The notes beneath the pieces were generated by a model. It did no database searches, was not told the DNA's origin, and saw nothing but the letters and a program-made list of their open reading frames with translations. A DNA stretch of 49,387 bases from Oscillatoriales cyanobacterium CG2_30_40_61 (lineage in GTDB: Bacteria; Cyanobacteriota; Cyanobacteriia; Cyanobacteriales; Microcoleaceae). A program made the translations under genes and the position numbers. The stretch spans positions 1 through 49,387 of the forward strand of contig MNYZ01000028.1 in assembly GCA_001873365.1 (NCBI GenBank), in the 5' to 3' direction. Shown here in pieces: positions 1-49,387 of the stretch. The first letter of the stretch is position 1. Each line of letters starts with the position of its first letter.

Positions 1-46
1 GGGCGCGTCGTGCCACTTCTTCTCGGCTTAAAAGGATGGTTTGCAT
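1..46 (-). CDS. Possible 5' end of a gene leaving the window
   Basis: An ATG at 46 on the minus strand opens a frame (MQTILLSREEVARRA) that runs off the left edge. The N-terminus loosely resembles ornithine cyclodeaminase/mu-crystallin family starts, but 15 residues cannot establish this. No strong ribosome site is visible. It lies 64 bp downstream of hicA on the same strand. Confidence 0.3.
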   Translation of the reverse strand, partial: MQTILLSREEVARRA

Positions 47-110
47 GAGGAGAGCCTTGCGATCGCTACACTGAATATTATACCGCAGATATTGATCGCT
101 CCTTTGAAGA

Positions 111-329
111 TCATAAATTTTCCCATTCATCTCTCTCAATCATTGCCTGTCGCAATATCTCAGCCAAAAGCCCTCTGCCGATATCGCAGCGATGCGGGTT
201 CGGCACTCGCACGGTAATATCGCCCTTCTGCATATACTGGTGTTTGCTGCCAGCATAAGGCCCATCAAAACCCAGTTGCTTTAAATACTTGATTAAATCT
301 CGACGACTAATTGGCCCAAAAGCAGGCAT
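111..329 (-). CDS. hicA: HicA-type mRNA interferase toxin
   Basis: This encodes a 72-residue protein of the HicA family, small double-stranded-RNA-binding-fold ribonucleases that cleave mRNA when freed from HicB. The family pattern is visible: ISRRDLIKYLKQLGF at the N-terminus, then GSKH with the likely catalytic His at residue 30, and a VRVPNPH strand. The ATG at 329 overlaps the hicB stop by one base (TAATG), so the pair is translationally coupled and this start is preferred over a longer in-frame extension to 443. The order is hicB then hicA, the less common one. The length is normal, so the toxin could be active. Confidence 0.85.
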   Translation of the reverse strand: MPAFGPISRRDLIKYLKQLGFDGPYAGSKHQYMQKGDITVRVPNPHRCDIGRGLLAEILRQAMIERDEWENL

Positions 330-571
330 TATGCAACTTCCTTGATCGATAATTCTATTCCATCGACAACAGGTAAAGGCAAATTCTGCGAAATCCGCAA
401 CAAAATCCAATCTTCCAAAACCTCTGCCAATTCTTCTCTGCAAGTTTCGAGTGCATCTGCATTAGCCCATAGACCCTGAAAGCCGGGAATTTCCCCGAAA
501 AAAGTACCATCATCTGTCAATATCTTGTACTTGGCTTTATGCAAAGCGGCTTGGAGGTATTTTGTCAACAT
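329..571 (-). CDS. hicB: HicB-type antitoxin
   Basis: This is an 80-residue partner of HicA. The sequence shows the partial RNase H-like HicB fold: a KYKILTDDGTFFGEIPGFQGLWA strand-loop segment followed by a helix rich in E and L (residues 40-58). There is no obvious C-terminal ribbon-helix-helix or HTH extension, so it belongs to the short HicB class, and autoregulation by DNA binding is uncertain. It is the first gene of the two-gene minus-strand operon. In the family it neutralises HicA by blocking its active site. Confidence 0.82.
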   Translation of the reverse strand: MLTKYLQAALHKAKYKILTDDGTFFGEIPGFQGLWANADALETCREELAEVLEDWILLRISQNLPLPVVDGIELSIKEVA

Positions 572-647
572 AACAAGTGTCTTTGATTTCCCTGAAAACA
601 GTCTATCATGGAAATAAAAAAATATAGAGAACTGATTAGAAACAGAG

Positions 648-754
648 TGATCGCGCTTTATGATTGGAGGGGCGATCGCGTGGGGTGAGAAACCGGGTTT
701 CTGAATAAAATCTCGGCGGCGATACTTGAGTTATCTGAGAAACCAAGTTTCTTA
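648..754. repeat. Dispersed AGAAACCGGGTTTCT palindromic repeat, copy 1
   Basis: About 105 bp beginning GATCGCGCTT and containing GCGATCGCGTGGGG, then GAGAAACCGGGTTTCTGAAT and a second half-palindrome (GAGAAACCAAGTTTCTTA). A close copy in the same orientation lies at 1611-1714. Together they bracket the GNAT gene pair. The repeat lies 21 bp beyond the 3' end of the acetyltransferase gene. Confidence 0.75.
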
Positions 755-774
755 ACCTGCACTATTTTTATGAC

Positions 775-1380
775 TTAATTTTCGGTTGGTTCAATATCTT
801 GGATACTCAACAGATCGATCAATGGCTTGAGATCGAGATACATAGTGCGATAGGGTACAGATGGCGGTAAGGACTCATTAGGATCGGCAAATTGAAAACC
901 AAACTTTTCATAAAAGCCAGATGCGTCATAGGGAGGAGAGGTATCTGAATCGTAGAGTGCATCAACGGTCATAAAGCGCACGCCAACTGTAGGTGAAACT
1001 TCCTCTGCCACGTACTCTACTGCCCATTCTACTAAACGACGACCGGCTCCTTTGGCACGTCGATCGACGGCCAGTAAACCAATCTTGATGGCTGGAAACG
1101 ATCGGTACTGAACACCCTCATCTAGCAGGATTGTTTCATCAACTACCAGTTTATCCGCGAGTAGAGTGATATAACCTGCCAAAGTGTTTTCATGGCGTAA
1201 AATCCAGCATTGACTGATACGAGCGTCTATCTCTCGCTGAATCCGCCCTTGTCGCCAGTAAGTGACAAATTCACCCCGTAGACAACGAAACCCCTGAGCA
1301 GAAATGGTAAGATTTGCGGTCAGATGCTCGACGGGTAACTCGGAGAAATCAACTCCAGTAAACTTACTACTGGGCGGCAT
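775..1380 (-). CDS. GNAT family N-acetyltransferase (TacT-like toxin candidate)
   Basis: A 201-residue acetyltransferase of the GNAT fold. The acetyl-CoA pyrophosphate-binding motif is R108-A-K-G-A-G, after the beta-strand IGLLAVD, and a C-terminal SGFYEKFGF segment matches the usual beta-5 region with its Tyr. I prefer the ATG at 1380, which overlaps the preceding 56-residue ORF by 14 bp, over an upstream TTG at 1422. GNAT toxins such as TacT acetylate aminoacyl-tRNA and are encoded right after a small antitoxin; the layout here fits, but the partner is not a recognisable DUF1778 protein. It could instead be a housekeeping acetyltransferase. Confidence 0.72.
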   Translation of the reverse strand: MPPSSKFTGVDFSELPVEHLTANLTISAQGFRCLRGEFVTYWRQGRIQREIDARISQCWILRHENTLAGYITLLADKLVVDETILLDEGVQYRSFPAIKIGLLAVDRRAKGAGRRLVEWAVEYVAEEVSPTVGVRFMTVDALYDSDTSPPYDASGFYEKFGFQFADPNESLPPSVPYRTMYLDLKPLIDLLSIQDIEPTEN

Positions 1381-1537
1381 TAGCAGACTTCTGACGACGG
1401 CGACGATTGGCAATACGTTCAACTAAAGCCAAAGCAGCTTCATTTGCAATATAACCGCCACTCTTAAAGGCATGGGCTAGTTTCTGAACTTCGCTGCCTG
1501 AAACAGGTTTAGAAATTGTATGGAGTGGGTACTTCAT
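1367..1537 (-). CDS. 56-residue ORF upstream of and overlapping the GNAT gene; antitoxin candidate
   Basis: A short minus-strand frame from ATG at 1537 to TAG at 1367, overlapping the start of the GNAT gene by 14 bp in another frame. The product starts MKYPLHTISKPVSGSEVQ, has an alanine-rich helix in the middle and ends with a strongly basic patch (RRRRQK). It has no match I recognise. Its size, its position immediately before a GNAT gene and the overlap are what is expected of a type II antitoxin (inference). An alternative is a spurious frame, but the overlap and clean helix composition argue for coding. Confidence 0.5.
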   Translation of the reverse strand: MKYPLHTISKPVSGSEVQKLAHAFKSGGYIANEAALALVERIANRRRRQKSANAAQ

Positions 1538-1610
1538 AACTTTAAGTCTGATTCTTTAGCTTTATTATAGCAGGGGTTTCCCTATTTTCCGTAAGTATTT
1601 TAGATAGAGC

Positions 1611-1714
1611 GATCGCGCTTTCTTTTTAGGCGATCGCGTGGGGGTGAGAAACCGGGTTTCTGAATAAAATCTCGGCACAGATGCTTTAATCATCTCAGAA
1701 ACCCGATTTCTTAA
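1611..1714. repeat. Dispersed AGAAACCGGGTTTCT palindromic repeat, copy 2
   Basis: Same unit and orientation as the copy at 648-754: GATCGCGCTT, GCGATCGCGTGGGGG, GAGAAACCGGGTTTCTGAAT, and a second half-palindrome near the end. It fills most of the roughly 300-bp space between the GNAT gene pair and the pentapeptide-repeat gene. I see no gene in 1538-1833. Confidence 0.75.
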
Positions 1715-1833
1715 GAAAGATCGCGCTTTACCAAAGTCACACTCAACGCCGATGAATGTTGGTTTGAGGGAGGAAACTTAATCTAGGGTAGAGTTTAACA
1801 GTATAAAAAGAATGGTAGCCCCTGTTCAGCTAT

Positions 1834-2949
1834 TCATAAGTTCAGTTGATTCCGAAGCTCAACATCGTATTCAGCTTTCTCCCAGTTTTTGGCAACATTT
1901 TTTACCTGTTCTGCCGTTAGATTTTTTGTATCTGTAAGTTTAGCCTGGAGTAAATCAGCATTAGCAAAAATAGCGCCATTGAGATCAGCACCACTAAAAT
2001 CTGTATCTTTAAGAATAGCACCACTGAGATTAGCTTTGAATAACTTAGCACCACTGAGATTAGCACCACTAAGATTAGCACGAATCAGTTTTACACCACT
2101 AAGATTAGCACAACTGAGATTTGCTTTATTAAGCTCTAGCCTACTAAGATTAACATCAGTAAGGTTAGCACAACTAAAATTAGAATCATTAAGTTTTGCC
2201 TCACTAAGATTGGCTTTTGAGAAATTAGCCCCACTAAAATTGCCAGCCCTAAGATCGGCAGCGAAAAATTTAACTTTAGAGAGATTAGCCCTAGAAAGAT
2301 TAGCTTTAAAAAGTTTAGCTTCAGTTAAATCAGCATTACTTAAGTCGGCATTGGCAAAGCAAATCTCATAAAAGTTATTTTTAGAAAGATTAGTGCCGCT
2401 AAGATTAGAGTGCTTCAATATAAAATTGGAAAGGTTCGCACTTCTCAAAAAATCTAAAACTTGATTCTTGCGCTCTGTATCGTTTCTCAGTCTCCGCAAT
2501 ACCATCACTGTATTTACACGCGCTACTTCCCTTATAGGATTATCATTTAACTCATTATTCAGCAAAAGTTCCGTTCGATACTTCTTGTCAACCAAAAGAT
2601 TGGTCATTCGGTCAAAGTAAGCTCTGACTGCCTCTTCTCGTAAGTTTTCTGATACTTCATTACTTTGATTGCTTTGAAATAAAAGGAGAGCTAATGGAAT
2701 TGCCAATGTACCAGCCAGCAATAGCCAATCCCAAATCTTCTTTTCTGATTGAAAATTATCAATTTCTTTTCTTATTTTTATAATTTTCCCATTTTGGGGA
2801 TTTATTGCTTCTTCTATAGAGACGGATTTGCCAGATGTTTTTCCAAAGCCACTCCATTCAAAACCATATAAAATTTGACCAAAAATAACCACTCCTAAAA
2901 ATATTAATATCCAGGAGGCAATTCGCCAATTTTTAATGATCTTTTTCAT
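1834..2949 (-). CDS. Membrane-anchored pentapeptide-repeat protein
   Basis: A 371-residue protein with two predicted membrane helices (about residues 11-29 and 74-92), a charged helical segment with EAVRAYFDRM and VARVNTVMVLRRL (about 105-165), then about 30 pentapeptides of the A(D/N)LS type from residue 170 to 345. Pentapeptide repeats fold into a right-handed quadrilateral beta-helix; the helical linker is common to cyanobacterial membrane members of unknown role. The start codon overlaps the stop of the 136-residue gene (ATGA), so it ends the peptide-maturation operon. Immunity, scaffolding or no link to the peptide are all possible. Confidence 0.85.
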   Translation of the reverse strand: MKKIIKNWRIASWILIFLGVVIFGQILYGFEWSGFGKTSGKSVSIEEAINPQNGKIIKIRKEIDNFQSEKKIWDWLLLAGTLAIPLALLLFQSNQSNEVSENLREEAVRAYFDRMTNLLVDKKYRTELLLNNELNDNPIREVARVNTVMVLRRLRNDTERKNQVLDFLRSANLSNFILKHSNLSGTNLSKNNFYEICFANADLSNADLTEAKLFKANLSRANLSKVKFFAADLRAGNFSGANFSKANLSEAKLNDSNFSCANLTDVNLSRLELNKANLSCANLSGVKLIRANLSGANLSGAKLFKANLSGAILKDTDFSGADLNGAIFANADLLQAKLTDTKNLTAEQVKNVAKNWEKAEYDVELRNQLNL

Positions 2950-3356
2950 CTATTCTCCTGCCCCATAAAGCTCTTTAAAGCACTAAGATACTTGCCATTA
3001 AGATTCATAAAATCTTCCCACTTAAAACCACCAAAATCATCTCCCCAACCATGAGCCAAGAATATTTGACGGTCATCAATTTTAAACCATTCTGCGGCTT
3101 CGTGCAGTTCCAAACTTGCCACTAGGTTCGTAAAAGCATATAGGGCATCTGAGGGTGTTAGGATTGCTGACAGCTTTACTGTGCTATTAATTGTTAATCC
3201 CACCTCCTCCCCTTGCTGTTGAGAATGAGGTAACGATGGACATCTGAGGGAAATTAAAGCTTTTTCATCATCTATTCGACGGATTGAAAAGGTGTACCCT
3301 GGCTTATATGATAGCCTTTTTGCTATCTCACCCAATAGTATAAAATTTTCTTCCAT
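2946..3356 (-). CDS. Unknown protein in the peptide-maturation operon
   Basis: A 136-residue soluble protein I do not recognise. It has no signal peptide or membrane helix. The N-terminus (about 1-35) looks like a small beta/helix unit, the middle holds LTINSTVKLSAILTPSDALYAF, and the C-terminal half is aromatic and acidic (HGWGDDFGGFKWEDFM). It lies 42 bp after the iron-site protein and overlaps the next gene by four bases, so it is very likely co-transcribed with the radical SAM gene. A leader-binding or carrier role is conceivable, but nothing in the sequence proves it. Confidence 0.6.
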   Translation of the reverse strand: MEENFILLGEIAKRLSYKPGYTFSIRRIDDEKALISLRCPSLPHSQQQGEEVGLTINSTVKLSAILTPSDALYAFTNLVASLELHEAAEWFKIDDRQIFLAHGWGDDFGGFKWEDFMNLNGKYLSALKSFMGQENR

Positions 3357-3398
3357 GTTTTTCTCTATGTTGTTTTATGAATAATTCTATGAACATTG

Positions 3399-4217
3399 CT
3401 ATATATGCGGACAATTAAAAAGACTTCGCATTGTGAAAAATACATCAATACTATTTGTTCCCTCAGTACACCCATCGTGAGTAATATGTTCTGTGGGAGC
3501 TATATAAGCTTCTCCTGGGTTAACTTTCAATTTAACAACAGGATAGTTCGGGAAAAGCTGCATAAATGCCCTGCCAATCCTTGAACTACCCCAAGTTTCA
3601 CTAACTAAATTACCATCTGTTTCAGACACCAATCTATAAAGCTGCTGAATTGATAGATTGATGAATAAAAAATAGCGTGGTTGAGAGCCAAGATTGATTA
3701 AGATACGATGGAGCGATGAACCATGCTGATTATCAATATGAAGACCAACTCTGCAATCTCTATTGCCAGCAGTTACAGTCATCTGGTTAGGGGCATTAAA
3801 CCCAATTCTATACTTACTTAGGTCTGCGTGTTGGAGACGGAAGGTTTCAATATACTCCTGAATTAAGCTAATACCTTTTCCTATGCTCTCTTTTTCTAAA
3901 AGATACTTCAACGCCGTATGGTGTTTTACATTACCTAGCTCGTTAAGGTGACATAAAATATTTTGAGGAATACTGAGAAGAGTTACATACAAATTTGAGT
4001 AATTATCAACTTTATTGCTGAAAAGGATTTTTTGTTCCATTGAAGTAAGCGATCGCCAAGGTAATCGAGGGACAATTGCATCATTACAGTAAGGAGTGGT
4101 AGCTTGATCTGTTGAAATACTAGCCGACTCGGTTCCCGAACTTAATAAAACTCGCTCTTCAAAACTTATCTCATTATAACCATCAACAATTGTTATTTCT
4201 TCCATCAGTTGATACAC
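3399..4217 (-). CDS. Putative Fe(II)/2-oxoglutarate-type oxygenase in the peptide cluster
   Basis: A 272-residue protein without signal peptide. The C-terminal half resembles a double-stranded beta-helix: G-L-H160-I-D162, then HRILINLGSQPRYFLFINL, and PGEAYIAPTEHITHDG with H244 or H247, followed by R264. An HxD...H triad plus a distal Arg is the pattern of Fe(II)/2-oxoglutarate dioxygenases; this assignment is inference from motif spacing. The GTG start at 4217 is preceded by GGGAG at a good distance, better than the internal ATG. It lies 39 bp after the HEXXH gene. It could hydroxylate the modified peptide or be a structural cupin. Confidence 0.55.
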   Translation of the reverse strand: MYQLMEEITIVDGYNEISFEERVLLSSGTESASISTDQATTPYCNDAIVPRLPWRSLTSMEQKILFSNKVDNYSNLYVTLLSIPQNILCHLNELGNVKHHTALKYLLEKESIGKGISLIQEYIETFRLQHADLSKYRIGFNAPNQMTVTAGNRDCRVGLHIDNQHGSSLHRILINLGSQPRYFLFINLSIQQLYRLVSETDGNLVSETWGSSRIGRAFMQLFPNYPVVKLKVNPGEAYIAPTEHITHDGCTEGTNSIDVFFTMRSLFNCPHI

Positions 4218-4256
4218 ACATTTATCTCCCTTTATTAATTTAAAGTTCCTAGAAAC

Positions 4257-5507
4257 TTAAGACAAATAACCCCGACCTGCCTTAACTACAGAATGTAAAT
4301 TATCAACACAAGCACTAACTAAAAGCTTACCTGCATCAGTTAACGTTTCAGACTTTATTAAACCTTGATAAGCTATATCGGCAAAACTAAGTGTTTCAAC
4401 CCAGTAACTCTCAGCTTCCGAGTACAAATTTTCAGATGAAAACCAAGGAGAAGATACAAGTTTAGCCCATACAGCCGCCCCAGCCGAAAAGGTCAGTAAA
4501 GCATGAATCACCTGTCTGAGAGGACGATCTCTGTTTTTCCAAGGAGAAAAAATCTGTGGTGAATTTCCGTCTGTTGTGTAAAGACGGACATTTTTTTCAA
4601 TCAGATTAACTTTGGTATGAAAAAACTCATGCACCATTTGTACGCACAAGTGGCATTTTTCTTCTATTCGATCAACTTCAGGATCGAAGTCTTGCCAAGC
4701 CCAACCAGGCAAGTGCGATACAGAACCAGCCTTCCGTGTAGTTGGAGAGTAAGGAGGCAAGACAGTGTAAACCTTCATCAAGCGACTCATGCTGACACCA
4801 AGTCCCATATCTAAGAATGAAAGCAGATCCAAGCAGAGGCGGATTTCATCATGCCTGGTGCTTACAGCCGAGACATCATACAGATAATCTTTTTCAATAA
4901 AATTAAACTCATTTCCCGCTGCTGCGGGTTGAGTTATTGCTGTGGAAATACGAATTCCTGACCGTGTAAAACTGTCTGGCAACCAAGTTATGCAATCCGA
5001 TTTATCATCAATTAGCATCTCAATTGCTTGTTTTGTAATTTCTCCAAGATCGCTATCTTGTGTAACAGCCCCCGCTCTAGCTAGTGTAGGAAAACAAAGA
5101 AGAGAGCCAGCAGTGACTTTCACGTTTTTGAGAGGATCTAAACCTAAAATCAAGCCCCCACTCAGCGGTGAAAACAGAGTATAAAAATTAATTAGGAAGT
5201 TCTTAATCCTACCAGTATCGTCGCTGACATAAGCTTGGAAAAGCGATCGAGATTTTGCTTCAAGTTCCCTATATTGCAAAAACAAACCGCTCAATATATC
5301 CACATCATCATTTTGCTTGAGAAGCGCTGAGGCTAACTCATAACCTTGATTGCTAAGAATATACAGCATGGCTATGTGTCGGGTAGCTGACTCCTCAACA
5401 TATTTAATTAACGCATTTTGGTAGAACAGTTGAGTGTCATCTAGCTTACAGGTCAACTCCAAGTCAATAGTTCCAATCTCAGTCTCTTGGTCTGCACACA
5501 CGATCAT
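4257..5507 (-). CDS. HEXXH motif protein, putative peptide-modification partner
   Basis: A 416-residue protein with a zinc-metallohydrolase signature H293-E-F-F-H297 in MVHEFFHTK. It resembles the family of HEXXH proteins found beside or fused to FxsB-type radical SAM/SPASM enzymes in RiPP clusters. Unlike FxsB fusions, which often carry a degenerate metallohydrolase extension, the HEXXH here is intact and on a separate chain. It starts 12 bp after the maturase stop with AAGGA upstream, so the two are tightly coupled. Known of the family: genomic association with peptide maturases. Inferred: cleavage of the leader or of the modified product. Confidence 0.75.
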   Translation of the reverse strand: MIVCADQETEIGTIDLELTCKLDDTQLFYQNALIKYVEESATRHIAMLYILSNQGYELASALLKQNDDVDILSGLFLQYRELEAKSRSLFQAYVSDDTGRIKNFLINFYTLFSPLSGGLILGLDPLKNVKVTAGSLLCFPTLARAGAVTQDSDLGEITKQAIEMLIDDKSDCITWLPDSFTRSGIRISTAITQPAAAGNEFNFIEKDYLYDVSAVSTRHDEIRLCLDLLSFLDMGLGVSMSRLMKVYTVLPPYSPTTRKAGSVSHLPGWAWQDFDPEVDRIEEKCHLCVQMVHEFFHTKVNLIEKNVRLYTTDGNSPQIFSPWKNRDRPLRQVIHALLTFSAGAAVWAKLVSSPWFSSENLYSEAESYWVETLSFADIAYQGLIKSETLTDAGKLLVSACVDNLHSVVKAGRGYLS

Positions 5508-5519
5508 AACGCAACGTCC

Positions 5520-6692
5520 TTATGAGATACCTGATAGTTCAGTGGATAAATAATCTCTAATGTGATCAATGATAATTATTAAGTCTTCACAATAAATTGA
5601 TTCCCTATTAAAGCCATGCTCTGAACTGTAACGATGAGGCAGATATCCACCACCACAGACATCAAATAACCGACAATTAAGACACTTTTGAGGTGCAGAA
5701 AATTGCTTGTTAGATAGTGCCGTGACTAAAGGCAAAGACTCTAAAGCTTCAATCGGATGAGAATCCAGCGACATACCTGTTTTGGTAGCACCATGATATG
5801 CAGTTTTCAGAACATCTAGTCCGTGATAAGTGCCATCAGTTTCAACTATGATGACTCCATCACTCAATGCACCAAAGGAGTCAAAGCCTTTGTTTCCACC
5901 CATTAAAAGCTTCATTAGAGTTCTGAATATACGAACTTCCATGCTGGTTTCTGAGGCTATCCAATAATCGAAAAGAGCAGATAACCATCGACCAAAAGTT
6001 CCTGGGGGATACTTATCGTATGGAAAAGTATCATAGTTGAAGTCTGGTAGAAGAAAATCTATAGCTGTCGTGTTTAGTTTCTCAAAGAATGTGAATAATT
6101 CATAAGGATCTATTTCTGGATTAGCAACGGTGAGAAAACCTCCAAATACAGATCCCCCAAACTTGGGATTACGCAGCTTTTCTACACCAGCTATAATCTG
6201 TGAAAAGCTTCCGCGCCCTTTTGCGTCAACACGCATAAGATCGTTCCATTCTTGCGGCCCATCAATACTAACACCCGCACGAACATTGAAGTCTTGAAGT
6301 ACCTGCACAATGTCATCGTCTACCAGCGTTGCATTCGTTTGAAGTCCGAACTTCACATCCGCTTCAATATCCTGAAAACTACTCGACAAAATAGTGAAGA
6401 ATTCTCTAAGTTTAGCTGCTCCGAGTAGAAGAGGCTCACCCCCATGAAAAACGACAATAATTTGTTTTAACTCACGAATACGAATATAGCTGCTAAGACG
6501 ATCTGCTAAAAGCTGGATCGTCTTAGGACTCATCACAACTGGCTGCTCTCTCCAAGTTTGATCTGGGTGTTCGTACATATAGCAATAGGAACACTTGAGA
6601 TTGCAACGACTTACTACTTTAACTACAAAAGTTGTTATGGGTCGTACTTCGTAGAAATCAGTTCTCTGGGGTAGAAGCAAATCAAGTGACAT
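5520..6692 (-). CDS. Radical SAM/SPASM peptide maturase, FxsB/GrrM type
   Basis: A 390-residue enzyme. C30-x3-C34-x2-C37 (CNLKCSYCYMYEH) binds the SAM [4Fe-4S] cluster, HGGEPLLLG is the glycine-rich SAM site near residue 80, and the C-terminal SPASM segment has CLNC, CGGGYLPHRYS and IYCEDL for auxiliary clusters. CxxxCxYCYxYEH and CGGGxxxHRYS are typical of three-residue cyclophane-forming enzymes (FxsB, GrrM). The ATG at 6692 has AAAGGAAGG just upstream; a longer frame to 6779 would run across the precursor stop and is rejected. The likely reaction is an aromatic side-chain to beta-carbon crosslink in the two precursors encoded just upstream. Confidence 0.85.
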   Translation of the reverse strand: MSLDLLLPQRTDFYEVRPITTFVVKVVSRCNLKCSYCYMYEHPDQTWREQPVVMSPKTIQLLADRLSSYIRIRELKQIIVVFHGGEPLLLGAAKLREFFTILSSSFQDIEADVKFGLQTNATLVDDDIVQVLQDFNVRAGVSIDGPQEWNDLMRVDAKGRGSFSQIIAGVEKLRNPKFGGSVFGGFLTVANPEIDPYELFTFFEKLNTTAIDFLLPDFNYDTFPYDKYPPGTFGRWLSALFDYWIASETSMEVRIFRTLMKLLMGGNKGFDSFGALSDGVIIVETDGTYHGLDVLKTAYHGATKTGMSLDSHPIEALESLPLVTALSNKQFSAPQKCLNCRLFDVCGGGYLPHRYSSEHGFNRESIYCEDLIIIIDHIRDYLSTELSGIS

Positions 6693-6775
6693 AAACCTTC
6701 CTTTAAAGCTACAGTGAAAACCCAAATTATCGTTGGCTAAAAGCAAGCCAAGAACCCTCTCAGTAAAAAGCTGAC

Positions 6776-6952
6776 TCAATTGGTAGTGTGACTACTGAAG
6801 TCAGACCAGGCAATTGGCTCCTTACCCATCCGTTCCGCTTGAATCGCTTGAATCGCAACTACAACTTTGGGGTTAATTTTTTGTAGCTGTTCCTCTTTCA
6901 AATCATTAACTGCAAGTTGAGTGATAGGTTTATAACTCTGATAAACGGTCAT
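6776..6952 (-). CDS. RiPP precursor peptide 1 (proximal)
   Basis: A 58-residue peptide starting MTVYQSYKPITQL, with a leader helix (NPKVVVAIQAIQAERMGK) and a short C-terminal core W49-S-D-F52-S-S-H55-T-T-N58. The aromatic residues fall exactly three apart, so the core reads as three Omega-x-x units, the substrate pattern of three-residue cyclophane enzymes; F-S-S also fits the Phe-x-Ser motif that names FxsA. The start ATG overlaps the TGA of the maturase-remnant ORF (ATGA) and has GGAG upstream. It lies 83 bp upstream of the maturase gene. It is 81% or so alike to precursor 2 by eye, with conserved leader and core. Confidence 0.82.
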   Translation of the reverse strand: MTVYQSYKPITQLAVNDLKEEQLQKINPKVVVAIQAIQAERMGKEPIAWSDFSSHTTN

Positions 6953-7020
6953 TTAGCTTCGTCACTCCTTAAATAGATGTAGAACTCAGATTTCTGGGGT
7001 GGGACCAAATCAAGTGACAT
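6949..7020 (-). pseudogene. Remnant of the radical SAM gene 5' end (23 codons)
   Basis: The frame begins MSLDL and matches the first 14 or so residues of the maturase (MSLDLLLPQRTDFYEV), including its ribosome site, then diverges and ends at a TGA that overlaps the start codon of precursor 1. It is a by-product of the tandem duplication. It may now serve as a short leader ORF that couples translation into precursor 1 (inference). Confidence 0.75.
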
Positions 7021-7108
7021 AAATTTTCCTTCAAAGCTACACTGAAAACCAAAATCATTGTTGTGGAAAAGCGTTTCGAGCCAAGCGCCCTATCAGTAGA
7101 AAGCTGAC

Positions 7109-7285
7109 TCAATTAGTCGTGTGACTACTGAAATCCAGCCATTCAATTGGCGCTTTACCCATCCGTTCCGCTTGAATCGCTTGAATCGCAGCTACAACTT
7201 TTGGATTGATTTTCTGTAGCTGTTCCCCTTTCAAATCATTAGCTGCAATTTCAGCCAGAGGTTTAGAACCAAGATAAACTGTCAT
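7109..7285 (-). CDS. RiPP precursor peptide 2 (distal)
   Basis: A 58-residue paralogue of precursor 1, starting MTVYLGSKPLAEIAAND and ending W49-L-D-F52-S-S-H55-T-T-N58. Differences from precursor 1 lie mostly in the N-terminal third; the segment from INPKVV to the core is nearly identical, apart from S50 to L50 and a few changes before W49. This is the first gene of the operon, with GAGG nine bases before the ATG. The two peptides would give products that differ in the ring residue after Trp. Confidence 0.82.
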   Translation of the reverse strand: MTVYLGSKPLAEIAANDLKGEQLQKINPKVVAAIQAIQAERMGKAPIEWLDFSSHTTN

Positions 7286-7459
7286 TTATTTGCCTCACAC
7301 ATTTGATTGATTTAGCATTTTTCTATTGTCTGTGGAAATCAAATGATTTGTCTAGTCTCAAAATGTCCTATTTCGCCGAGAACTTTCTCCTGTTTTCACT
7401 CTCTTTAAAGCTAATTTTTTACTCAAATATCTCAAAATATACTAAAATGTCTAACACTG

Positions 7460-7468
7460 TGCTATAAT
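7460..7468 (+). promoter_or_regulatory. Extended -10 promoter for the STAND gene
   Basis: TG-C-TATAAT lies 30 bp before the ATG at 7498, a consensus extended -10. No good -35 is present. The 212-bp space between the divergent RiPP operon and this gene is AT-rich. Confidence 0.55.
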
Positions 7469-7497
7469 ACAGAAAATGCTCCCACCTGCCTGACCCG

Positions 7498-8883
7498 ATG
7501 AATCTTAAAGAAATGTTACATCTTGCTGATAAGATAGTCTTCGAGAAAACGGGTCAGCACCTTGACGATTTACAAGAAGCGGTACTAAAAGCAACTCTAC
7601 AACATGATACATACAAGCACGTAGCCAAAGACTTTGACTGTTCTGAAAGTCGTGTTAGGAATGCGGCTTCGCAATTATGGCAGATACTTTCAGAAGAGTT
7701 GGGAGAAGATGTCAATAAAAAGAATTTTCGCTCGGCGATGGAGAGGTTACAAATCTCCCTATTTTCAAATGTTATACAAGATAATGTTATACAAGATAAT
7801 GTAGGAGTTGGTAGTATTAATATCTGTGGAGAAGGAAGATACCCCCCAAATACACCAAACTCACCCCCACAAAATCAAGAAACACCTAACACAAAACAAC
7901 CTGAAACTCCATATCAAGATTTAAGCGAGATGCCAGAATTAGGCACATTCTACGATCGCACTCCCGAACTCCAAACCCTCACCAATTGGATTCTACAACA
8001 ACACAGCCACCTCATAGCCTTGACTGGTATTAGCGGTATCGGTAAAACGTCCCTAGCAGTACAACTCGTACAACAAATAAAAAATCAATTTGATTACATA
8101 ATTTGGCGCACAATAGATTCATCCCACACCCTCGACGAATTTCAACAGGAACTAATTCAGCTTTTCTCCCAGTCAGAAAAACTAGACTCCCCTACAACTA
8201 AACCGAAACCTTTATCCCTAATTAAGTATTTACAAAAGCATCGCTGTTTAATTATATTAGATGATGTTCACAATCTTTTCAGTAGCGGCGAATTGGCAGG
8301 AAAGTATAAACCAGAATACGAAGAATATCGCCATTTTTTTAAACAGATAGAAAAATTATCCCATCAAAGTTGCTTTCTTTTAATCGGTTGGGAACAACCC
8401 AGAGAAATCTCTCAAATCGAAAGCCAAAATAATCCTATTCGTACTTTACAAATTAGAGGTTTAGATATCGCAGCCGCAGGGGAAATACTCAGAGATTACG
8501 GGTTAGCAGAAATCGACTACTCAATACTCATTCACCGTTACCAAGGCAACCCTTTATGGTTAAAAAGTGTCGCAACTCTGATTCAAGAATTAGGATTCAA
8601 TGTTACTGATTTATTACAAAATGATATCATCTTATTACCCGAAGATGTTAAAGATATTTTACGGCAACAGTGCGATCGCCTGTCCGATACAGAAAAACAA
8701 ATATTGTCTATAATAGCTAGGGAAACTCAACCCCTAAAAATGGCAAAATTAATAGACAAACAACCCAATTTAAACTTAGAATTAGTTAATGTCTTACAAT
8801 CTTTACAACGGCGTTGTTTACTAGAAAAAATTGAGGATAGTTTCTGGTTATCACCTCTAATTAAGCAGTATTTGCTCATATAA
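7498..8883 (+). CDS. STAND NTPase with N-terminal winged-helix (vMAP-type) domain
   Basis: A 461-residue protein. Residues 1-85 resemble the winged-helix domain at the start of cyanobacterial vWA-MoxR-associated proteins. A linker holds a short direct repeat (NVIQD twice) and a Pro/Asn-rich stretch. The NB-ARC ATPase follows: Walker A GISGIGKTS at about residue 177, Walker B LIILDDVHN near 258, a GNPLWLK segment, and a C-terminal winged helix ending at the stop. The WD40 or TPR sensor that usually follows is absent, so this may be a minimal or truncated switch. It is divergent from the RiPP operon; regulation of it or a defence role are inferences. Confidence 0.78.
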   Translation: MNLKEMLHLADKIVFEKTGQHLDDLQEAVLKATLQHDTYKHVAKDFDCSESRVRNAASQLWQILSEELGEDVNKKNFRSAMERLQISLFSNVIQDNVIQDNVGVGSINICGEGRYPPNTPNSPPQNQETPNTKQPETPYQDLSEMPELGTFYDRTPELQTLTNWILQQHSHLIALTGISGIGKTSLAVQLVQQIKNQFDYIIWRTIDSSHTLDEFQQELIQLFSQSEKLDSPTTKPKPLSLIKYLQKHRCLIILDDVHNLFSSGELAGKYKPEYEEYRHFFKQIEKLSHQSCFLLIGWEQPREISQIESQNNPIRTLQIRGLDIAAAGEILRDYGLAEIDYSILIHRYQGNPLWLKSVATLIQELGFNVTDLLQNDIILLPEDVKDILRQQCDRLSDTEKQILSIIARETQPLKMAKLIDKQPNLNLELVNVLQSLQRRCLLEKIEDSFWLSPLIKQYLLI

Positions 8884-9238
8884 AAAAGATAAAGATTAGA
8901 AAAATACCCAAGTTTAAATATCCCCTAGGATTAATAAGACAAGATTCATCCAGGGGCGAATTTTAAAATAACTTCTGTCCGCCCTTTTTCTGATTTCCAA
9001 TTTTCCCGAAACTCAATCCGAGCGAACGTATCCTTTCATACAACGATGACCCGGATTTGATGAGAAATTTTTCATGACAAAGGGCAAAACTTCCACTAAG
9101 ATAAGGGAAAAACACCCGTTAGGTAAAAAAACTCACCTTTATCCCTGGTATCATAACTAAACAGTTTGAACCCAGGAACACTATCAATCCGGGTCGCGTC
9201 AACCACTAACGGAATCTTTCATCAACCAAGTTCCACCC
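8884..9238. other. Intergenic stretch without a gene
   Basis: About 355 bp between the STAND gene and the sigma factor. It holds a weak terminator-like hairpin (8954-8989) and presumably the sigma-factor promoter. I see no coding frame or clear structured RNA. Confidence 0.5.
8954..8989 (+). terminator. Weak terminator-like hairpin after the STAND gene
   Basis: GGGCG (8954-8958) can pair with CGCCC (8980-8984), followed by TTTTT. The stem is only five base pairs and the loop is long, so termination here is uncertain. Confidence 0.3.
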
Positions 9239-9895
9239 ATGAGCCAATCTATCCCCATCTCCTGGTCTAAGGCGGGCGTCTCTATCCCCCTAGAGCAACT
9301 TCCCCTTGAACAACTCCCCAATACCGATTTAGTCCTACGGTGTCAAGAGGGAGTCTGTCCAGATAAAGCAGCCTTTACAGAATTGCTTCGTCGGTATCAG
9401 TCCCATGTTGATAAGATTCTCTATCACCTCGCCCCGGACTGGCAAGATCGGGCCGACCTTGCCCAAGAAATCTGGATTCGAGTCTATCGCAATATTAAAC
9501 GTTTACAGGAACCTGTCAAATTTCGGGGCTGGTTAAGTCGAATTGCCACAAATTTATTTTATGATGAACTCCGCAAGCGCAAACGGGTAAAACCCCCCTT
9601 ATCTTTAGATGCGCCTCGCAATCTTGAAGATGGGGAAATGGATTGGGAAATCGCCGCCGATGGCCCTGGCCCCGATGAAGATATGGCAACCCGTGAATTT
9701 TATAGTCATCTTCATGAAGCGATCGCCGATTTACCCGAAGCCTTCCGCACCACAATTGTTTTGCGGGAAATTGAAGGATTAGCTTATGAGGAAATCGCTG
9801 AAATTACCGGGGTTTCCCTAGGAACAGTGAAATCGAGAATCGCCAGAGCGCGTCAACGCTTACAAACCGATCTGCAAGTGTATCTCAATCCCTAA
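9239..9895 (+). CDS. sigG: ECF RNA polymerase sigma factor, SigG type
   Basis: A 218-residue group 4 sigma factor. Region 2 spans about residues 40-105 (AFTELLRRYQSHVDKILYHL, DLAQEIWIRVYRNI, FRGWLSRIATNLFYDELRKRKR), and region 4 about 150-212 (LPEAFRTTIVLREIEGLAYEEIA, GVSLGTVKSRIARARQRL, the HTH). The length and the proline/glycine linker match cyanobacterial SigG. The next gene in the same direction encodes a membrane protein with an anti-sigma-like N-terminus, the usual partner, so activity is probably controlled by envelope or redox stress signals (inference). The ATG at 9239 lacks a strong Shine-Dalgarno, common in cyanobacteria. Confidence 0.85.
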   Translation: MSQSIPISWSKAGVSIPLEQLPLEQLPNTDLVLRCQEGVCPDKAAFTELLRRYQSHVDKILYHLAPDWQDRADLAQEIWIRVYRNIKRLQEPVKFRGWLSRIATNLFYDELRKRKRVKPPLSLDAPRNLEDGEMDWEIAADGPGPDEDMATREFYSHLHEAIADLPEAFRTTIVLREIEGLAYEEIAEITGVSLGTVKSRIARARQRLQTDLQVYLNP

Positions 9896-10007
9896 ATAAT
9901 GGGTAGGCGAGCGGGTGAAATTCCCGTTAATAGGGATATAATAGTTCTATAGGTTAAACCCCAATTTCTCATGTCTGATTTGATATTTGGTCAACGGGGG
10001 TGTTCCG

Positions 10008-10559
10008 ATGAAGCACAATTCTGATCCAGAACTACAAACTTACTCAACCATCGGGGGACATCTATCTGAGGAATACTCGGATCTTGACCCTAAAATCCAA
10101 TTGATTAGTGCTTACCTGGACGATGAAGCAACGGTGGAAGAACGCCGTCAAGTTCAGTTATGGCTGGATACCGATCCTAAGATTAAAGCAACTTATCTAC
10201 AACTGGTGCAACTGCGTTCGCGCCTACAAAACTCTCCTGTTCCTGCTTCTGGGACTTCAGTGCAACAACTGACCACCCGCGTTTTCCAAAGGTTAAATCA
10301 GAGAACCCGTAGAATGGCAACTTGGGGGGGAACAGCGATCGCGGCTTTATTAGTCATGACCTTTTCTAGTACAATTCCAGGCAATTCCGAGCGTTTTCCC
10401 ATCTTTGCCCAGTCTGAAACTCTGAACAATTCGGAACCTTTACAAATTGCCTTAAATGAGCCGCTGATCCCGATTATTACTCCGAATGCGGTTAGTATTA
10501 GCGTGGATCAACCAATTATTCCGATTCCGAAAGCTCCAGTTTCAAGATCAATAAATTAA
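10008..10559 (+). CDS. Membrane-anchored anti-sigma factor of SigG
   Basis: A 183-residue protein. Residues 30-75 (ISAYLDDEATVEERRQVQLWL) resemble the anti-sigma domain, one helix (about residues 102-120, ATWGGTAIAALLVMTF) spans the membrane, and the C-terminal 65 residues are proline- and isoleucine-rich and probably periplasmic. The HxxxCxxC zinc motif of ZAS proteins is absent, so it is a non-zinc member. The ATG at 10008 follows GGGGGTG, and is better than an in-frame TTG 21 bp upstream. It lies 112 bp after sigG in the same direction; co-transcription is likely, although a TATAAT at about 9939 may give a second promoter. Confidence 0.75.
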   Translation: MKHNSDPELQTYSTIGGHLSEEYSDLDPKIQLISAYLDDEATVEERRQVQLWLDTDPKIKATYLQLVQLRSRLQNSPVPASGTSVQQLTTRVFQRLNQRTRRMATWGGTAIAALLVMTFSSTIPGNSERFPIFAQSETLNNSEPLQIALNEPLIPIITPNAVSISVDQPIIPIPKAPVSRSIN

Positions 10560-10567
10560 AACAAGAT

Positions 10568-10610
10568 AACCCCAGGGAAACTGAAATACAATATCCCTGG
10601 GGTTTATTTT
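10568..10610. terminator. Bidirectional hairpin terminator
   Basis: AACCCCAGGGA (10568-10578) pairs perfectly with TCCCTGGGGTT (10594-10604), with T-rich sequence after it on the plus strand and an A-rich flank before it. It lies between convergent genes (anti-sigma factor and the cyclotransferase-like gene) and probably ends both. Confidence 0.85.
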
Positions 10611-10614
10611 AAGC

Positions 10615-11022
10615 TCAATATTGATTTTTCCAACAGCCATCGGGAATCAAAACCCCGGAATAAAACTCAACGGTTTTAATATCCATTAAATAAGCCCAAA
10701 CTAGCCCTAAAGGTTGACGGTTGAGATCAAATACAGAAATTTGCTGTCGCTGATATTCATTTTCTTCAGCCGGGCGATGGGGTTGATAATCTTCCAATTG
10801 ATCTAAATCTAAAAAAATATTAGGGTCTGCAAAGGATAAAATCACCCCCTGTACGATCCCATCCCCAGCTACCATCCCCGGATAACCCAACGACAGAGCA
10901 TAGAGTTTTCCCAGGGCTAAAGCCCGACGCTCGGCGATGACTTGCCCCTGACAATAGCGTTGATAGTTACATTCCCCTGGTTTAAGCGTACCATAGACAA
11001 ATACATCAATCTGATTACTCAT
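10615..11022 (-). CDS. Gamma-glutamylcyclotransferase-like (AIG2-like) protein
   Basis: A 135-residue protein with the family signature VFVYGTLKPGECNY near the N-terminus (substrate-binding loop YGTL) and the conserved acidic region LDLDQLEDYQP; the general-acid Glu of GGCT enzymes probably maps within this LEDY segment. Members act on gamma-glutamyl peptides or amines, but the substrate here cannot be told. It is monocistronic, and its 3' end meets the shared terminator. Confidence 0.8.
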   Translation of the reverse strand: MSNQIDVFVYGTLKPGECNYQRYCQGQVIAERRALALGKLYALSLGYPGMVAGDGIVQGVILSFADPNIFLDLDQLEDYQPHRPAEENEYQRQQISVFDLNRQPLGLVWAYLMDIKTVEFYSGVLIPDGCWKNQY

Positions 11023-11160
11023 GGCTCGATAGCAATTTCTGGGCTAAAAAAACATGATTGTACAGGAGTTGCTGAAACTTTTTGTTAACATAATCACTAG
11101 GAGATTATCTCAGCCCTTGAGATAGTGGCGATAATTGGTTCCCTACCTCTGAATTTATTC

Positions 11161-11760
11161 ATGCTGATAGCCGTTAATTTTATGAATTTTTCATTTCATT
11201 TTTTACCGTTAAGTGCGTTTTTCCCTGAATTTCCGGTTTTTGACGGGATTTTTTCCACTCAGGGAGTCATGGTGATGCTACTGGCTGCTTATGCGGTGGC
11301 GATGTGGATGTTTCTGACCAGCGCACCGAAAGTACATACAATTATGGTTTCTGATTTGAATGTAGCCCGGGATTTTTATGAAGGTTTATTAGGACTAGCT
11401 GTGGCAGATGTGCCGTTACATTATTACTATAATTATGAACAAACTTTAGGAGCCACCGGAATTGATCCTCTGTATCTTTCTGCCCCCGGAGGGAATGCTG
11501 TAACGTCTAAAATGCAGGGTACGGAAGGGTTATGGTATCAACTGATGAAAAACACTCAATTACATATTATTGGGGGAGCTAGTTATGGATCTAAAAATCA
11601 AGAACGTCATGTTTGTTTTGATAAAGATTGTTTAGAACAAATTTTAATGCGGGTACAATTGCGCGGTGTAAAACATAAAATTCGCAGTGAAAGACCGTTA
11701 AATTTTTTAGTGAAAGATTTAGATGACCGTGTTATTGAAATGACAGAAGTTAAGAATTAA
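11161..11760 (+). CDS. VOC (glyoxalase-fold) protein with N-terminal membrane helix
   Basis: About 199 residues from ATG 11161. An N-terminal hydrophobic segment (VMVMLLAAYAVAMWMFLTS) precedes a single VOC module: KVHTIMVSDLNVARDFYEGLLGL, a central variable part, and the second betaalphabeta half ending in FLVKDLDDRVIEMTE. Metal ligands are not fully clear: H near the start of strand 1 and E at the end are present. Upstream in-frame GTG (11125) and downstream ATG (11182) starts are possible because no ribosome site is evident. A catalytic role is not established. Confidence 0.65.
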   Translation: MLIAVNFMNFSFHFLPLSAFFPEFPVFDGIFSTQGVMVMLLAAYAVAMWMFLTSAPKVHTIMVSDLNVARDFYEGLLGLAVADVPLHYYYNYEQTLGATGIDPLYLSAPGGNAVTSKMQGTEGLWYQLMKNTQLHIIGGASYGSKNQERHVCFDKDCLEQILMRVQLRGVKHKIRSERPLNFLVKDLDDRVIEMTEVKN

Positions 11761-11932
11761 ATTAATTCTGTCCGCAGTAGCCTGGGGTGTCTAAGGCTTA
11801 CCTTCCCAGTCATCGGTCATGGAGAGTCATCAGTTAATGATCAACCCCAAAACGGAAAGTGTAGAAAAAGTACAGAAAATCTCTCTCCACTTTGTCTACA
11901 CTTTTGCCTATTCTCGAACCCTGGAAACTTAA

Positions 11933-12006
11933 CGGGTGTGGAGGGATTCGAACCCCCGACAGACGACTTAGAAGGTCGCTACTCTATCCACCTGAGTTAC
12001 ACACCC
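11933..12006 (-). tRNA. tRNA-Arg (anticodon TCT)
   Basis: A 74-nt cloverleaf on the minus strand: acceptor GGGTGTG/CACACCC with discriminator G, D arm ACTC...AGAG (AGGTGGAT loop), anticodon loop CTTCTAA giving TCT, and T arm GGGGGTTCGAATCCC. CCA is not encoded. It reads AGA codons. Confidence 0.93.
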
Positions 12007-12401
12007 AATATAAAATTATTTTACCTTATGCGGTGCTCAATTTTTCACATAATCTCAAAAGACTTTTTTTAGTCATCGCCAAACACAGGGGATGGGGGCA
12101 GTTGATTGTCCTCAAAAAAGCCACAGGAAGGTTTTTATGTCGATTTCCCTCTGGTCGATGCCTATGTTATGATCAGTGGTGTTTTAAACAGAACTGCAAA
12201 CCCGATTAATATTAGTGCAGACTGTGATCGTACAACCCATGACATTAGGATTGGATCAGGGTGAAGTGGTCACCAGGTGTCTTGACTACACCTTTAAGAA
12301 TCCGGGTTTGGAATCTTAAAAATCTCAGTGAATAAGCACGGAGCCGATTTACCGAGAGTGTCAAAGCCGGATGCCATGACAGGAGTAGGTGCAGAAGTGT
12401 C
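12007..12401. other. Intergenic stretch without a supported gene
   Basis: About 395 bp between tRNA-Arg and the following plus-strand gene. It must hold the tRNA promoter (minus strand) and that of the downstream gene. Frames reading through the tRNA or the downstream gene's 5' end look spurious. No clear repeat or RNA structure was recognised. Confidence 0.4.
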
Positions 12402-13073
12402 ATGTTTATATTAAAAAGAGCGGATGTTGAAATCACAATGGTTCAACATCCTAACCGAGACCAGCAAATTCCTGTTTTGAATTATCAGGGGCAGACATTT
12501 CGCCTAATGAAAATGTTTGAAGCCAAATATGCAGATGATGCCAGGGCTTTGTGGCGAGATCTGACTGATAATAAGGGGAAAGCTTGCGTTTTATTAGAAG
12601 AACCTGATCGATATAGTGTCTGGGGGAAAGTCCGTTTAGACCAACTTTTAAAAGAAGGTCATGGCGCAACCGACAACAAATTACCTATTTTGACTCAAGC
12701 CTGCTTGCTGCTATTACAAGCGGTTTACTTTGATATTGAAGACTTGTTGGGATCTAAACAAGCGGTTTCCTTTCAAAAAGATTTGACCAAAATTTTTAAA
12801 CAGTTGCAGTTTCCCCAGACTGATGATTCCAAAGCTATAGAAATGCTCCTGACCGTCAGTCCCCTGGAGAGCCTCAAAATTCCCTCCTGGCAAGAAAATC
12901 ACCTCAGCACCCTGCTGCAAGAACTCTATGACCTGGGAAAAAGCTATTTTGGCAATACCAGTTTTGCCGAGGGAATAGAAGAAGTGCTTGAGGATATGGC
13001 GGTTGATGATCGCGAGCAGTTTGTCAGTTGGTTGAACCAGTCGTCTTTGAGCCAGAAATGGGTGATGAATTAA
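12402..13073 (+). CDS. Conserved cyanobacterial protein (Npun_F0813-like)
   Basis: A 223-residue soluble protein beginning MFILKRADVEI, with YQGQTFRLMKMFEAKYADDARALWRDL and KACVLLEEPDRYSVWGKVRLDQL in the N-terminal half, then helical C-terminal segments. It resembles a family restricted to cyanobacteria and annotated after Nostoc punctiforme Npun_F0813, with no known function (recognition from memory, moderate). It appears monocistronic. Confidence 0.65.
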   Translation: MFILKRADVEITMVQHPNRDQQIPVLNYQGQTFRLMKMFEAKYADDARALWRDLTDNKGKACVLLEEPDRYSVWGKVRLDQLLKEGHGATDNKLPILTQACLLLLQAVYFDIEDLLGSKQAVSFQKDLTKIFKQLQFPQTDDSKAIEMLLTVSPLESLKIPSWQENHLSTLLQELYDLGKSYFGNTSFAEGIEEVLEDMAVDDREQFVSWLNQSSLSQKWVMN

Positions 13074-13210
13074 CCCAAATATAGACTAGCTGTTCTGACC
13101 TAAATATGGGACGATCTTACTAAAGACGATTGTTTAAACGTGCTCAGTTAAAAACGACCGCGCAGCCAACCTTCGTTTTGATTTTTTAAATTGCTAGGTA
13201 TTTTAATCCT

Positions 13211-14248
13211 ATGGGTAGCACTTCACAACCAAAGTCCTCTTTATCTTCCACCTTGTTTTCATCACAGGGTCTGGTGATTGCTGGAATTGTGTGGGCTGTT
13301 CTTGCCTTATTATTTTTCCTGCTGTTTAGTGTAACCGCACAGGGAGAGGAGTTACCTCTGTGGTACTCCATCGGAACGTACTTTTTTGAATTGGGGGCAT
13401 TTTTAGCCGCTGCCGTTGTCTGTTATAGAAACTGGCAAAGTCCCCAGATGGTAAGCGGTCGTAATGTTTGGCTCTGTATTGGCTTAGGGGTATTTTTCTA
13501 CTTCCTGGGGGGTGTTCTATTTGGGGTGTGGGAACTGGCTTGGCATTTAGATCCGGCGGTTTCTATAGCCGATGGTTTTTACGTTCTCAGCTATCTGTTT
13601 CTGGCGGCGGGAATGATTCTAGCCGTCCTCTCTAAACGCTTAGATTTGGATCCGGGTCAGTGGTTAACGTTACTTGGGGTAGCGATTGTGGGAACCACCT
13701 TTGGAATGTGGGTTGCCAGCCCTAACTTGTTTGGATTACTGGGTTCACCTGATGATCCTGTGGTTATGGAACAATCGGTTCCTACCCCTGCTGTTACTGC
13801 CCCTGGAATCTCCGCGCCCAAAATTGAACCCTCTGCGCCCCAAACTTCCCCTGAAACTAAATCGCAGACTGAGACTGCTTCTGCTCCCTTGTGGGTGGAG
13901 GCGATTGATAGCAAACTTGAACCTCTGGCTTTTGGGTTCAATTTGTTTTATATCATCGGAGATGTTTTCCTGTTGATTTTAGCAACGGCTTTGATTTTAG
14001 CCTTTTGGGGCGGACGGTTTTCCCAGTCCTGGCGGATGATTGCCTTTGCTATTTTCTCTCTGTATATTGCCGATATGTATTTTAAATGGGCTGATTCTCG
14101 AGGGTCAGGGGACTATGAAAGCGGCGGTTTGTTAGAGGTATTCTTTGTATTTACGGGGGTTTTATTTGCCGTGGGAGCGATTTTGGAGTATGACATCTCA
14201 ACCCGTTCTCGCCAAAGCCGACGGAGCCGACGCTCGGCTAAGGGATAA
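13211..14248 (+). CDS. Multi-spanning membrane protein of unknown function
   Basis: A 345-residue protein with about seven hydrophobic helices: about residues 17-40, 55-73, 85-107, 117-135 and 142-165, then after a long loop two or three more between 238 and 325. The loop (about 180-230) is rich in Pro, Ser, Thr and Glu and looks disordered. The C-terminus is basic (RQSRRSRRS), suggesting a cytoplasmic end. The family is unknown to me; no transport or enzyme motif was seen. Confidence 0.7.
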   Translation: MGSTSQPKSSLSSTLFSSQGLVIAGIVWAVLALLFFLLFSVTAQGEELPLWYSIGTYFFELGAFLAAAVVCYRNWQSPQMVSGRNVWLCIGLGVFFYFLGGVLFGVWELAWHLDPAVSIADGFYVLSYLFLAAGMILAVLSKRLDLDPGQWLTLLGVAIVGTTFGMWVASPNLFGLLGSPDDPVVMEQSVPTPAVTAPGISAPKIEPSAPQTSPETKSQTETASAPLWVEAIDSKLEPLAFGFNLFYIIGDVFLLILATALILAFWGGRFSQSWRMIAFAIFSLYIADMYFKWADSRGSGDYESGGLLEVFFVFTGVLFAVGAILEYDISTRSRQSRRSRRSAKG

Positions 14249-14380
14249 TGGGGAAAACCATGGAGGTTTCGACCTGAACCCTCTGTGACCCCTCAAACCC
14301 CGGTTCAATCTTTATCCTATTTTGAACACGCTGGGTGGGAAATCCCTTGGCTTTAGTAAATCTTAATCCTTCGATATCAA

Positions 14381-15403
14381 GTGACTCCCAACTCAATGAC
14401 ATCCACGAAACTTTCTGAATCGGAAAAATGGGAAATTATTAGGCTCTATCAAGACGTGCCGGAGGAAACGACTATTACCTTGGCAGAACGCTATGGAGTC
14501 AGTAGCTCAACGGTGAGACGAGTCCTGCAAAATGCTGTTCCTAAAGAGGTCTATGATATTCTGACCACCCAAAAACAGCGTCTCCATCGTGTGGGAAAAC
14601 GTTCCTCGGAGGATAGGGTGGGTGGAGATGATGCTCAACAGAAAGTTCACCGGGACACTCCTGAACCTGTAAACAAGGAATCTACCCTAATCTTGCCCCG
14701 GAAGCGGAAACGCTCATCGACGCCGGAGGTTGTGAAGTCGGATGTTTCTGATTCCTTGGAGTCCGATTCTGTACAAATTTCTCCGTCTAATTATCAGTTG
14801 TCTATTCCGGGTCTGGAGGGGCTGTTTTCACCGGCTCGGCTTGAAGTTAAGGGTCATGGGTTTGAGGACTATGACGAAGATGAGCAAGATGAGCAAGATG
14901 AGCAAGATGGGGAAAATGGGGAAGATGGGGAAAATGGGGAAGATGGGGAAGATGGGGAAGATGGGGAAGATGGGGAAGACACGAATCCGGATCAGGAAGA
15001 CTATGTAGAGGAGTTTGCTGACGAGGAAGACGATGAGGATGATACACAGCATCGGGGTCTATTTTCCCAGGGACTAGCTAGTGGAGCGACCGTATCGGTT
15101 AAAATTTTGCCCTTAACCGAAACAGCACTCCCGAAAACCTGCTATTTAGTGATTGACCGATTCTCGGAATTGATTGCTAAACCCTTGAGGGCATTTAGTG
15201 AGTTAGGAACAATTCCAGAGGAAGAATTCCTAGAACAAACCCTTCCTGTTTTTGATAATCACCGGATCGCTAGTCGTTTCTCTGGACGCAACCAACGGGT
15301 GTTTAAAGTCCCCGATGGCCGACTCCTCAGAAAAGTGGCTCCCTATTTACAGGCTAAGGGAATTACCCGGCTCTTAATTGATGGCCAGGTTTATCGGTTT
15401 TAA
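14381..15403 (+). CDS. HTH protein with acidic tandem-repeat linker
   Basis: A 340-residue protein. Residues 10-60 form a homeodomain-like HTH (SESEKWEIIRLYQDV, TLAERYGVSSSTVRRVL) as in transposase-type DNA-binding domains. A central linker contains tandem DGE/NGE/DEQ repeats followed by more acidic sequence (about residues 165-225). The C-terminal 110 residues (SVKILPLTETALPKTCYLVIDR to LLIDGQVYRF) look like a compact folded domain. No DDE catalytic core is present, so it is not a transposase; a cyanobacterial DNA-binding or nucleoid role is inference. The first start is GTG at 14381; an ATG at 14396 is equally plausible. Confidence 0.65.
   Translation: MTPNSMTSTKLSESEKWEIIRLYQDVPEETTITLAERYGVSSSTVRRVLQNAVPKEVYDILTTQKQRLHRVGKRSSEDRVGGDDAQQKVHRDTPEPVNKESTLILPRKRKRSSTPEVVKSDVSDSLESDSVQISPSNYQLSIPGLEGLFSPARLEVKGHGFEDYDEDEQDEQDEQDGENGEDGENGEDGEDGEDGEDGEDTNPDQEDYVEEFADEEDDEDDTQHRGLFSQGLASGATVSVKILPLTETALPKTCYLVIDRFSELIAKPLRAFSELGTIPEEEFLEQTLPVFDNHRIASRFSGRNQRVFKVPDGRLLRKVAPYLQAKGITRLLIDGQVYRF
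14879..14977 (+). repeat. In-frame 9-bp tandem repeat
   Basis: Eleven 9-bp units: three GATGAGCAA followed by eight GATGGGGAA or AATGGGGAA. The length is a multiple of three, so copy-number change alters the acidic linker of the HTH protein without frameshift. Confidence 0.9.
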
Positions 15404-15429
15404 TTGGGGTTGATTCACCCTCGATGTGT

Positions 15430-16296
15430 CTATTTGGTTGCTGTTAATAGACCAAAACGAATTAGTCCGGTGGCATAGCCTCGACTCATCAGGGGTAAGG
15501 CTAGGGCGGCTTGAATGGTTGTTGGGCCACTCAATAGCAAGCCGACGATGGCATTCAGGTTAAAGGCGGAATCGATCACCGTATTCCAAAAGGGGGCGAC
15601 GGCCTTTGACCAGTCAGCCGTTTGGATATTGTTAAACCCTTGCTCCGTGGCGATCGCTTCATATTCGGGTAAAGCAATCACATAGGGTAAGGCATAAACC
15701 CGATAAATTTCTGCTAAATGCCGACGTTCCTCTTCGGTGAGTTGTCCGGCTTTTCCTCCCAGGGGACGATGACACCAGGTGGCCATTAATAAGGTTCCGC
15801 CGGGTTTCAAGACTCGATAGGCTTCACGCAAAAACTGAATTTTATTCGGGAAGTGTTCGGCACTTTCTAAAGACCACACCAAATCAAAGCTATTGCTCTC
15901 AAAAGGCATTTCTAAGGCATCGGCTACCAAAAACCGCGTTTTTTCCTGTAATCGAGCTTCTAGGGCGCGTTCTGCGGCTCTTTTGGCTTGGACGGGACTC
16001 AGGGTAATTCCGGTGACATCGGCCTGGAATTTGTCAGCTAAATATAACGAACTTCCCCCAATTCCACAGCCGACGTCAAGAATTCGAGATCCTTGTAAAT
16101 CCTCTTGGTTTGTTGGTGTCAGTCCCCAATTTAGGAATTCTTCAATTAAGTCGATTTGAGCTTGGCGACGTTCTTTTTTCAGGGTGCCATCGCAGCCATA
16201 ATATCCATGATGCAGATGTTCTCCCCAAATTTTCTCCCACAAACCGGAGGAAGAATCATAGAATTGTTGAATTTGTTGATAGAGTGTTGAGTTCAT
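15430..16296 (-). CDS. SAM-dependent methyltransferase, gamma-tocopherol methyltransferase type
   Basis: A 288-residue class I methyltransferase. Motif I is ILDVGCGIGGSSLYLA, followed by GITLSPVQAKRA (typical of tocopherol, sarcosine and related methyltransferases), motif II DALEMPFESNSFDLVWSLESAEH and motif III RVLKPGGTLLMATW. The N-terminus (LYQQIQQFYDSSSGLWEKIWGEHLHHGYY) is that of VTE4/cyanobacterial TMT proteins. The C-terminus is hydrophobic and perhaps membrane-associated. I prefer ATG 16296 (MNSTLYQQI) over an upstream non-ATG start at 16338. The exact substrate (tocopherol or another quinone or terpenoid) is not provable here. Confidence 0.75.
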   Translation of the reverse strand: MNSTLYQQIQQFYDSSSGLWEKIWGEHLHHGYYGCDGTLKKERRQAQIDLIEEFLNWGLTPTNQEDLQGSRILDVGCGIGGSSLYLADKFQADVTGITLSPVQAKRAAERALEARLQEKTRFLVADALEMPFESNSFDLVWSLESAEHFPNKIQFLREAYRVLKPGGTLLMATWCHRPLGGKAGQLTEEERRHLAEIYRVYALPYVIALPEYEAIATEQGFNNIQTADWSKAVAPFWNTVIDSAFNLNAIVGLLLSGPTTIQAALALPLMSRGYATGLIRFGLLTATK

Positions 16297-16390
16297 CTGA
16301 ATCAATGAAAGAATTTTTGAGTGATGCCATACAAGCACCCCTACAGTATCATTCTACTTATCGCAAATTTCCCGTTTTCAACTTAAAGAT

Positions 16391-16432
16391 TAACCTATAA
16401 CCCATAACCCATTACCCATAACCCATAACCCT
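16391..16432. repeat. Short tandem heptamer repeat (CCCATAA)
   Basis: About six degenerate units of CCCATAA/CCCATTA directly before the ktrB start. The same heptamer forms the array at 44552-44598. Such STRR arrays are common in filamentous cyanobacteria. Confidence 0.85.
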
Positions 16433-16435
16433 CCC

Positions 16436-17770
16436 ATGACCGGATCTCGAACAATTGGTTTAGGTTTCCTGGCGGTAATTACCGTTGGGACAATTTCATT
16501 AATGTTACCCTTCTCCTTGAGTGCGGGCACTTGGGGTAATCCTCTAACGGCCTTATTTACATCAACATCTGCGGTTTGCGTCACCGGGTTATCTGTGGTG
16601 GATGTGGGCAAATTCTACTCATTTTGGGGCCAGTTGATTATCCTGGTGCTGGTTCAGGTCGGGGGGTTAGGATACATGACCGTCACCACCTTTTTATTGT
16701 TGGTATTAGGTCGAAAGTTTCGCCTCAAGGATAAATTAGCTCTGCAACAATCTTTAGATGCTTCGGGAATAGCGGGGGCTGTGCCTTTATTAAAATCTAT
16801 TGTGGCAACCACCGCCCTATTTGAAATAACCGGAGTTTTTCTATTGTTATTCGTGTTTGTTCCTGATTTGGGATGGAATCAGGGACTATGGTTTGCCCTC
16901 TTTCATAGTGTAAATGCTTTTAACAATGCCGGATTTGGATTATTCTCTGATAGTTTTATCAGCTATGCTCACTCCCCTTTATTGAATTTTGTGATTACGT
17001 TTTTGATTATTTGGGGAGGGATGGGCTATCAAGTTATTCAAGAACTTCATTTATGGATTTGTAATCGATTCTCTAGTAGTCCCCTTCGTCGTGATTTTTC
17101 GATTCATTTCCGAGTTGTCACTTCTACAACAATCTTTCTATTAGTCTTAGGAACGGTTTTATTATTCTTTACTGAATATCAAAATCCAGGAACTTTAAAA
17201 CCCCTTAATTTTATTGATCAAGTCATAGCTGCTTGGTTTCAATCGGTAACGACCCGAACCGCCGGATTTAATACGATTAATAATGGAGCATTAACAGTTG
17301 GCGGGTTATTTGTATCGATCATTTTGATGTTTCTGGGGGCGAGTCCAGGGGGAACTGGAGGAGGAATTAAAACCACAACGATTCGGATTTTATTTAATGC
17401 TACCCGGTCAGCTTTACAAGGACGAGAAGAAGTGATTTGTTATAAACGCCAAATTCCACTGCCTTTAATTTTAAAAGCCATTGGAGTTTTATTGGGTTCG
17501 TTTATGGTAATTTGTATGTCAGCAATTCTGATTTCTTTGAGTCAACCGGAAATTGCTTTTGCCCCGATTTTATTTGAGGTGGTTTCTGCCTTTGCCACGG
17601 TGGGGTTATCGACGGGGATTACCGGCGATTTAACCCCCTTGAGTCAATTGATTATTATTACTACAATGTATATGGGACGGGTTGGGGTACTGTTATTAAT
17701 GTCCGCTATTTTAGGTGATCCTAAACCCACGTCGATTGACTATCCTGAAGAAAACCTTTTAGTAGGATAA
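16436..17770 (+). CDS. ktrB: Potassium uptake membrane subunit KtrB
   Basis: A 444-residue TrkH/KtrB-type channel protein with four pseudo-repeats of membrane helix, pore loop, membrane helix. The first pore loop is TSTSAVCVTGLSVVD, and later ones include AFNNAGFG, TRTAGFNT and FATVGLSTG, each with the selectivity glycine. It forms a Na+-dependent K+ uptake system with the cytoplasmic KtrA, whose gene follows 41 bp later. The start ATG at 16436 sits immediately after the heptamer array, so the array lies in the 5' untranslated region or promoter. Confidence 0.9.
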   Translation: MTGSRTIGLGFLAVITVGTISLMLPFSLSAGTWGNPLTALFTSTSAVCVTGLSVVDVGKFYSFWGQLIILVLVQVGGLGYMTVTTFLLLVLGRKFRLKDKLALQQSLDASGIAGAVPLLKSIVATTALFEITGVFLLLFVFVPDLGWNQGLWFALFHSVNAFNNAGFGLFSDSFISYAHSPLLNFVITFLIIWGGMGYQVIQELHLWICNRFSSSPLRRDFSIHFRVVTSTTIFLLVLGTVLLFFTEYQNPGTLKPLNFIDQVIAAWFQSVTTRTAGFNTINNGALTVGGLFVSIILMFLGASPGGTGGGIKTTTIRILFNATRSALQGREEVICYKRQIPLPLILKAIGVLLGSFMVICMSAILISLSQPEIAFAPILFEVVSAFATVGLSTGITGDLTPLSQLIIITTMYMGRVGVLLLMSAILGDPKPTSIDYPEENLLVG

Positions 17771-17811
17771 ACCACTCAAATTTTACTCTGCTTGCAACAA
17801 CCCTAGATAAT

Positions 17812-18510
17812 ATGAACTTCTCATCTTGGAATTTTTTACGCAATCTCAGAACTGAAAAAAGACAATTTGCTGTGATTGGATTAGGTCGGTTTGGGAGTGC
17901 TGTTTGTTCAACTCTTCATAGTAGTGGTTATGAAGTTCTAGCCGTTGATAAAGAAGAAAAACGAGTGACTTCGGCATTAAGTGCTCAAATAGCCTCCCAT
18001 GCGTTGTTGTTAGATTCTACGGAAACCTCGGCACTTCGAGAAGCGGGAATCTTAGAATTTGATACGGTGATTGTGGCGGTAGGTAGCTTTTTAGCCGAAA
18101 GTATTACCACCACTTTAAACTTAAAAGAAGGGGGTGTTCCGAATGTAATTGCTAAGGCATCTTCGGAAACCCATGTTAAATTATTGAATAAAGTCGGTGC
18201 GGATTTAGTGGTATTCCCAGAACAGGAAATGGGTCAACAATTAGCCCGACAATTGACCCGTCCCCGTTTACTCGATCAGTTTGAACTTGATGTAGAACAT
18301 AGTATTGTAGAAATGATTGTTCCCGATGAATTTGATGGGAAAACTATTGCTGAATTAGAACTCCGCCGCCGTTATGGAATAAACCTTTTAGCGATTAAAA
18401 ATGAAGGGGATAAAATGGAAATTAATCCCCTTTCTAATCGCAAACTTTACAAAGGAACCATGATTGTTGTTGTGGGTTCTAATCAGGATATTAACCGTTT
18501 AGTGGGTTAA
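17812..18510 (+). CDS. ktrA: KtrA potassium-channel regulatory subunit (RCK domain)
   Basis: A 232-residue cytoplasmic protein. The RCK_N Rossmann fold starts with FAVIGLGRFGSAVCSTL (GxGxxG), with an acidic residue at the end of strand beta-2 (AVDKEEKRV). RCK_C covers about residues 145-230, including HSIVEMIVPDEFDGKTIAELELR and a final MIVVVGSNQDI. It binds nucleotides and gates KtrB. It is in one operon with ktrB. A 66-bp duplicated sequence and the opposite-strand gene lie downstream. Confidence 0.9.
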   Translation: MNFSSWNFLRNLRTEKRQFAVIGLGRFGSAVCSTLHSSGYEVLAVDKEEKRVTSALSAQIASHALLLDSTETSALREAGILEFDTVIVAVGSFLAESITTTLNLKEGGVPNVIAKASSETHVKLLNKVGADLVVFPEQEMGQQLARQLTRPRLLDQFELDVEHSIVEMIVPDEFDGKTIAELELRRRYGINLLAIKNEGDKMEINPLSNRKLYKGTMIVVVGSNQDINRLVG

Positions 18511-18545
18511 AACAGATTCCACGGATTAGAGGTTTATGAATCTGT

Positions 18546-18705
18546 AATCTGTGATTAATTCTCCGGTGGATTCCGTTGAGGGATGATTTTACCTAAACTT
18601 AAATCGTCTAAAATCCGTGAAATCAGTGGAATCCGTCTTAATCTGTGATTAATTCTCCGGTGGATTCCGTTGAGGGATGATTTTACCTAAACTTAAATCG
18701 TCTAA
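18546..18705. repeat. 66-bp direct repeat (duplicated 3' end of the following gene)
   Basis: The 66 bp at 18546-18611 recur at 18640-18705, 94 bp apart. The second copy includes the last 18 or so codons and stop of the minus-strand membrane-protein gene; the first is an extra copy beyond the stop. Confidence 0.85.
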
Positions 18706-19059
18706 ATCAATCCCTCTTAAACCTTTTTGTTCTAATTGGTTAAATAATCGAGTTAATTGATACCAAACTAATCCGGCCATTAATGCTGTTAAGGGAATAG
18801 AAAACCCATAGGCGAATGTTTCTGAAAAGGCAAAAACTTCTAAACAGGAAGCTAGAAAAATACAAATTCCTAACCCCACTCCCAGAAAGGGAAACAGTAT
18901 GGGAAAGCCCCGCAAGTTAGTGAGATTACGACTAGAACGATTTTTTGACCATTCTTTTAAAAGCTGCTTGAGATTGACAACAAAAGCAGTACAACAGGTT
19001 ATTCCAATGAATAAACCTCCAATCAACAAAACTAAAGGCGGATTTGCAGAATTAAACAT
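18649..19059 (-). CDS. Small membrane protein of unknown function
   Basis: A 136-residue protein with three hydrophobic helices (about residues 8-28, 52-73 and 77-98) and a polar C-terminus (DLDDLSLGKIIPQRNPPEN). Residues 29-50 are basic (KQLLKEWSKNRSSRN), probably cytoplasmic. I recognise no family beyond similar cyanobacterial hypotheticals. Its 3' end is duplicated downstream. Confidence 0.6.
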   Translation of the reverse strand: MFNSANPPLVLLIGGLFIGITCCTAFVVNLKQLLKEWSKNRSSRNLTNLRGFPILFPFLGVGLGICIFLASCLEVFAFSETFAYGFSIPLTALMAGLVWYQLTRLFNQLEQKGLRGIDLDDLSLGKIIPQRNPPEN

Positions 19060-19066
19060 AAATCGG

Positions 19067-19282
19067 TAATCAGTTATCAGTTAACAGTCATCAGTTATCA
19101 GTGTAAGAGTTATCAGTCATCCGTAGAGACGTGCGCGATGCCGAAGGCTATTGGCGCGTCTGTATCAGTCATCAGTTGACGGTAAAGAGTTCATAGTTAA
19201 TATTTGTGGGCTAAAAGTTAACAGTTAACTGTTAACTGTTAACTGTTAACTGTTAACTGTTAACTGATGACTGATAACTGAC
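19067..19282. repeat. Composite short-repeat region (CAGTTATCAGT, TTAACTG heptamers, hairpin)
   Basis: From 19067 a series of CAGTTATCAGT/CAGTCATCAGT units leads into a GTAGAGACG hairpin-type repeat (about 19119-19162), then seven or so copies of TTAACTG/GTTAACT (19210-19265) and GATGACTGATAACTGA. The last part overlaps the final codons of the minus-strand ABC1 gene. Confidence 0.8.
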
Positions 19283-20915
19283 TAATCGCGCTCCAAGCTG
19301 CATCGAATAAACGACTGGGTTTTAAATCCGGTTGAATTAAAGTCCATAACCGTTGAACTTCTGTAGTATGAAGACGATCATCTTCGGTTAAAGCCAAAAT
19401 AATTTGACGGCGGAGGAAATCTCCTTCATCAGACATTAAATATTTTAATCCTAATTGCGCCGTAGGTAACAGATCAAAATTCCGATCAGATCGCGCGATC
19501 GCAATCATATTTTCTAATCGTTGCCATTGTAATTTCCCATCTTTAAACAATACTTCAATTAAACGACGTCGCAGGGCTGGGGTTTCACCATTTAATAATC
19601 GACGGGCGACGTAGGGATAGGCCACATCCACAATTTTGAAATCGGGATTCAAACTCAAAGCAATGCCCTCTTGGGTGACCAAAGAACGAATAATTAAGGC
19701 AAATTGGGCAGGAACTCGGAAGGGATATTCATACATTAATTCCGAAAAACTATCGGTAATAGTTTTAAAATTAAAGTCCTTAACGCTAGTACCTATTACA
19801 TCCCCCAATACCATTTCCAAGGCAGGAATAATCGGTTGAATATTAGTTTCCGGCGATAAAAACCCTAATTTCACGAAATTAAGTGCCAGTTGATCATAGT
19901 CTTTATTAATCAAATGCACCACGGAATCCACCAAGGTTTCTTTTGTATTTTGTTGTAACTGATCCATCATCCCAAAATCAATAAATGCCATGCGACCATC
20001 GGGCAGAGCAAATAAATTTCCTGGGTGCGGATCGGCGTGGAAAAAGCCAAATTCTAATAATTGTTTTAAACCACTGGTCACACCAATTTCAATTAAGGTA
20101 TCCTGATCTAATCCCGCGGCTTTAATTCGTTCAGTATCGGTTAATTTAAACCCATTAATCCACTCTAAAGTTAAAACACAAGTAGTGGTGTAACGCCAAT
20201 AAATCAAGGGAACTTTGATATTAGGGTCATCAGCAAAATAGGTGGCAAACCGTTCCGCATTCCGACCTTCATTAATATAGTCAATTTCCTCAAATAACTT
20301 AATCCCAAATTCATCCACAATTAGGGTTAAATCATGTCCTAAATTCAACGGAAGCCAAGGAGAAAGCCATCCCGCCGCCCAACGCATTAAATATAAATCT
20401 AAGGTTAAAACGGGTAATAAATTCGGCCGTTGTACCTTAACCGCCACTTCTTCCCCAGTTCGGAGTCGGGCGTGATAGACTTGACCCAAACTAGCAGCGG
20501 CTACGGGTTCGGGAGAAATTTCCGTATAAAGACTGTCTAAACCCTGGTCTAATTCCGCTTCAATAATTGCCATCGCCTGATCATGATTAAATGGCGGCAA
20601 TTGATCCTGAAGTTTGGTTAATTCCTCTAAGAAATCTTTTCTAATTAAATCGGGACGGGTAGAAAGGGCTTGGCCTACTTTAATATAGGTAGGGCCTAAA
20701 TCCGTAAGAACATAGCGCAGGTGGGTAGCCCGTTGGGGGGTATGTTTCACGTCCCCATGTTGCCATTTATCCCACAATAACCCCAAAATAAACCCGGTGA
20801 AATACCAAATCACCATAATTGTCCGTCCGATGGCTAACCAGGGGCGACGACGATGATAGCGGGCAATTTCCTCTGGGTCATAGCGTCGTCTGGATTTGAC
20901 TTGCTGTGGGTTCAC
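19260..20915 (-). CDS. ABC1/UbiB family atypical kinase
   Basis: A 551-residue UbiB/ADCK-type protein. The KxGQ motif (YIKVGQALSTRPDLI, about residues 75-90), the Ala-rich nucleotide loop (AAASLGQVYHARL), the AVKVQRP lysine, the HADPHPGN catalytic loop near residue 296 and FIDFGMMDQ (DFG-like) are all present. The N-terminus has a hydrophobic stretch near residue 32-45. Homologues act in quinone or tocopherol biology and photoprotection. Start GTG 20915 has AGGAGG 13 bases upstream. The last six residues are encoded by the short-repeat array, so the C-terminus has been rewritten. Confidence 0.88.
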   Translation of the reverse strand: MNPQQVKSRRRYDPEEIARYHRRRPWLAIGRTIMVIWYFTGFILGLLWDKWQHGDVKHTPQRATHLRYVLTDLGPTYIKVGQALSTRPDLIRKDFLEELTKLQDQLPPFNHDQAMAIIEAELDQGLDSLYTEISPEPVAAASLGQVYHARLRTGEEVAVKVQRPNLLPVLTLDLYLMRWAAGWLSPWLPLNLGHDLTLIVDEFGIKLFEEIDYINEGRNAERFATYFADDPNIKVPLIYWRYTTTCVLTLEWINGFKLTDTERIKAAGLDQDTLIEIGVTSGLKQLLEFGFFHADPHPGNLFALPDGRMAFIDFGMMDQLQQNTKETLVDSVVHLINKDYDQLALNFVKLGFLSPETNIQPIIPALEMVLGDVIGTSVKDFNFKTITDSFSELMYEYPFRVPAQFALIIRSLVTQEGIALSLNPDFKIVDVAYPYVARRLLNGETPALRRRLIEVLFKDGKLQWQRLENMIAIARSDRNFDLLPTAQLGLKYLMSDEGDFLRRQIILALTEDDRLHTTEVQRLWTLIQPDLKPSRLFDAAWSAISQLSVIS

Positions 20916-21169
20916 GTTTGTTGTATTCCTCCTAGTGGTTAGATTTTGAGAGTTGGGAGCAAAAAAAAGGCATTTCGACAGTTGACCTTTAGTTATTGAT
21001 TCTTCGTTAACGTTTAGTCAGTGAGGACACTCAGACTGCGGTCGGTTGGTTCTGTCCTCTAGGGCGATCTTGTACCTATTTTTAGCCGATGATTATGAAT
21101 TTTTTTATCGTTTTATTACCTAACAGTATACAAACAATCGCACCACAAAGACGCGCCCACCACAGGTTG

Positions 21170-22330
21170 CTAAAATTGCGGAATTTGAGTCAATCCTTCT
21201 TTGATGGCGGTAATCACCCGATCTTGCTGTTCTAGGGACAGTTCGGGAAACAGGGGTAAAGATAAGACCTCCTGACAAATGGCTTCAACAATGGGCAATT
21301 GATTAGCCTGATAGCCTAAATTTTGATAAACCGGTTGCTGATGCAGAGGAATAGGATAGTAAATCATAGAACCAATTCCCTGTTCTTGGAGGTAGTTTCG
21401 CAGGTAATCCCGGGGCTTGATTTCAGAATTCAGGGGGCCTTGAACCCTAATCGTGTATTGATTCCAAACACTTTCACCGAAAGTTATTTCTTGGGGTGTG
21501 ATAATTTCTGATAGGGGATAGAGTAACTGGTGATACTGTTTGGCGAGGGTTTGCCGTTGTTGATTCCAGGTATCGAGATAACGCAGTTTGATCCGTAAAA
21601 TCGCCGCTTGTAGGGCATCTAAACGACTATTAATCCCAATGGTTTCTGAACTATAGCGGGTGGATTGACCGTGTTCTTTCAGGATTCTGATAGCTTGGGC
21701 CAGAGCCCGATCTTGGGTCGTCACAGCCCCACCATCGCCACAGGCGCCTAAATTTTTAGTGGGGAAGAAGCTAAAACAGCCGATATCTCCGATACTTCCG
21801 ACTTTTTGCCCCTGACAGGTGGCCCCGGTAGCCTGGGCACAGTCTTCAATTACGGCTAAATGATGGGATTTTGCCACGGCCATTAATCGGGTCATATCCA
21901 CAGGTTGACCAAATAAATGGACGGGAATAATAGCTTTGGTTTTTTCGGTAACAGCGTTGGGAATTTGTTCAATATCGAGATTAAAAGTTGTGGCATCAAT
22001 ATCGACAAATACAGGCGTAGCTCCCACTGCACTGATCATTTCTGCGGTGGCGATAAAGGTAAAAGGGGTGGTAATTACTTCATCCCCTGGGCCAATCTTC
22101 AGGGCGCGTAGGGCCAAAAATAGGGCATCGGTTCCCGAGTTACAGGCAATGGTTTCCTGAACCCCAATATATTCTCCAAAGTCTTGTTCAAAGGCTTCGA
22201 CCGTGGAACCTCCAATATAACGACCGGAAGCCAAGACCGCTTGCACACAAGCGCTGACTTCATCCTGAATGGTTTTGTACTGTAGGCTAAGATCGAGCGG
22301 AGGGACTGTATTCACGTTTGACACCACCAA
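21170..22330 (-). CDS. DegT/DnrJ/EryC1/StrS family PLP aminotransferase
   Basis: Up to 386 residues of a sugar aminotransferase-type enzyme. The PLP site includes NSGTDALFLAL (phosphate binding), AVIEDCAQATGA and SFFPTKNLGACGDGG, where the Lys of PTKNLG forms the Schiff base. INSRLDALQAAIL is a family signature. It aminates nucleotide-linked keto-sugars for surface polysaccharides. The start is uncertain: TTG 22330, or in-frame GTG at 22327, 22324 or 22315; the last gives the normal family N-terminus (NTVPPLDLSLQY). It is monocistronic here, with no other sugar genes nearby. Confidence 0.88.
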   Translation of the reverse strand: MVVSNVNTVPPLDLSLQYKTIQDEVSACVQAVLASGRYIGGSTVEAFEQDFGEYIGVQETIACNSGTDALFLALRALKIGPGDEVITTPFTFIATAEMISAVGATPVFVDIDATTFNLDIEQIPNAVTEKTKAIIPVHLFGQPVDMTRLMAVAKSHHLAVIEDCAQATGATCQGQKVGSIGDIGCFSFFPTKNLGACGDGGAVTTQDRALAQAIRILKEHGQSTRYSSETIGINSRLDALQAAILRIKLRYLDTWNQQRQTLAKQYHQLLYPLSEIITPQEITFGESVWNQYTIRVQGPLNSEIKPRDYLRNYLQEQGIGSMIYYPIPLHQQPVYQNLGYQANQLPIVEAICQEVLSLPLFPELSLEQQDRVITAIKEGLTQIPQF

Positions 22331-22564
22331 GTAAAATTGAAATTGGGTTCGCTACTAGAGGAACGTTTTTTTGATTTCTTTAAGATTTTACAGACTTGGG
22401 GCTTTTCTGGGGACTAATTGCGATCGCAATTGCTGTTATTTCTGGTAAGGGTCAAAGGATCACGGTTATTTTCTATGGTTTTTGGCGGTTAAACTGGTAG
22501 AATTATTTGGGGTTGAATCTTAACTCTGGTGCAAAAACTTGCAGTTTATTACATTTATTAACTT

Positions 22565-22915
22565 ATGTCTGAATTTCAGGACTTTTTAAGACGAAAAGTT
22601 GCCTACGTTGCCATCGGTGAATTCAAACCGGGTAAATTTAAAGAAGCTCAAACATTATTTGAACAAGCGGTAGCCACTTACAAAGAAGGCTTTCAAGGAG
22701 CTTATTTACTTCAAGAACCGGGAACCGATAAGGGAATTGCTCTGATTTTCTGGGAAGATATTGGTGATATGGATACTTCTAATAATCACACTGAAGCCTA
22801 TGAAGCTATTATGAATGAAATGTCATCCCTATTTGTCAAAGCCCCAATTACATCTTTTTATGAAGTCAATAGTGCTATTCATTTAGAACAGTTAGCAGAA
22901 TCATTACTGAAATAA
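22565..22915 (+). CDS. Dimeric alpha/beta-barrel (ABM-like) protein
   Basis: A 116-residue protein with the pattern strand (VAYVAIGEFKPGKF), helix (EAQTLFEQAVATY), paired strands (GAYLLQEPG, GIALIFWED) and a C-terminal helix, typical of ferredoxin-like antibiotic-biosynthesis-monooxygenase domains. No catalytic residue can be assigned. It is probably monocistronic. Miniature elements begin 84 bp downstream. Confidence 0.6.
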   Translation: MSEFQDFLRRKVAYVAIGEFKPGKFKEAQTLFEQAVATYKEGFQGAYLLQEPGTDKGIALIFWEDIGDMDTSNNHTEAYEAIMNEMSSLFVKAPITSFYEVNSAIHLEQLAESLLK

Positions 22916-22998
22916 AACCCTAATCCGTTTCAACGGATTACAATTTCTACACCTACAGAACTCCATTAAGCGGGTTTTGTAGGTTAAATTACATAGAT

Positions 22999-23104
22999 AG
23001 GACTTATTTATGCAGGTAGCCCCAGAAACCGGGTTTTTTAGATAATATGTGGGTCACAACTAAGTATTTTCACAAAAAAAACCCGGTTTCTGTGCGTAAG
23101 TCCT
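22999..23104. mobile_element. Miniature inverted-repeat element, copy A
   Basis: About 106 bp bounded by AGGACTTA... and ...TGCGTAAGTCCT, with internal AGAAACCGGGTTTTTTAGAT and AAACCCGGTTTCTG arms. It matches copies at 23702-23808 (same orientation) and 48828-48938 (opposite). It encodes nothing, so it must be non-autonomous. Confidence 0.8.
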
Positions 23105-23114
23105 GATAGAGAGA

Positions 23115-23609
23115 TTACCACCCCATAGTTCCGGGTTCTCCCTTAAATGGCCCGACAATATTTTGAGTAATCCAACCTCCATAAAAATCCCCGGTTTGAG
23201 CTTGAACTAATTCTTCTCCCACATAACAAGCATCCATGAAACTGGCATAAAAACTATAATAATTTTGAATATCAATAAATTCAGGAACTGGACTCAAATA
23301 ACTCCAGGCTGCATTAACAGCTTGTTTGTCAGCGACTGTAATATTATAATAACTACAAGCTCCTTTCCATTCACACCAACTTCGGCGAGAAGTTTGTTGT
23401 AAATACTCTAATTTAATATCTTCGGGTGGAATATAATATACCGGGGGATGACTGGTTTCTAAGACTCGTTTTGCTCCTTGGGTTTCCGCTAAAATAATCC
23501 CATTAAATATTACTTTAATCGGTTGGTTGACATCTTCCAAACGAGGGGGACGGGGATAATCCCAAACGGATTCTTGGCCAGGTTCGGGGGGAATAGGGAT
23601 AGGTAGCAT
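23115..23609 (-). CDS. DUF427 domain protein
   Basis: A 164-residue protein of the DUF427 family: VIFNGIILAETQGAKRVLETSHPPVYYIPPEDI, then SRRSWCEWKGACSYYNI with the conserved Cys and Trp, and AAWSYLSPVPEF. The N-terminal 30 residues are proline-rich, and the C-terminal part (about 115-164) extends beyond the core. The function of the family is unknown. The gene stands between copies A and B of the miniature element. Confidence 0.85.
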   Translation of the reverse strand: MLPIPIPPEPGQESVWDYPRPPRLEDVNQPIKVIFNGIILAETQGAKRVLETSHPPVYYIPPEDIKLEYLQQTSRRSWCEWKGACSYYNITVADKQAVNAAWSYLSPVPEFIDIQNYYSFYASFMDACYVGEELVQAQTGDFYGGWITQNIVGPFKGEPGTMGW

Positions 23610-23701
23610 TCTGATAATTTTTTATAGGTTTTACTGAGTTGTATTTTTACATATTTTAGTTAGAATTTCAAACTGGCTTTTATAGAATAGCTAAATTAAA
23701 T

Positions 23702-23808
23702 AGGACTGACGCACCGTCGCCCGAGAAACCGGGTTTTTTAGATAATATGTGAGTCACAACGAAGTATTTTCGTAAAAACCCGGTTTCTTTGGTTGGGTGC
23801 GTAAGTTC
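23702..23808. mobile_element. Miniature inverted-repeat element, copy B
   Basis: About 107 bp, AGGACTGACGCACC... to ...GGGTGCGTAAGTTCT, in the same orientation as copy A, with GTGAGTCACAACGAAG in the centre. Inverted arms hold AAACCGGGTTTTT and AAACCCGGTTTCT. Confidence 0.8.
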
Positions 23809-23888
23809 TGTTAAAGCGCGATCGCCGATTCTTGACTAATTCTAATAAAATTGTTAAAATCAAAATATTATTGAGGTTGAATTTAACA

Positions 23889-24227
23889 ATGGTAACTAAC
23901 TCTCCTCCCCTAATCAATCTTGGGAATAAATTAAATTATGATATTGGGATTAAGCAACTCAAAAATGGTAAATATCAAACGTTTGTCTTAAAATATCCGA
24001 GTTTAAAAGCATCTGGAAATAGTCGATAAGAAGCTATTAAAAAGTTATCTCAGCGTCTCCAAGATTTTTTAAAGGATACAGAAATTATTAATTTAGAAAT
24101 TGAGATTCCTCAACCAGAGCATCCTTGGTTAAAATATGCAGGAATGTTTAAAGATGATCCTCTGTTTGATCAAGTTTTAGAAGCCATTCAAGATTATCGC
24201 AATGAAATTGATGCAGAGGAGGAATAA
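23889..24227 (+). pseudogene. Antitoxin-like gene with an in-frame stop
   Basis: Translation from ATG 23889 gives MVTNSPPLI... to ASGNSR, a TAA at 24027-24029, then continues in the same frame with EAIKKLSQRLQDFL, IEIPQPEHPWLKYAGMF and ...RNEIDAEEE to the stop at 24227. The full frame (112 residues) matches the style of cyanobacterial antitoxins upstream of PIN-domain toxins, with a predicted strand-rich N-terminus and a conserved HPWLKYAGMFKDDP segment. One base change from GAA to TAA would explain the stop (expected GNSR-E-EAIKKL). It may still be made by readthrough, but the toxin remnant after it suggests decay. Confidence 0.65.
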
Positions 24228-24232
24228 TCAGG

Positions 24233-24289
24233 ATGAGACTATTTATAACAACGAGCGTGTTTACAACTTCTTTGTGTCTTTGTGGTTAA
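24233..24289 (+). pseudogene. Possible PIN-domain toxin remnant
   Basis: Five bp after the antitoxin-like frame, an ATG opens MRLFITTSVF, close to the start of many VapC-type PIN toxins (MRxFIDTSVF), and then runs into a dispersed 32-bp repeat (24267-24298) where it stops after 18 codons. The catalytic Asp of the first strand would be Thr here. This is inference from ten residues. Confidence 0.35.
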
Positions 24290-24298
24290 ATTAGGCTT
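24267..24298. repeat. 32-bp dispersed repeat, copy 1
   Basis: CTTCTTTGTGTCTTTGTGG... followed by TTAAATTAGGCTT. A perfect inverted copy is at 28736-28767. It cuts off the toxin-like frame. Confidence 0.8.
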
Positions 24299-24336
24299 AA
24301 AATTTCTCAAGATACAAGCAAAAACTGCTATAAACC

Positions 24337-26016
24337 TTAACTTTCTGCAATTCGATCTAACCTTTCTCGAATAGCCAAATTAAAGAGCGATCGCACCGAC
24401 ATCCATAACCCAAATAATGATAAAACCAAGACAAAAACCGCCCATCCTTGATAATTTCCAATTAATAAAATTGCCCCTGCAATTAAAGTAAATCCTGTCC
24501 AACAGATATAAATTAAAGTTTTAATCGCTAAATTAATCCGTCTTAAAGCGCGATCGCTTTCTACAGACCTGACCCGAATTTGTAACTCTCCTTCTTCCAA
24601 ACGTTCTTCTAACCGACGTATTAAAACCTCGGTTTTGCTCGGTTGTTGTAATCTAAATTTAATAAAATCTCGCGCCTGTTTTGCTAATTCTCCGACTAAA
24701 TTACCTCGCTCTTGAGAAATCGTTAAACTCTTAACAAAGGGTTGGGCACAAGCAACTAAATTATATTTTGGATCTAAATTTCTCGCCAAGCCATCCAAAG
24801 TAGTTAAAGACTTTAAAATAAACATCATTTGAGCAGGTAAACGGAAAGGTTGTTGCTCAAACATGATATAAATTTCTTCTTTAATTTGATTGAACATCTG
24901 AAAATCAACGGGTTTTTCTGTAAATTCTTCTAATAAAAACTTAACCATTTTTCTAACGGGTTTCATGTCAGATACGGGTTCAATTAATCCAATATCAACT
25001 AAAGTAGTTAAAACCACATCCGTATCTTTTTTTAACACCGCAAAAAAGGCTTTAATCATCTGATCCTTGGCTAAAGCTTTGACTTCTGCCATCATGCCAA
25101 AATCATAAAAAATCAAGTTTCCATCAACACTAACGGCAATATTTCCGGGGTGGGGGTCAGCTTGGAAAAAACCATCCTGAAGAATCTGTTTTAAATAACA
25201 ACAAATCCCCAACTGATTGATCCGTTTAACATCAATTCCATAGGCAATTAATTTCTCTCGATCATCGGCTTTAATTCCGGGCAAATATTGCATCGTTAAC
25301 ACCTTATGGGTAGTATACTTCCAATAAACTTTAGGGACTAAAATACCAGGATAATTTTTAAAATTTTCTCTAAATCTTTCGGCGTTTTTACCTTCTTTTA
25401 TATAATCAATTTCTTGATATAAAATCAAAAAAAACTCGTTGTATAATTCGTCCAAATTATAAAGTTTTGACCAACTAAAATGTCGTTGACAAAACTGAAT
25501 AATCCGCCGTACCGCTTGTACATCTAAATCAAATAATTGTTTTAAACCCGGACGCTGGACTTTAATAATTACATCTTCTCCCGTGTGCAGTCTAGCTTTA
25601 TGAACTTGTCCTAAACTGGCGGCGGCTAGGGGTTGTTCATCAAAATCTCGATATAATGTAAATAAGGAGTTTCCTAATTCTGCTTCAATAATAGCCACGG
25701 CTTCATCCGTACTAAAAGGAGGAACTTGATCCTGTAGTTTTTCTAATTCTTCAACATATTCTAGGGGTAAAATATCGGCTCTTGTTGATAGAGATTGTCC
25801 AATTTTAATAAAAGTCGGCCCCAAATCTAATAGGGTTTTAACTAACCAACTAGCGCGTTTTTGTTTCTGTTTATTGGTCTGATTTCCCAAGGTTTTATCA
25901 CACCATAAAAAGAACATAAATGACCCGCAGGCCGTGAATACATCCCATTGTCTCGTTAATGGAGAATATCGAGTTTTTTGCCAACGTAGGGGTTTAGAAT
26001 CAATGGATGTAAGCAT
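24337..26016 (-). CDS. ABC1/UbiB family atypical kinase (second paralogue)
   Basis: A 559-residue paralogue of the protein at 19260-20915. It has FIKIGQSLSTRADILP (KxGQ), AAASLGQVHKARL, VIIKVQRPG, QADPHPGNIA and FYDFGMMAE, plus two C-terminal membrane helices (about residues 498-545, LIYICWTGFTLIAGAILL and WAVFVLVLSLFGLW) that the first paralogue lacks. This C-terminal anchor is the layout of membrane-bound UbiB/ADCK proteins. The ATG at 26016 (MLTSIDSKPL) is preferred over an upstream start at 26064. It could act in plastoquinone or tocopherol metabolism. Confidence 0.88.
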   Translation of the reverse strand: MLTSIDSKPLRWQKTRYSPLTRQWDVFTACGSFMFFLWCDKTLGNQTNKQKQKRASWLVKTLLDLGPTFIKIGQSLSTRADILPLEYVEELEKLQDQVPPFSTDEAVAIIEAELGNSLFTLYRDFDEQPLAAASLGQVHKARLHTGEDVIIKVQRPGLKQLFDLDVQAVRRIIQFCQRHFSWSKLYNLDELYNEFFLILYQEIDYIKEGKNAERFRENFKNYPGILVPKVYWKYTTHKVLTMQYLPGIKADDREKLIAYGIDVKRINQLGICCYLKQILQDGFFQADPHPGNIAVSVDGNLIFYDFGMMAEVKALAKDQMIKAFFAVLKKDTDVVLTTLVDIGLIEPVSDMKPVRKMVKFLLEEFTEKPVDFQMFNQIKEEIYIMFEQQPFRLPAQMMFILKSLTTLDGLARNLDPKYNLVACAQPFVKSLTISQERGNLVGELAKQARDFIKFRLQQPSKTEVLIRRLEERLEEGELQIRVRSVESDRALRRINLAIKTLIYICWTGFTLIAGAILLIGNYQGWAVFVLVLSLFGLWMSVRSLFNLAIRERLDRIAES

Positions 26017-26125
26017 GGGAAATTTGAGATAATATTGATCATCTAAGATAATTATAGGACACAATTAACGCATAATAGAGAAAGAACTCCCATTTGGCAA
26101 TGTTATTTGCTCAACTTTTAAGATT

Positions 26126-27814
26126 ATGAAAAGACGCTCATTTCCTAAAATTTTGGTGATTGCTCTGGTCGTTGTGGGACTCCTGGGAATTGGGGGGTTT
26201 TATGGATTATCGGGTCAAAACCCAGCCGCTTTAGTCACGGGGAGCACAAAAACAGCACCAGAGGCGGCGATGTTTATTCCTCGGACGGCTCCGGCGATGG
26301 TTTCATTATTAGTAAATCCTGATCGGTTAGAATCAGTAGGAAAGATTTTAACCTTTTCTCAAAAAAGTAATAATAATCGGATTCAACTTAACTCTATTAA
26401 AGAAACTCTTTTAGCTAATACAGGGTTAAATTATGGCCGAGATATTCAACCTTGGTTAGGGAATGAAATCACTTGGGCATTAATTACTCCCGATCTGGAT
26501 CGATTAGCTAATAATGGTCAACAACCTGGATATTTTGTCGCCTTATCAACAAAAAATGCTCAACGAAGTCAAGAGGTTTTAGATAAATTTTGGCAAAAAC
26601 AAGTGGATGCAGGTTTAGATATTGTTCAAGATCAATATCGAGGAGTTAAACTTATTTATCGCCGACCTTTTGCCGGAAGTATTGATGATGCACCGACTTT
26701 AGTTACGGCTAAAATTAATGATCGCTTTGTGTTATTTTCTAATTATCCCAAGGTGATGAAAGAAGCCTTAAATACGGTACAGGCAAATCTGAATTTAAGT
26801 CAATCCGAATCCTATCAAAAAGCATTAAAAGAATTAAAACCCGGGGGAGTGGGGTTGGGATTTTTTAATTTAGGAGATTGGCAATTAGTCACTGATCCAC
26901 AGCAAGAATTTCTGGGTCAACAACCCACTTTAGCTGTATCTTTAGGGATTAATTCCCAGGGATTGTTAGCAGAAACTGTGTTAATAGCTACCTTAGAAGA
27001 AGATACAATAAATTCATCCCCGGCATTTTCCCAACCCGGAGAAGCGTTAAATTATATTAGTTCAAATAGTCCGTTATTAATTGCGGGAAAAGACTTAAAT
27101 CAACTCTGGACAGATTTCTCGGAAATTATTGCAGCTAATCAACCTTTAGAACAATTTATTACCCAACCCCTAGCGGGAATTAAAAGTTTATGGGGTTTAG
27201 ATTTACCTGAAGATATTTTTAGTTGGGTTACGGGAGAATATGCTTTAGCTGTAGTCCCTCGCAGCGATGAAAAATGGGATTGGGTTTTTGTGACTGAACG
27301 TTCAGAAAATGCTAATCTAGGGATTGAAAAGTTAGATAAAATAGCGACGGAACAAGGTTATAGTTTGGGATCATTTAATCTTAATAATAATACTCTTTCA
27401 GCCTGGACAAAGTTAACCCCTATGGTTGTGGAGAAAAAAGATAAAGCTAAAACCCAAATTAGATTAATTCAAGCCAATGCAAAAGGGGTACATTCAACCG
27501 TAGGGAAATATGAAATTTTTACAACTTCTGTAGAAGCAATGGATGAGGTTTTAGGATTATCAAAAACGGAAAATCTGATGACTCAAGATCCTGATTTTAA
27601 AACAAGTATTGAAGTTTTACCTCAAACTAATGATGGTTATTTTTATCTCAATTGGCTAACCAGTCGTAATTTCCTTAATCAACAATTTCCTTTGTTTAAA
27701 TTAGTAGAACTTTCGGCTAAACCATTTTTTGATAATTTGCGATCGCTCACCCTAAGTAGTAGCGATCGCGTGGGAAATATCCAACACGCAACGGTATTTT
27801 TAAGACTGCGTTAG
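26126..27814 (+). CDS. DUF3352 lipoprotein-like or membrane-anchored protein
   Basis: A 562-residue protein with one N-terminal membrane helix (about residues 8-29, ILVIALVVVGLLGIGGFYGL) and a large external domain: AMFIPRTAPAMVSLLVNPDRLE, YGRDIQPWLGNEITWAL, and repeated strand/helix units to the C-terminus. This is the arrangement of DUF3352 proteins, widespread in cyanobacteria and of unknown function. The C-terminal RVGNIQHATVFLRLR is conserved in style. It starts 109 bp from the divergent ABC1 gene, so the two share a promoter region. Confidence 0.82.
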   Translation: MKRRSFPKILVIALVVVGLLGIGGFYGLSGQNPAALVTGSTKTAPEAAMFIPRTAPAMVSLLVNPDRLESVGKILTFSQKSNNNRIQLNSIKETLLANTGLNYGRDIQPWLGNEITWALITPDLDRLANNGQQPGYFVALSTKNAQRSQEVLDKFWQKQVDAGLDIVQDQYRGVKLIYRRPFAGSIDDAPTLVTAKINDRFVLFSNYPKVMKEALNTVQANLNLSQSESYQKALKELKPGGVGLGFFNLGDWQLVTDPQQEFLGQQPTLAVSLGINSQGLLAETVLIATLEEDTINSSPAFSQPGEALNYISSNSPLLIAGKDLNQLWTDFSEIIAANQPLEQFITQPLAGIKSLWGLDLPEDIFSWVTGEYALAVVPRSDEKWDWVFVTERSENANLGIEKLDKIATEQGYSLGSFNLNNNTLSAWTKLTPMVVEKKDKAKTQIRLIQANAKGVHSTVGKYEIFTTSVEAMDEVLGLSKTENLMTQDPDFKTSIEVLPQTNDGYFYLNWLTSRNFLNQQFPLFKLVELSAKPFFDNLRSLTLSSSDRVGNIQHATVFLRLR

Positions 27815-27834
27815 GAATCAAAAATAGGATTGAC

Positions 27835-27866
27835 AAGTAGGGGCAATTCATGAATTACCCCTACTT
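27835..27866. terminator. Bidirectional hairpin terminator
   Basis: AAGTAGGGG (27835-27843) pairs with CCCCTACTT (27858-27866); the loop contains the self-complementary AATTCATGAATT. TTTT follows on the plus strand. It lies between convergent genes. Confidence 0.75.
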
Positions 27867-27880
27867 TTAACTTTTCCCTG

Positions 27881-28726
27881 TTACACTACTGTTTTTCGCA
27901 AAAATAAAATTAAGGCTTGACTAATTTCTTGTGGCCAATGTTCTTGGGGATAATGTCCAGCTTTTTCTAAGGTGACAATTTCAATATCAGATATTCCTTT
28001 TGCAAAGGTTTCTACATCGGCAAAATTCAACCAAGGATCAATTAATCCCCAAATAATTTGAGTCGGATGATCCCAATTTTTAAAGCCAGATTCTATTTCA
28101 ATCATAGCATCTTTTAAACGCAAATTTTTTAAGGTTGCTAAGAGCGATCGCCCGGCCGCAGAAGTCTTTAAAAACGGACTGCGATACACCTCTAAAACCT
28201 TATCTTCAATCACATATTTACTTCCTCCTTCTAAAGTTCTATCAACTAATAATGGATCTTGAGTGATCATATCTCCCACAAACGGTAACGCCATTTGTTG
28301 TAATTTCCAAGGGAGTGTCGCTGCTGTGGAAATAGGGGTATTTAAAATGATTAATTTTTCGATTTTTTCAGGATAACGGAGGGCATATTGTAAACCAACC
28401 GAACCTAAAAAACCTTGAACAACTAAATGAAATTTTTCTATTTTTAATTGTTCTAAAAATCCTTTTAACCCTTGAATAAAAGCATCGGGCGTATAGTTAA
28501 AATCCCGTTTATCTGGTTTTCCTGAATATCCCGAACCTATCCAGTCCGGTGCGATCGCTTTATATCCTTGTTTTTCTAATTCCTCCAAAATCACTAACCA
28601 ACTATAACTCTGAGACACTAATCCATGCAAAAAGATCACCGGAATTTTATCATTTTTTTCGGGATTTGTTTCCCGATAAAACCAATCTAAAGAACCAACT
28701 TTAATTTCGTTTTTAGTAATTGACAT
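27881..28726 (-). CDS. Alpha/beta hydrolase-fold protein lacking the usual nucleophile
   Basis: A 281-residue protein of the alpha/beta hydrolase fold: IPVIFLHGLVSQSYSW (oxyanion loop HG), GYKAIAPDWIGSGYS, and the nucleophile-elbow region FHLVVQGFLGSVGLQYA. In haloalkane dehalogenase-like relatives the elbow reads VQDWGG or GHSMGG; here the nucleophile position is Gly. A C-terminal AGHYPQ provides the expected His, and WGLIDPW the usual acid region. So the fold is clear but standard hydrolysis is doubtful. It is a single gene downstream of petA, with a terminator between. Confidence 0.78.
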   Translation of the reverse strand: MSITKNEIKVGSLDWFYRETNPEKNDKIPVIFLHGLVSQSYSWLVILEELEKQGYKAIAPDWIGSGYSGKPDKRDFNYTPDAFIQGLKGFLEQLKIEKFHLVVQGFLGSVGLQYALRYPEKIEKLIILNTPISTAATLPWKLQQMALPFVGDMITQDPLLVDRTLEGGSKYVIEDKVLEVYRSPFLKTSAAGRSLLATLKNLRLKDAMIEIESGFKNWDHPTQIIWGLIDPWLNFADVETFAKGISDIEIVTLEKAGHYPQEHWPQEISQALILFLRKTVV

Positions 28727-28735
28727 AATATTTTC

Positions 28736-28767
28736 AAGCCTAATTTAACCACAAAGACACAAAGAAG
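28736..28767. repeat. 32-bp dispersed repeat, copy 2 (inverted)
   Basis: Reverse complement of the repeat at 24267-24298, identical over 32 bp, in the petA-hydrolase intergenic space beside the petA terminator. Confidence 0.8.
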
Positions 28768-28778
28768 AATAAAAACAG

Positions 28779-28810
28779 TTGTAGAGACGTTAAATTTAAC
28801 GTCTCTACAA
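28779..28810 (-). terminator. Perfect palindrome terminator after petA
   Basis: A 32-bp perfect palindrome (half-site TTGTAGAGACGTTAAA) lies 29 bp after the petA stop. On the minus strand it is followed by CTGTTTTTATTC, so it can act as an intrinsic terminator for petC-petA. Its GTAGAGACG arm also occurs in the repeat near 19119, so a mobile hairpin has probably been adopted as terminator. Confidence 0.75.
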
Positions 28811-28839
28811 GGGTTGAAATCATCAAAATGACTCAAAAG

Positions 28840-29823
28840 TTAGAAATTCATTTCAGCCGCTTGAACTTTCTCAATTTGTTTCTTCTTCATTACCAGCATA
28901 ACTTGAGCCAACATCACCAAAGCGATAAAAGCAATTAAGCCAGTAACACGAGTAGAACTTTGCAGAACAATTTCAGTATCATGTTGACCAAAACCGCCCA
29001 CGTTGGGGTTATCGGTTAAAAGATCACCAACTGCAACGGTTTGACCTTCAGAAACAATCACAGAAGGGCCAAGGGGAATTTCATCGACAACGGTTTGACC
29101 GTCAGCCTTTTGAATGGTCACTTGAGAACCTGATTCGGCATCCGTTGTTACCTGGGTAACAGTTCCGGCAGCAGAGGCTTTATAAGCGGTATTATTGCTA
29201 GAGTTTCCGGCCGGATAGACTTGACCGCGACCTCGGTTTCCACCGACATGAATAGCAAATTTACCATAGTGGACGGATTTATCCGTTTCGGGGTTAGGAG
29301 ACAAGACGGGGAAAATAATTTCTTGGTGTTCTTCTCCGGGTAATGGCCCGACAATTACCACATTTTCTTGATCTTCCCGATAGGGTTGGAAGTACAAATC
29401 ACCAATTTCTTCCTTCCATTCTTCAGGAATCCGATCTTCGGGAGCAATTTTAAAGCCTTCGGGCAGCATTAACACCGCACCGACGTTTAAACCACCTTTG
29501 CTACCATCGGCCGTGACTTGCTGAATGTTGGTATCGTAGGGGATTTTAACCACTGCTTTAAAAACAGTATCCGGCAGAATCGAATGGGGAACTTCAATTT
29601 CCGTTGGTTTGGCCGCTAAGTGACAGTTGGCACAAACAATCCGTCCTGTCGCTTCTCGGGGAGTTAAGGGAGCGGTTTCTTGCGCCCAAAATGGATAGGC
29701 TGCCGCCGACTGGGGTAGGGCAAAATCACTGGTTAGGAAGAAAGCAACCGTTGCTACGGCAACCCAAAGGATTTTCCAAGCCCGCAAACGAGGCATTTTC
29801 ACTAATTGATCAATTGGTTGCAT
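28840..29823 (-). CDS. petA: Cytochrome f (apocytochrome f precursor)
   Basis: A 327-residue precursor from ATG 29823. Residues 1-42 form a Sec signal with hydrophobic core ([13 protein letters not shown]) and cleavage after SAAA, so that mature protein begins YPFWAQ; the amino-terminal Tyr is the axial haem ligand. CANCH (residues 68-72 or so) binds haem c. The C-terminal helix ([20 protein letters not shown]) anchors it to the thylakoid, with the tail [15 protein letters not shown]. It carries electrons from the Rieske protein to plastocyanin or cytochrome c6. It is 102 bp downstream of petC in one operon. Confidence 0.97.
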
Positions 29824-29925
29824 TACTAATGTTCTATTTCTGGTCAAAGTCAACAGAATCAATGATCACAGAGTTCAGATTTCAGATCTTGATCTAAAAT
29901 CCAAAATCCTAGAATTTTAAATTTA

Positions 29926-30465
29926 TTAAGCCCACCAGGGATTTTCACCCGAGCGGAAATCCGTTTCTGTCCAAGTCGTAAAGCTCAATTTGTCATCCGT
30001 AACCGTGGCGTGAACCAAGGGTAAGGATAACGGTGCTGGCCCACGAACCACTTTGCCCTCGGCGTTATATTGAGAGCCGTGACAAGGACACATAAATTTA
30101 TTTTCACTGGCATTCCAAGGCACAACGCACCCTAGGTGGGTACAGACCGCATTGATTCCATATTCCGCTAAGGTGGAATCGGATTCAATCACCATATAGG
30201 TAGGGTCGCCTTTTAAACCTTGGGCTAAAACCCGGTCGCCGGGTTTATGGCTGGATAAAAATTCACTGACGATAACATCGTTACCCAGAGCATCTTTAGC
30301 CGTGACACCACCGCCAGCCGCACCACTAGAGGGGGGCAGAAAATATTTGATCACCGGATACAGCGCCCCGACAGCAACGCCTGTAACTGTACCGAAGGTC
30401 AGTAAATTCATGAATTGACGACGCCCCATACTCGGAGCATCGGAGGTTACTGAAATTTGAGTCAT
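29926..30465 (-). CDS. petC: Rieske iron-sulfur protein of cytochrome b6f
   Basis: A 179-residue subunit. An N-terminal membrane helix (about residues 19-40, [22 protein letters not shown]) preceded by the twin-Arg GRRQF, a glycine-rich hinge (SSGAAGGG) and the Rieske domain with CTHLGC and CPCHGS (Cys-His ligands of the 2Fe-2S cluster). It oxidises plastoquinol at the luminal site and reduces cytochrome f. It is the first gene of the petC-petA operon. The roughly 250-bp upstream region (30466-30718) separates it from DUF3177 on the same strand and should hold the promoter. Confidence 0.97.
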
Positions 30466-30718
30466 AGCTGACGCAGCTTGTCTGTGTGATTGTTAGTTAA
30501 TACTGGGCAAAGAAGCCGTTGATCTACTGAATTTAGTTGAACATCTGACTCACTCGATTGAATAACGGCAAGCCCGATCTTCCTTCAATAAGCATTATCA
30601 CATTATTTGCACCCATGTTTATCGGGTGTTGGCGGTTAGACTCAATCAAATTAAGAAGCCGTCGGACAAGGATGGGGATCTCAACCCAAATTTTGGGTAA
30701 ATCCACCCATTCACGCTT

Positions 30719-31339
30719 TTATCCCATCGCCGAACGTCCCTGTTTTCCCAATTTAAAGAAGACAAAATAACCCAAATAAAGTATATAAACAGCTAAACCG
30801 ACTAAAGCAAAAAAGCCTAAAAATTGAGGAGTTAAATTAGGACTAAAAGTTTGTTTATATAACCAAGGAGGATCGAGCCATATCCGACAACTAGCATCGG
30901 CAATTAACTCTTTTTGACCTTTAGAAAAACCACAATATAGAAAAGGAATTAAAGCGATCGCACCTAAAAGATTATAAACTGTCACCGCCCAACGCCAAGA
31001 CGTAAATAATAATTTCAAACCTGAATTAGGCATTTCTGAGACTTCCTCATTCAAATCCACCCAAAACCATAGGGAAATCGGAATTAAAATCTGTGCCATC
31101 AGCAAGGTCAAAAAACTAATGGGCAGGGCAGCAATCATTAAATATAAGCTAATAATTAACAAACTCCCTACGCGCCAATAGGTTGCCATTAACCGTTGAA
31201 TTGCTTCCGCTCTCTGAACAAAAGCCGCCACAAAGATCACAAAAGGAATAATTAGTGCAAATATAATCGCCAGTCTATAGTCCGTCCAGACCAACGATTG
31301 TAACCAAGGAGATTCGACGGCGAGTAAACAATTGAACAT
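30719..31339 (-). CDS. DUF3177 family membrane protein
   Basis: A 206-residue protein with five or so membrane helices (about residues 24-44, 55-75, 78-95, 112-135 and 175-197) starting with the typical N-terminus ESPWLQSLVWTDYRLA. It is a member of a cyanobacterial membrane family of unknown function (DUF3177). It is probably monocistronic, between petC and CP12 on the same strand. Confidence 0.75.
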   Translation of the reverse strand: MFNCLLAVESPWLQSLVWTDYRLAIIFALIIPFVIFVAAFVQRAEAIQRLMATYWRVGSLLIISLYLMIAALPISFLTLLMAQILIPISLWFWVDLNEEVSEMPNSGLKLLFTSWRWAVTVYNLLGAIALIPFLYCGFSKGQKELIADASCRIWLDPPWLYKQTFSPNLTPQFLGFFALVGLAVYILYLGYFVFFKLGKQGRSAMG

Positions 31340-31446
31340 CCTAAATAATCAAATCCAATAAATAAAAATTAAGCAACTGGGTTAACTCAAGTTAACTCTC
31401 AGTTGCCGATAATTAACAAAGACTAGAAAACCCAAAAAACAACGGA

Positions 31447-31668
31447 TTAGTCTTCATAAAGACGACATTCAGCCGCATCAGGATTATCGCTGCAATAGAC
31501 TTCAAAAGAGCTTTTGGGTTTTTCTTGTTTTTGGTGTGAAGCTTCAGCTTGTAATTCTTCCACCGCATCCCAAGCCGCTGCACATTCCTTAGAATTTGCA
31601 CCGCTAACATCACAGACTGTACGGGCTTCCTCTAGTTCTTTCTCGATCAGTTCGTTGATATTGTTCAT
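31447..31668 (-). CDS. cp12: Calvin-cycle regulator CP12
   Basis: A 73-residue protein with two Cys pairs: C19 and C29 around VCDVSGANSKEC, and C60 and C69 around CSDNPDAAEC, plus the AWDAVEEL core motif and the C-terminal ECRLYED. Oxidised CP12 bridges glyceraldehyde-3-phosphate dehydrogenase and phosphoribulokinase and inactivates both in the dark. The length is normal and no CBS domain is fused. It is a single gene. Confidence 0.96.
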   Translation of the reverse strand: MNNINELIEKELEEARTVCDVSGANSKECAAAWDAVEELQAEASHQKQEKPKSSFEVYCSDNPDAAECRLYED

Positions 31669-32085
31669 AAACTTTTACTTTAATCTAAATCTACTAAGTA
31701 CAGGTTCCAATCCTACTGTAGAACATTTAGTAAGAATTACTCACTTTGTTCTTGTGGCAAGGATGAGGTTCGCTGTACCCATAACTTTTTTGCTACACTT
31801 CCCACTTAGCTCGGTTTTCGCCCAGGGGTTTTGTGATGCAAAGACCATCTACTTCTAGCACAGATCTGACAGAAATTCAACGAACCCTGCCCTTATCGGT
31901 TAGGATCTGGGGCTTAGGGGTGATGAAGCTCAAGATCAGAGTTAATGCCATTAGGCAAACCTTCCGGGGCCTTAAACCCTTGAGTTAAATCCAGATAGCA
32001 ACATTCACAAAACATTGCATCTGCTTTACTCCCACACAATCTGCTATCTTAACACAAGATATCTGACTATTGAGGGAGGGCGAAG
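31669..32085. other. Divergent promoter region of CP12 and the FIST gene
   Basis: About 417 bp between divergent genes. It contains one short possible frame (31836-31988). TATCTTAACACAAGATATCTGA and GAGGGAGGG, the ribosome site of the FIST gene, lie near 32050-32085. No repeat or known RNA was recognised. Confidence 0.4.
31836..31988 (+). CDS. Possible 50-residue peptide
   Basis: ATG 31836 to TAA 31988 gives a basic peptide (MQRPSTSSTDLTEIQRTL start, then IRVNAIRQTFRGLKPLS). There is no ribosome site and no recognised family. The composition is compatible with coding, but chance is equally likely. Confidence 0.2.
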   Translation: MQRPSTSSTDLTEIQRTLPLSVRIWGLGVMKLKIRVNAIRQTFRGLKPLS

Positions 32086-33366
32086 ATGGCGGAATCGACA
32101 ACCAAACCCATGCGCTGGGTGAATGCTTTATCTCAACGTCCTTCCTTAGAGGCGGCGGTGAAAGAAGTTGTAGAAATCGCTCAAGATGCCCTACGAGCTT
32201 CTCCAGACCTAGGCTTAGTCTTTATTTCCTCTGCCTTTAGCAGTGAATATTCCCGACTGATGCCCTTACTCCAAGAACACCTCCACCTGCCCACCCTGAT
32301 CGGTTGTGGGGCGGGTGGTGTGATTGGGATGAATTCCGATTACCAGGCTGAGGAAATTGAAGCGGAGCCAGCCCTAAGTCTCACCTTGGCCCATTTACCC
32401 GATGTGAAAATTCATCCGTTTCATCTAAACGCCGACGATTTACCGGATTTAGATAGTTCTCCCGATCAGTGGGTGGATTTAATCGGAGTCAAACCCGAAG
32501 ATCAGCCTCAATTTATTATCCTCGTTGATCCCTACTTCGGTCAAATTAATGATTTTTTGCAAGGCCTAGATTACGCCTACCCAGGTTCGGTAAAAGTGGG
32601 AGGACTGGCCAGCAGTGGGGCGATGGGAGGGGGGACAGGAGTATTTTCCGGTTCCAAGCGGCGCTCTCAAGAAGTTGTCGGCCTGGCTTTGTGCGGTAAT
32701 ATTTTAATTGAAACCATTGTGGCCCAGGGTTGTCGTCCCATTGGTCATCCCTACCGCGTTACCCAAGCTGAACGCAATATTGTTTTGGAAGTGGAAACTC
32801 CATCGGAGGATTCCCCGCTAGAAACCACTTCTTCGGTTTCCGTCCGCCTATCCCCCTTAGAAGCATTACAAGATTTAGTCCGGCAGTTAAGCGAAGAAGA
32901 TCGACAACTGGCTCAACATTCTTTATTTGTTGGGGTGGTGCGCGATGAATTTAAGCAGAAATTAGAACCGGGGGATTTTTTAATTCGGAATTTAATTGGG
33001 GTTGATCCTCGGGCTGGGGCCATTGCCATTGGCGATCGGGTTCGCCCCGGACAACGAATTCAATTTCACCTCAGAGATTCTCACACTTCCGCAGAAGATT
33101 TAGAACTATTAATCGAACGTTATCAACAACAGGCTTCTTCTTTCCCTCAAGGACTAACCAATGCCGGAGCGTTGATGTTTTCCTGTTTAGGACGAGGAGA
33201 AGGTCTCTATGGCGAACCTAACTTTGATTCCCGACTATTCCGACGGTATTTTAATCTTCCCCTGAGTGGCTTTTTCTGTAATGGTGAAATTGGCCCGGTG
33301 GGCAATGCCACGTTTTTACATGGTTATACCTCGGTTTTTGGAATTTGTAGGCAGAGAAATTATTAG
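32086..33366 (+). CDS. FIST domain sensory protein
   Basis: A 426-residue protein with FIST_N (about residues 35-230: GLVFISSAFSSEY, TLIGCGAGGVIG, GSVKVGGLASSGAMGGG) and FIST_C (about 250-410: LFVGVVRDEFK, LIRNLIGVDPRAGAIAIGDRV, PQGLTNAGALMFSCLGRG, PLSGFFCNGEIGPVG). FIST domains are predicted to bind small ligands, possibly amino acids, in signal transduction. No HAMP or kinase is fused. A good ribosome site (GAGGGAGGG) precedes the ATG. The CheC-like gene starts 14 bp after, so they are a signalling pair. Confidence 0.88.
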   Translation: MAESTTKPMRWVNALSQRPSLEAAVKEVVEIAQDALRASPDLGLVFISSAFSSEYSRLMPLLQEHLHLPTLIGCGAGGVIGMNSDYQAEEIEAEPALSLTLAHLPDVKIHPFHLNADDLPDLDSSPDQWVDLIGVKPEDQPQFIILVDPYFGQINDFLQGLDYAYPGSVKVGGLASSGAMGGGTGVFSGSKRRSQEVVGLALCGNILIETIVAQGCRPIGHPYRVTQAERNIVLEVETPSEDSPLETTSSVSVRLSPLEALQDLVRQLSEEDRQLAQHSLFVGVVRDEFKQKLEPGDFLIRNLIGVDPRAGAIAIGDRVRPGQRIQFHLRDSHTSAEDLELLIERYQQQASSFPQGLTNAGALMFSCLGRGEGLYGEPNFDSRLFRRYFNLPLSGFFCNGEIGPVGNATFLHGYTSVFGICRQRNY

Positions 33367-33380
33367 TCTTAATTTCGCCA

Positions 33381-34007
33381 GTGATCAAAAGTAAATTTTT
33401 CAAGTTTATGCAGGAAAATTCACAACAGCTTGCGGTTTTGACGCAATTATTTAAAGTCGGCATTGATCGGGCAGATATTATGTTAGAAACAATCTCCCGA
33501 TCGCCGATCAAGTTAAAGTTACTGTCTGTAGATTTATTCCCCCCCCAACAGTTACCCATGCAGTTGGAAAAACATCTGGGGGCGAAGGATCTAAAGGCGG
33601 TAGAAATGGTATTTTCTGGGGAGTTTCAAGGGAATACTCAATTGATATTTACCAAACAAACTGCTAGTATATTAATTGATTTGATTGAAAGTGAATATCG
33701 ACGCAAATTAGATAAAGAGGATTTTGAGAAAGCTATTTTTAGTGAAGTGGGAAATATTTTCTATAATGGTATTATGGGAGTGATTAGTACCCTCTGTGAA
33801 TATGGGATTACCTATATGATTCCTAGGTATAAAGAAGGAGATTTAAGAAGTATATTATTAGGAAATTTATCTCCTAAGTATTCCGTTGCTTTAATCGGAA
33901 CAATTGAAATTTTCCGAGATAGAAATTTAATTTTCTGGTTCCAATTTGATACCCTAGAAAAACTCTTGGAAAAAAGCAATAATCTGGGAGATTATTTTGA
34001 TGTTTAG
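33381..34007 (+). CDS. CheC/CheX-like chemotaxis phosphatase-type protein
   Basis: A 208-residue protein. EFQGNTQLIFTKQTASILIDLI followed by AIFSEVGNIFYNGIMGVIS matches the CheC/CheX/FliY fold, with E and N of the ExxN active-site motif present, although the usual Ser or Asp four residues before the Glu is Ala. Only one active-site helix is seen, unlike the two of CheC. Start GTG 33381 is assumed; ATG 33408 is possible. Placed 14 bp after the FIST gene, it may dephosphorylate a CheY-type regulator in that pathway. It ends directly before a heptamer array. Confidence 0.65.
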   Translation: MIKSKFFKFMQENSQQLAVLTQLFKVGIDRADIMLETISRSPIKLKLLSVDLFPPQQLPMQLEKHLGAKDLKAVEMVFSGEFQGNTQLIFTKQTASILIDLIESEYRRKLDKEDFEKAIFSEVGNIFYNGIMGVISTLCEYGITYMIPRYKEGDLRSILLGNLSPKYSVALIGTIEIFRDRNLIFWFQFDTLEKLLEKSNNLGDYFDV

Positions 34008-34211
34008 AATAGGGAATAGGGAATAGGGAACAGGGAACAGGGAACAGGGAACACCGGAGGAAAAGACTTCACCGTCTAGCTTTTAGCATCACTCTTTGTC
34101 CTAATAGGTGTGGCGACTGCTATATAGCACTACGCATTACCGTTAGGACACTCCTAAATCCTGAAACCCTTTCACAGCTTACTGTTCCCTGTTCCCCGTT
34201 CCCTGTTCCCT
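34008..34211. repeat. Inverted STRR arms (GGGAACA / TGTTCCC)
   Basis: At 34008-34051, GGGAATA and GGGAACA heptamers (about six units). At 34182-34211, TGTTCCC heptamers (about four). The two arms are complementary and could form a long hairpin around a 130-bp spacer. They lie between convergent genes. Confidence 0.8.
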
Positions 34212-34222
34212 AGCGCGTAGCG

Positions 34223-35305
34223 CTATAAAACTAACTGAGCAAAATTATCGATTTGATCCGTTGCACTAAATCTTTCAAAGTAACGACGAACAGACGGCGG
34301 AAAGACTTCAAAATTGAATTGAGCATCACCATTGGCAATATCTGCCCAAAAATAACGCAGATGGGGAACTAATTTTTCCGCTTCTTGAGGAGTTAATTTT
34401 AACGGGGGATTAGTTAACAGTTTCATCATAAAAGCAAAAGAGTGTTCCCCCATCCATTCCCTAGATTTTACGGGTAAATCTGGCCAATTTTCAACGGCGG
34501 TAATCCGATGGGATTCTATTTTTAAAACCGGTTTTCCCTGAGCATTTGTATTAACACAAATCACGCGATAGGGATGGGGATAACTGACTAATGATCCCGT
34601 GGTAATATCATAAATTCCTTGCCATTGGGCAATATCTTGAACGTGCAAATGTCCGGTAAAAACTAGGTGCACCCCCGCCTGTTTTAAAATCTGTAAAAAA
34701 CGAGGAGCGTTTTCTAACATATATCTTTTTCCCAAAGGATTTGTCGCCTGTCCGGGTAAATGTTCAATCACATTATGATGAATCATTACGAAAATTAACT
34801 TATTTTTGACTTGGGATAATACCGATTCTAACCACTCTAACTGCTGTTCTTCTAAACAGCCTATTTGATGGCCATGAATATCAAAATGATTAGAATTTAA
34901 CCCAATTAATTGTAACCCGGGTAAAATTTCCTGGGTGTAATCTAAACCCTGGGTTTTTTCATAACCAAAAGCTCGATAATATTGGGGAAATTCCTGAAAA
35001 CCGATGACATTTTTCTGGCTTTCTAATACGGGAATATCATGATTCCCAGGAATTACATAAACCGGATAGGGAAGTTGGCTTAATCGTTGACTTAACCATT
35101 GATGATTTTCCCTTTCTCCATGTTGAGTTAAGTCCCCGGGTAGGAGCAGAAAATCTAAATCTAATTGCCCTAAATGATCTAATGCTAATTCTAAAGCCGG
35201 GATACTGACTTCAACTAAATGAAAACGGTGGGGATGATCCCATATTGTTTCAGGTAGGGCAATATGTAAATCACTGACAATGGCAAATTTAAAATTTAAG
35301 TTCAT
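34223..35305 (-). CDS. Calcineurin-like metallophosphoesterase (CpdA-like)
   Basis: A 360-residue protein with the binuclear-metal motifs: FAIVSDLHIA, LPGDLTQHGE, VIPGNHD, VMIHHNV and VFTGHLHVQ. These place it with class III cyclic-nucleotide phosphodiesterase/CpdA-type proteins; the substrate is not known. The C-terminal 110 residues (from about residue 250) form an accessory region. It is monocistronic. Confidence 0.82.
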   Translation of the reverse strand: MNLNFKFAIVSDLHIALPETIWDHPHRFHLVEVSIPALELALDHLGQLDLDFLLLPGDLTQHGERENHQWLSQRLSQLPYPVYVIPGNHDIPVLESQKNVIGFQEFPQYYRAFGYEKTQGLDYTQEILPGLQLIGLNSNHFDIHGHQIGCLEEQQLEWLESVLSQVKNKLIFVMIHHNVIEHLPGQATNPLGKRYMLENAPRFLQILKQAGVHLVFTGHLHVQDIAQWQGIYDITTGSLVSYPHPYRVICVNTNAQGKPVLKIESHRITAVENWPDLPVKSREWMGEHSFAFMMKLLTNPPLKLTPQEAEKLVPHLRYFWADIANGDAQFNFEVFPPSVRRYFERFSATDQIDNFAQLVL

Positions 35306-35714
35306 AAATAAATCGGCAAAAGGGCGAACAAAAAATTATGAATCGGCGCAATAATTGACAAAACTATGGTACAATTAAGTATCCATGATTTTGATAAATA
35401 GGATAAACTTTGATCTCTTTACTAAAAGAATATAGCGAAATTAATCCGGTTTTTTTAAATAATATTAATAATTTTAACATTACTTAATCATTCTCTCCCA
35501 GAATGGTCAGATATTTTTATTTTTACAGATAAAATTAAACTTACCTATAATGGTCGGGATTTGTACGTTTTAATACAGAAGCAACGGATTTTTAGGGATA
35601 TACAATCCGTATATGTACTCATTTCTTAATCTGACTCTAACAAAAGTTAGAATTCTTTAAGAAATGTAATACAATGGTTAAATAATCATTAAGGATTTTC
35701 AGCAGTATTTATCG
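35306..35714. other. AT-rich intergenic stretch
   Basis: About 409 bp with divergent genes on both sides. Strongly AT-rich; a few -10-like hexamers but no confident promoter. GGATTGTATATCC-type imperfect palindrome near 35598. No coding frame supported. Confidence 0.35.
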
Positions 35715-36011
35715 ATGCACAAAGACTATTACGGCTTGTTAATCTCCACCCTCAGTTTTCGCCATCGCTGGAAATGGCAAATTATTCTCCCCTATGGTGA
35801 GCATTTGACCTCCGAGGAAGACTATGGCTCCGCAGAGGAAGCACTACAGGAAGGAAAATCCTGGTTAGAAAGGCAATCAGCGTTTAATGCTATTAATAGC
35901 TGTCTAGCCCAATTTTATAGCTCGGGGGTACTCAATCCTTTAGAATACAGCAGTATGATGGATTCTGTGCGGGGAATCACCGAAAGCTGTTCATCAGATT
36001 CATCAGATTAA
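35715..36011 (+). CDS. Conserved small cyanobacterial protein
   Basis: A 98-residue protein with WQIILPYGEHLTSEEDYGSAEEALQEGKSWLERQ, a strand/helix unit found in small cyanobacterial hypotheticals, and a serine-rich C-terminus (TESCSSDSSD). No known function. Its TAA and the TAA of the opposite gene share the four bases TTAA (36008-36011). Confidence 0.65.
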   Translation: MHKDYYGLLISTLSFRHRWKWQIILPYGEHLTSEEDYGSAEEALQEGKSWLERQSAFNAINSCLAQFYSSGVLNPLEYSSMMDSVRGITESCSSDSSD

Positions 36012-36694
36012 ATCGGTTTGAATTGATCAATCCAACCTGTGCGAAAATCACCGATTTGATTAGCTTGCCAAATTTTACCACTATTAATATCTAAACCCGT
36101 TAACCAACCCTGTCCATAAACCCAAGTATCAATACAAATGGCATAGCCTAAATTAACGGGTTTACCATTGGTTTGACGGGTATGACCACAAATCATAGTT
36201 TTTCCGGAAATATGGGGCTTTGCATAGTAAAATTTTGCCCCAAATAATTGTTCTGTGGGTTGTTGATTTAAGGGAAGATGGGGGTCAACATTCCCGTGAA
36301 CAAAAAAATGGTTTTCTGTCTCCCAATAGTTAACACACTGGTTTTCCATAAATTCCCAATGGTGGGGGGGAATGGTTTCTAACTTAGGTTTTTTTCCGGT
36401 GATAGGATAGGAAGCCAAGGTTTGATCACCCCCCCATTTAAACCAAGCATCAAACTGTTGGGGGGAGTGACGCGCTTCTAAGATCAGAATTTCGTGGTTT
36501 CCCCGCAGGGCGATTAACTGTCCAGTTTTGTGCAGGGTAATTAATCTTTCTAATACCCCATTAGCATCTGGCCCTCGATCCACATAATCCCCCAAGGTAA
36601 TAATTAAATCATCGGCTTGGGGTTCCATGACTGATAGCAGGGTATCCCAGGCGATAGAGCAGCCATGAACATCACCAATGGCAAGAATTCGCAT
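36008..36694 (-). CDS. PPP-family serine/threonine phosphatase-like metallophosphoesterase
   Basis: A 228-residue enzyme: LAIGDVHGC (GDxHG), ITLGDYVDRGP (GDxVDRG), ALRGNHEIL (GNHE) and MICGHTR, all the metal-binding motifs of PrpA/ApaH-like bacterial phosphatases. The short length and the VDRG motif favour a protein-phosphatase-type over diadenosine tetraphosphatase, but both are possible. Its ATG lies two bases after the end of the L,D-transpeptidase gene, so they are co-transcribed. Confidence 0.85.
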   Translation of the reverse strand: MRILAIGDVHGCSIAWDTLLSVMEPQADDLIITLGDYVDRGPDANGVLERLITLHKTGQLIALRGNHEILILEARHSPQQFDAWFKWGGDQTLASYPITGKKPKLETIPPHHWEFMENQCVNYWETENHFFVHGNVDPHLPLNQQPTEQLFGAKFYYAKPHISGKTMICGHTRQTNGKPVNLGYAICIDTWVYGQGWLTGLDINSGKIWQANQIGDFRTGWIDQFKPI

Positions 36695-36696
36695 AG

Positions 36697-37266
36697 CTAC
36701 TTATGAACAATAACGGGGGTTCCCACCGATGCCCACTCAAACAACCATTTGGCATGATCAACCGCCACATTCGTGCAACCATGGGAAACGGGTGTACCAA
36801 ATAAATTATGCCAATAGGCTCCATGAATTGCCATGCCACCGTCGTAGTACATCGTGTAGGGAACATCGGGGACATCATAATCCGGGCCGGTCATGCGGGT
36901 GGTTTCATATTTGGTATAGACTTTAAAGACTCCGGTACGGGTGGGAGTGTCCGCTTTTCCGGTAGAAACAATAACTGCATATACCGGCTGATTTCCTTCC
37001 CAAGCTATTAACCTTTGTCGAGATAGATCAATTAAAATCCAACGTTCAGAAGATTGCTGTAATTCGATCAGATTACGAGCAATTAGGTTGTGTTGTTCAT
37101 TGGCGATCGCCCTATTTTCAGGAGAAAATCCAGTAATTAATGTTAATACCGTCGCGCTGGCGATCATTCCCAAAAAACTTAATTTTGTTCTAGGAAAAAG
37201 GGGTTGTTTGACCGGATTAAACCTGAAACCAGAGCGGGATTTAATTAAGGGGTTAAGAGTTTTCAT
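36697..37266 (-). CDS. L,D-transpeptidase (YkuD domain)
   Basis: A 189-residue protein with an N-terminal signal/membrane segment (about residues 30-46, [16 protein letters not shown]) and a YkuD domain starting at [15 protein letters not shown], with [23 protein letters not shown] carrying the catalytic Cys of SHGC. It forms 3-3 peptidoglycan crosslinks or attaches other groups in the periplasm. The C-terminus is short (VGTPVIVHK). It forms an operon with the metallophosphatase. Confidence 0.9.
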
Positions 37267-37324
37267 ATCTACTCCTTGGGTTTAAATTAGATTATATTCT
37301 GTTCTTGCCTATTTGTTCACAGCT

Positions 37325-38005
37325 TCAAGCAGAAATTTTGGATAACTGTTGCAGCAGGGTTTGGGTTTTTTGAGTGATCACTTCCCAATTTTGTTCTACA
37401 ATTAAATCCGGGGGAAATAAATCTCCGGCGAGTCCGACCGCGATCGCTCCGGCTTGAATAAACTCAACAGCATTGTTTAAATTCACCCCTCCGGTGGGAA
37501 TCAAGGGGATATCTCCCATCGGCCCTTTAATACTCCTAATATAATCTACACCACCAACCGATGAAATCGGAAATACCTTAACACAACTAGCCCCGGCTTG
37601 CCAGGCGCTGATAATTTCCGTGGGGGATAATGCCCCCGGAATCATGGGAATTTCTGCTTGTTTTGCCACCTGAATCATCGCCGGGTTAGTATGGGGAGAA
37701 AACAGGAATTGAGCGCCCGATCCGATCGCTTTTTCTACATCGTCAATTGTAAATAATGTGCCGGTACCGATCAAACATCCAGGCAATTCCGACCGTAATT
37801 CTGCAATTAATTCCGGGGCTTGATCACTATTCCAGGTAATTTCAATTAACCCCATCCCTCCGGCGGCGGTCGCCCGAGCCATTTGTTTTCCAAGTTGCTT
37901 TTGACTAGAGCGAATCACGGCGATCGCTCGATATTTTTTTAACCAAGATAACCAAAGTTCGGAATTCACTTTATTGATGATAATATTCTTAAAACTGATT
38001 AACAT
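37325..38005 (-). CDS. eda: KDPG/KHG aldolase
   Basis: A 226-residue class I aldolase: YRAIAVIRSS, GLIEITWNSDQAP (Glu), LIGTGTLFTIDDVEKAI, GAQFLFSPHTNP, IPMIPGALSPTEI, and CVKVFPISSVGG with the Schiff-base Lys; PTGGVNLNN follows. It cleaves 2-keto-3-deoxy-6-phosphogluconate to pyruvate and glyceraldehyde-3-phosphate (Entner-Doudoroff) or the hydroxyglutarate analogue. I prefer ATG 38005 over an in-frame TTG at 38035. It follows the polysaccharide deacetylase gene by 32 bp on the same strand. Confidence 0.88.
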   Translation of the reverse strand: MLISFKNIIINKVNSELWLSWLKKYRAIAVIRSSQKQLGKQMARATAAGGMGLIEITWNSDQAPELIAELRSELPGCLIGTGTLFTIDDVEKAIGSGAQFLFSPHTNPAMIQVAKQAEIPMIPGALSPTEIISAWQAGASCVKVFPISSVGGVDYIRSIKGPMGDIPLIPTGGVNLNNAVEFIQAGAIAVGLAGDLFPPDLIVEQNWEVITQKTQTLLQQLSKISA

Positions 38006-38037
38006 TATCACATTTTTATGGCTTTTTATCTCCAACC

Positions 38038-38946
38038 CTAGGATTTTTTCAATGTGGTAGCTCCTTTAGCAATTCTGATTAATTTTCTCGGCGAACTATA
38101 GCGATTAACCGTAATCCGAGAGAGGCGATATTTATTAGTATAGCGATTAATCCGTGCCATATTTCCATCATAGATATATCCGGTTAAATAATAGGGCGAG
38201 AGGGATTTTTCTACCCGACGGTTGACTTTTCCAAAAGGATAGGCAAAATGAGCCGACACCCATTTATTTTTATCTAAATCTTCCATACAGGTTCTCAAGT
38301 CTAGTTTGGCTTGTTCGAGTTCAAATTTTAAATCTTTGCCTTTAATTAGAGTTAATTGTTGATGGGTTTGACCATGGGATTGAATATCATAATAGCCCCG
38401 TTTATAACCATCCCGAAGTTCTTCACAAGTCACATGGGGTAAAAAGTCTTTTAACTTAACACCCATTAAACCAGGATTCACAAACCAAACAATTTTAAAT
38501 TTTTGATTATAGTTTTTTTCTAAATCTTTTAAAATGGGTAAAACATTTTCATGAACGCCATGGTAGCCATCATCAAAGCTGATCATAACTGGTTTTTGCC
38601 CGATTCTTTCAGCAGGAATGGGCTGGGATTTCTCAATAAAATAGATAAATAAATCTTGAGAGGTTAAAAACCAATAGTTATTTTTAGCTAAATAATTTAG
38701 GAAGGTATATAAATCTTGTTTAGAATAATCACTATCAAATTGGGAGCGATTTTTAGAACTTTGATTAATATTATTTTTGTCTATAATATCATGTAACCCA
38801 AAAATTGGGATTCTGATGGTAGGGGTTTTCCGGGTATTACCCCAGGCGGGAATACTAAATAGAATCACACAAAGTAAGGAGATTAAAAAACTCAGCACTA
38901 TTCGATTTTTTTTCCAGCATTTTTGCTGAATAATTGGGATATTCAT
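38038..38946 (-). CDS. Exported polysaccharide deacetylase (NodB homology)
   Basis: A 302-residue protein. A signal or anchor helix at about residues 16-34 (IVLSFLISLLCVILFSIPAWG), then the NodB domain: MISFDDGYHGVHENVLPIL (metal Asp), QSHGQTHQQ (His pair), and AYPFGKVNR. It removes N- or O-acetyl groups from a cell-wall or capsular glycan. Residues 40-60 contain a spacer before the catalytic domain. It is co-directional with eda, spaced 32 bp. Confidence 0.87.
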   Translation of the reverse strand: MNIPIIQQKCWKKNRIVLSFLISLLCVILFSIPAWGNTRKTPTIRIPIFGLHDIIDKNNINQSSKNRSQFDSDYSKQDLYTFLNYLAKNNYWFLTSQDLFIYFIEKSQPIPAERIGQKPVMISFDDGYHGVHENVLPILKDLEKNYNQKFKIVWFVNPGLMGVKLKDFLPHVTCEELRDGYKRGYYDIQSHGQTHQQLTLIKGKDLKFELEQAKLDLRTCMEDLDKNKWVSAHFAYPFGKVNRRVEKSLSPYYLTGYIYDGNMARINRYTNKYRLSRITVNRYSSPRKLIRIAKGATTLKKS

Positions 38947-38997
38947 AGTTCAATCTATTGTCCTTTTTACTCAAAAACATCATCATCCATTTTCAAC

Positions 38998-39066
38998 GAT
39001 TAGCCCCCGGGTTTCTACTAAGATATCTAGCCATCCTTCAGATTTTTTGTAGAAACCCGGTGGCTT
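38998..39066. repeat. GTAGAAACCCGG palindromic repeat
   Basis: AGCCCCCGGGTTTCTAC and GTAGAAACCCGGTGGCT form an imperfect stem around a 34-bp loop, in the space between the deacetylase and VOC genes. It belongs to the same AAACCCGG family of repeats seen elsewhere in the window. Confidence 0.7.
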
Positions 39067-39100
39067 TTTTAAATATAAACTAAAGGTGCGATAATTAATA

Positions 39101-39553
39101 TTAAACAGTGCCTAGATAACCCGACAAAATCCGAATAAATTCTAAGGGTAAACCATCGGTATCCGCAATAAACATCACTTCATAAACCCGCTCTCCAATC
39201 ATTTGTTGCATGGGTTTTAATAAAACCTTTAAGGGTTGAAATAAATCAGGCTGTTCTGTAACCCTCGTATTAAACTGATCGTTTAAATGATTTAGCCAAC
39301 TTGTCAGATCGCCAACCTCAAAGGTTAAATCAAAAGAAAGATGATAATAACCCACATAATGTTCATCTGCAAAAGTATCGGGAGCCGGTTTCGGTTGCGG
39401 AATTTCAATTAATTCGATCCTTCCGTTTAAACCTTCCATCCAACAGGCTAAGGTATACCCGGTGGTAAAGCGTTCACACACAGTAAATCCCAGGGTTTCA
39501 TAAAAAGCGATCGCTCGATGAATATTAGCCGTCCGAATTGAGGCATGGTGCAT
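39101..39553 (-). CDS. VOC/glyoxalase-like protein
   Basis: A 150-residue VOC protein with HHASIRTANIHRAIAFYETLGF (first metal His) and the C-terminal module VMFIADTDGLPLEFIR (Glu ligand), plus a mid-domain HYVGYYHLSFDL (His). The pattern fits lactoylglutathione lyase-type proteins, but related VOC enzymes vary. It starts 11 bp after the TIGR02652 gene, in one operon. Confidence 0.75.
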   Translation of the reverse strand: MHHASIRTANIHRAIAFYETLGFTVCERFTTGYTLACWMEGLNGRIELIEIPQPKPAPDTFADEHYVGYYHLSFDLTFEVGDLTSWLNHLNDQFNTRVTEQPDLFQPLKVLLKPMQQMIGERVYEVMFIADTDGLPLEFIRILSGYLGTV

Positions 39554-39564
39554 GAATTTTTCCC

Positions 39565-40074
39565 CTATTCAAATAATCGAAAATAGGGATAACGCACGGG
39601 AGCGCCCTGTTCTTTTTCCAAATCAAAATTAATCACATTCCAACAGGGTTCATCCTCCGCATCGGGGCTAAATTCCACGGGTAAACCGTATAATTTGGGC
39701 TCTGTCCCCTCGGTGCCATTCCGCCAGGGAGTGCCGCCTTCCAAATAGCTACTGATTAAATCTTGATAGCGTTTAGCGATAATCACACGGGTCGCCCGGT
39801 AGCCTTGAGTATAGAGTCGGTCTAAGGCTTCATGAATCTCAAATCGAATCCCGTCGGGATGGGTATGTTGTCGATACCATTCCCCTTGCCATTCACGCCA
39901 ATGACGACCAGACTGCAAGTGAACCAACTCCATTGTATTGGGGTCAGATTCAAACGCACCATGACGGGGACACAAATAGGTATCCGTCAGCGTCAGGGCG
40001 GCAATGGGCTGACGGCAATGGGGACAACTAATTTCCGGGCCAAAAATAGGGTACTGCAAGGCAGAATTAATCAT
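39565..40074 (-). CDS. Zinc-ribbon-bearing conserved protein (TIGR02652-like)
   Basis: A 169-residue protein with an N-terminal zinc ribbon (CPHCRQPIAA...YLCPRHG, Cys/Cys then Cys/His) and a conserved body (HWREWQGEWYRQH, YRATRVIIAKRYQDLIS, PYFRLFE). It looks like a family limited to cyanobacteria and of unknown function (recognition from memory). It is first in the operon with the VOC gene, divergent from the gamma-carbonic anhydrase gene. Confidence 0.68.
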   Translation of the reverse strand: MINSALQYPIFGPEISCPHCRQPIAALTLTDTYLCPRHGAFESDPNTMELVHLQSGRHWREWQGEWYRQHTHPDGIRFEIHEALDRLYTQGYRATRVIIAKRYQDLISSYLEGGTPWRNGTEGTEPKLYGLPVEFSPDAEDEPCWNVINFDLEKEQGAPVRYPYFRLFE

Positions 40075-40170
40075 GGAGTGGTTTTAGACCAAGGCTTGTA
40101 TTATGGCTAAAGGAATTTTACCCTTTCTTTTTAATTCTGGTTTGTTCGTCTCTTCAGGAATCTTACACCC

Positions 40171-40725
40171 ATGTCTGAGCAATCTTTACCCCTGTCCCAA
40201 CCGTATTGGCCAAATGTAGACCTCTCCCCGGCGGCTTTTGTTGCTCCCAATGCAGTTGTGATCGGGTTTGTGGAAATCGGAGCCGGGGCGAGTATTTGGT
40301 ATGGAGCCGTTGTCCGGGGGGATGTGGAACGAATTGTAATTGGGGAAAAAACCAATATTCAGGATGGTGCTATTTTACACGGCGACCCGGGGAAAGTCAC
40401 TCTCTTAGAAGATTATGTGACCGTAGGTCATCGGGCGGTGATTCATGGCGCCCATATTGAACGGGGATGTTTAATTGGAATTGGGGCTGTTATCTTAGAT
40501 GGGGTACGGGTGGGAACCGGAAGTATCATTGGGGCGGGTTCGGTGGTCACAAAAGATGTGCCTCCGTTTTCTCTAGTTGTGGGTATTCCCGCTAAACGCC
40601 TAAGAGATGTTTCTCCCGAGGAGGCGGCGGATTTAATCGAACACGCCAGACGCTATGAAAAATTAGCCCTAGTTCATGCAGGAAAAGGGACAGATCTCGG
40701 CTTCGTAACGATTCAACAGGGCTGA
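40171..40725 (+). CDS. Gamma-carbonic anhydrase-family protein
   Basis: A 184-residue left-handed beta-helix protein with repeated hexapeptides from about residue 30 to 140. Candidate metal His residues are in ILHGDPG, VGHRAVIHGAH. The C-terminal helix (about 148-170) packs against the beta-helix as in Cam/YrdA. Catalytic activity cannot be assumed: YrdA-like members are often inactive. It is not part of a ccm operon here. Confidence 0.82.
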   Translation: MSEQSLPLSQPYWPNVDLSPAAFVAPNAVVIGFVEIGAGASIWYGAVVRGDVERIVIGEKTNIQDGAILHGDPGKVTLLEDYVTVGHRAVIHGAHIERGCLIGIGAVILDGVRVGTGSIIGAGSVVTKDVPPFSLVVGIPAKRLRDVSPEEAADLIEHARRYEKLALVHAGKGTDLGFVTIQQG

Positions 40726-40744
40726 TTGATCTCTCCTTTTAAGA

Positions 40745-41530
40745 TTAATTCCCCGGGGGAAACTTTCCCTCCCTAACTTCGGTACAAAACTCCTGCACAG
40801 CCTGGGTAATAGTTTGTTGTAAATTAGTGTAGGTTTTGGCAAAGGGGGGTTGCCATGCCGATAAGCCCAAAATATCAGAGGTCACTAAAACCTGGCCATC
40901 GCAGTTCCCCCCCGCCCCGATCCCAATGGTCGGAATCCCTAATTTTTTTGTGATATTTTGGGCTAAATCCGAGGGAATATGTTCTAAGACCACACTGAAA
41001 GCCCCAGCTTGCTCTAAGGCGATCGCTTCTGCCATAATTCTTTCCGCCTGATCCGATGTTTTTCCCTGTTTACGATACCCACCAAATTGATGCACCGATT
41101 GTGGCGTTAGTCCCACATGGCCCATCACCGGAATTCCGACTTGGACTAACTGACCCACGGTATCGGCCATCGCCGGATATCCACCCTCAAGTTTTACTCC
41201 TTGAGCACCGGTTTCTTTGAGAATTCGTCCGGCGGAATGAATCGCTTGTTGGGGACTTTCTTGATAGGTTAAAAAGGGTAAATCAACCACTAATAAAGCC
41301 TGTTTTACCCCCCGTCGCACTGCTTTGGCATGATGAATAATTTCATCTAAAGTTAGGGGTAAAGTGGTATCGTAGCCTAACCCGACCATGGCTAGAGAAT
41401 CCCCGACTAAAATAATATCAATTCCGGCTTGATCGATCAATTGAGCGATCGCATATTCATAAGCTGTTAATACCGTAATTCGTCGCCCTTGCTGTTTCCA
41501 TTGAATTAATTCTTGGGTTGTAACTGGCAT
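40745..41530 (-). CDS. panB: 3-methyl-2-oxobutanoate hydroxymethyltransferase
   Basis: A 261-residue enzyme of pantothenate biosynthesis (ketoisovalerate plus methylene-tetrahydrofolate to ketopantoate). Seen: [41 protein letters not shown] (GDS), [25 protein letters not shown] and [21 protein letters not shown]. The length is typical. It lies 20 bp from the convergent gamma-carbonic anhydrase gene. Confidence 0.95.
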
Positions 41531-41745
41531 TTACTAATTTTAGATAATTTGATCAATCGATTGAATAGTTTACAGTTTTAGTTTACAATTTAAGAAGATT
41601 TGATATTTTTATATTCAACTGGTGCTAATCGCCCCACATCTTCCGCTCGATAACATCTGTGCTAATCTCAATAATCAGTTGTTAGAGGGACAAATGATCA
41701 TCCCCCTAATGGCGGTGGAAAAAAGCGCGTCTCACCGAAATACCC

Positions 41746-43572
41746 ATGAAAATTTTGTTAGTCGAAGACGACCCACTCACCAGCACGACCTTATCGGAAA
41801 TTTTACTCGCCCATCAATACACCGTAAATACCGTCACCGATGGACTAACAACCTTAGAAATGGCCGAAACCTTTATCTATGATTTAATCCTATTAGATAT
41901 TGGTATTCCTAAACTAGACGGAATCAGTGTTTGTAAGCAGTTACGGAGTAAGGGATATCAAAATCCTATTTTACTCTTAACAGCTAGGGATAGTAGTACC
42001 GACCGGGTGATGGGATTGGATGCAGGAGCGGATGATTACGTCGTTAAACCCTTTGATATTAACGAATTAATGGCAAGAGTCCGGGCTTTATTACGCCGAG
42101 GAAAATCCGTTTCTACGGCGGTCATGACCTGGGAAAATCTCAGTTTTGATCCGATTAATAACGAGGTAAAATCTGGAGAAAGATTAATACATCTAACCTC
42201 AAAAGAATATTGTTTACTTGAATTATTTTTACTCAATCCTAAGCGAATTTTTAGCCGGAGGGCGATTTTAGATCGCCTCTGGGATTTCGCCGAATCTCCT
42301 GGGGAAGAAACCGTTAGTACCCATATTAAATGTTTGCGACAAAAACTCAAAGCCGCTGGCAGTGCCGACCCGATTGAAACCGTACATGGTTTGGGCTATC
42401 GTTTGCGATCGCCGGTTAACCCATCTCCCTCCGATTCTACCGAGTCCCAGGCTATAACCAACCCTAGCAACTCTCGACAAGAAATTACCCAGATTACCTC
42501 TAGGATTTGGGAGAATTTTAAGGATAGGGTGAAAGTCCAAATAGAGACTTTAGAACAGGTCGCCCCAGCCTTACTCCAAAGCAAACTCACCGCCGAACTT
42601 CAGCAACAAGCTAGAAACGAAGCCCATAAATTGGCCGGATCTCTGGGGATTTTTGGACTACGGGAAGGTTCACAAGTGGCCAGAGAACTGGAATATTTAC
42701 TCGAATCCCCCAAAATAGAAGTTAACCAAGCTCAGTTGATTTCGGATTTAGTCGTTAGTCTGAGTCTCGAAGCCAGTCGCGAAACCCTATTAACGCCCCT
42801 GTCTTCTGAACCTGTAGCCTATTCTCCCTTAATTCTAATTGTCGATGATGACTTAATGTTAGCCGAAAGAATTAGGATAGAAGCGATCGCCTGGGGATTA
42901 AGAATTGAAATGGCGACGGATCTCCCGGTTGCTCGCAAAATGATTGCCCAAAACCCACCTAATATTATTCTACTGGATTTAACCTTTCCCGGTGTCCCCA
43001 CCGAAGATGGTTTTATCCTATTAAAAGAACTCAGCCATAGGATTCCTCAAATTCCCGTAATTACTCTAACTGGAAGGCAAAGTTTAAGCGATCGCGTCAC
43101 CGTCGCCCGTTTGGGAGTTAAGCGGTTTTTACACAAGCCTTTACCTGCTTATGAAATCCTGAAAGCGATCACCGAGGTACTATCCCAGTCTCGGTCAGTC
43201 CAAGGAAATCGAGTTTTAATTGTCGATAATGATCCTGAGCTTTTGACCCATATTTCTAACTTATTAGAAGCCGAGGGTTTAAATGTCACTACCCTACAAA
43301 ACTCAGAACAATTTTGGGATGTGTTACTTGATTGTCGTCCCGATCTGTTAATTTTGGATTGGGAAATCTCTGGTTTTACAGGCTTAGATATCTGTCAAGC
43401 GGTGCGAACTGATCAAAGATGGTGTCACCTCCCGATCATCTTTTTTTCTGTTCATACCGAGGAAGCCTCTATTATGCAAGCCTTTTCCGTGGGCGCTTCA
43501 GATTACCTGAGCAAAACAATAGCACCGGAAACCTTAATTACTCAAGTGTTGCGCCGTCTGCAACCTGTCTGA
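41746..43572 (+). CDS. Multidomain response regulator: REC, winged helix, Hpt, REC, REC
   Basis: A 608-residue protein. REC1 (residues 1-115, phospho-acceptor D51 in [11 protein letters not shown], then [12 protein letters not shown]) is followed by an OmpR/PhoB winged helix (130-225, [11 protein letters not shown]), an Hpt domain with H294 in [14 protein letters not shown]2 (about 365-480, D411) and REC3 (about 487-608, D538). It combines DNA binding with a phosphotransfer module, so it may integrate several kinases. No kinase gene is adjacent. The start ATG 41746 follows a 200-bp leader, and no strong Shine-Dalgarno is seen. Confidence 0.88.
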
Positions 43573-43575
43573 TGG

Positions 43576-43642
43576 GGAATTACGAATTACGAATTACGAA
43601 TTACGAATTACGAATTACGAATTACGAATTACGAATTACGAA
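43576..43642. repeat. AATTACG heptamer array
   Basis: About nine tandem copies of AATTACG (written GAATTAC in frame) begin directly after the response-regulator stop. Copies are almost identical, suggesting recent expansion. Confidence 0.9.
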
Positions 43643-43662
43643 TGGGTAATAGCAAAAGTTTA

Positions 43663-43853
43663 CTCCCCCTGCTCCCCCTGCTCCCGGTGCTCCCGGTGCT
43701 CCCCCTGCTCCCGGTGCTCCCCCTGCTCCCGGTGCTCCCCCTGCTCCCGGTGCTCCCCCTGCTCCCCCTGTTCCCTGTTCCCTGTTCCCTGTTCCCTGTT
43801 CCCTGTTCCCTGTTCCCTGTTCCCTATTCCCTGTTCCCTGTTCCCTGTTCCCT
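43663..43853. repeat. 9-mer (CTCCCGGTG/CTCCCCCTG) and heptamer (TTCCCTG) arrays
   Basis: Twelve or so 9-bp units of CTCCC(GGT/CCT)G from 43663 to about 43769, then about twelve TTCCCTG heptamers to 43853. The strand is pyrimidine-rich. Frames reading through it give only Leu-Pro repeats. Confidence 0.9.
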
Positions 43854-44130
43854 AACAGTCTTAGCAGTTGTCATCCCCTGTGTATCAAGATTAGATGCCA
43901 ATTTAATCTGAGAATCTTTGTTACTTAAGTTTACAATTGCGAGAGTGTTGATTGATCAAAGGATTAACTTTAATGGATTTCACTTGCAATTCATAGAGGG
44001 AATGTTTATTGTATATACAGAAGCAAAAAAGAGCTTCTCTGACAGATCAACAAACGATGTTCAAACGGTAAAATCTCTATTAAAGGAGGCCCGAAACACG
44101 TTTTCTTGAACGTCCAGGTTAAGTGAAATT

Positions 44131-44502
44131 AGGAGGTTAACTAAACTGTTTCATCTAACGTCTGTCATCCTCGGCGGTAACTCTTTCTTTAGTTGCTGAT
44201 ATTTCCTCTAGTGAACCAAATGGGAGCAATGTAGCTTCGTTATTAACAAGTATACAACTCCAGACTTACGGATTATAAATGAGGAAGTTTCTCAGTTTAG
44301 CTAGGAGGTTAGTTACTCTGTTTAAGGTCAATACAATCTGTCTTGTGGAATACGAACAACAGTACCCATCATTAATCCTTACACTTCCCCCAATCGTGGT
44401 CAAGGGAGCAATGCAACTAGGCATTCAACCTGAGTAGCAACTCTACATCATCCAAAACAGGAGAGGAAATCACTAGGGAAATAAAGTTTGGGTACTGTTG
44501 TT
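44131..44502. ncRNA. Candidate duplicated structured RNA
   Basis: Two related segments lie in tandem, offset by about 172-182 bp: TAGGAGGTTA..TA..CTGTTT at 44130 and 44302, and GGGAGCAATG(T/C)A..CT at 44222 and 44404. The second can be closed by a perfect 14-bp stem: AACAACAGTACCCA (44355-44368) with TGGGTACTGTTGTT (44489-44502). The first can form AACTAAA/TTTAGTT within its own body. No good coding frame covers it. It matches no RNA family that I recognise; strand is unclear. Confidence 0.4.
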
Positions 44503-44551
44503 TTGGGTAGGAACAATTTTGTCGCCACACTGCAATCAGAAGTTAAAATAA

Positions 44552-44598
44552 ATTACCCATAACCCATAACCCATAACCCATAACCCATAACCCATTAC
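44552..44598. repeat. CCCATAA heptamer array
   Basis: Six or so copies of CCCATAA. Same unit as the array before ktrB. Confidence 0.9.
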
Positions 44599-44656
44599 CG
44601 ACCCCAGGTTAAACCCAGAAGGCTTAACCTAGGGTGGGTTTGGGTTGACTGGATAT

Positions 44657-44773
44657 CTAGTCGATATTAAGTTGGTTTCCCCGACGATATTGTTGGTACG
44701 CCGCGAAAAATAACCCGGATAGGGTGACGACAATTAAACCCAGAACAATTCCCGATAATAATGGTTCTACCAC
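44657..44773 (-). CDS. petG: Cytochrome b6f subunit PetG
   Basis: A 38-residue single-helix subunit: [19 protein letters not shown] then [14 protein letters not shown] to the end, which is the PetG sequence pattern. The start is GTG at 44773 with AAGGAG eight bases upstream; there is no ATG. The helix spans residues 5-25 and the C-terminus is on the stroma side with basic residues. PetG is required for assembly and stability of the complex. It is divergent from cytM, with 160 bp between. Confidence 0.93.
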
Positions 44774-44933
44774 TGGATAACTCCTTGGTGTTAATTTGAG
44801 CAATTAATCTTTAATCATACCCTTAACCGTTGACGCTTAACTGTTGGGAGCCCTTGCTCTTAACCAGACAACGCTATAAACTAGGTAAAATGTAAAGATT
44901 CTTGTAGATCAGTCTCAAATTATTATAAACACC

Positions 44934-45314
44934 TTGGATAACCAGCTTGCGATTGCAGAAATTGATGTCCTGATCAAACGAGCCGCCATCACCACCTTGG
45001 CGTTGATGGTTTTGATCCTGGGTTGGATTTTTGTCCTTCCTAAGCTACAGGTTTATGATCCTTATGTAGAGAGTGTTTTATCCCTCAAAGGTGATTTTGT
45101 CCGAGGGCAGAAAATTTTTCTTTATAACTGTGCTGGGTGTCATGCTTGGCAAACCGATAGTCAAGTGGGGCCGAGTCTTGAGGATATTTCCCAACGGAAA
45201 TCAGAAGTGGGCATTATTCAGCAAGTCACCGGTGGTAATACCCCACCCATGCCCAAATTTCAACCCAGTCCCCAGGAAATGGCCGACCTGTTGAATTATT
45301 TAGAAACCCTATAA
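44934..45314 (+). CDS. cytM: Cytochrome cM
   Basis: A 126-residue membrane-anchored c-type cytochrome. An N-terminal uncleaved helix (about residues 17-35, AITTLALMVLILGWIFVLP) precedes a class I domain with CAGCH (haem; about residues 72-76) and MPKF near residue 101 as the Met ligand; C-terminal LLNYLETL. The first start is TTG 44934; no ATG exists before the helix. Its neighbourhood to petG is a known cyanobacterial arrangement. It has been linked to respiration control under stress, but the role here is not tested. Confidence 0.88.
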   Translation: MDNQLAIAEIDVLIKRAAITTLALMVLILGWIFVLPKLQVYDPYVESVLSLKGDFVRGQKIFLYNCAGCHAWQTDSQVGPSLEDISQRKSEVGIIQQVTGGNTPPMPKFQPSPQEMADLLNYLETL

Positions 45315-45336
45315 CTCAAAAAAACCTAAAAAAGTC

Positions 45337-45366
45337 TTGATTAAAATTAGTAACTTTTGCTATAAT
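45337..45366 (+). promoter_or_regulatory. tRNA-Thr promoter
   Basis: TTGATT (-35) and TGC-TATAAT (extended -10) with 18 bp between, 11 bp before the tRNA 5' end. Confidence 0.75.
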
Positions 45367-45376
45367 CGGAAACGTT

Positions 45377-45448
45377 GCTGGTGTAGCTCAGTGGTAGAGC
45401 AGCTGATTTGTAATCAGCCGGTCGCAGGTTCAAATCCCGTCACCAGCT
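45377..45448 (+). tRNA. tRNA-Thr (anticodon TGT)
   Basis: A 72-nt cloverleaf: acceptor GCTGGTG/CACCAGC with discriminator T, D arm GCTC...GAGC, anticodon stem CTGAT with loop TTTGTAA (TGT), T arm GCAGGTTCAAATCCCG. No encoded CCA. It reads ACA codons. Its 3' half is duplicated 178 bp downstream. Confidence 0.95.
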
Positions 45449-45662
45449 TTAATTCTCGTAGTGAGGCGTTCACGCCTCTAAGCCTGATAATGCTAGGATT
45501 TTCACCTACAGTATCCTACTTCCCAAAGCAGGCTCGCTACTGCTTTCTATCCAGAATTTATCCATTTATATGTTAATATAATCAGGGTTTTAGGCTCTGT
45601 CGCAGGTTCAAATCCCGTCACCAGCTTTAATTCTCGTAGTGAGGCGTTCACGCCTCTAAGCC
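45421..45662. repeat. 64-bp direct repeat: tRNA-Thr 3' half plus hairpin
   Basis: Bases 45421-45484 are identical to 45599-45662. The unit holds the T arm and acceptor 3' strand of tRNA-Thr, TTTAATTCTCGTAGT and the hairpin GAGGCGTTCACGCCTC. The 114-bp spacer has no gene. A second perfect hairpin, AAGCCCGGTCGGGCTT (45658-45673), follows copy 2 and ends one base before the rsmE stop codon. Confidence 0.9.
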
Positions 45663-45674
45663 CGGTCGGGCTTA

Positions 45675-46412
45675 CTACTTTTCAATGATTCCGACAATTT
45701 GAGAGACTGCGACAATGGGGGCTGTAACGGCTCTTAGGATGCGTTTTCCCAGGGAAACGGGTTGAAATCTGATCGCGATCGCCTGTTTAATTTCCTCCTC
45801 CGTCCACCCCCCTTCTGGCCCCGTTGCTAGGATAATTTTATTGAGTCTTTTTTCTGCTTCTAGGGGGATTAATTCTTGGGTTAAAGAGGGATAATTTCCC
45901 CGACCTTCACAAATATATTGATAACAAGAATGATCGTTTTTTTCTAATCCTAATTGAAATGAAACCGGATCAAAAATATTAGGAATAATCAGACGTTCCG
46001 ATTGTTCGGTGGCTTCTCTAGCAATTTTTCGCCACCTTTCTACCTTTTGCGGACTGGGTTTTAATACTGTTCTTTGACTAATTACCGGGATAAATTGAGT
46101 TACGCCTAACTCCGTACAACAGCGCACAATTTCCTCAAATCCATCGGCTTTTGGTAGGGCAACTATTAATATAATTTCAATCGGTAATTCGGTTTGGATC
46201 GAGACTTTTTCAATTAATTTAGCCTGGGGAGAAGATGCGGGTAAATTCACTAATAATTCTGCAATCCACCATTGACTTTCGATAATAATAAAGCGATCGC
46301 CCGGTTTCAACCGTAACACCCGACCCAAATAATGCTGTTGTTCAGCCGTTAAAGATAGGTGTTCGTTTTGAAGTTGTTCCGGGGCGATCGCCAGGCGTTG
46401 AAGTTGAACCAT
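45675..46412 (-). CDS. rsmE: 16S rRNA (uracil-1498-N3)-methyltransferase RsmE
   Basis: A 245-residue SPOUT methyltransferase. The N-terminal PUA-like domain spans about residues 1-70 (HYLGRVLRLKPGDRFIII), then LIVALPKADGFEEIVRCCTELGV, RWRKIAREATEQSERL and LATGPEGGWTEEEI, SLGKRILRAVTA with the trefoil-knot SAM site. It methylates U1498 of the small-subunit rRNA. The length is normal. Confidence 0.93.
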   Translation of the reverse strand: MVQLQRLAIAPEQLQNEHLSLTAEQQHYLGRVLRLKPGDRFIIIESQWWIAELLVNLPASSPQAKLIEKVSIQTELPIEIILIVALPKADGFEEIVRCCTELGVTQFIPVISQRTVLKPSPQKVERWRKIAREATEQSERLIIPNIFDPVSFQLGLEKNDHSCYQYICEGRGNYPSLTQELIPLEAEKRLNKIILATGPEGGWTEEEIKQAIAIRFQPVSLGKRILRAVTAPIVAVSQIVGIIEK

Positions 46413-46475
46413 GAATAAAACCGATTAAATTCTTGGTTAGATACTCTAACCCAAAACCATCTCAGTTCAACCGGA

Positions 46476-48476
46476 CTATTCTACTTTCAGTTTTTCTAAA
46501 TATTCTTCAATCGCTTGGGTGGCTAACTCAACCACGGGTTTTCCCAAACGTTTAGATTCAGCTTTCAACTGATTATAAACAGAATCGCGCACACTGACCC
46601 GATGCCGAATTTTACTCGGATCAACCGGGATATCAGAATCAGAATCGATCATCTCTGGTAGGGTCTGGCTACCTGTAAAAACGGGTGCTTCTTGAGTTTC
46701 AATATTCATTAAGACAGTCGTTGAGTAAGAGGTCATAAACTGGCGAAGCTGGTCAAAGCCGACACGATCACAAAAATCGCCAAAACTCTCGCCAACTTTC
46801 CGATCCTGTTTAAAATAAACCAAAATCGGAGTCAGAAAAGTTTCAAGATCGTGAATCGATAAGCGATCAACAAAAGCTTGAGCTAATCGTGTCTGATTTG
46901 GAGAACCCCCTAGCCAAATCTGGTAGGTATCGGGGGCGCTCCCAACAAAGCCTAACTCCGCCATGTAGGGTCTGGCGCAACCATTGGGGCATCCGGTCAT
47001 CCGAATGACAAAATGCTCAGGTTGCAAACCCACATTGTCCAACAATACCCGAATCCGTCCCAATACACTAGGGATGACCCGTTCTGATTCTGCGATCGCT
47101 AATCCACAGGTTGGGAATGCCGGACAGGCCATAGCATAGCGTTCTAGGGGATCAATTTCGGTTTCAGTTTTGATTCCGTGTTCTTTGAGCAGGGTTTGAA
47201 TTTTGGGTTGAACTTCTGGGGAAATTTCATACAGAATCACATTTTGGTTTCCGGTGACTAACATCGGAATTTCAAACTGTTCTACAATTTGGCGTAAAAC
47301 CGTTTTTAGGCGGAAGTTTCCCTCATCTTTAATCCGACCATTTTCAATCGAAATACCTAGGAAAGATTGACCGTCCCCTTGTTGATGCCATCCTAAATAA
47401 TCTTGATATTTCCAAGGCGGTAAAGATTTAAACGGCTTAAAGGGTTTACCTAGATATTCTTCGGCTTTTTTACGGAATTTATCCACGCCCCAATCATTAA
47501 TTAAATATTTCATTCGGGCGTGACGTCGGTTACTGCGATCGCCATAATCCCGTTGAGTCGCAACAATGGCTTTTACCGCATCATAAATATCTGCTTTATC
47601 GACATAGCCAATTTCATCGGCGACCCGGGCAAAGGTTTCTTCCTTATTATGGGTTCGCCCTAAACCTCCCCCGGCTAAAATATTAAATCCTTCTAACTCT
47701 CCAGCAGTATTTGTAATTACCACTAAACCCAAATCTTGGGTATAGATATCAATAGAATTATCCCCCGGAACTGTGACCGCACATTTGAACTTCCGGGGCA
47801 GATAATAAGTGCCATAGATCGGTTCTTCGGAGTCGGTATAATTCGTGCCATTAGTATTCCGAATGCGGGCAGCTTTTACCTCGGGATGTTCTTCGGCGGT
47901 AATCACTTTTTCCCCATCTAACCAAATTTCATAATAGGCTCCGGTTTGGGGAGTTAATAGATCGGCAATATTATTAGCATAAGTCCGGGCATATTCATAA
48001 TCAGCCCGATTTTTATAGGGTGCTGGCGGCGCCATCACATTGCGGTTAATATCTCCACAAGCTCCTAAAGTTGAACCCATACTATTAACAATAGAAGCCA
48101 AAACCGTTTTCAGATTTTTCTTTAAAATCCCGTGTAATTGGAAGCCTTGACGAGTGGTAGCCCGAATGGTATGGTTGCCATATTCATCGGATAACTGATC
48201 AATCGTTAAATACAATTGAGGTGGAATAAAACCCCCAGGACTGCGGGTTCGCAGCATCATTCCATAGTCTTTTTCCTGTCCTTTTACCCGGTTATCTCGG
48301 TTATCCTGTTGATAGGAACCATGAAATTTGAGAATTTGAATTGCATCTTCAGAGAAGTAGTTCAAATCATTTAAAAGTTCTGTGGCGAGGGGTTCTCGCA
48401 AGCTGTTGCTGCGTTCTTTGAGCCCTTCTACTTTTGAGGGTTTACTGACCTTGGGAGGTGTTGTGGATAAAGTCAT
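46476..48476 (-). CDS. sir: Ferredoxin-sulfite reductase with C-terminal RHH-like tail
   Basis: A 666-residue enzyme that reduces sulfite to sulfide with six electrons from ferredoxin. Seen: [46 protein letters not shown], then [17 protein letters not shown] and [19 protein letters not shown], whose four Cys bind the siroheme-linked [4Fe-4S]. Residues 1-600 fit the family length. The last 50 ([19 protein letters not shown]...[15 protein letters not shown]) look like a ribbon-helix-helix unit. The ATG at 48476 is the only good start. Confidence 0.93.
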
Positions 48477-48692
48477 GTGCGTGGGATACCTATTTCAATA
48501 AAAAACTCTACGAGTTAGGCGTTTTAGTTGTAGCTAACCCGCCTGTTAAACTCGATTTTTTTCTAACCCCTGTAATTCGGTCGGAATTATCGGTATTGAA
48601 TTTAATTTTAACATGGGACTAACCACAAATCATACCACTCACCCAATAGAACTTAGAGATATAATTTATATTATCGGTAATTCTGAAAACCT

Positions 48693-49387
48693 ATGACTCA
48701 AGCTTTACCCAAACTCGTAAACTTCGAGGAATTTGTGGAGTGGCTGCCAGAAAATTCGGCGGTACGCTACGAACTGCATAATCGAGATATTGTTGAGATG
48801 GCGCAACCAGTAGGCGAACATGAGGAACAGGACTTACGCACCCAACCAAAGAAACCGGGTTTTTTTACGAAAATACTTCGTTGTGACCCGCATATTCTCT
48901 AAAAAACCCGGTTTCTGGGGCGACCTGCGTAAGTCATAAGGAAGTTATCAGTTTTCTTAGCATCGAAATTCCTGTTCAAATAGATCGTCTGGGATTACCC
49001 TATGGTATCCCCCGCCAAGTCATAGTTAGACCTCCTGAAAAAGATTGTGGTTATTTTCCTGATATCTTGGTGCTCGATCGCACAAATCTGGCGAAGGAAA
49101 CATTATGGCAAAAACAATCTACCCTCAGTTTAGGTGGATCAATTCCTTTGTTAATTGAGGTTGTATCAACCAATTGGCGAGATGATTACTATTTGAAATA
49201 TGCCGATTATGAGGAAATGGGTATCCCAGAATATTGGATTATCGATTATGCTGGTTTGGGCGGACGCAATTTTATTGGAAATCCCAAACAACCGACAATT
49301 TCTATCTGTAACCTGGTTGACGGTGAATATCAAATCGTCAAATTTCGAGAGAATGATCGCATTGTGTCGCCAACTTTTCCAGATTTG
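48693..49387 (+). pseudogene. Uma2-family (DUF820) nuclease gene broken by a miniature element
   Basis: From ATG 48693 the frame encodes a Uma2 start (MTQALPKLVNFEEFVEWLPEN, YELHNRDIVEMAQPVGEHEE), is interrupted by 111 bp of foreign sequence and stops at 48902. Past the element the frame resumes with VISFLSIEIPVQIDRL, CGYFPDILVLDR, LLIEVVSTNWRDDYYLKYADYEEMGIPEYWIID, which includes the PD-(D/E)xK-like acid residues (D and E-V), and runs past the window edge. Removing the element and one copy of the 5-bp duplication restores HEEVISF. So it is a recent knock-out. Confidence 0.88.
48828..48938. mobile_element. Miniature inverted-repeat element, copy C (within the Uma2 gene)
   Basis: A 111-bp non-coding element whose ends carry GACTTACGCA and TGCGTAAGTC inverted repeats and whose inner arms carry AAACCGGG and CCCGGTTT. 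AGGAA is present on both sides (48823-48827 and 48939-48943), a plausible target-site duplication. It is the reverse complement of copies at 22999 and 23702. Confidence 0.85.

What the first reader, a model, noticed from the sequence alone, without database searches (positions are those of the whole stretch)
1834..7285. A RiPP cluster with two precursors whose cores have an aromatic residue every third position
The minus-strand operon holds two short peptides (58 residues each, 7109-7285 and 6776-6952) followed by a radical SAM/SPASM enzyme of the FxsB/GrrM kind, a HEXXH protein and further genes. The peptide ends read W-x-D, F-S-S, H-T-T, N, so three Omega-x-x triplets sit side by side. Enzymes of this family crosslink an aromatic ring to the beta-carbon two residues later. 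A core with Trp, Phe and His in successive triplets would give up to three small rings, a product I do not recognise. Seen: genes, motifs, spacing. Known: FxsB/GrrM chemistry. Inferred: number and place of the rings.
Basis: partly seen in the sequence, partly recalled or inferred. Interest (0 to 1): 0.88.

Follow-up and report, generated by a model that had tools for sequence, protein, structure and literature searches.

The report
Cyanobacterial triple-ring peptide gene cluster
This stretch of a cyanobacterial genome holds genes for two small peptides and an enzyme of a kind known to stitch aromatic side chains into tiny rings; the peptide ends are strictly conserved in related cyanobacteria, so it looks like a real member of the known triceptide type, with an unusual mix of ring-forming residues and two different oxygen-adding enzymes.

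Summary
Two 58-residue tandem-duplicate peptides precede a radical SAM gene and an HExxH gene, and both end in W-x-D F-S-S H-T-T-N. In homologous cyanobacterial clusters W49, D51, F52, S53, S54 and H55 are identical in 15 of 15 peptides (12 distinct), with silent codon changes at five of the six; positions 50 and 56-58 vary. The maturase lies nearest YhhB/FxsB/ChlB, not GrrM, and falls below every curated cut-off. The HExxH protein matches the aKG-HExxH peptide beta-hydroxylase domain and ChlH. Best reading: a triceptide pathway making Trp-Asp and Phe-Ser cyclophanes, probably also a His cyclophane, then hydroxylation. The third ring is least sure: the His partner varies (Thr/Lys/Gln) and is Thr here. 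New variant of a known kind; no mass data.

The parts
7109..7285 (-). precursor peptide 1, 58 aa, core W49-L-D-F-S-S-H-T-T-N58
6776..6952 (-). precursor peptide 2, 58 aa, core W49-S-D-F-S-S-H-T-T-N58
6979..7080 (-). decayed copy of the intergenic DNA and maturase 5' end between the two precursors, left by the tandem duplication
   Evidence: tblastn stub (55.9% over 34 aa); blastn of the two copies 83% over 308 columns
5520..6692 (-). radical SAM/SPASM-type peptide maturase, 390 aa from the likely ATG start (mechanical ORF 5520-6779 begins at TTG); CNLKCSYC motif and C-terminal cysteines C337, C340, C346, C368
   Evidence: NF041707 YhhB 385.4 bits (cut-off 445), TIGR04269 FxsB 363.8 bits (cut-off 370); Pfam Radical_SAM 5.6e-15, no separate SPASM match; ChlB 9gm3 E 1.3e-81; start and cysteines
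4257..5507 (-). HExxH protein (HEFFH), putative aKG-dependent peptide beta-hydroxylase, 416 aa
   Evidence: TIGR04267 46.2 bits, cut-off 40; ChlH 8s5f E 1.6e-4; HExxH invariant in 9 of 9 aligned rows; SPW and RP residues shared with the fused L027 enzyme
3399..4217 (-). MicC-like aKG/Fe(II) oxygenase, 272 aa, H160-x-D162...H247
   Evidence: 9vkm E 6.9e-29; triad invariant in 14 of 14 aligned homologues; homologues beside or fused to radical SAM genes or remnants in 5 of 7 fetched regions
2946..3356 (-). 136-aa protein of unknown fold, so far seen only with this cluster
   Evidence: no family; present in 9 of 9 loci with coverage; no match in the other 387 of 388 genomes sampled from the class
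1834..2949 (-). pentapeptide-repeat protein, accessory; near full-length relative only in L002, a 51-aa match in L004, L006, L042
7498..8883 (+). divergent STAND/NB-ARC ATPase with N-terminal sigma70-region-4-like HTH (weak match), putative regulator or partner
   Evidence: Pfam NB-ARC 5.6e-15; Sigma70_r4 E 0.0063, under its cut-off; divergent neighbour in 8 of 8 loci with upstream DNA; tree

Best explanation
It is a triceptide-type RiPP pathway. Step 1 (inferred from family): the radical SAM enzyme binds the conserved leader and joins the aromatic ring of the first residue of each triplet to the beta-carbon two residues on: Trp49 to Asp51, Phe52 to Ser54 and, less surely, His55 to residue 57, giving two or three adjacent small rings. 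Step 2 (inferred): the ChlH-like HExxH enzyme and the separate MicC-like enzyme, both aKG/iron oxygenases by homology, hydroxylate beta-carbons in or beside the rings, most plausibly the middle residues (Ser53, or residue 56, which is Thr, Asn or Asp in all 15 peptides). Step 3 (relatives only): a GT9-type glycosyltransferase, missing here, adds a sugar. Leader removal and export are unexplained: none of the nine ORFs scanned matched a protease or exporter family, unless the HExxH protein cleaves. My odds: at least the Trp-Asp and Phe-Ser rings about 0.75; all three rings about 0.5; at least one hydroxylation about 0.65.
For: Maturase closest to the cyclophane-forming YhhB and FxsB families and to ChlB; its ten members form their own clade (100/99) inside a larger supported group of 19 with the YhhB-like fused enzymes, a His-repeat clade and L009, apart from GrrM. 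Core invariant in 15 of 15 peptides with silent changes. Each triplet resembles a published substrate: Trp to Asp (OscB), Phe to Ser (MscB), His to Ala or Arg (HaaB, YhhB) (PMC11002830 section 16). Sister clusters L019 and L020 have cores HPKHSSYSSYTKHSK and HTKHTSHSSHSKYSS, so step-3 aromatics and H-x-K triplets recur beside this enzyme type. ChlB/ChlH precedent: cyclophane first, then beta-hydroxylation of Asp and His (PMC12636437 introduction). MicC-like gene: homology to a solved aKG oxygenase, triad invariant 14 of 14, next to or fused with radical SAM genes or remnants in L045-L049. GT9, whole or broken, is found in 6 of 9 loci, all of which have the MicC-like gene.
Against: No mass or expression data. 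The maturase misses every curated cut-off. The His partner varies T/K/Q and is Thr in the window, where bonding at the beta-carbon would make a fully substituted carbon, for which I know no example. The whole F-S-S block is conserved, not only the aromatics. The MicC-like gene is absent from the clusters of L001 and L007. In L007 (a MAG) the maturase lacks its last 44 or so residues, with one of the four C-terminal cysteines, and runs in frame into the HExxH gene as one 756-codon frame. The Prochloron HExxH gene lacks about 147 N-terminal residues. So the pathway is not uniform. The HExxH model was too poor to use (pLDDT 38.7). The YhhA-type core of L027 shows no significant step-3 run (shuffle 0.39).
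Confidence: 0.68

Rival explanations
1. Only two rings form (Trp49-Asp51 and Phe52-Ser54). His55 is kept for another reason: a recognition or metal-binding residue, a site of beta-hydroxylation by the HExxH enzyme, or the mark for C-terminal trimming.
For: Residues 56-58 vary while W-x-D-F-S-S-H is fixed; residue 57 is Thr here. [quoted passage not shown]
Against: Sister clusters carry H-x-x runs, in L019 and L020 including H-x-K, the form seen in 7 of 15 peptides here; YhhB and HaaB link His C2 to a beta-carbon.
Confidence: 0.4
2. The HExxH protein is a leader peptidase (zincin-like), as proposed for FxSxx systems, and not a hydroxylase.
For: HExxH is a metallopeptidase motif; Kaur et al. 2020 describe the FxSxx-system enzyme as a zincin-like peptidase (PMC7159879 section 24); none of the nine ORFs scanned matched another protease family. 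A related HExxH enzyme, PflC, shows oxidative cleavage and proteolytic activity (PMC12636437 abstract).
Against: Match to the aKG-HExxH beta-hydroxylase domain above its cut-off and to ChlH, with SPW and RP residues shared with the fused relative L027.
Confidence: 0.2
3. Peptide plus STAND/NB-ARC gene is a cyanobacterial counterpart of the actinobacterial FxSxx peptide modules coupled to AP-ATPases: the ringed peptide is a signal or effector sensed by, or acting with, the STAND protein.
For: Divergent STAND gene in 8 of 8 loci with upstream DNA; on the tree the Prochloron copy is a different paralogue from the other seven (2 changes), so the neighbour was recruited twice or replaced; AP-ATPase coupling is described for FxSxx systems.
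Against: The STAND family has 32 matches in the own genome (E <= 1e-5), and 43 in G117 and 17 in G082 (E <= 1e-30), so proximity is partly expected; it may be only a local transcription regulator. No vWA/MoxR partners were looked for.
Confidence: 0.25
4. The step-3 aromatics are incidental, and the peptides are not modified at the core.
For: Within the two peptides alone the spacing has a shuffle frequency of about 0.017-0.018.
Against: Invariance across loci, silent codon changes, co-occurrence with the maturase, and step-3 runs in sister clusters.
Confidence: 0.05

Closest known systems
ChlB/ChlH, fused radical SAM and aKG-HExxH (Chlorogloeopsis), and YhhA/YhhB
   Same: Maturase E 1.3e-81 to ChlB; HExxH partner related to ChlH; aromatic-x-x triplets (relatives L027 and L029 match YhhA, core YDR-M-HHR-HNR); in L007 the two genes even run into one frame
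   Different: Separate genes in the window and in the other relatives with both genes covered; core uses Trp, Phe and His instead of Tyr and His; extra MicC-like oxygenase; below the YhhB cut-off (385.4 against 445); no YhhA match of the precursors
FxsA/FxsB (FxSxx-COOH) systems of actinobacteria
   Same: Maturase score 363.8 against cut-off 370; F-x-S motif; HExxH/zincin-like partner and NB-ARC/AP-ATPase neighbour
   Different: Core does not end F-x-S-x-x: F52 is followed by six residues; Trp and His added; host and neighbour architecture differ
GrrM/OscB triceptide clusters of cyanobacteria
   Same: Trp-x-Asp cyclophane motif; MicC-like oxygenases sit next to GrrM genes (L046, L047, L049)
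   Different: Maturase scores only 95.3 against 310; the precursor has no glycine-rich repeat
MicC (PDB 9vkm), aKG-dependent non-heme iron oxygenase
   Same: 3399-4217 product aligns over 251 residues, E 6.9e-29, with H-x-D...H
   Different: I found no paper on MicC's substrate in the held library (one search), so its reaction is unknown to me

Membership tests
Triceptides (three-residue cyclophane RiPPs) | radical SAM maturase whose closest families are three-residue cyclophane-forming enzymes | tested here: met
   Best three NCBIfam matches are cyclophane-forming families (YhhB, FxsB, XyeB), each under its curated cut-off; ChlB best in PDB
Triceptides (three-residue cyclophane RiPPs) | small precursor next to the maturase with aromatic-x-x motif(s) in the core, conserved | tested here: met
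Triceptides (three-residue cyclophane RiPPs) | C-C bond from aromatic ring to beta-carbon of residue i+2 | not testable with these tools
   needs mass spectrometry and NMR
YhhA/YhhB | maturase above NF041707 cut-off | tested here: not met
   385.4 bits, cut-off 445
YhhA/YhhB | precursor matches NF041705 YhhA | tested here: not met
   no family at E 10 for the window peptides nor for the L001 and L026 peptides; L027 and L029 peptides do match
FxsA/FxsB | maturase above TIGR04269 cut-off | tested here: not met
   363.8 bits, cut-off 370
FxsA/FxsB | precursor ends F-x-S-x-x-COOH | tested here: not met
   ends F-S-S-H-T-T-N
GrrM/OscB | maturase above TIGR04261 cut-off | tested here: not met
   95.3 bits, cut-off 310
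aKG-HExxH peptide beta-hydroxylase | domain match above TIGR04267 cut-off and HExxH | tested here: met
   46.2 bits, cut-off 40, residues 283-398
aKG-HExxH peptide beta-hydroxylase | ChlH-like fold over the whole protein | tested here: inconclusive
   model mean pLDDT 38.7, unusable; sequence match to ChlH covers residues 279-397 only
MicC-like aKG/Fe(II) oxygenase | homology to MicC and 2-His-1-carboxylate triad | tested here: met
   E 6.9e-29; H160, D162, H247 in 14 of 14
MicC-like aKG/Fe(II) oxygenase | hydroxylation of a peptide | not testable with these tools
   needs enzyme assay

The most novel reading that the evidence does not exclude
One maturase makes three different adjacent cyclophanes (Trp, Phe and His) on a ten-residue core, which two unrelated aKG oxygenase families then hydroxylate (and, in relatives, a GT9 enzyme glycosylates at a hydroxyl made by the MicC-like enzyme), to give a tricyclic oxidised peptide that works with the divergent STAND/NB-ARC protein as a signalling or conflict module.
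Probability: 0.18. Interest if true: 0.78.

Novelty: new variant of a known kind. Interest (0 to 1): 0.5.

Why it matters
Triceptide enzymes named in the review section I read link Trp and Phe, or Tyr and His; a natural core with Trp, Phe and His in consecutive triplets would test how one active site handles three ring types and in which order. The cluster pairs two unrelated oxygenase families with one maturase, and related genomes offer a natural series (with or without the MicC-like gene, with or without GT9) for dissecting who does what. The recurrent STAND/NB-ARC neighbour links cyanobacterial cyclophane peptides to the AP-ATPase-coupled peptide modules proposed for actinobacteria, where the peptide's role is open.

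Tried and rejected
GrrM membership: rejected on score. TTG start of the maturase at 6779: rejected in favour of ATG 6692 (in-frame stop 11-22 codons before LLPQRT in 8 of 9 relatives; the exception is L005). Shared leader motif with YhhA-type (A6) and His-repeat (A7) precursors, which I thought I saw by eye: hhalign gave no match (probability 0.4% in both), so not claimed. Fold of the 136-aa protein: model half confident (pLDDT 63.5), Foldseek best E 0.021, weak type III chaperone-like hits (TM 0.38-0.40): not claimed. HExxH model unusable, no fold search made. NF040586 FxSxx_TPR match of the STAND protein (29.8 bits, cut-off 300) covers only the P-loop part: not taken as membership. The shuffle statistic for L027 (0.39) does not support step-3 runs in the YhhA-type core, although Tyr-Arg and His-Arg links are published for YhhB. 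In the maturase tree the L007 row includes part of its fused HExxH frame, so its branch length is not meaningful; in the STAND tree I used 24 of the 89 non-cluster matches, mostly better-scoring ones, and left out fragments such as G000:C73:19746 and G117:C1:1438517. Papers: the JACS 2022 triceptide landscape and the Nat Chem 2024 ChlB paper are not held, and one search for MicC gave nothing relevant, so I cannot say that this precursor family is unreported; from recall, the 2022 landscape listed several thousand precursors, and this family may be among them.
Full report
What is there. On the minus strand, two 58-codon ORFs at 7109-7285 and 6776-6952 are followed by a radical SAM ORF, an HExxH ORF (4257-5507), a 272-codon ORF (3399-4217), a 136-codon ORF (2946-3356) and a pentapeptide-repeat ORF (1834-2949). 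A STAND-type ORF (7498-8883) starts divergently, about 210 bases upstream of precursor 1. The peptides end in EWLDFSSHTTN and AWSDFSSHTTN. The two precursor copies and the DNA behind them, up to the first codons of the maturase, are one tandem duplication (83% over 308 columns; stub seen by tblastn). The maturase very probably starts at ATG 6692: in 8 of 9 relatives an in-frame stop lies 11-22 codons before the conserved LLPQRT.

More than chance. Shuffling the last 16 residues gives three step-3 aromatics in 1.7-1.8% of cases, which alone is weak. Homologues carry the weight. One scan of genome contigs gave 9 relatives of the maturase, 8 of them close (L001-L008, cyanobacteria, 68-88% identity) and one distant (L009, Micromonospora, 34%); a complete genome, G117, added L042. 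Fifteen precursors from ten loci, window included (12 distinct sequences), were aligned: W49, D51, F52, S53, S54, H55 are identical in all 15; position 50 is L, S, A, Q, R or K; positions 56-58 read TTN, TTD, NKN, NQS, NKD or DKN. The Prochloron peptides were taken from L026, the same region as L008. Silent changes occur in the codons of D51, F52, S53, S54 and H55, so the residues are under selection. Caveat: L004 and L042 have identical precursors, as have L001 and L007; nine of the ten maturases are about 82% or more identical to the window's (the window's own counted), and Prochloron (68%) is the only deep comparison.

Co-occurrence. In 388 genomes of the order the maturase (E <= 1e-60) was found in 17; 9 of these, the own included, are 68% or more identical and belong to this family, and 8 are 35-38% identical. 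The precursor profile found 10 of 388: the same 9 plus G011, where the peptide lies at a contig end, with the maturase's first codons following.

The maturase. NCBIfam: YhhB 385.4 bits (cut-off 445), FxsB 363.8 (370), XyeB 167.8 (450), GrrM 95.3 (310). Pfam finds the radical SAM domain but no SPASM match; the C-terminal cysteines C337, C340, C346 and C368 are present. PDB: ChlB radical SAM domain 9gm3, E 1.3e-81. A tree of 24 enzymes puts the ten of this family in one clade (100/99), inside a group of 19 (100/99) with the YhhB-like fused enzymes L027-L029, the His-repeat group L016-L020 and L009; the order inside that group is open; GrrM types fall outside; the program warns of long branches. 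So it is a relative of the cyclophane-forming enzymes outside every curated family.

What the neighbours' cores say. L027-L029 encode 721-723-aa proteins; the one scanned, L027, contains both a YhhB and an aKG-HExxH domain; two of their three precursors were scanned, L027 and L029, and both match NF041705 YhhA; all three end YDRMHHRHNRS. The L016, L019 and L020 precursors carry cores HESHSSHAEF, HPKHSSYSSYTKHSK and HTKHTSHSSHSKYSS; shuffle frequencies for their step-3 runs are 0.018, 0.0046 and 0.0049, and 0.39 for the L027 core (four relatives tested). Step-3 aromatic runs are therefore at home beside this enzyme type, and H-x-K triplets occur in two of the five L016-L020 peptides (L019, L020).

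Known chemistry. A review section that I read in full (PMC11002830 section 16) lists Trp to Asp/Asn (OscB), Phe to Ser (MscB), Tyr to Asp (YxdB), His to Ala (HaaB), and Tyr and His to Arg (YhhB), besides XncB's Trp and Phe links. The window's triplets W-x-D and F-S-S fit listed pairs. His is a known ring donor, but Thr, Lys and Gln are not among the listed partners of His. The primary papers are not held.

The oxygenases. The HExxH protein passes TIGR04267 (46.2 against 40) and aligns with ChlH 8s5f over residues 279-397, E 1.6e-4. [quoted passage not shown] The 272-aa protein has no Pfam or NCBIfam match but matches the aKG oxygenase MicC, 9vkm, E 6.9e-29; H160, D162 and H247 are invariant in 14 of 14 aligned homologues. 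In 388 genomes of the class 9 have a match, the own included. Of the other eight I fetched seven regions (G006, G017, G535, G689, G084, G463, G532; G604 not fetched). Three have a GrrM gene directly upstream, confirmed by family score (L046, L047, L049; 539-549 bits against 310). One has a SPASM-like remnant upstream and a short radical SAM piece further off, with transposase-like ORFs by eye between them (L045). One has two tandem fusions of radical SAM to this domain (L048). Two gave no blast match to the maturase in the 14-kb stretch (L043, L044). The domain is thus often, not always, linked to radical SAM maturases.

Gene content of the ten loci. Precursor 10 of 10: two copies in 5, one copy in 3, and in 2 (L001, L003) the contig starts too close to tell. 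Maturase 10 of 10, but in L007 (a MAG) it lacks its last 44 or so residues and runs in frame into the HExxH gene as one 756-codon frame: a recent fusion by deletion, or an assembly fault. HExxH gene 10 of 10, cut by the contig end in L005 and lacking about 147 N-terminal residues in Prochloron. MicC-like gene in 7 of 9 clusters with coverage (absent in L001, L007; the rest of those genomes not searched). GT9 (products of L002 and L008 match Pfam PF01075) intact in 4 of 9 (L002, L003, L006, L008), broken in 2 (L004, L042), absent in 3 (window, L001, L007). The 136-aa protein 9 of 9, on the opposite strand in Prochloron. All six clusters with GT9, whole or broken, have the MicC-like gene, which suggests, on few cases, that the sugar goes on a hydroxyl that this enzyme makes.

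The STAND gene. It is the divergent neighbour in 8 of 8 loci with upstream DNA. The family is large: 32 matches in the own genome at E <= 1e-5, 43 in G117 and 17 in G082 at E <= 1e-30. In G117 the cluster's copy is the best of 43 matches to the window's copy; in Prochloron it is the second of 17. A tree of 32 (8 cluster copies and 24 of the 89 other matches) needs 2 changes for the cluster label: the Prochloron copy is a different paralogue. Either a STAND gene was paired with the cluster twice, or one copy replaced another. Kaur et al. 2020 (PMC7159879, section 24 read in full) describe AP-ATPases coupled to FxSxx peptide-processing systems in actinobacteria and suggest that the peptide is a toxin or signal.

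Mechanism and odds. See best explanation. Shown: genes, homology, conservation, synteny. Inferred: rings, hydroxylation, order, role. The third ring is the least certain step.

Novelty. The enzyme kind, the ring types singly and the HExxH hydroxylase are known. None of the nine paper searches, of which I saw listings, turned up the Trp/Phe/His core or this pair of oxygenase families with one maturase. That is weak evidence of novelty: no search was made for the core letters, and the main subscription papers are not held.

Noticed in passing
L048:5175-9544 (-): Two tandem genes (738 and 719 aa) fuse a radical SAM domain to the MicC-like oxygenase domain, close to an ORF that by eye looks like a peptidase-type ABC exporter (585-2837): an apparent single-chain maturase plus oxygenase RiPP system.
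   Followed up: partly
L007:8064-10331 (+), approximate: The maturase, shortened by about 44 residues at its C-terminus, and the HExxH enzyme run as one 756-codon frame in this MAG: possibly a recent ChlB-like fusion, possibly an assembly fault.
   Followed up: partly
L016-L020 precursors: FxsB/YhhB-type clusters whose cores are runs of His/Tyr-x-x triplets (up to five in a row in L019 and L020), possible multi-ring His triceptides.
   Followed up: partly
window 7498-8883 and G000, G082, G117: STAND/NB-ARC proteins with an N-terminal HTH-like region are a large family in these cyanobacteria (32, 17 and 43 matches); a different paralogue sits beside the cluster in Prochloron.
   Followed up: partly
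L008:9176-9976: The Prochloron HExxH gene lacks about 147 N-terminal residues; either the C-terminal domain suffices or the gene is decaying.
   Followed up: no
window 111-571 (-): A HicA/HicB-like toxin-antitoxin pair by eye (110-aa and 80-aa ORFs), downstream of the cluster; no family search made.
   Followed up: no
window 9239-10559 (+): An ECF-type sigma factor ORF followed by an anti-sigma-like ORF, by eye; no family search made.
   Followed up: no
G000:C42:6066-7226 (L012): A second, GrrM-like radical SAM gene in the same genome (24% identity to the maturase; groups with GrrM in the tree).
   Followed up: no
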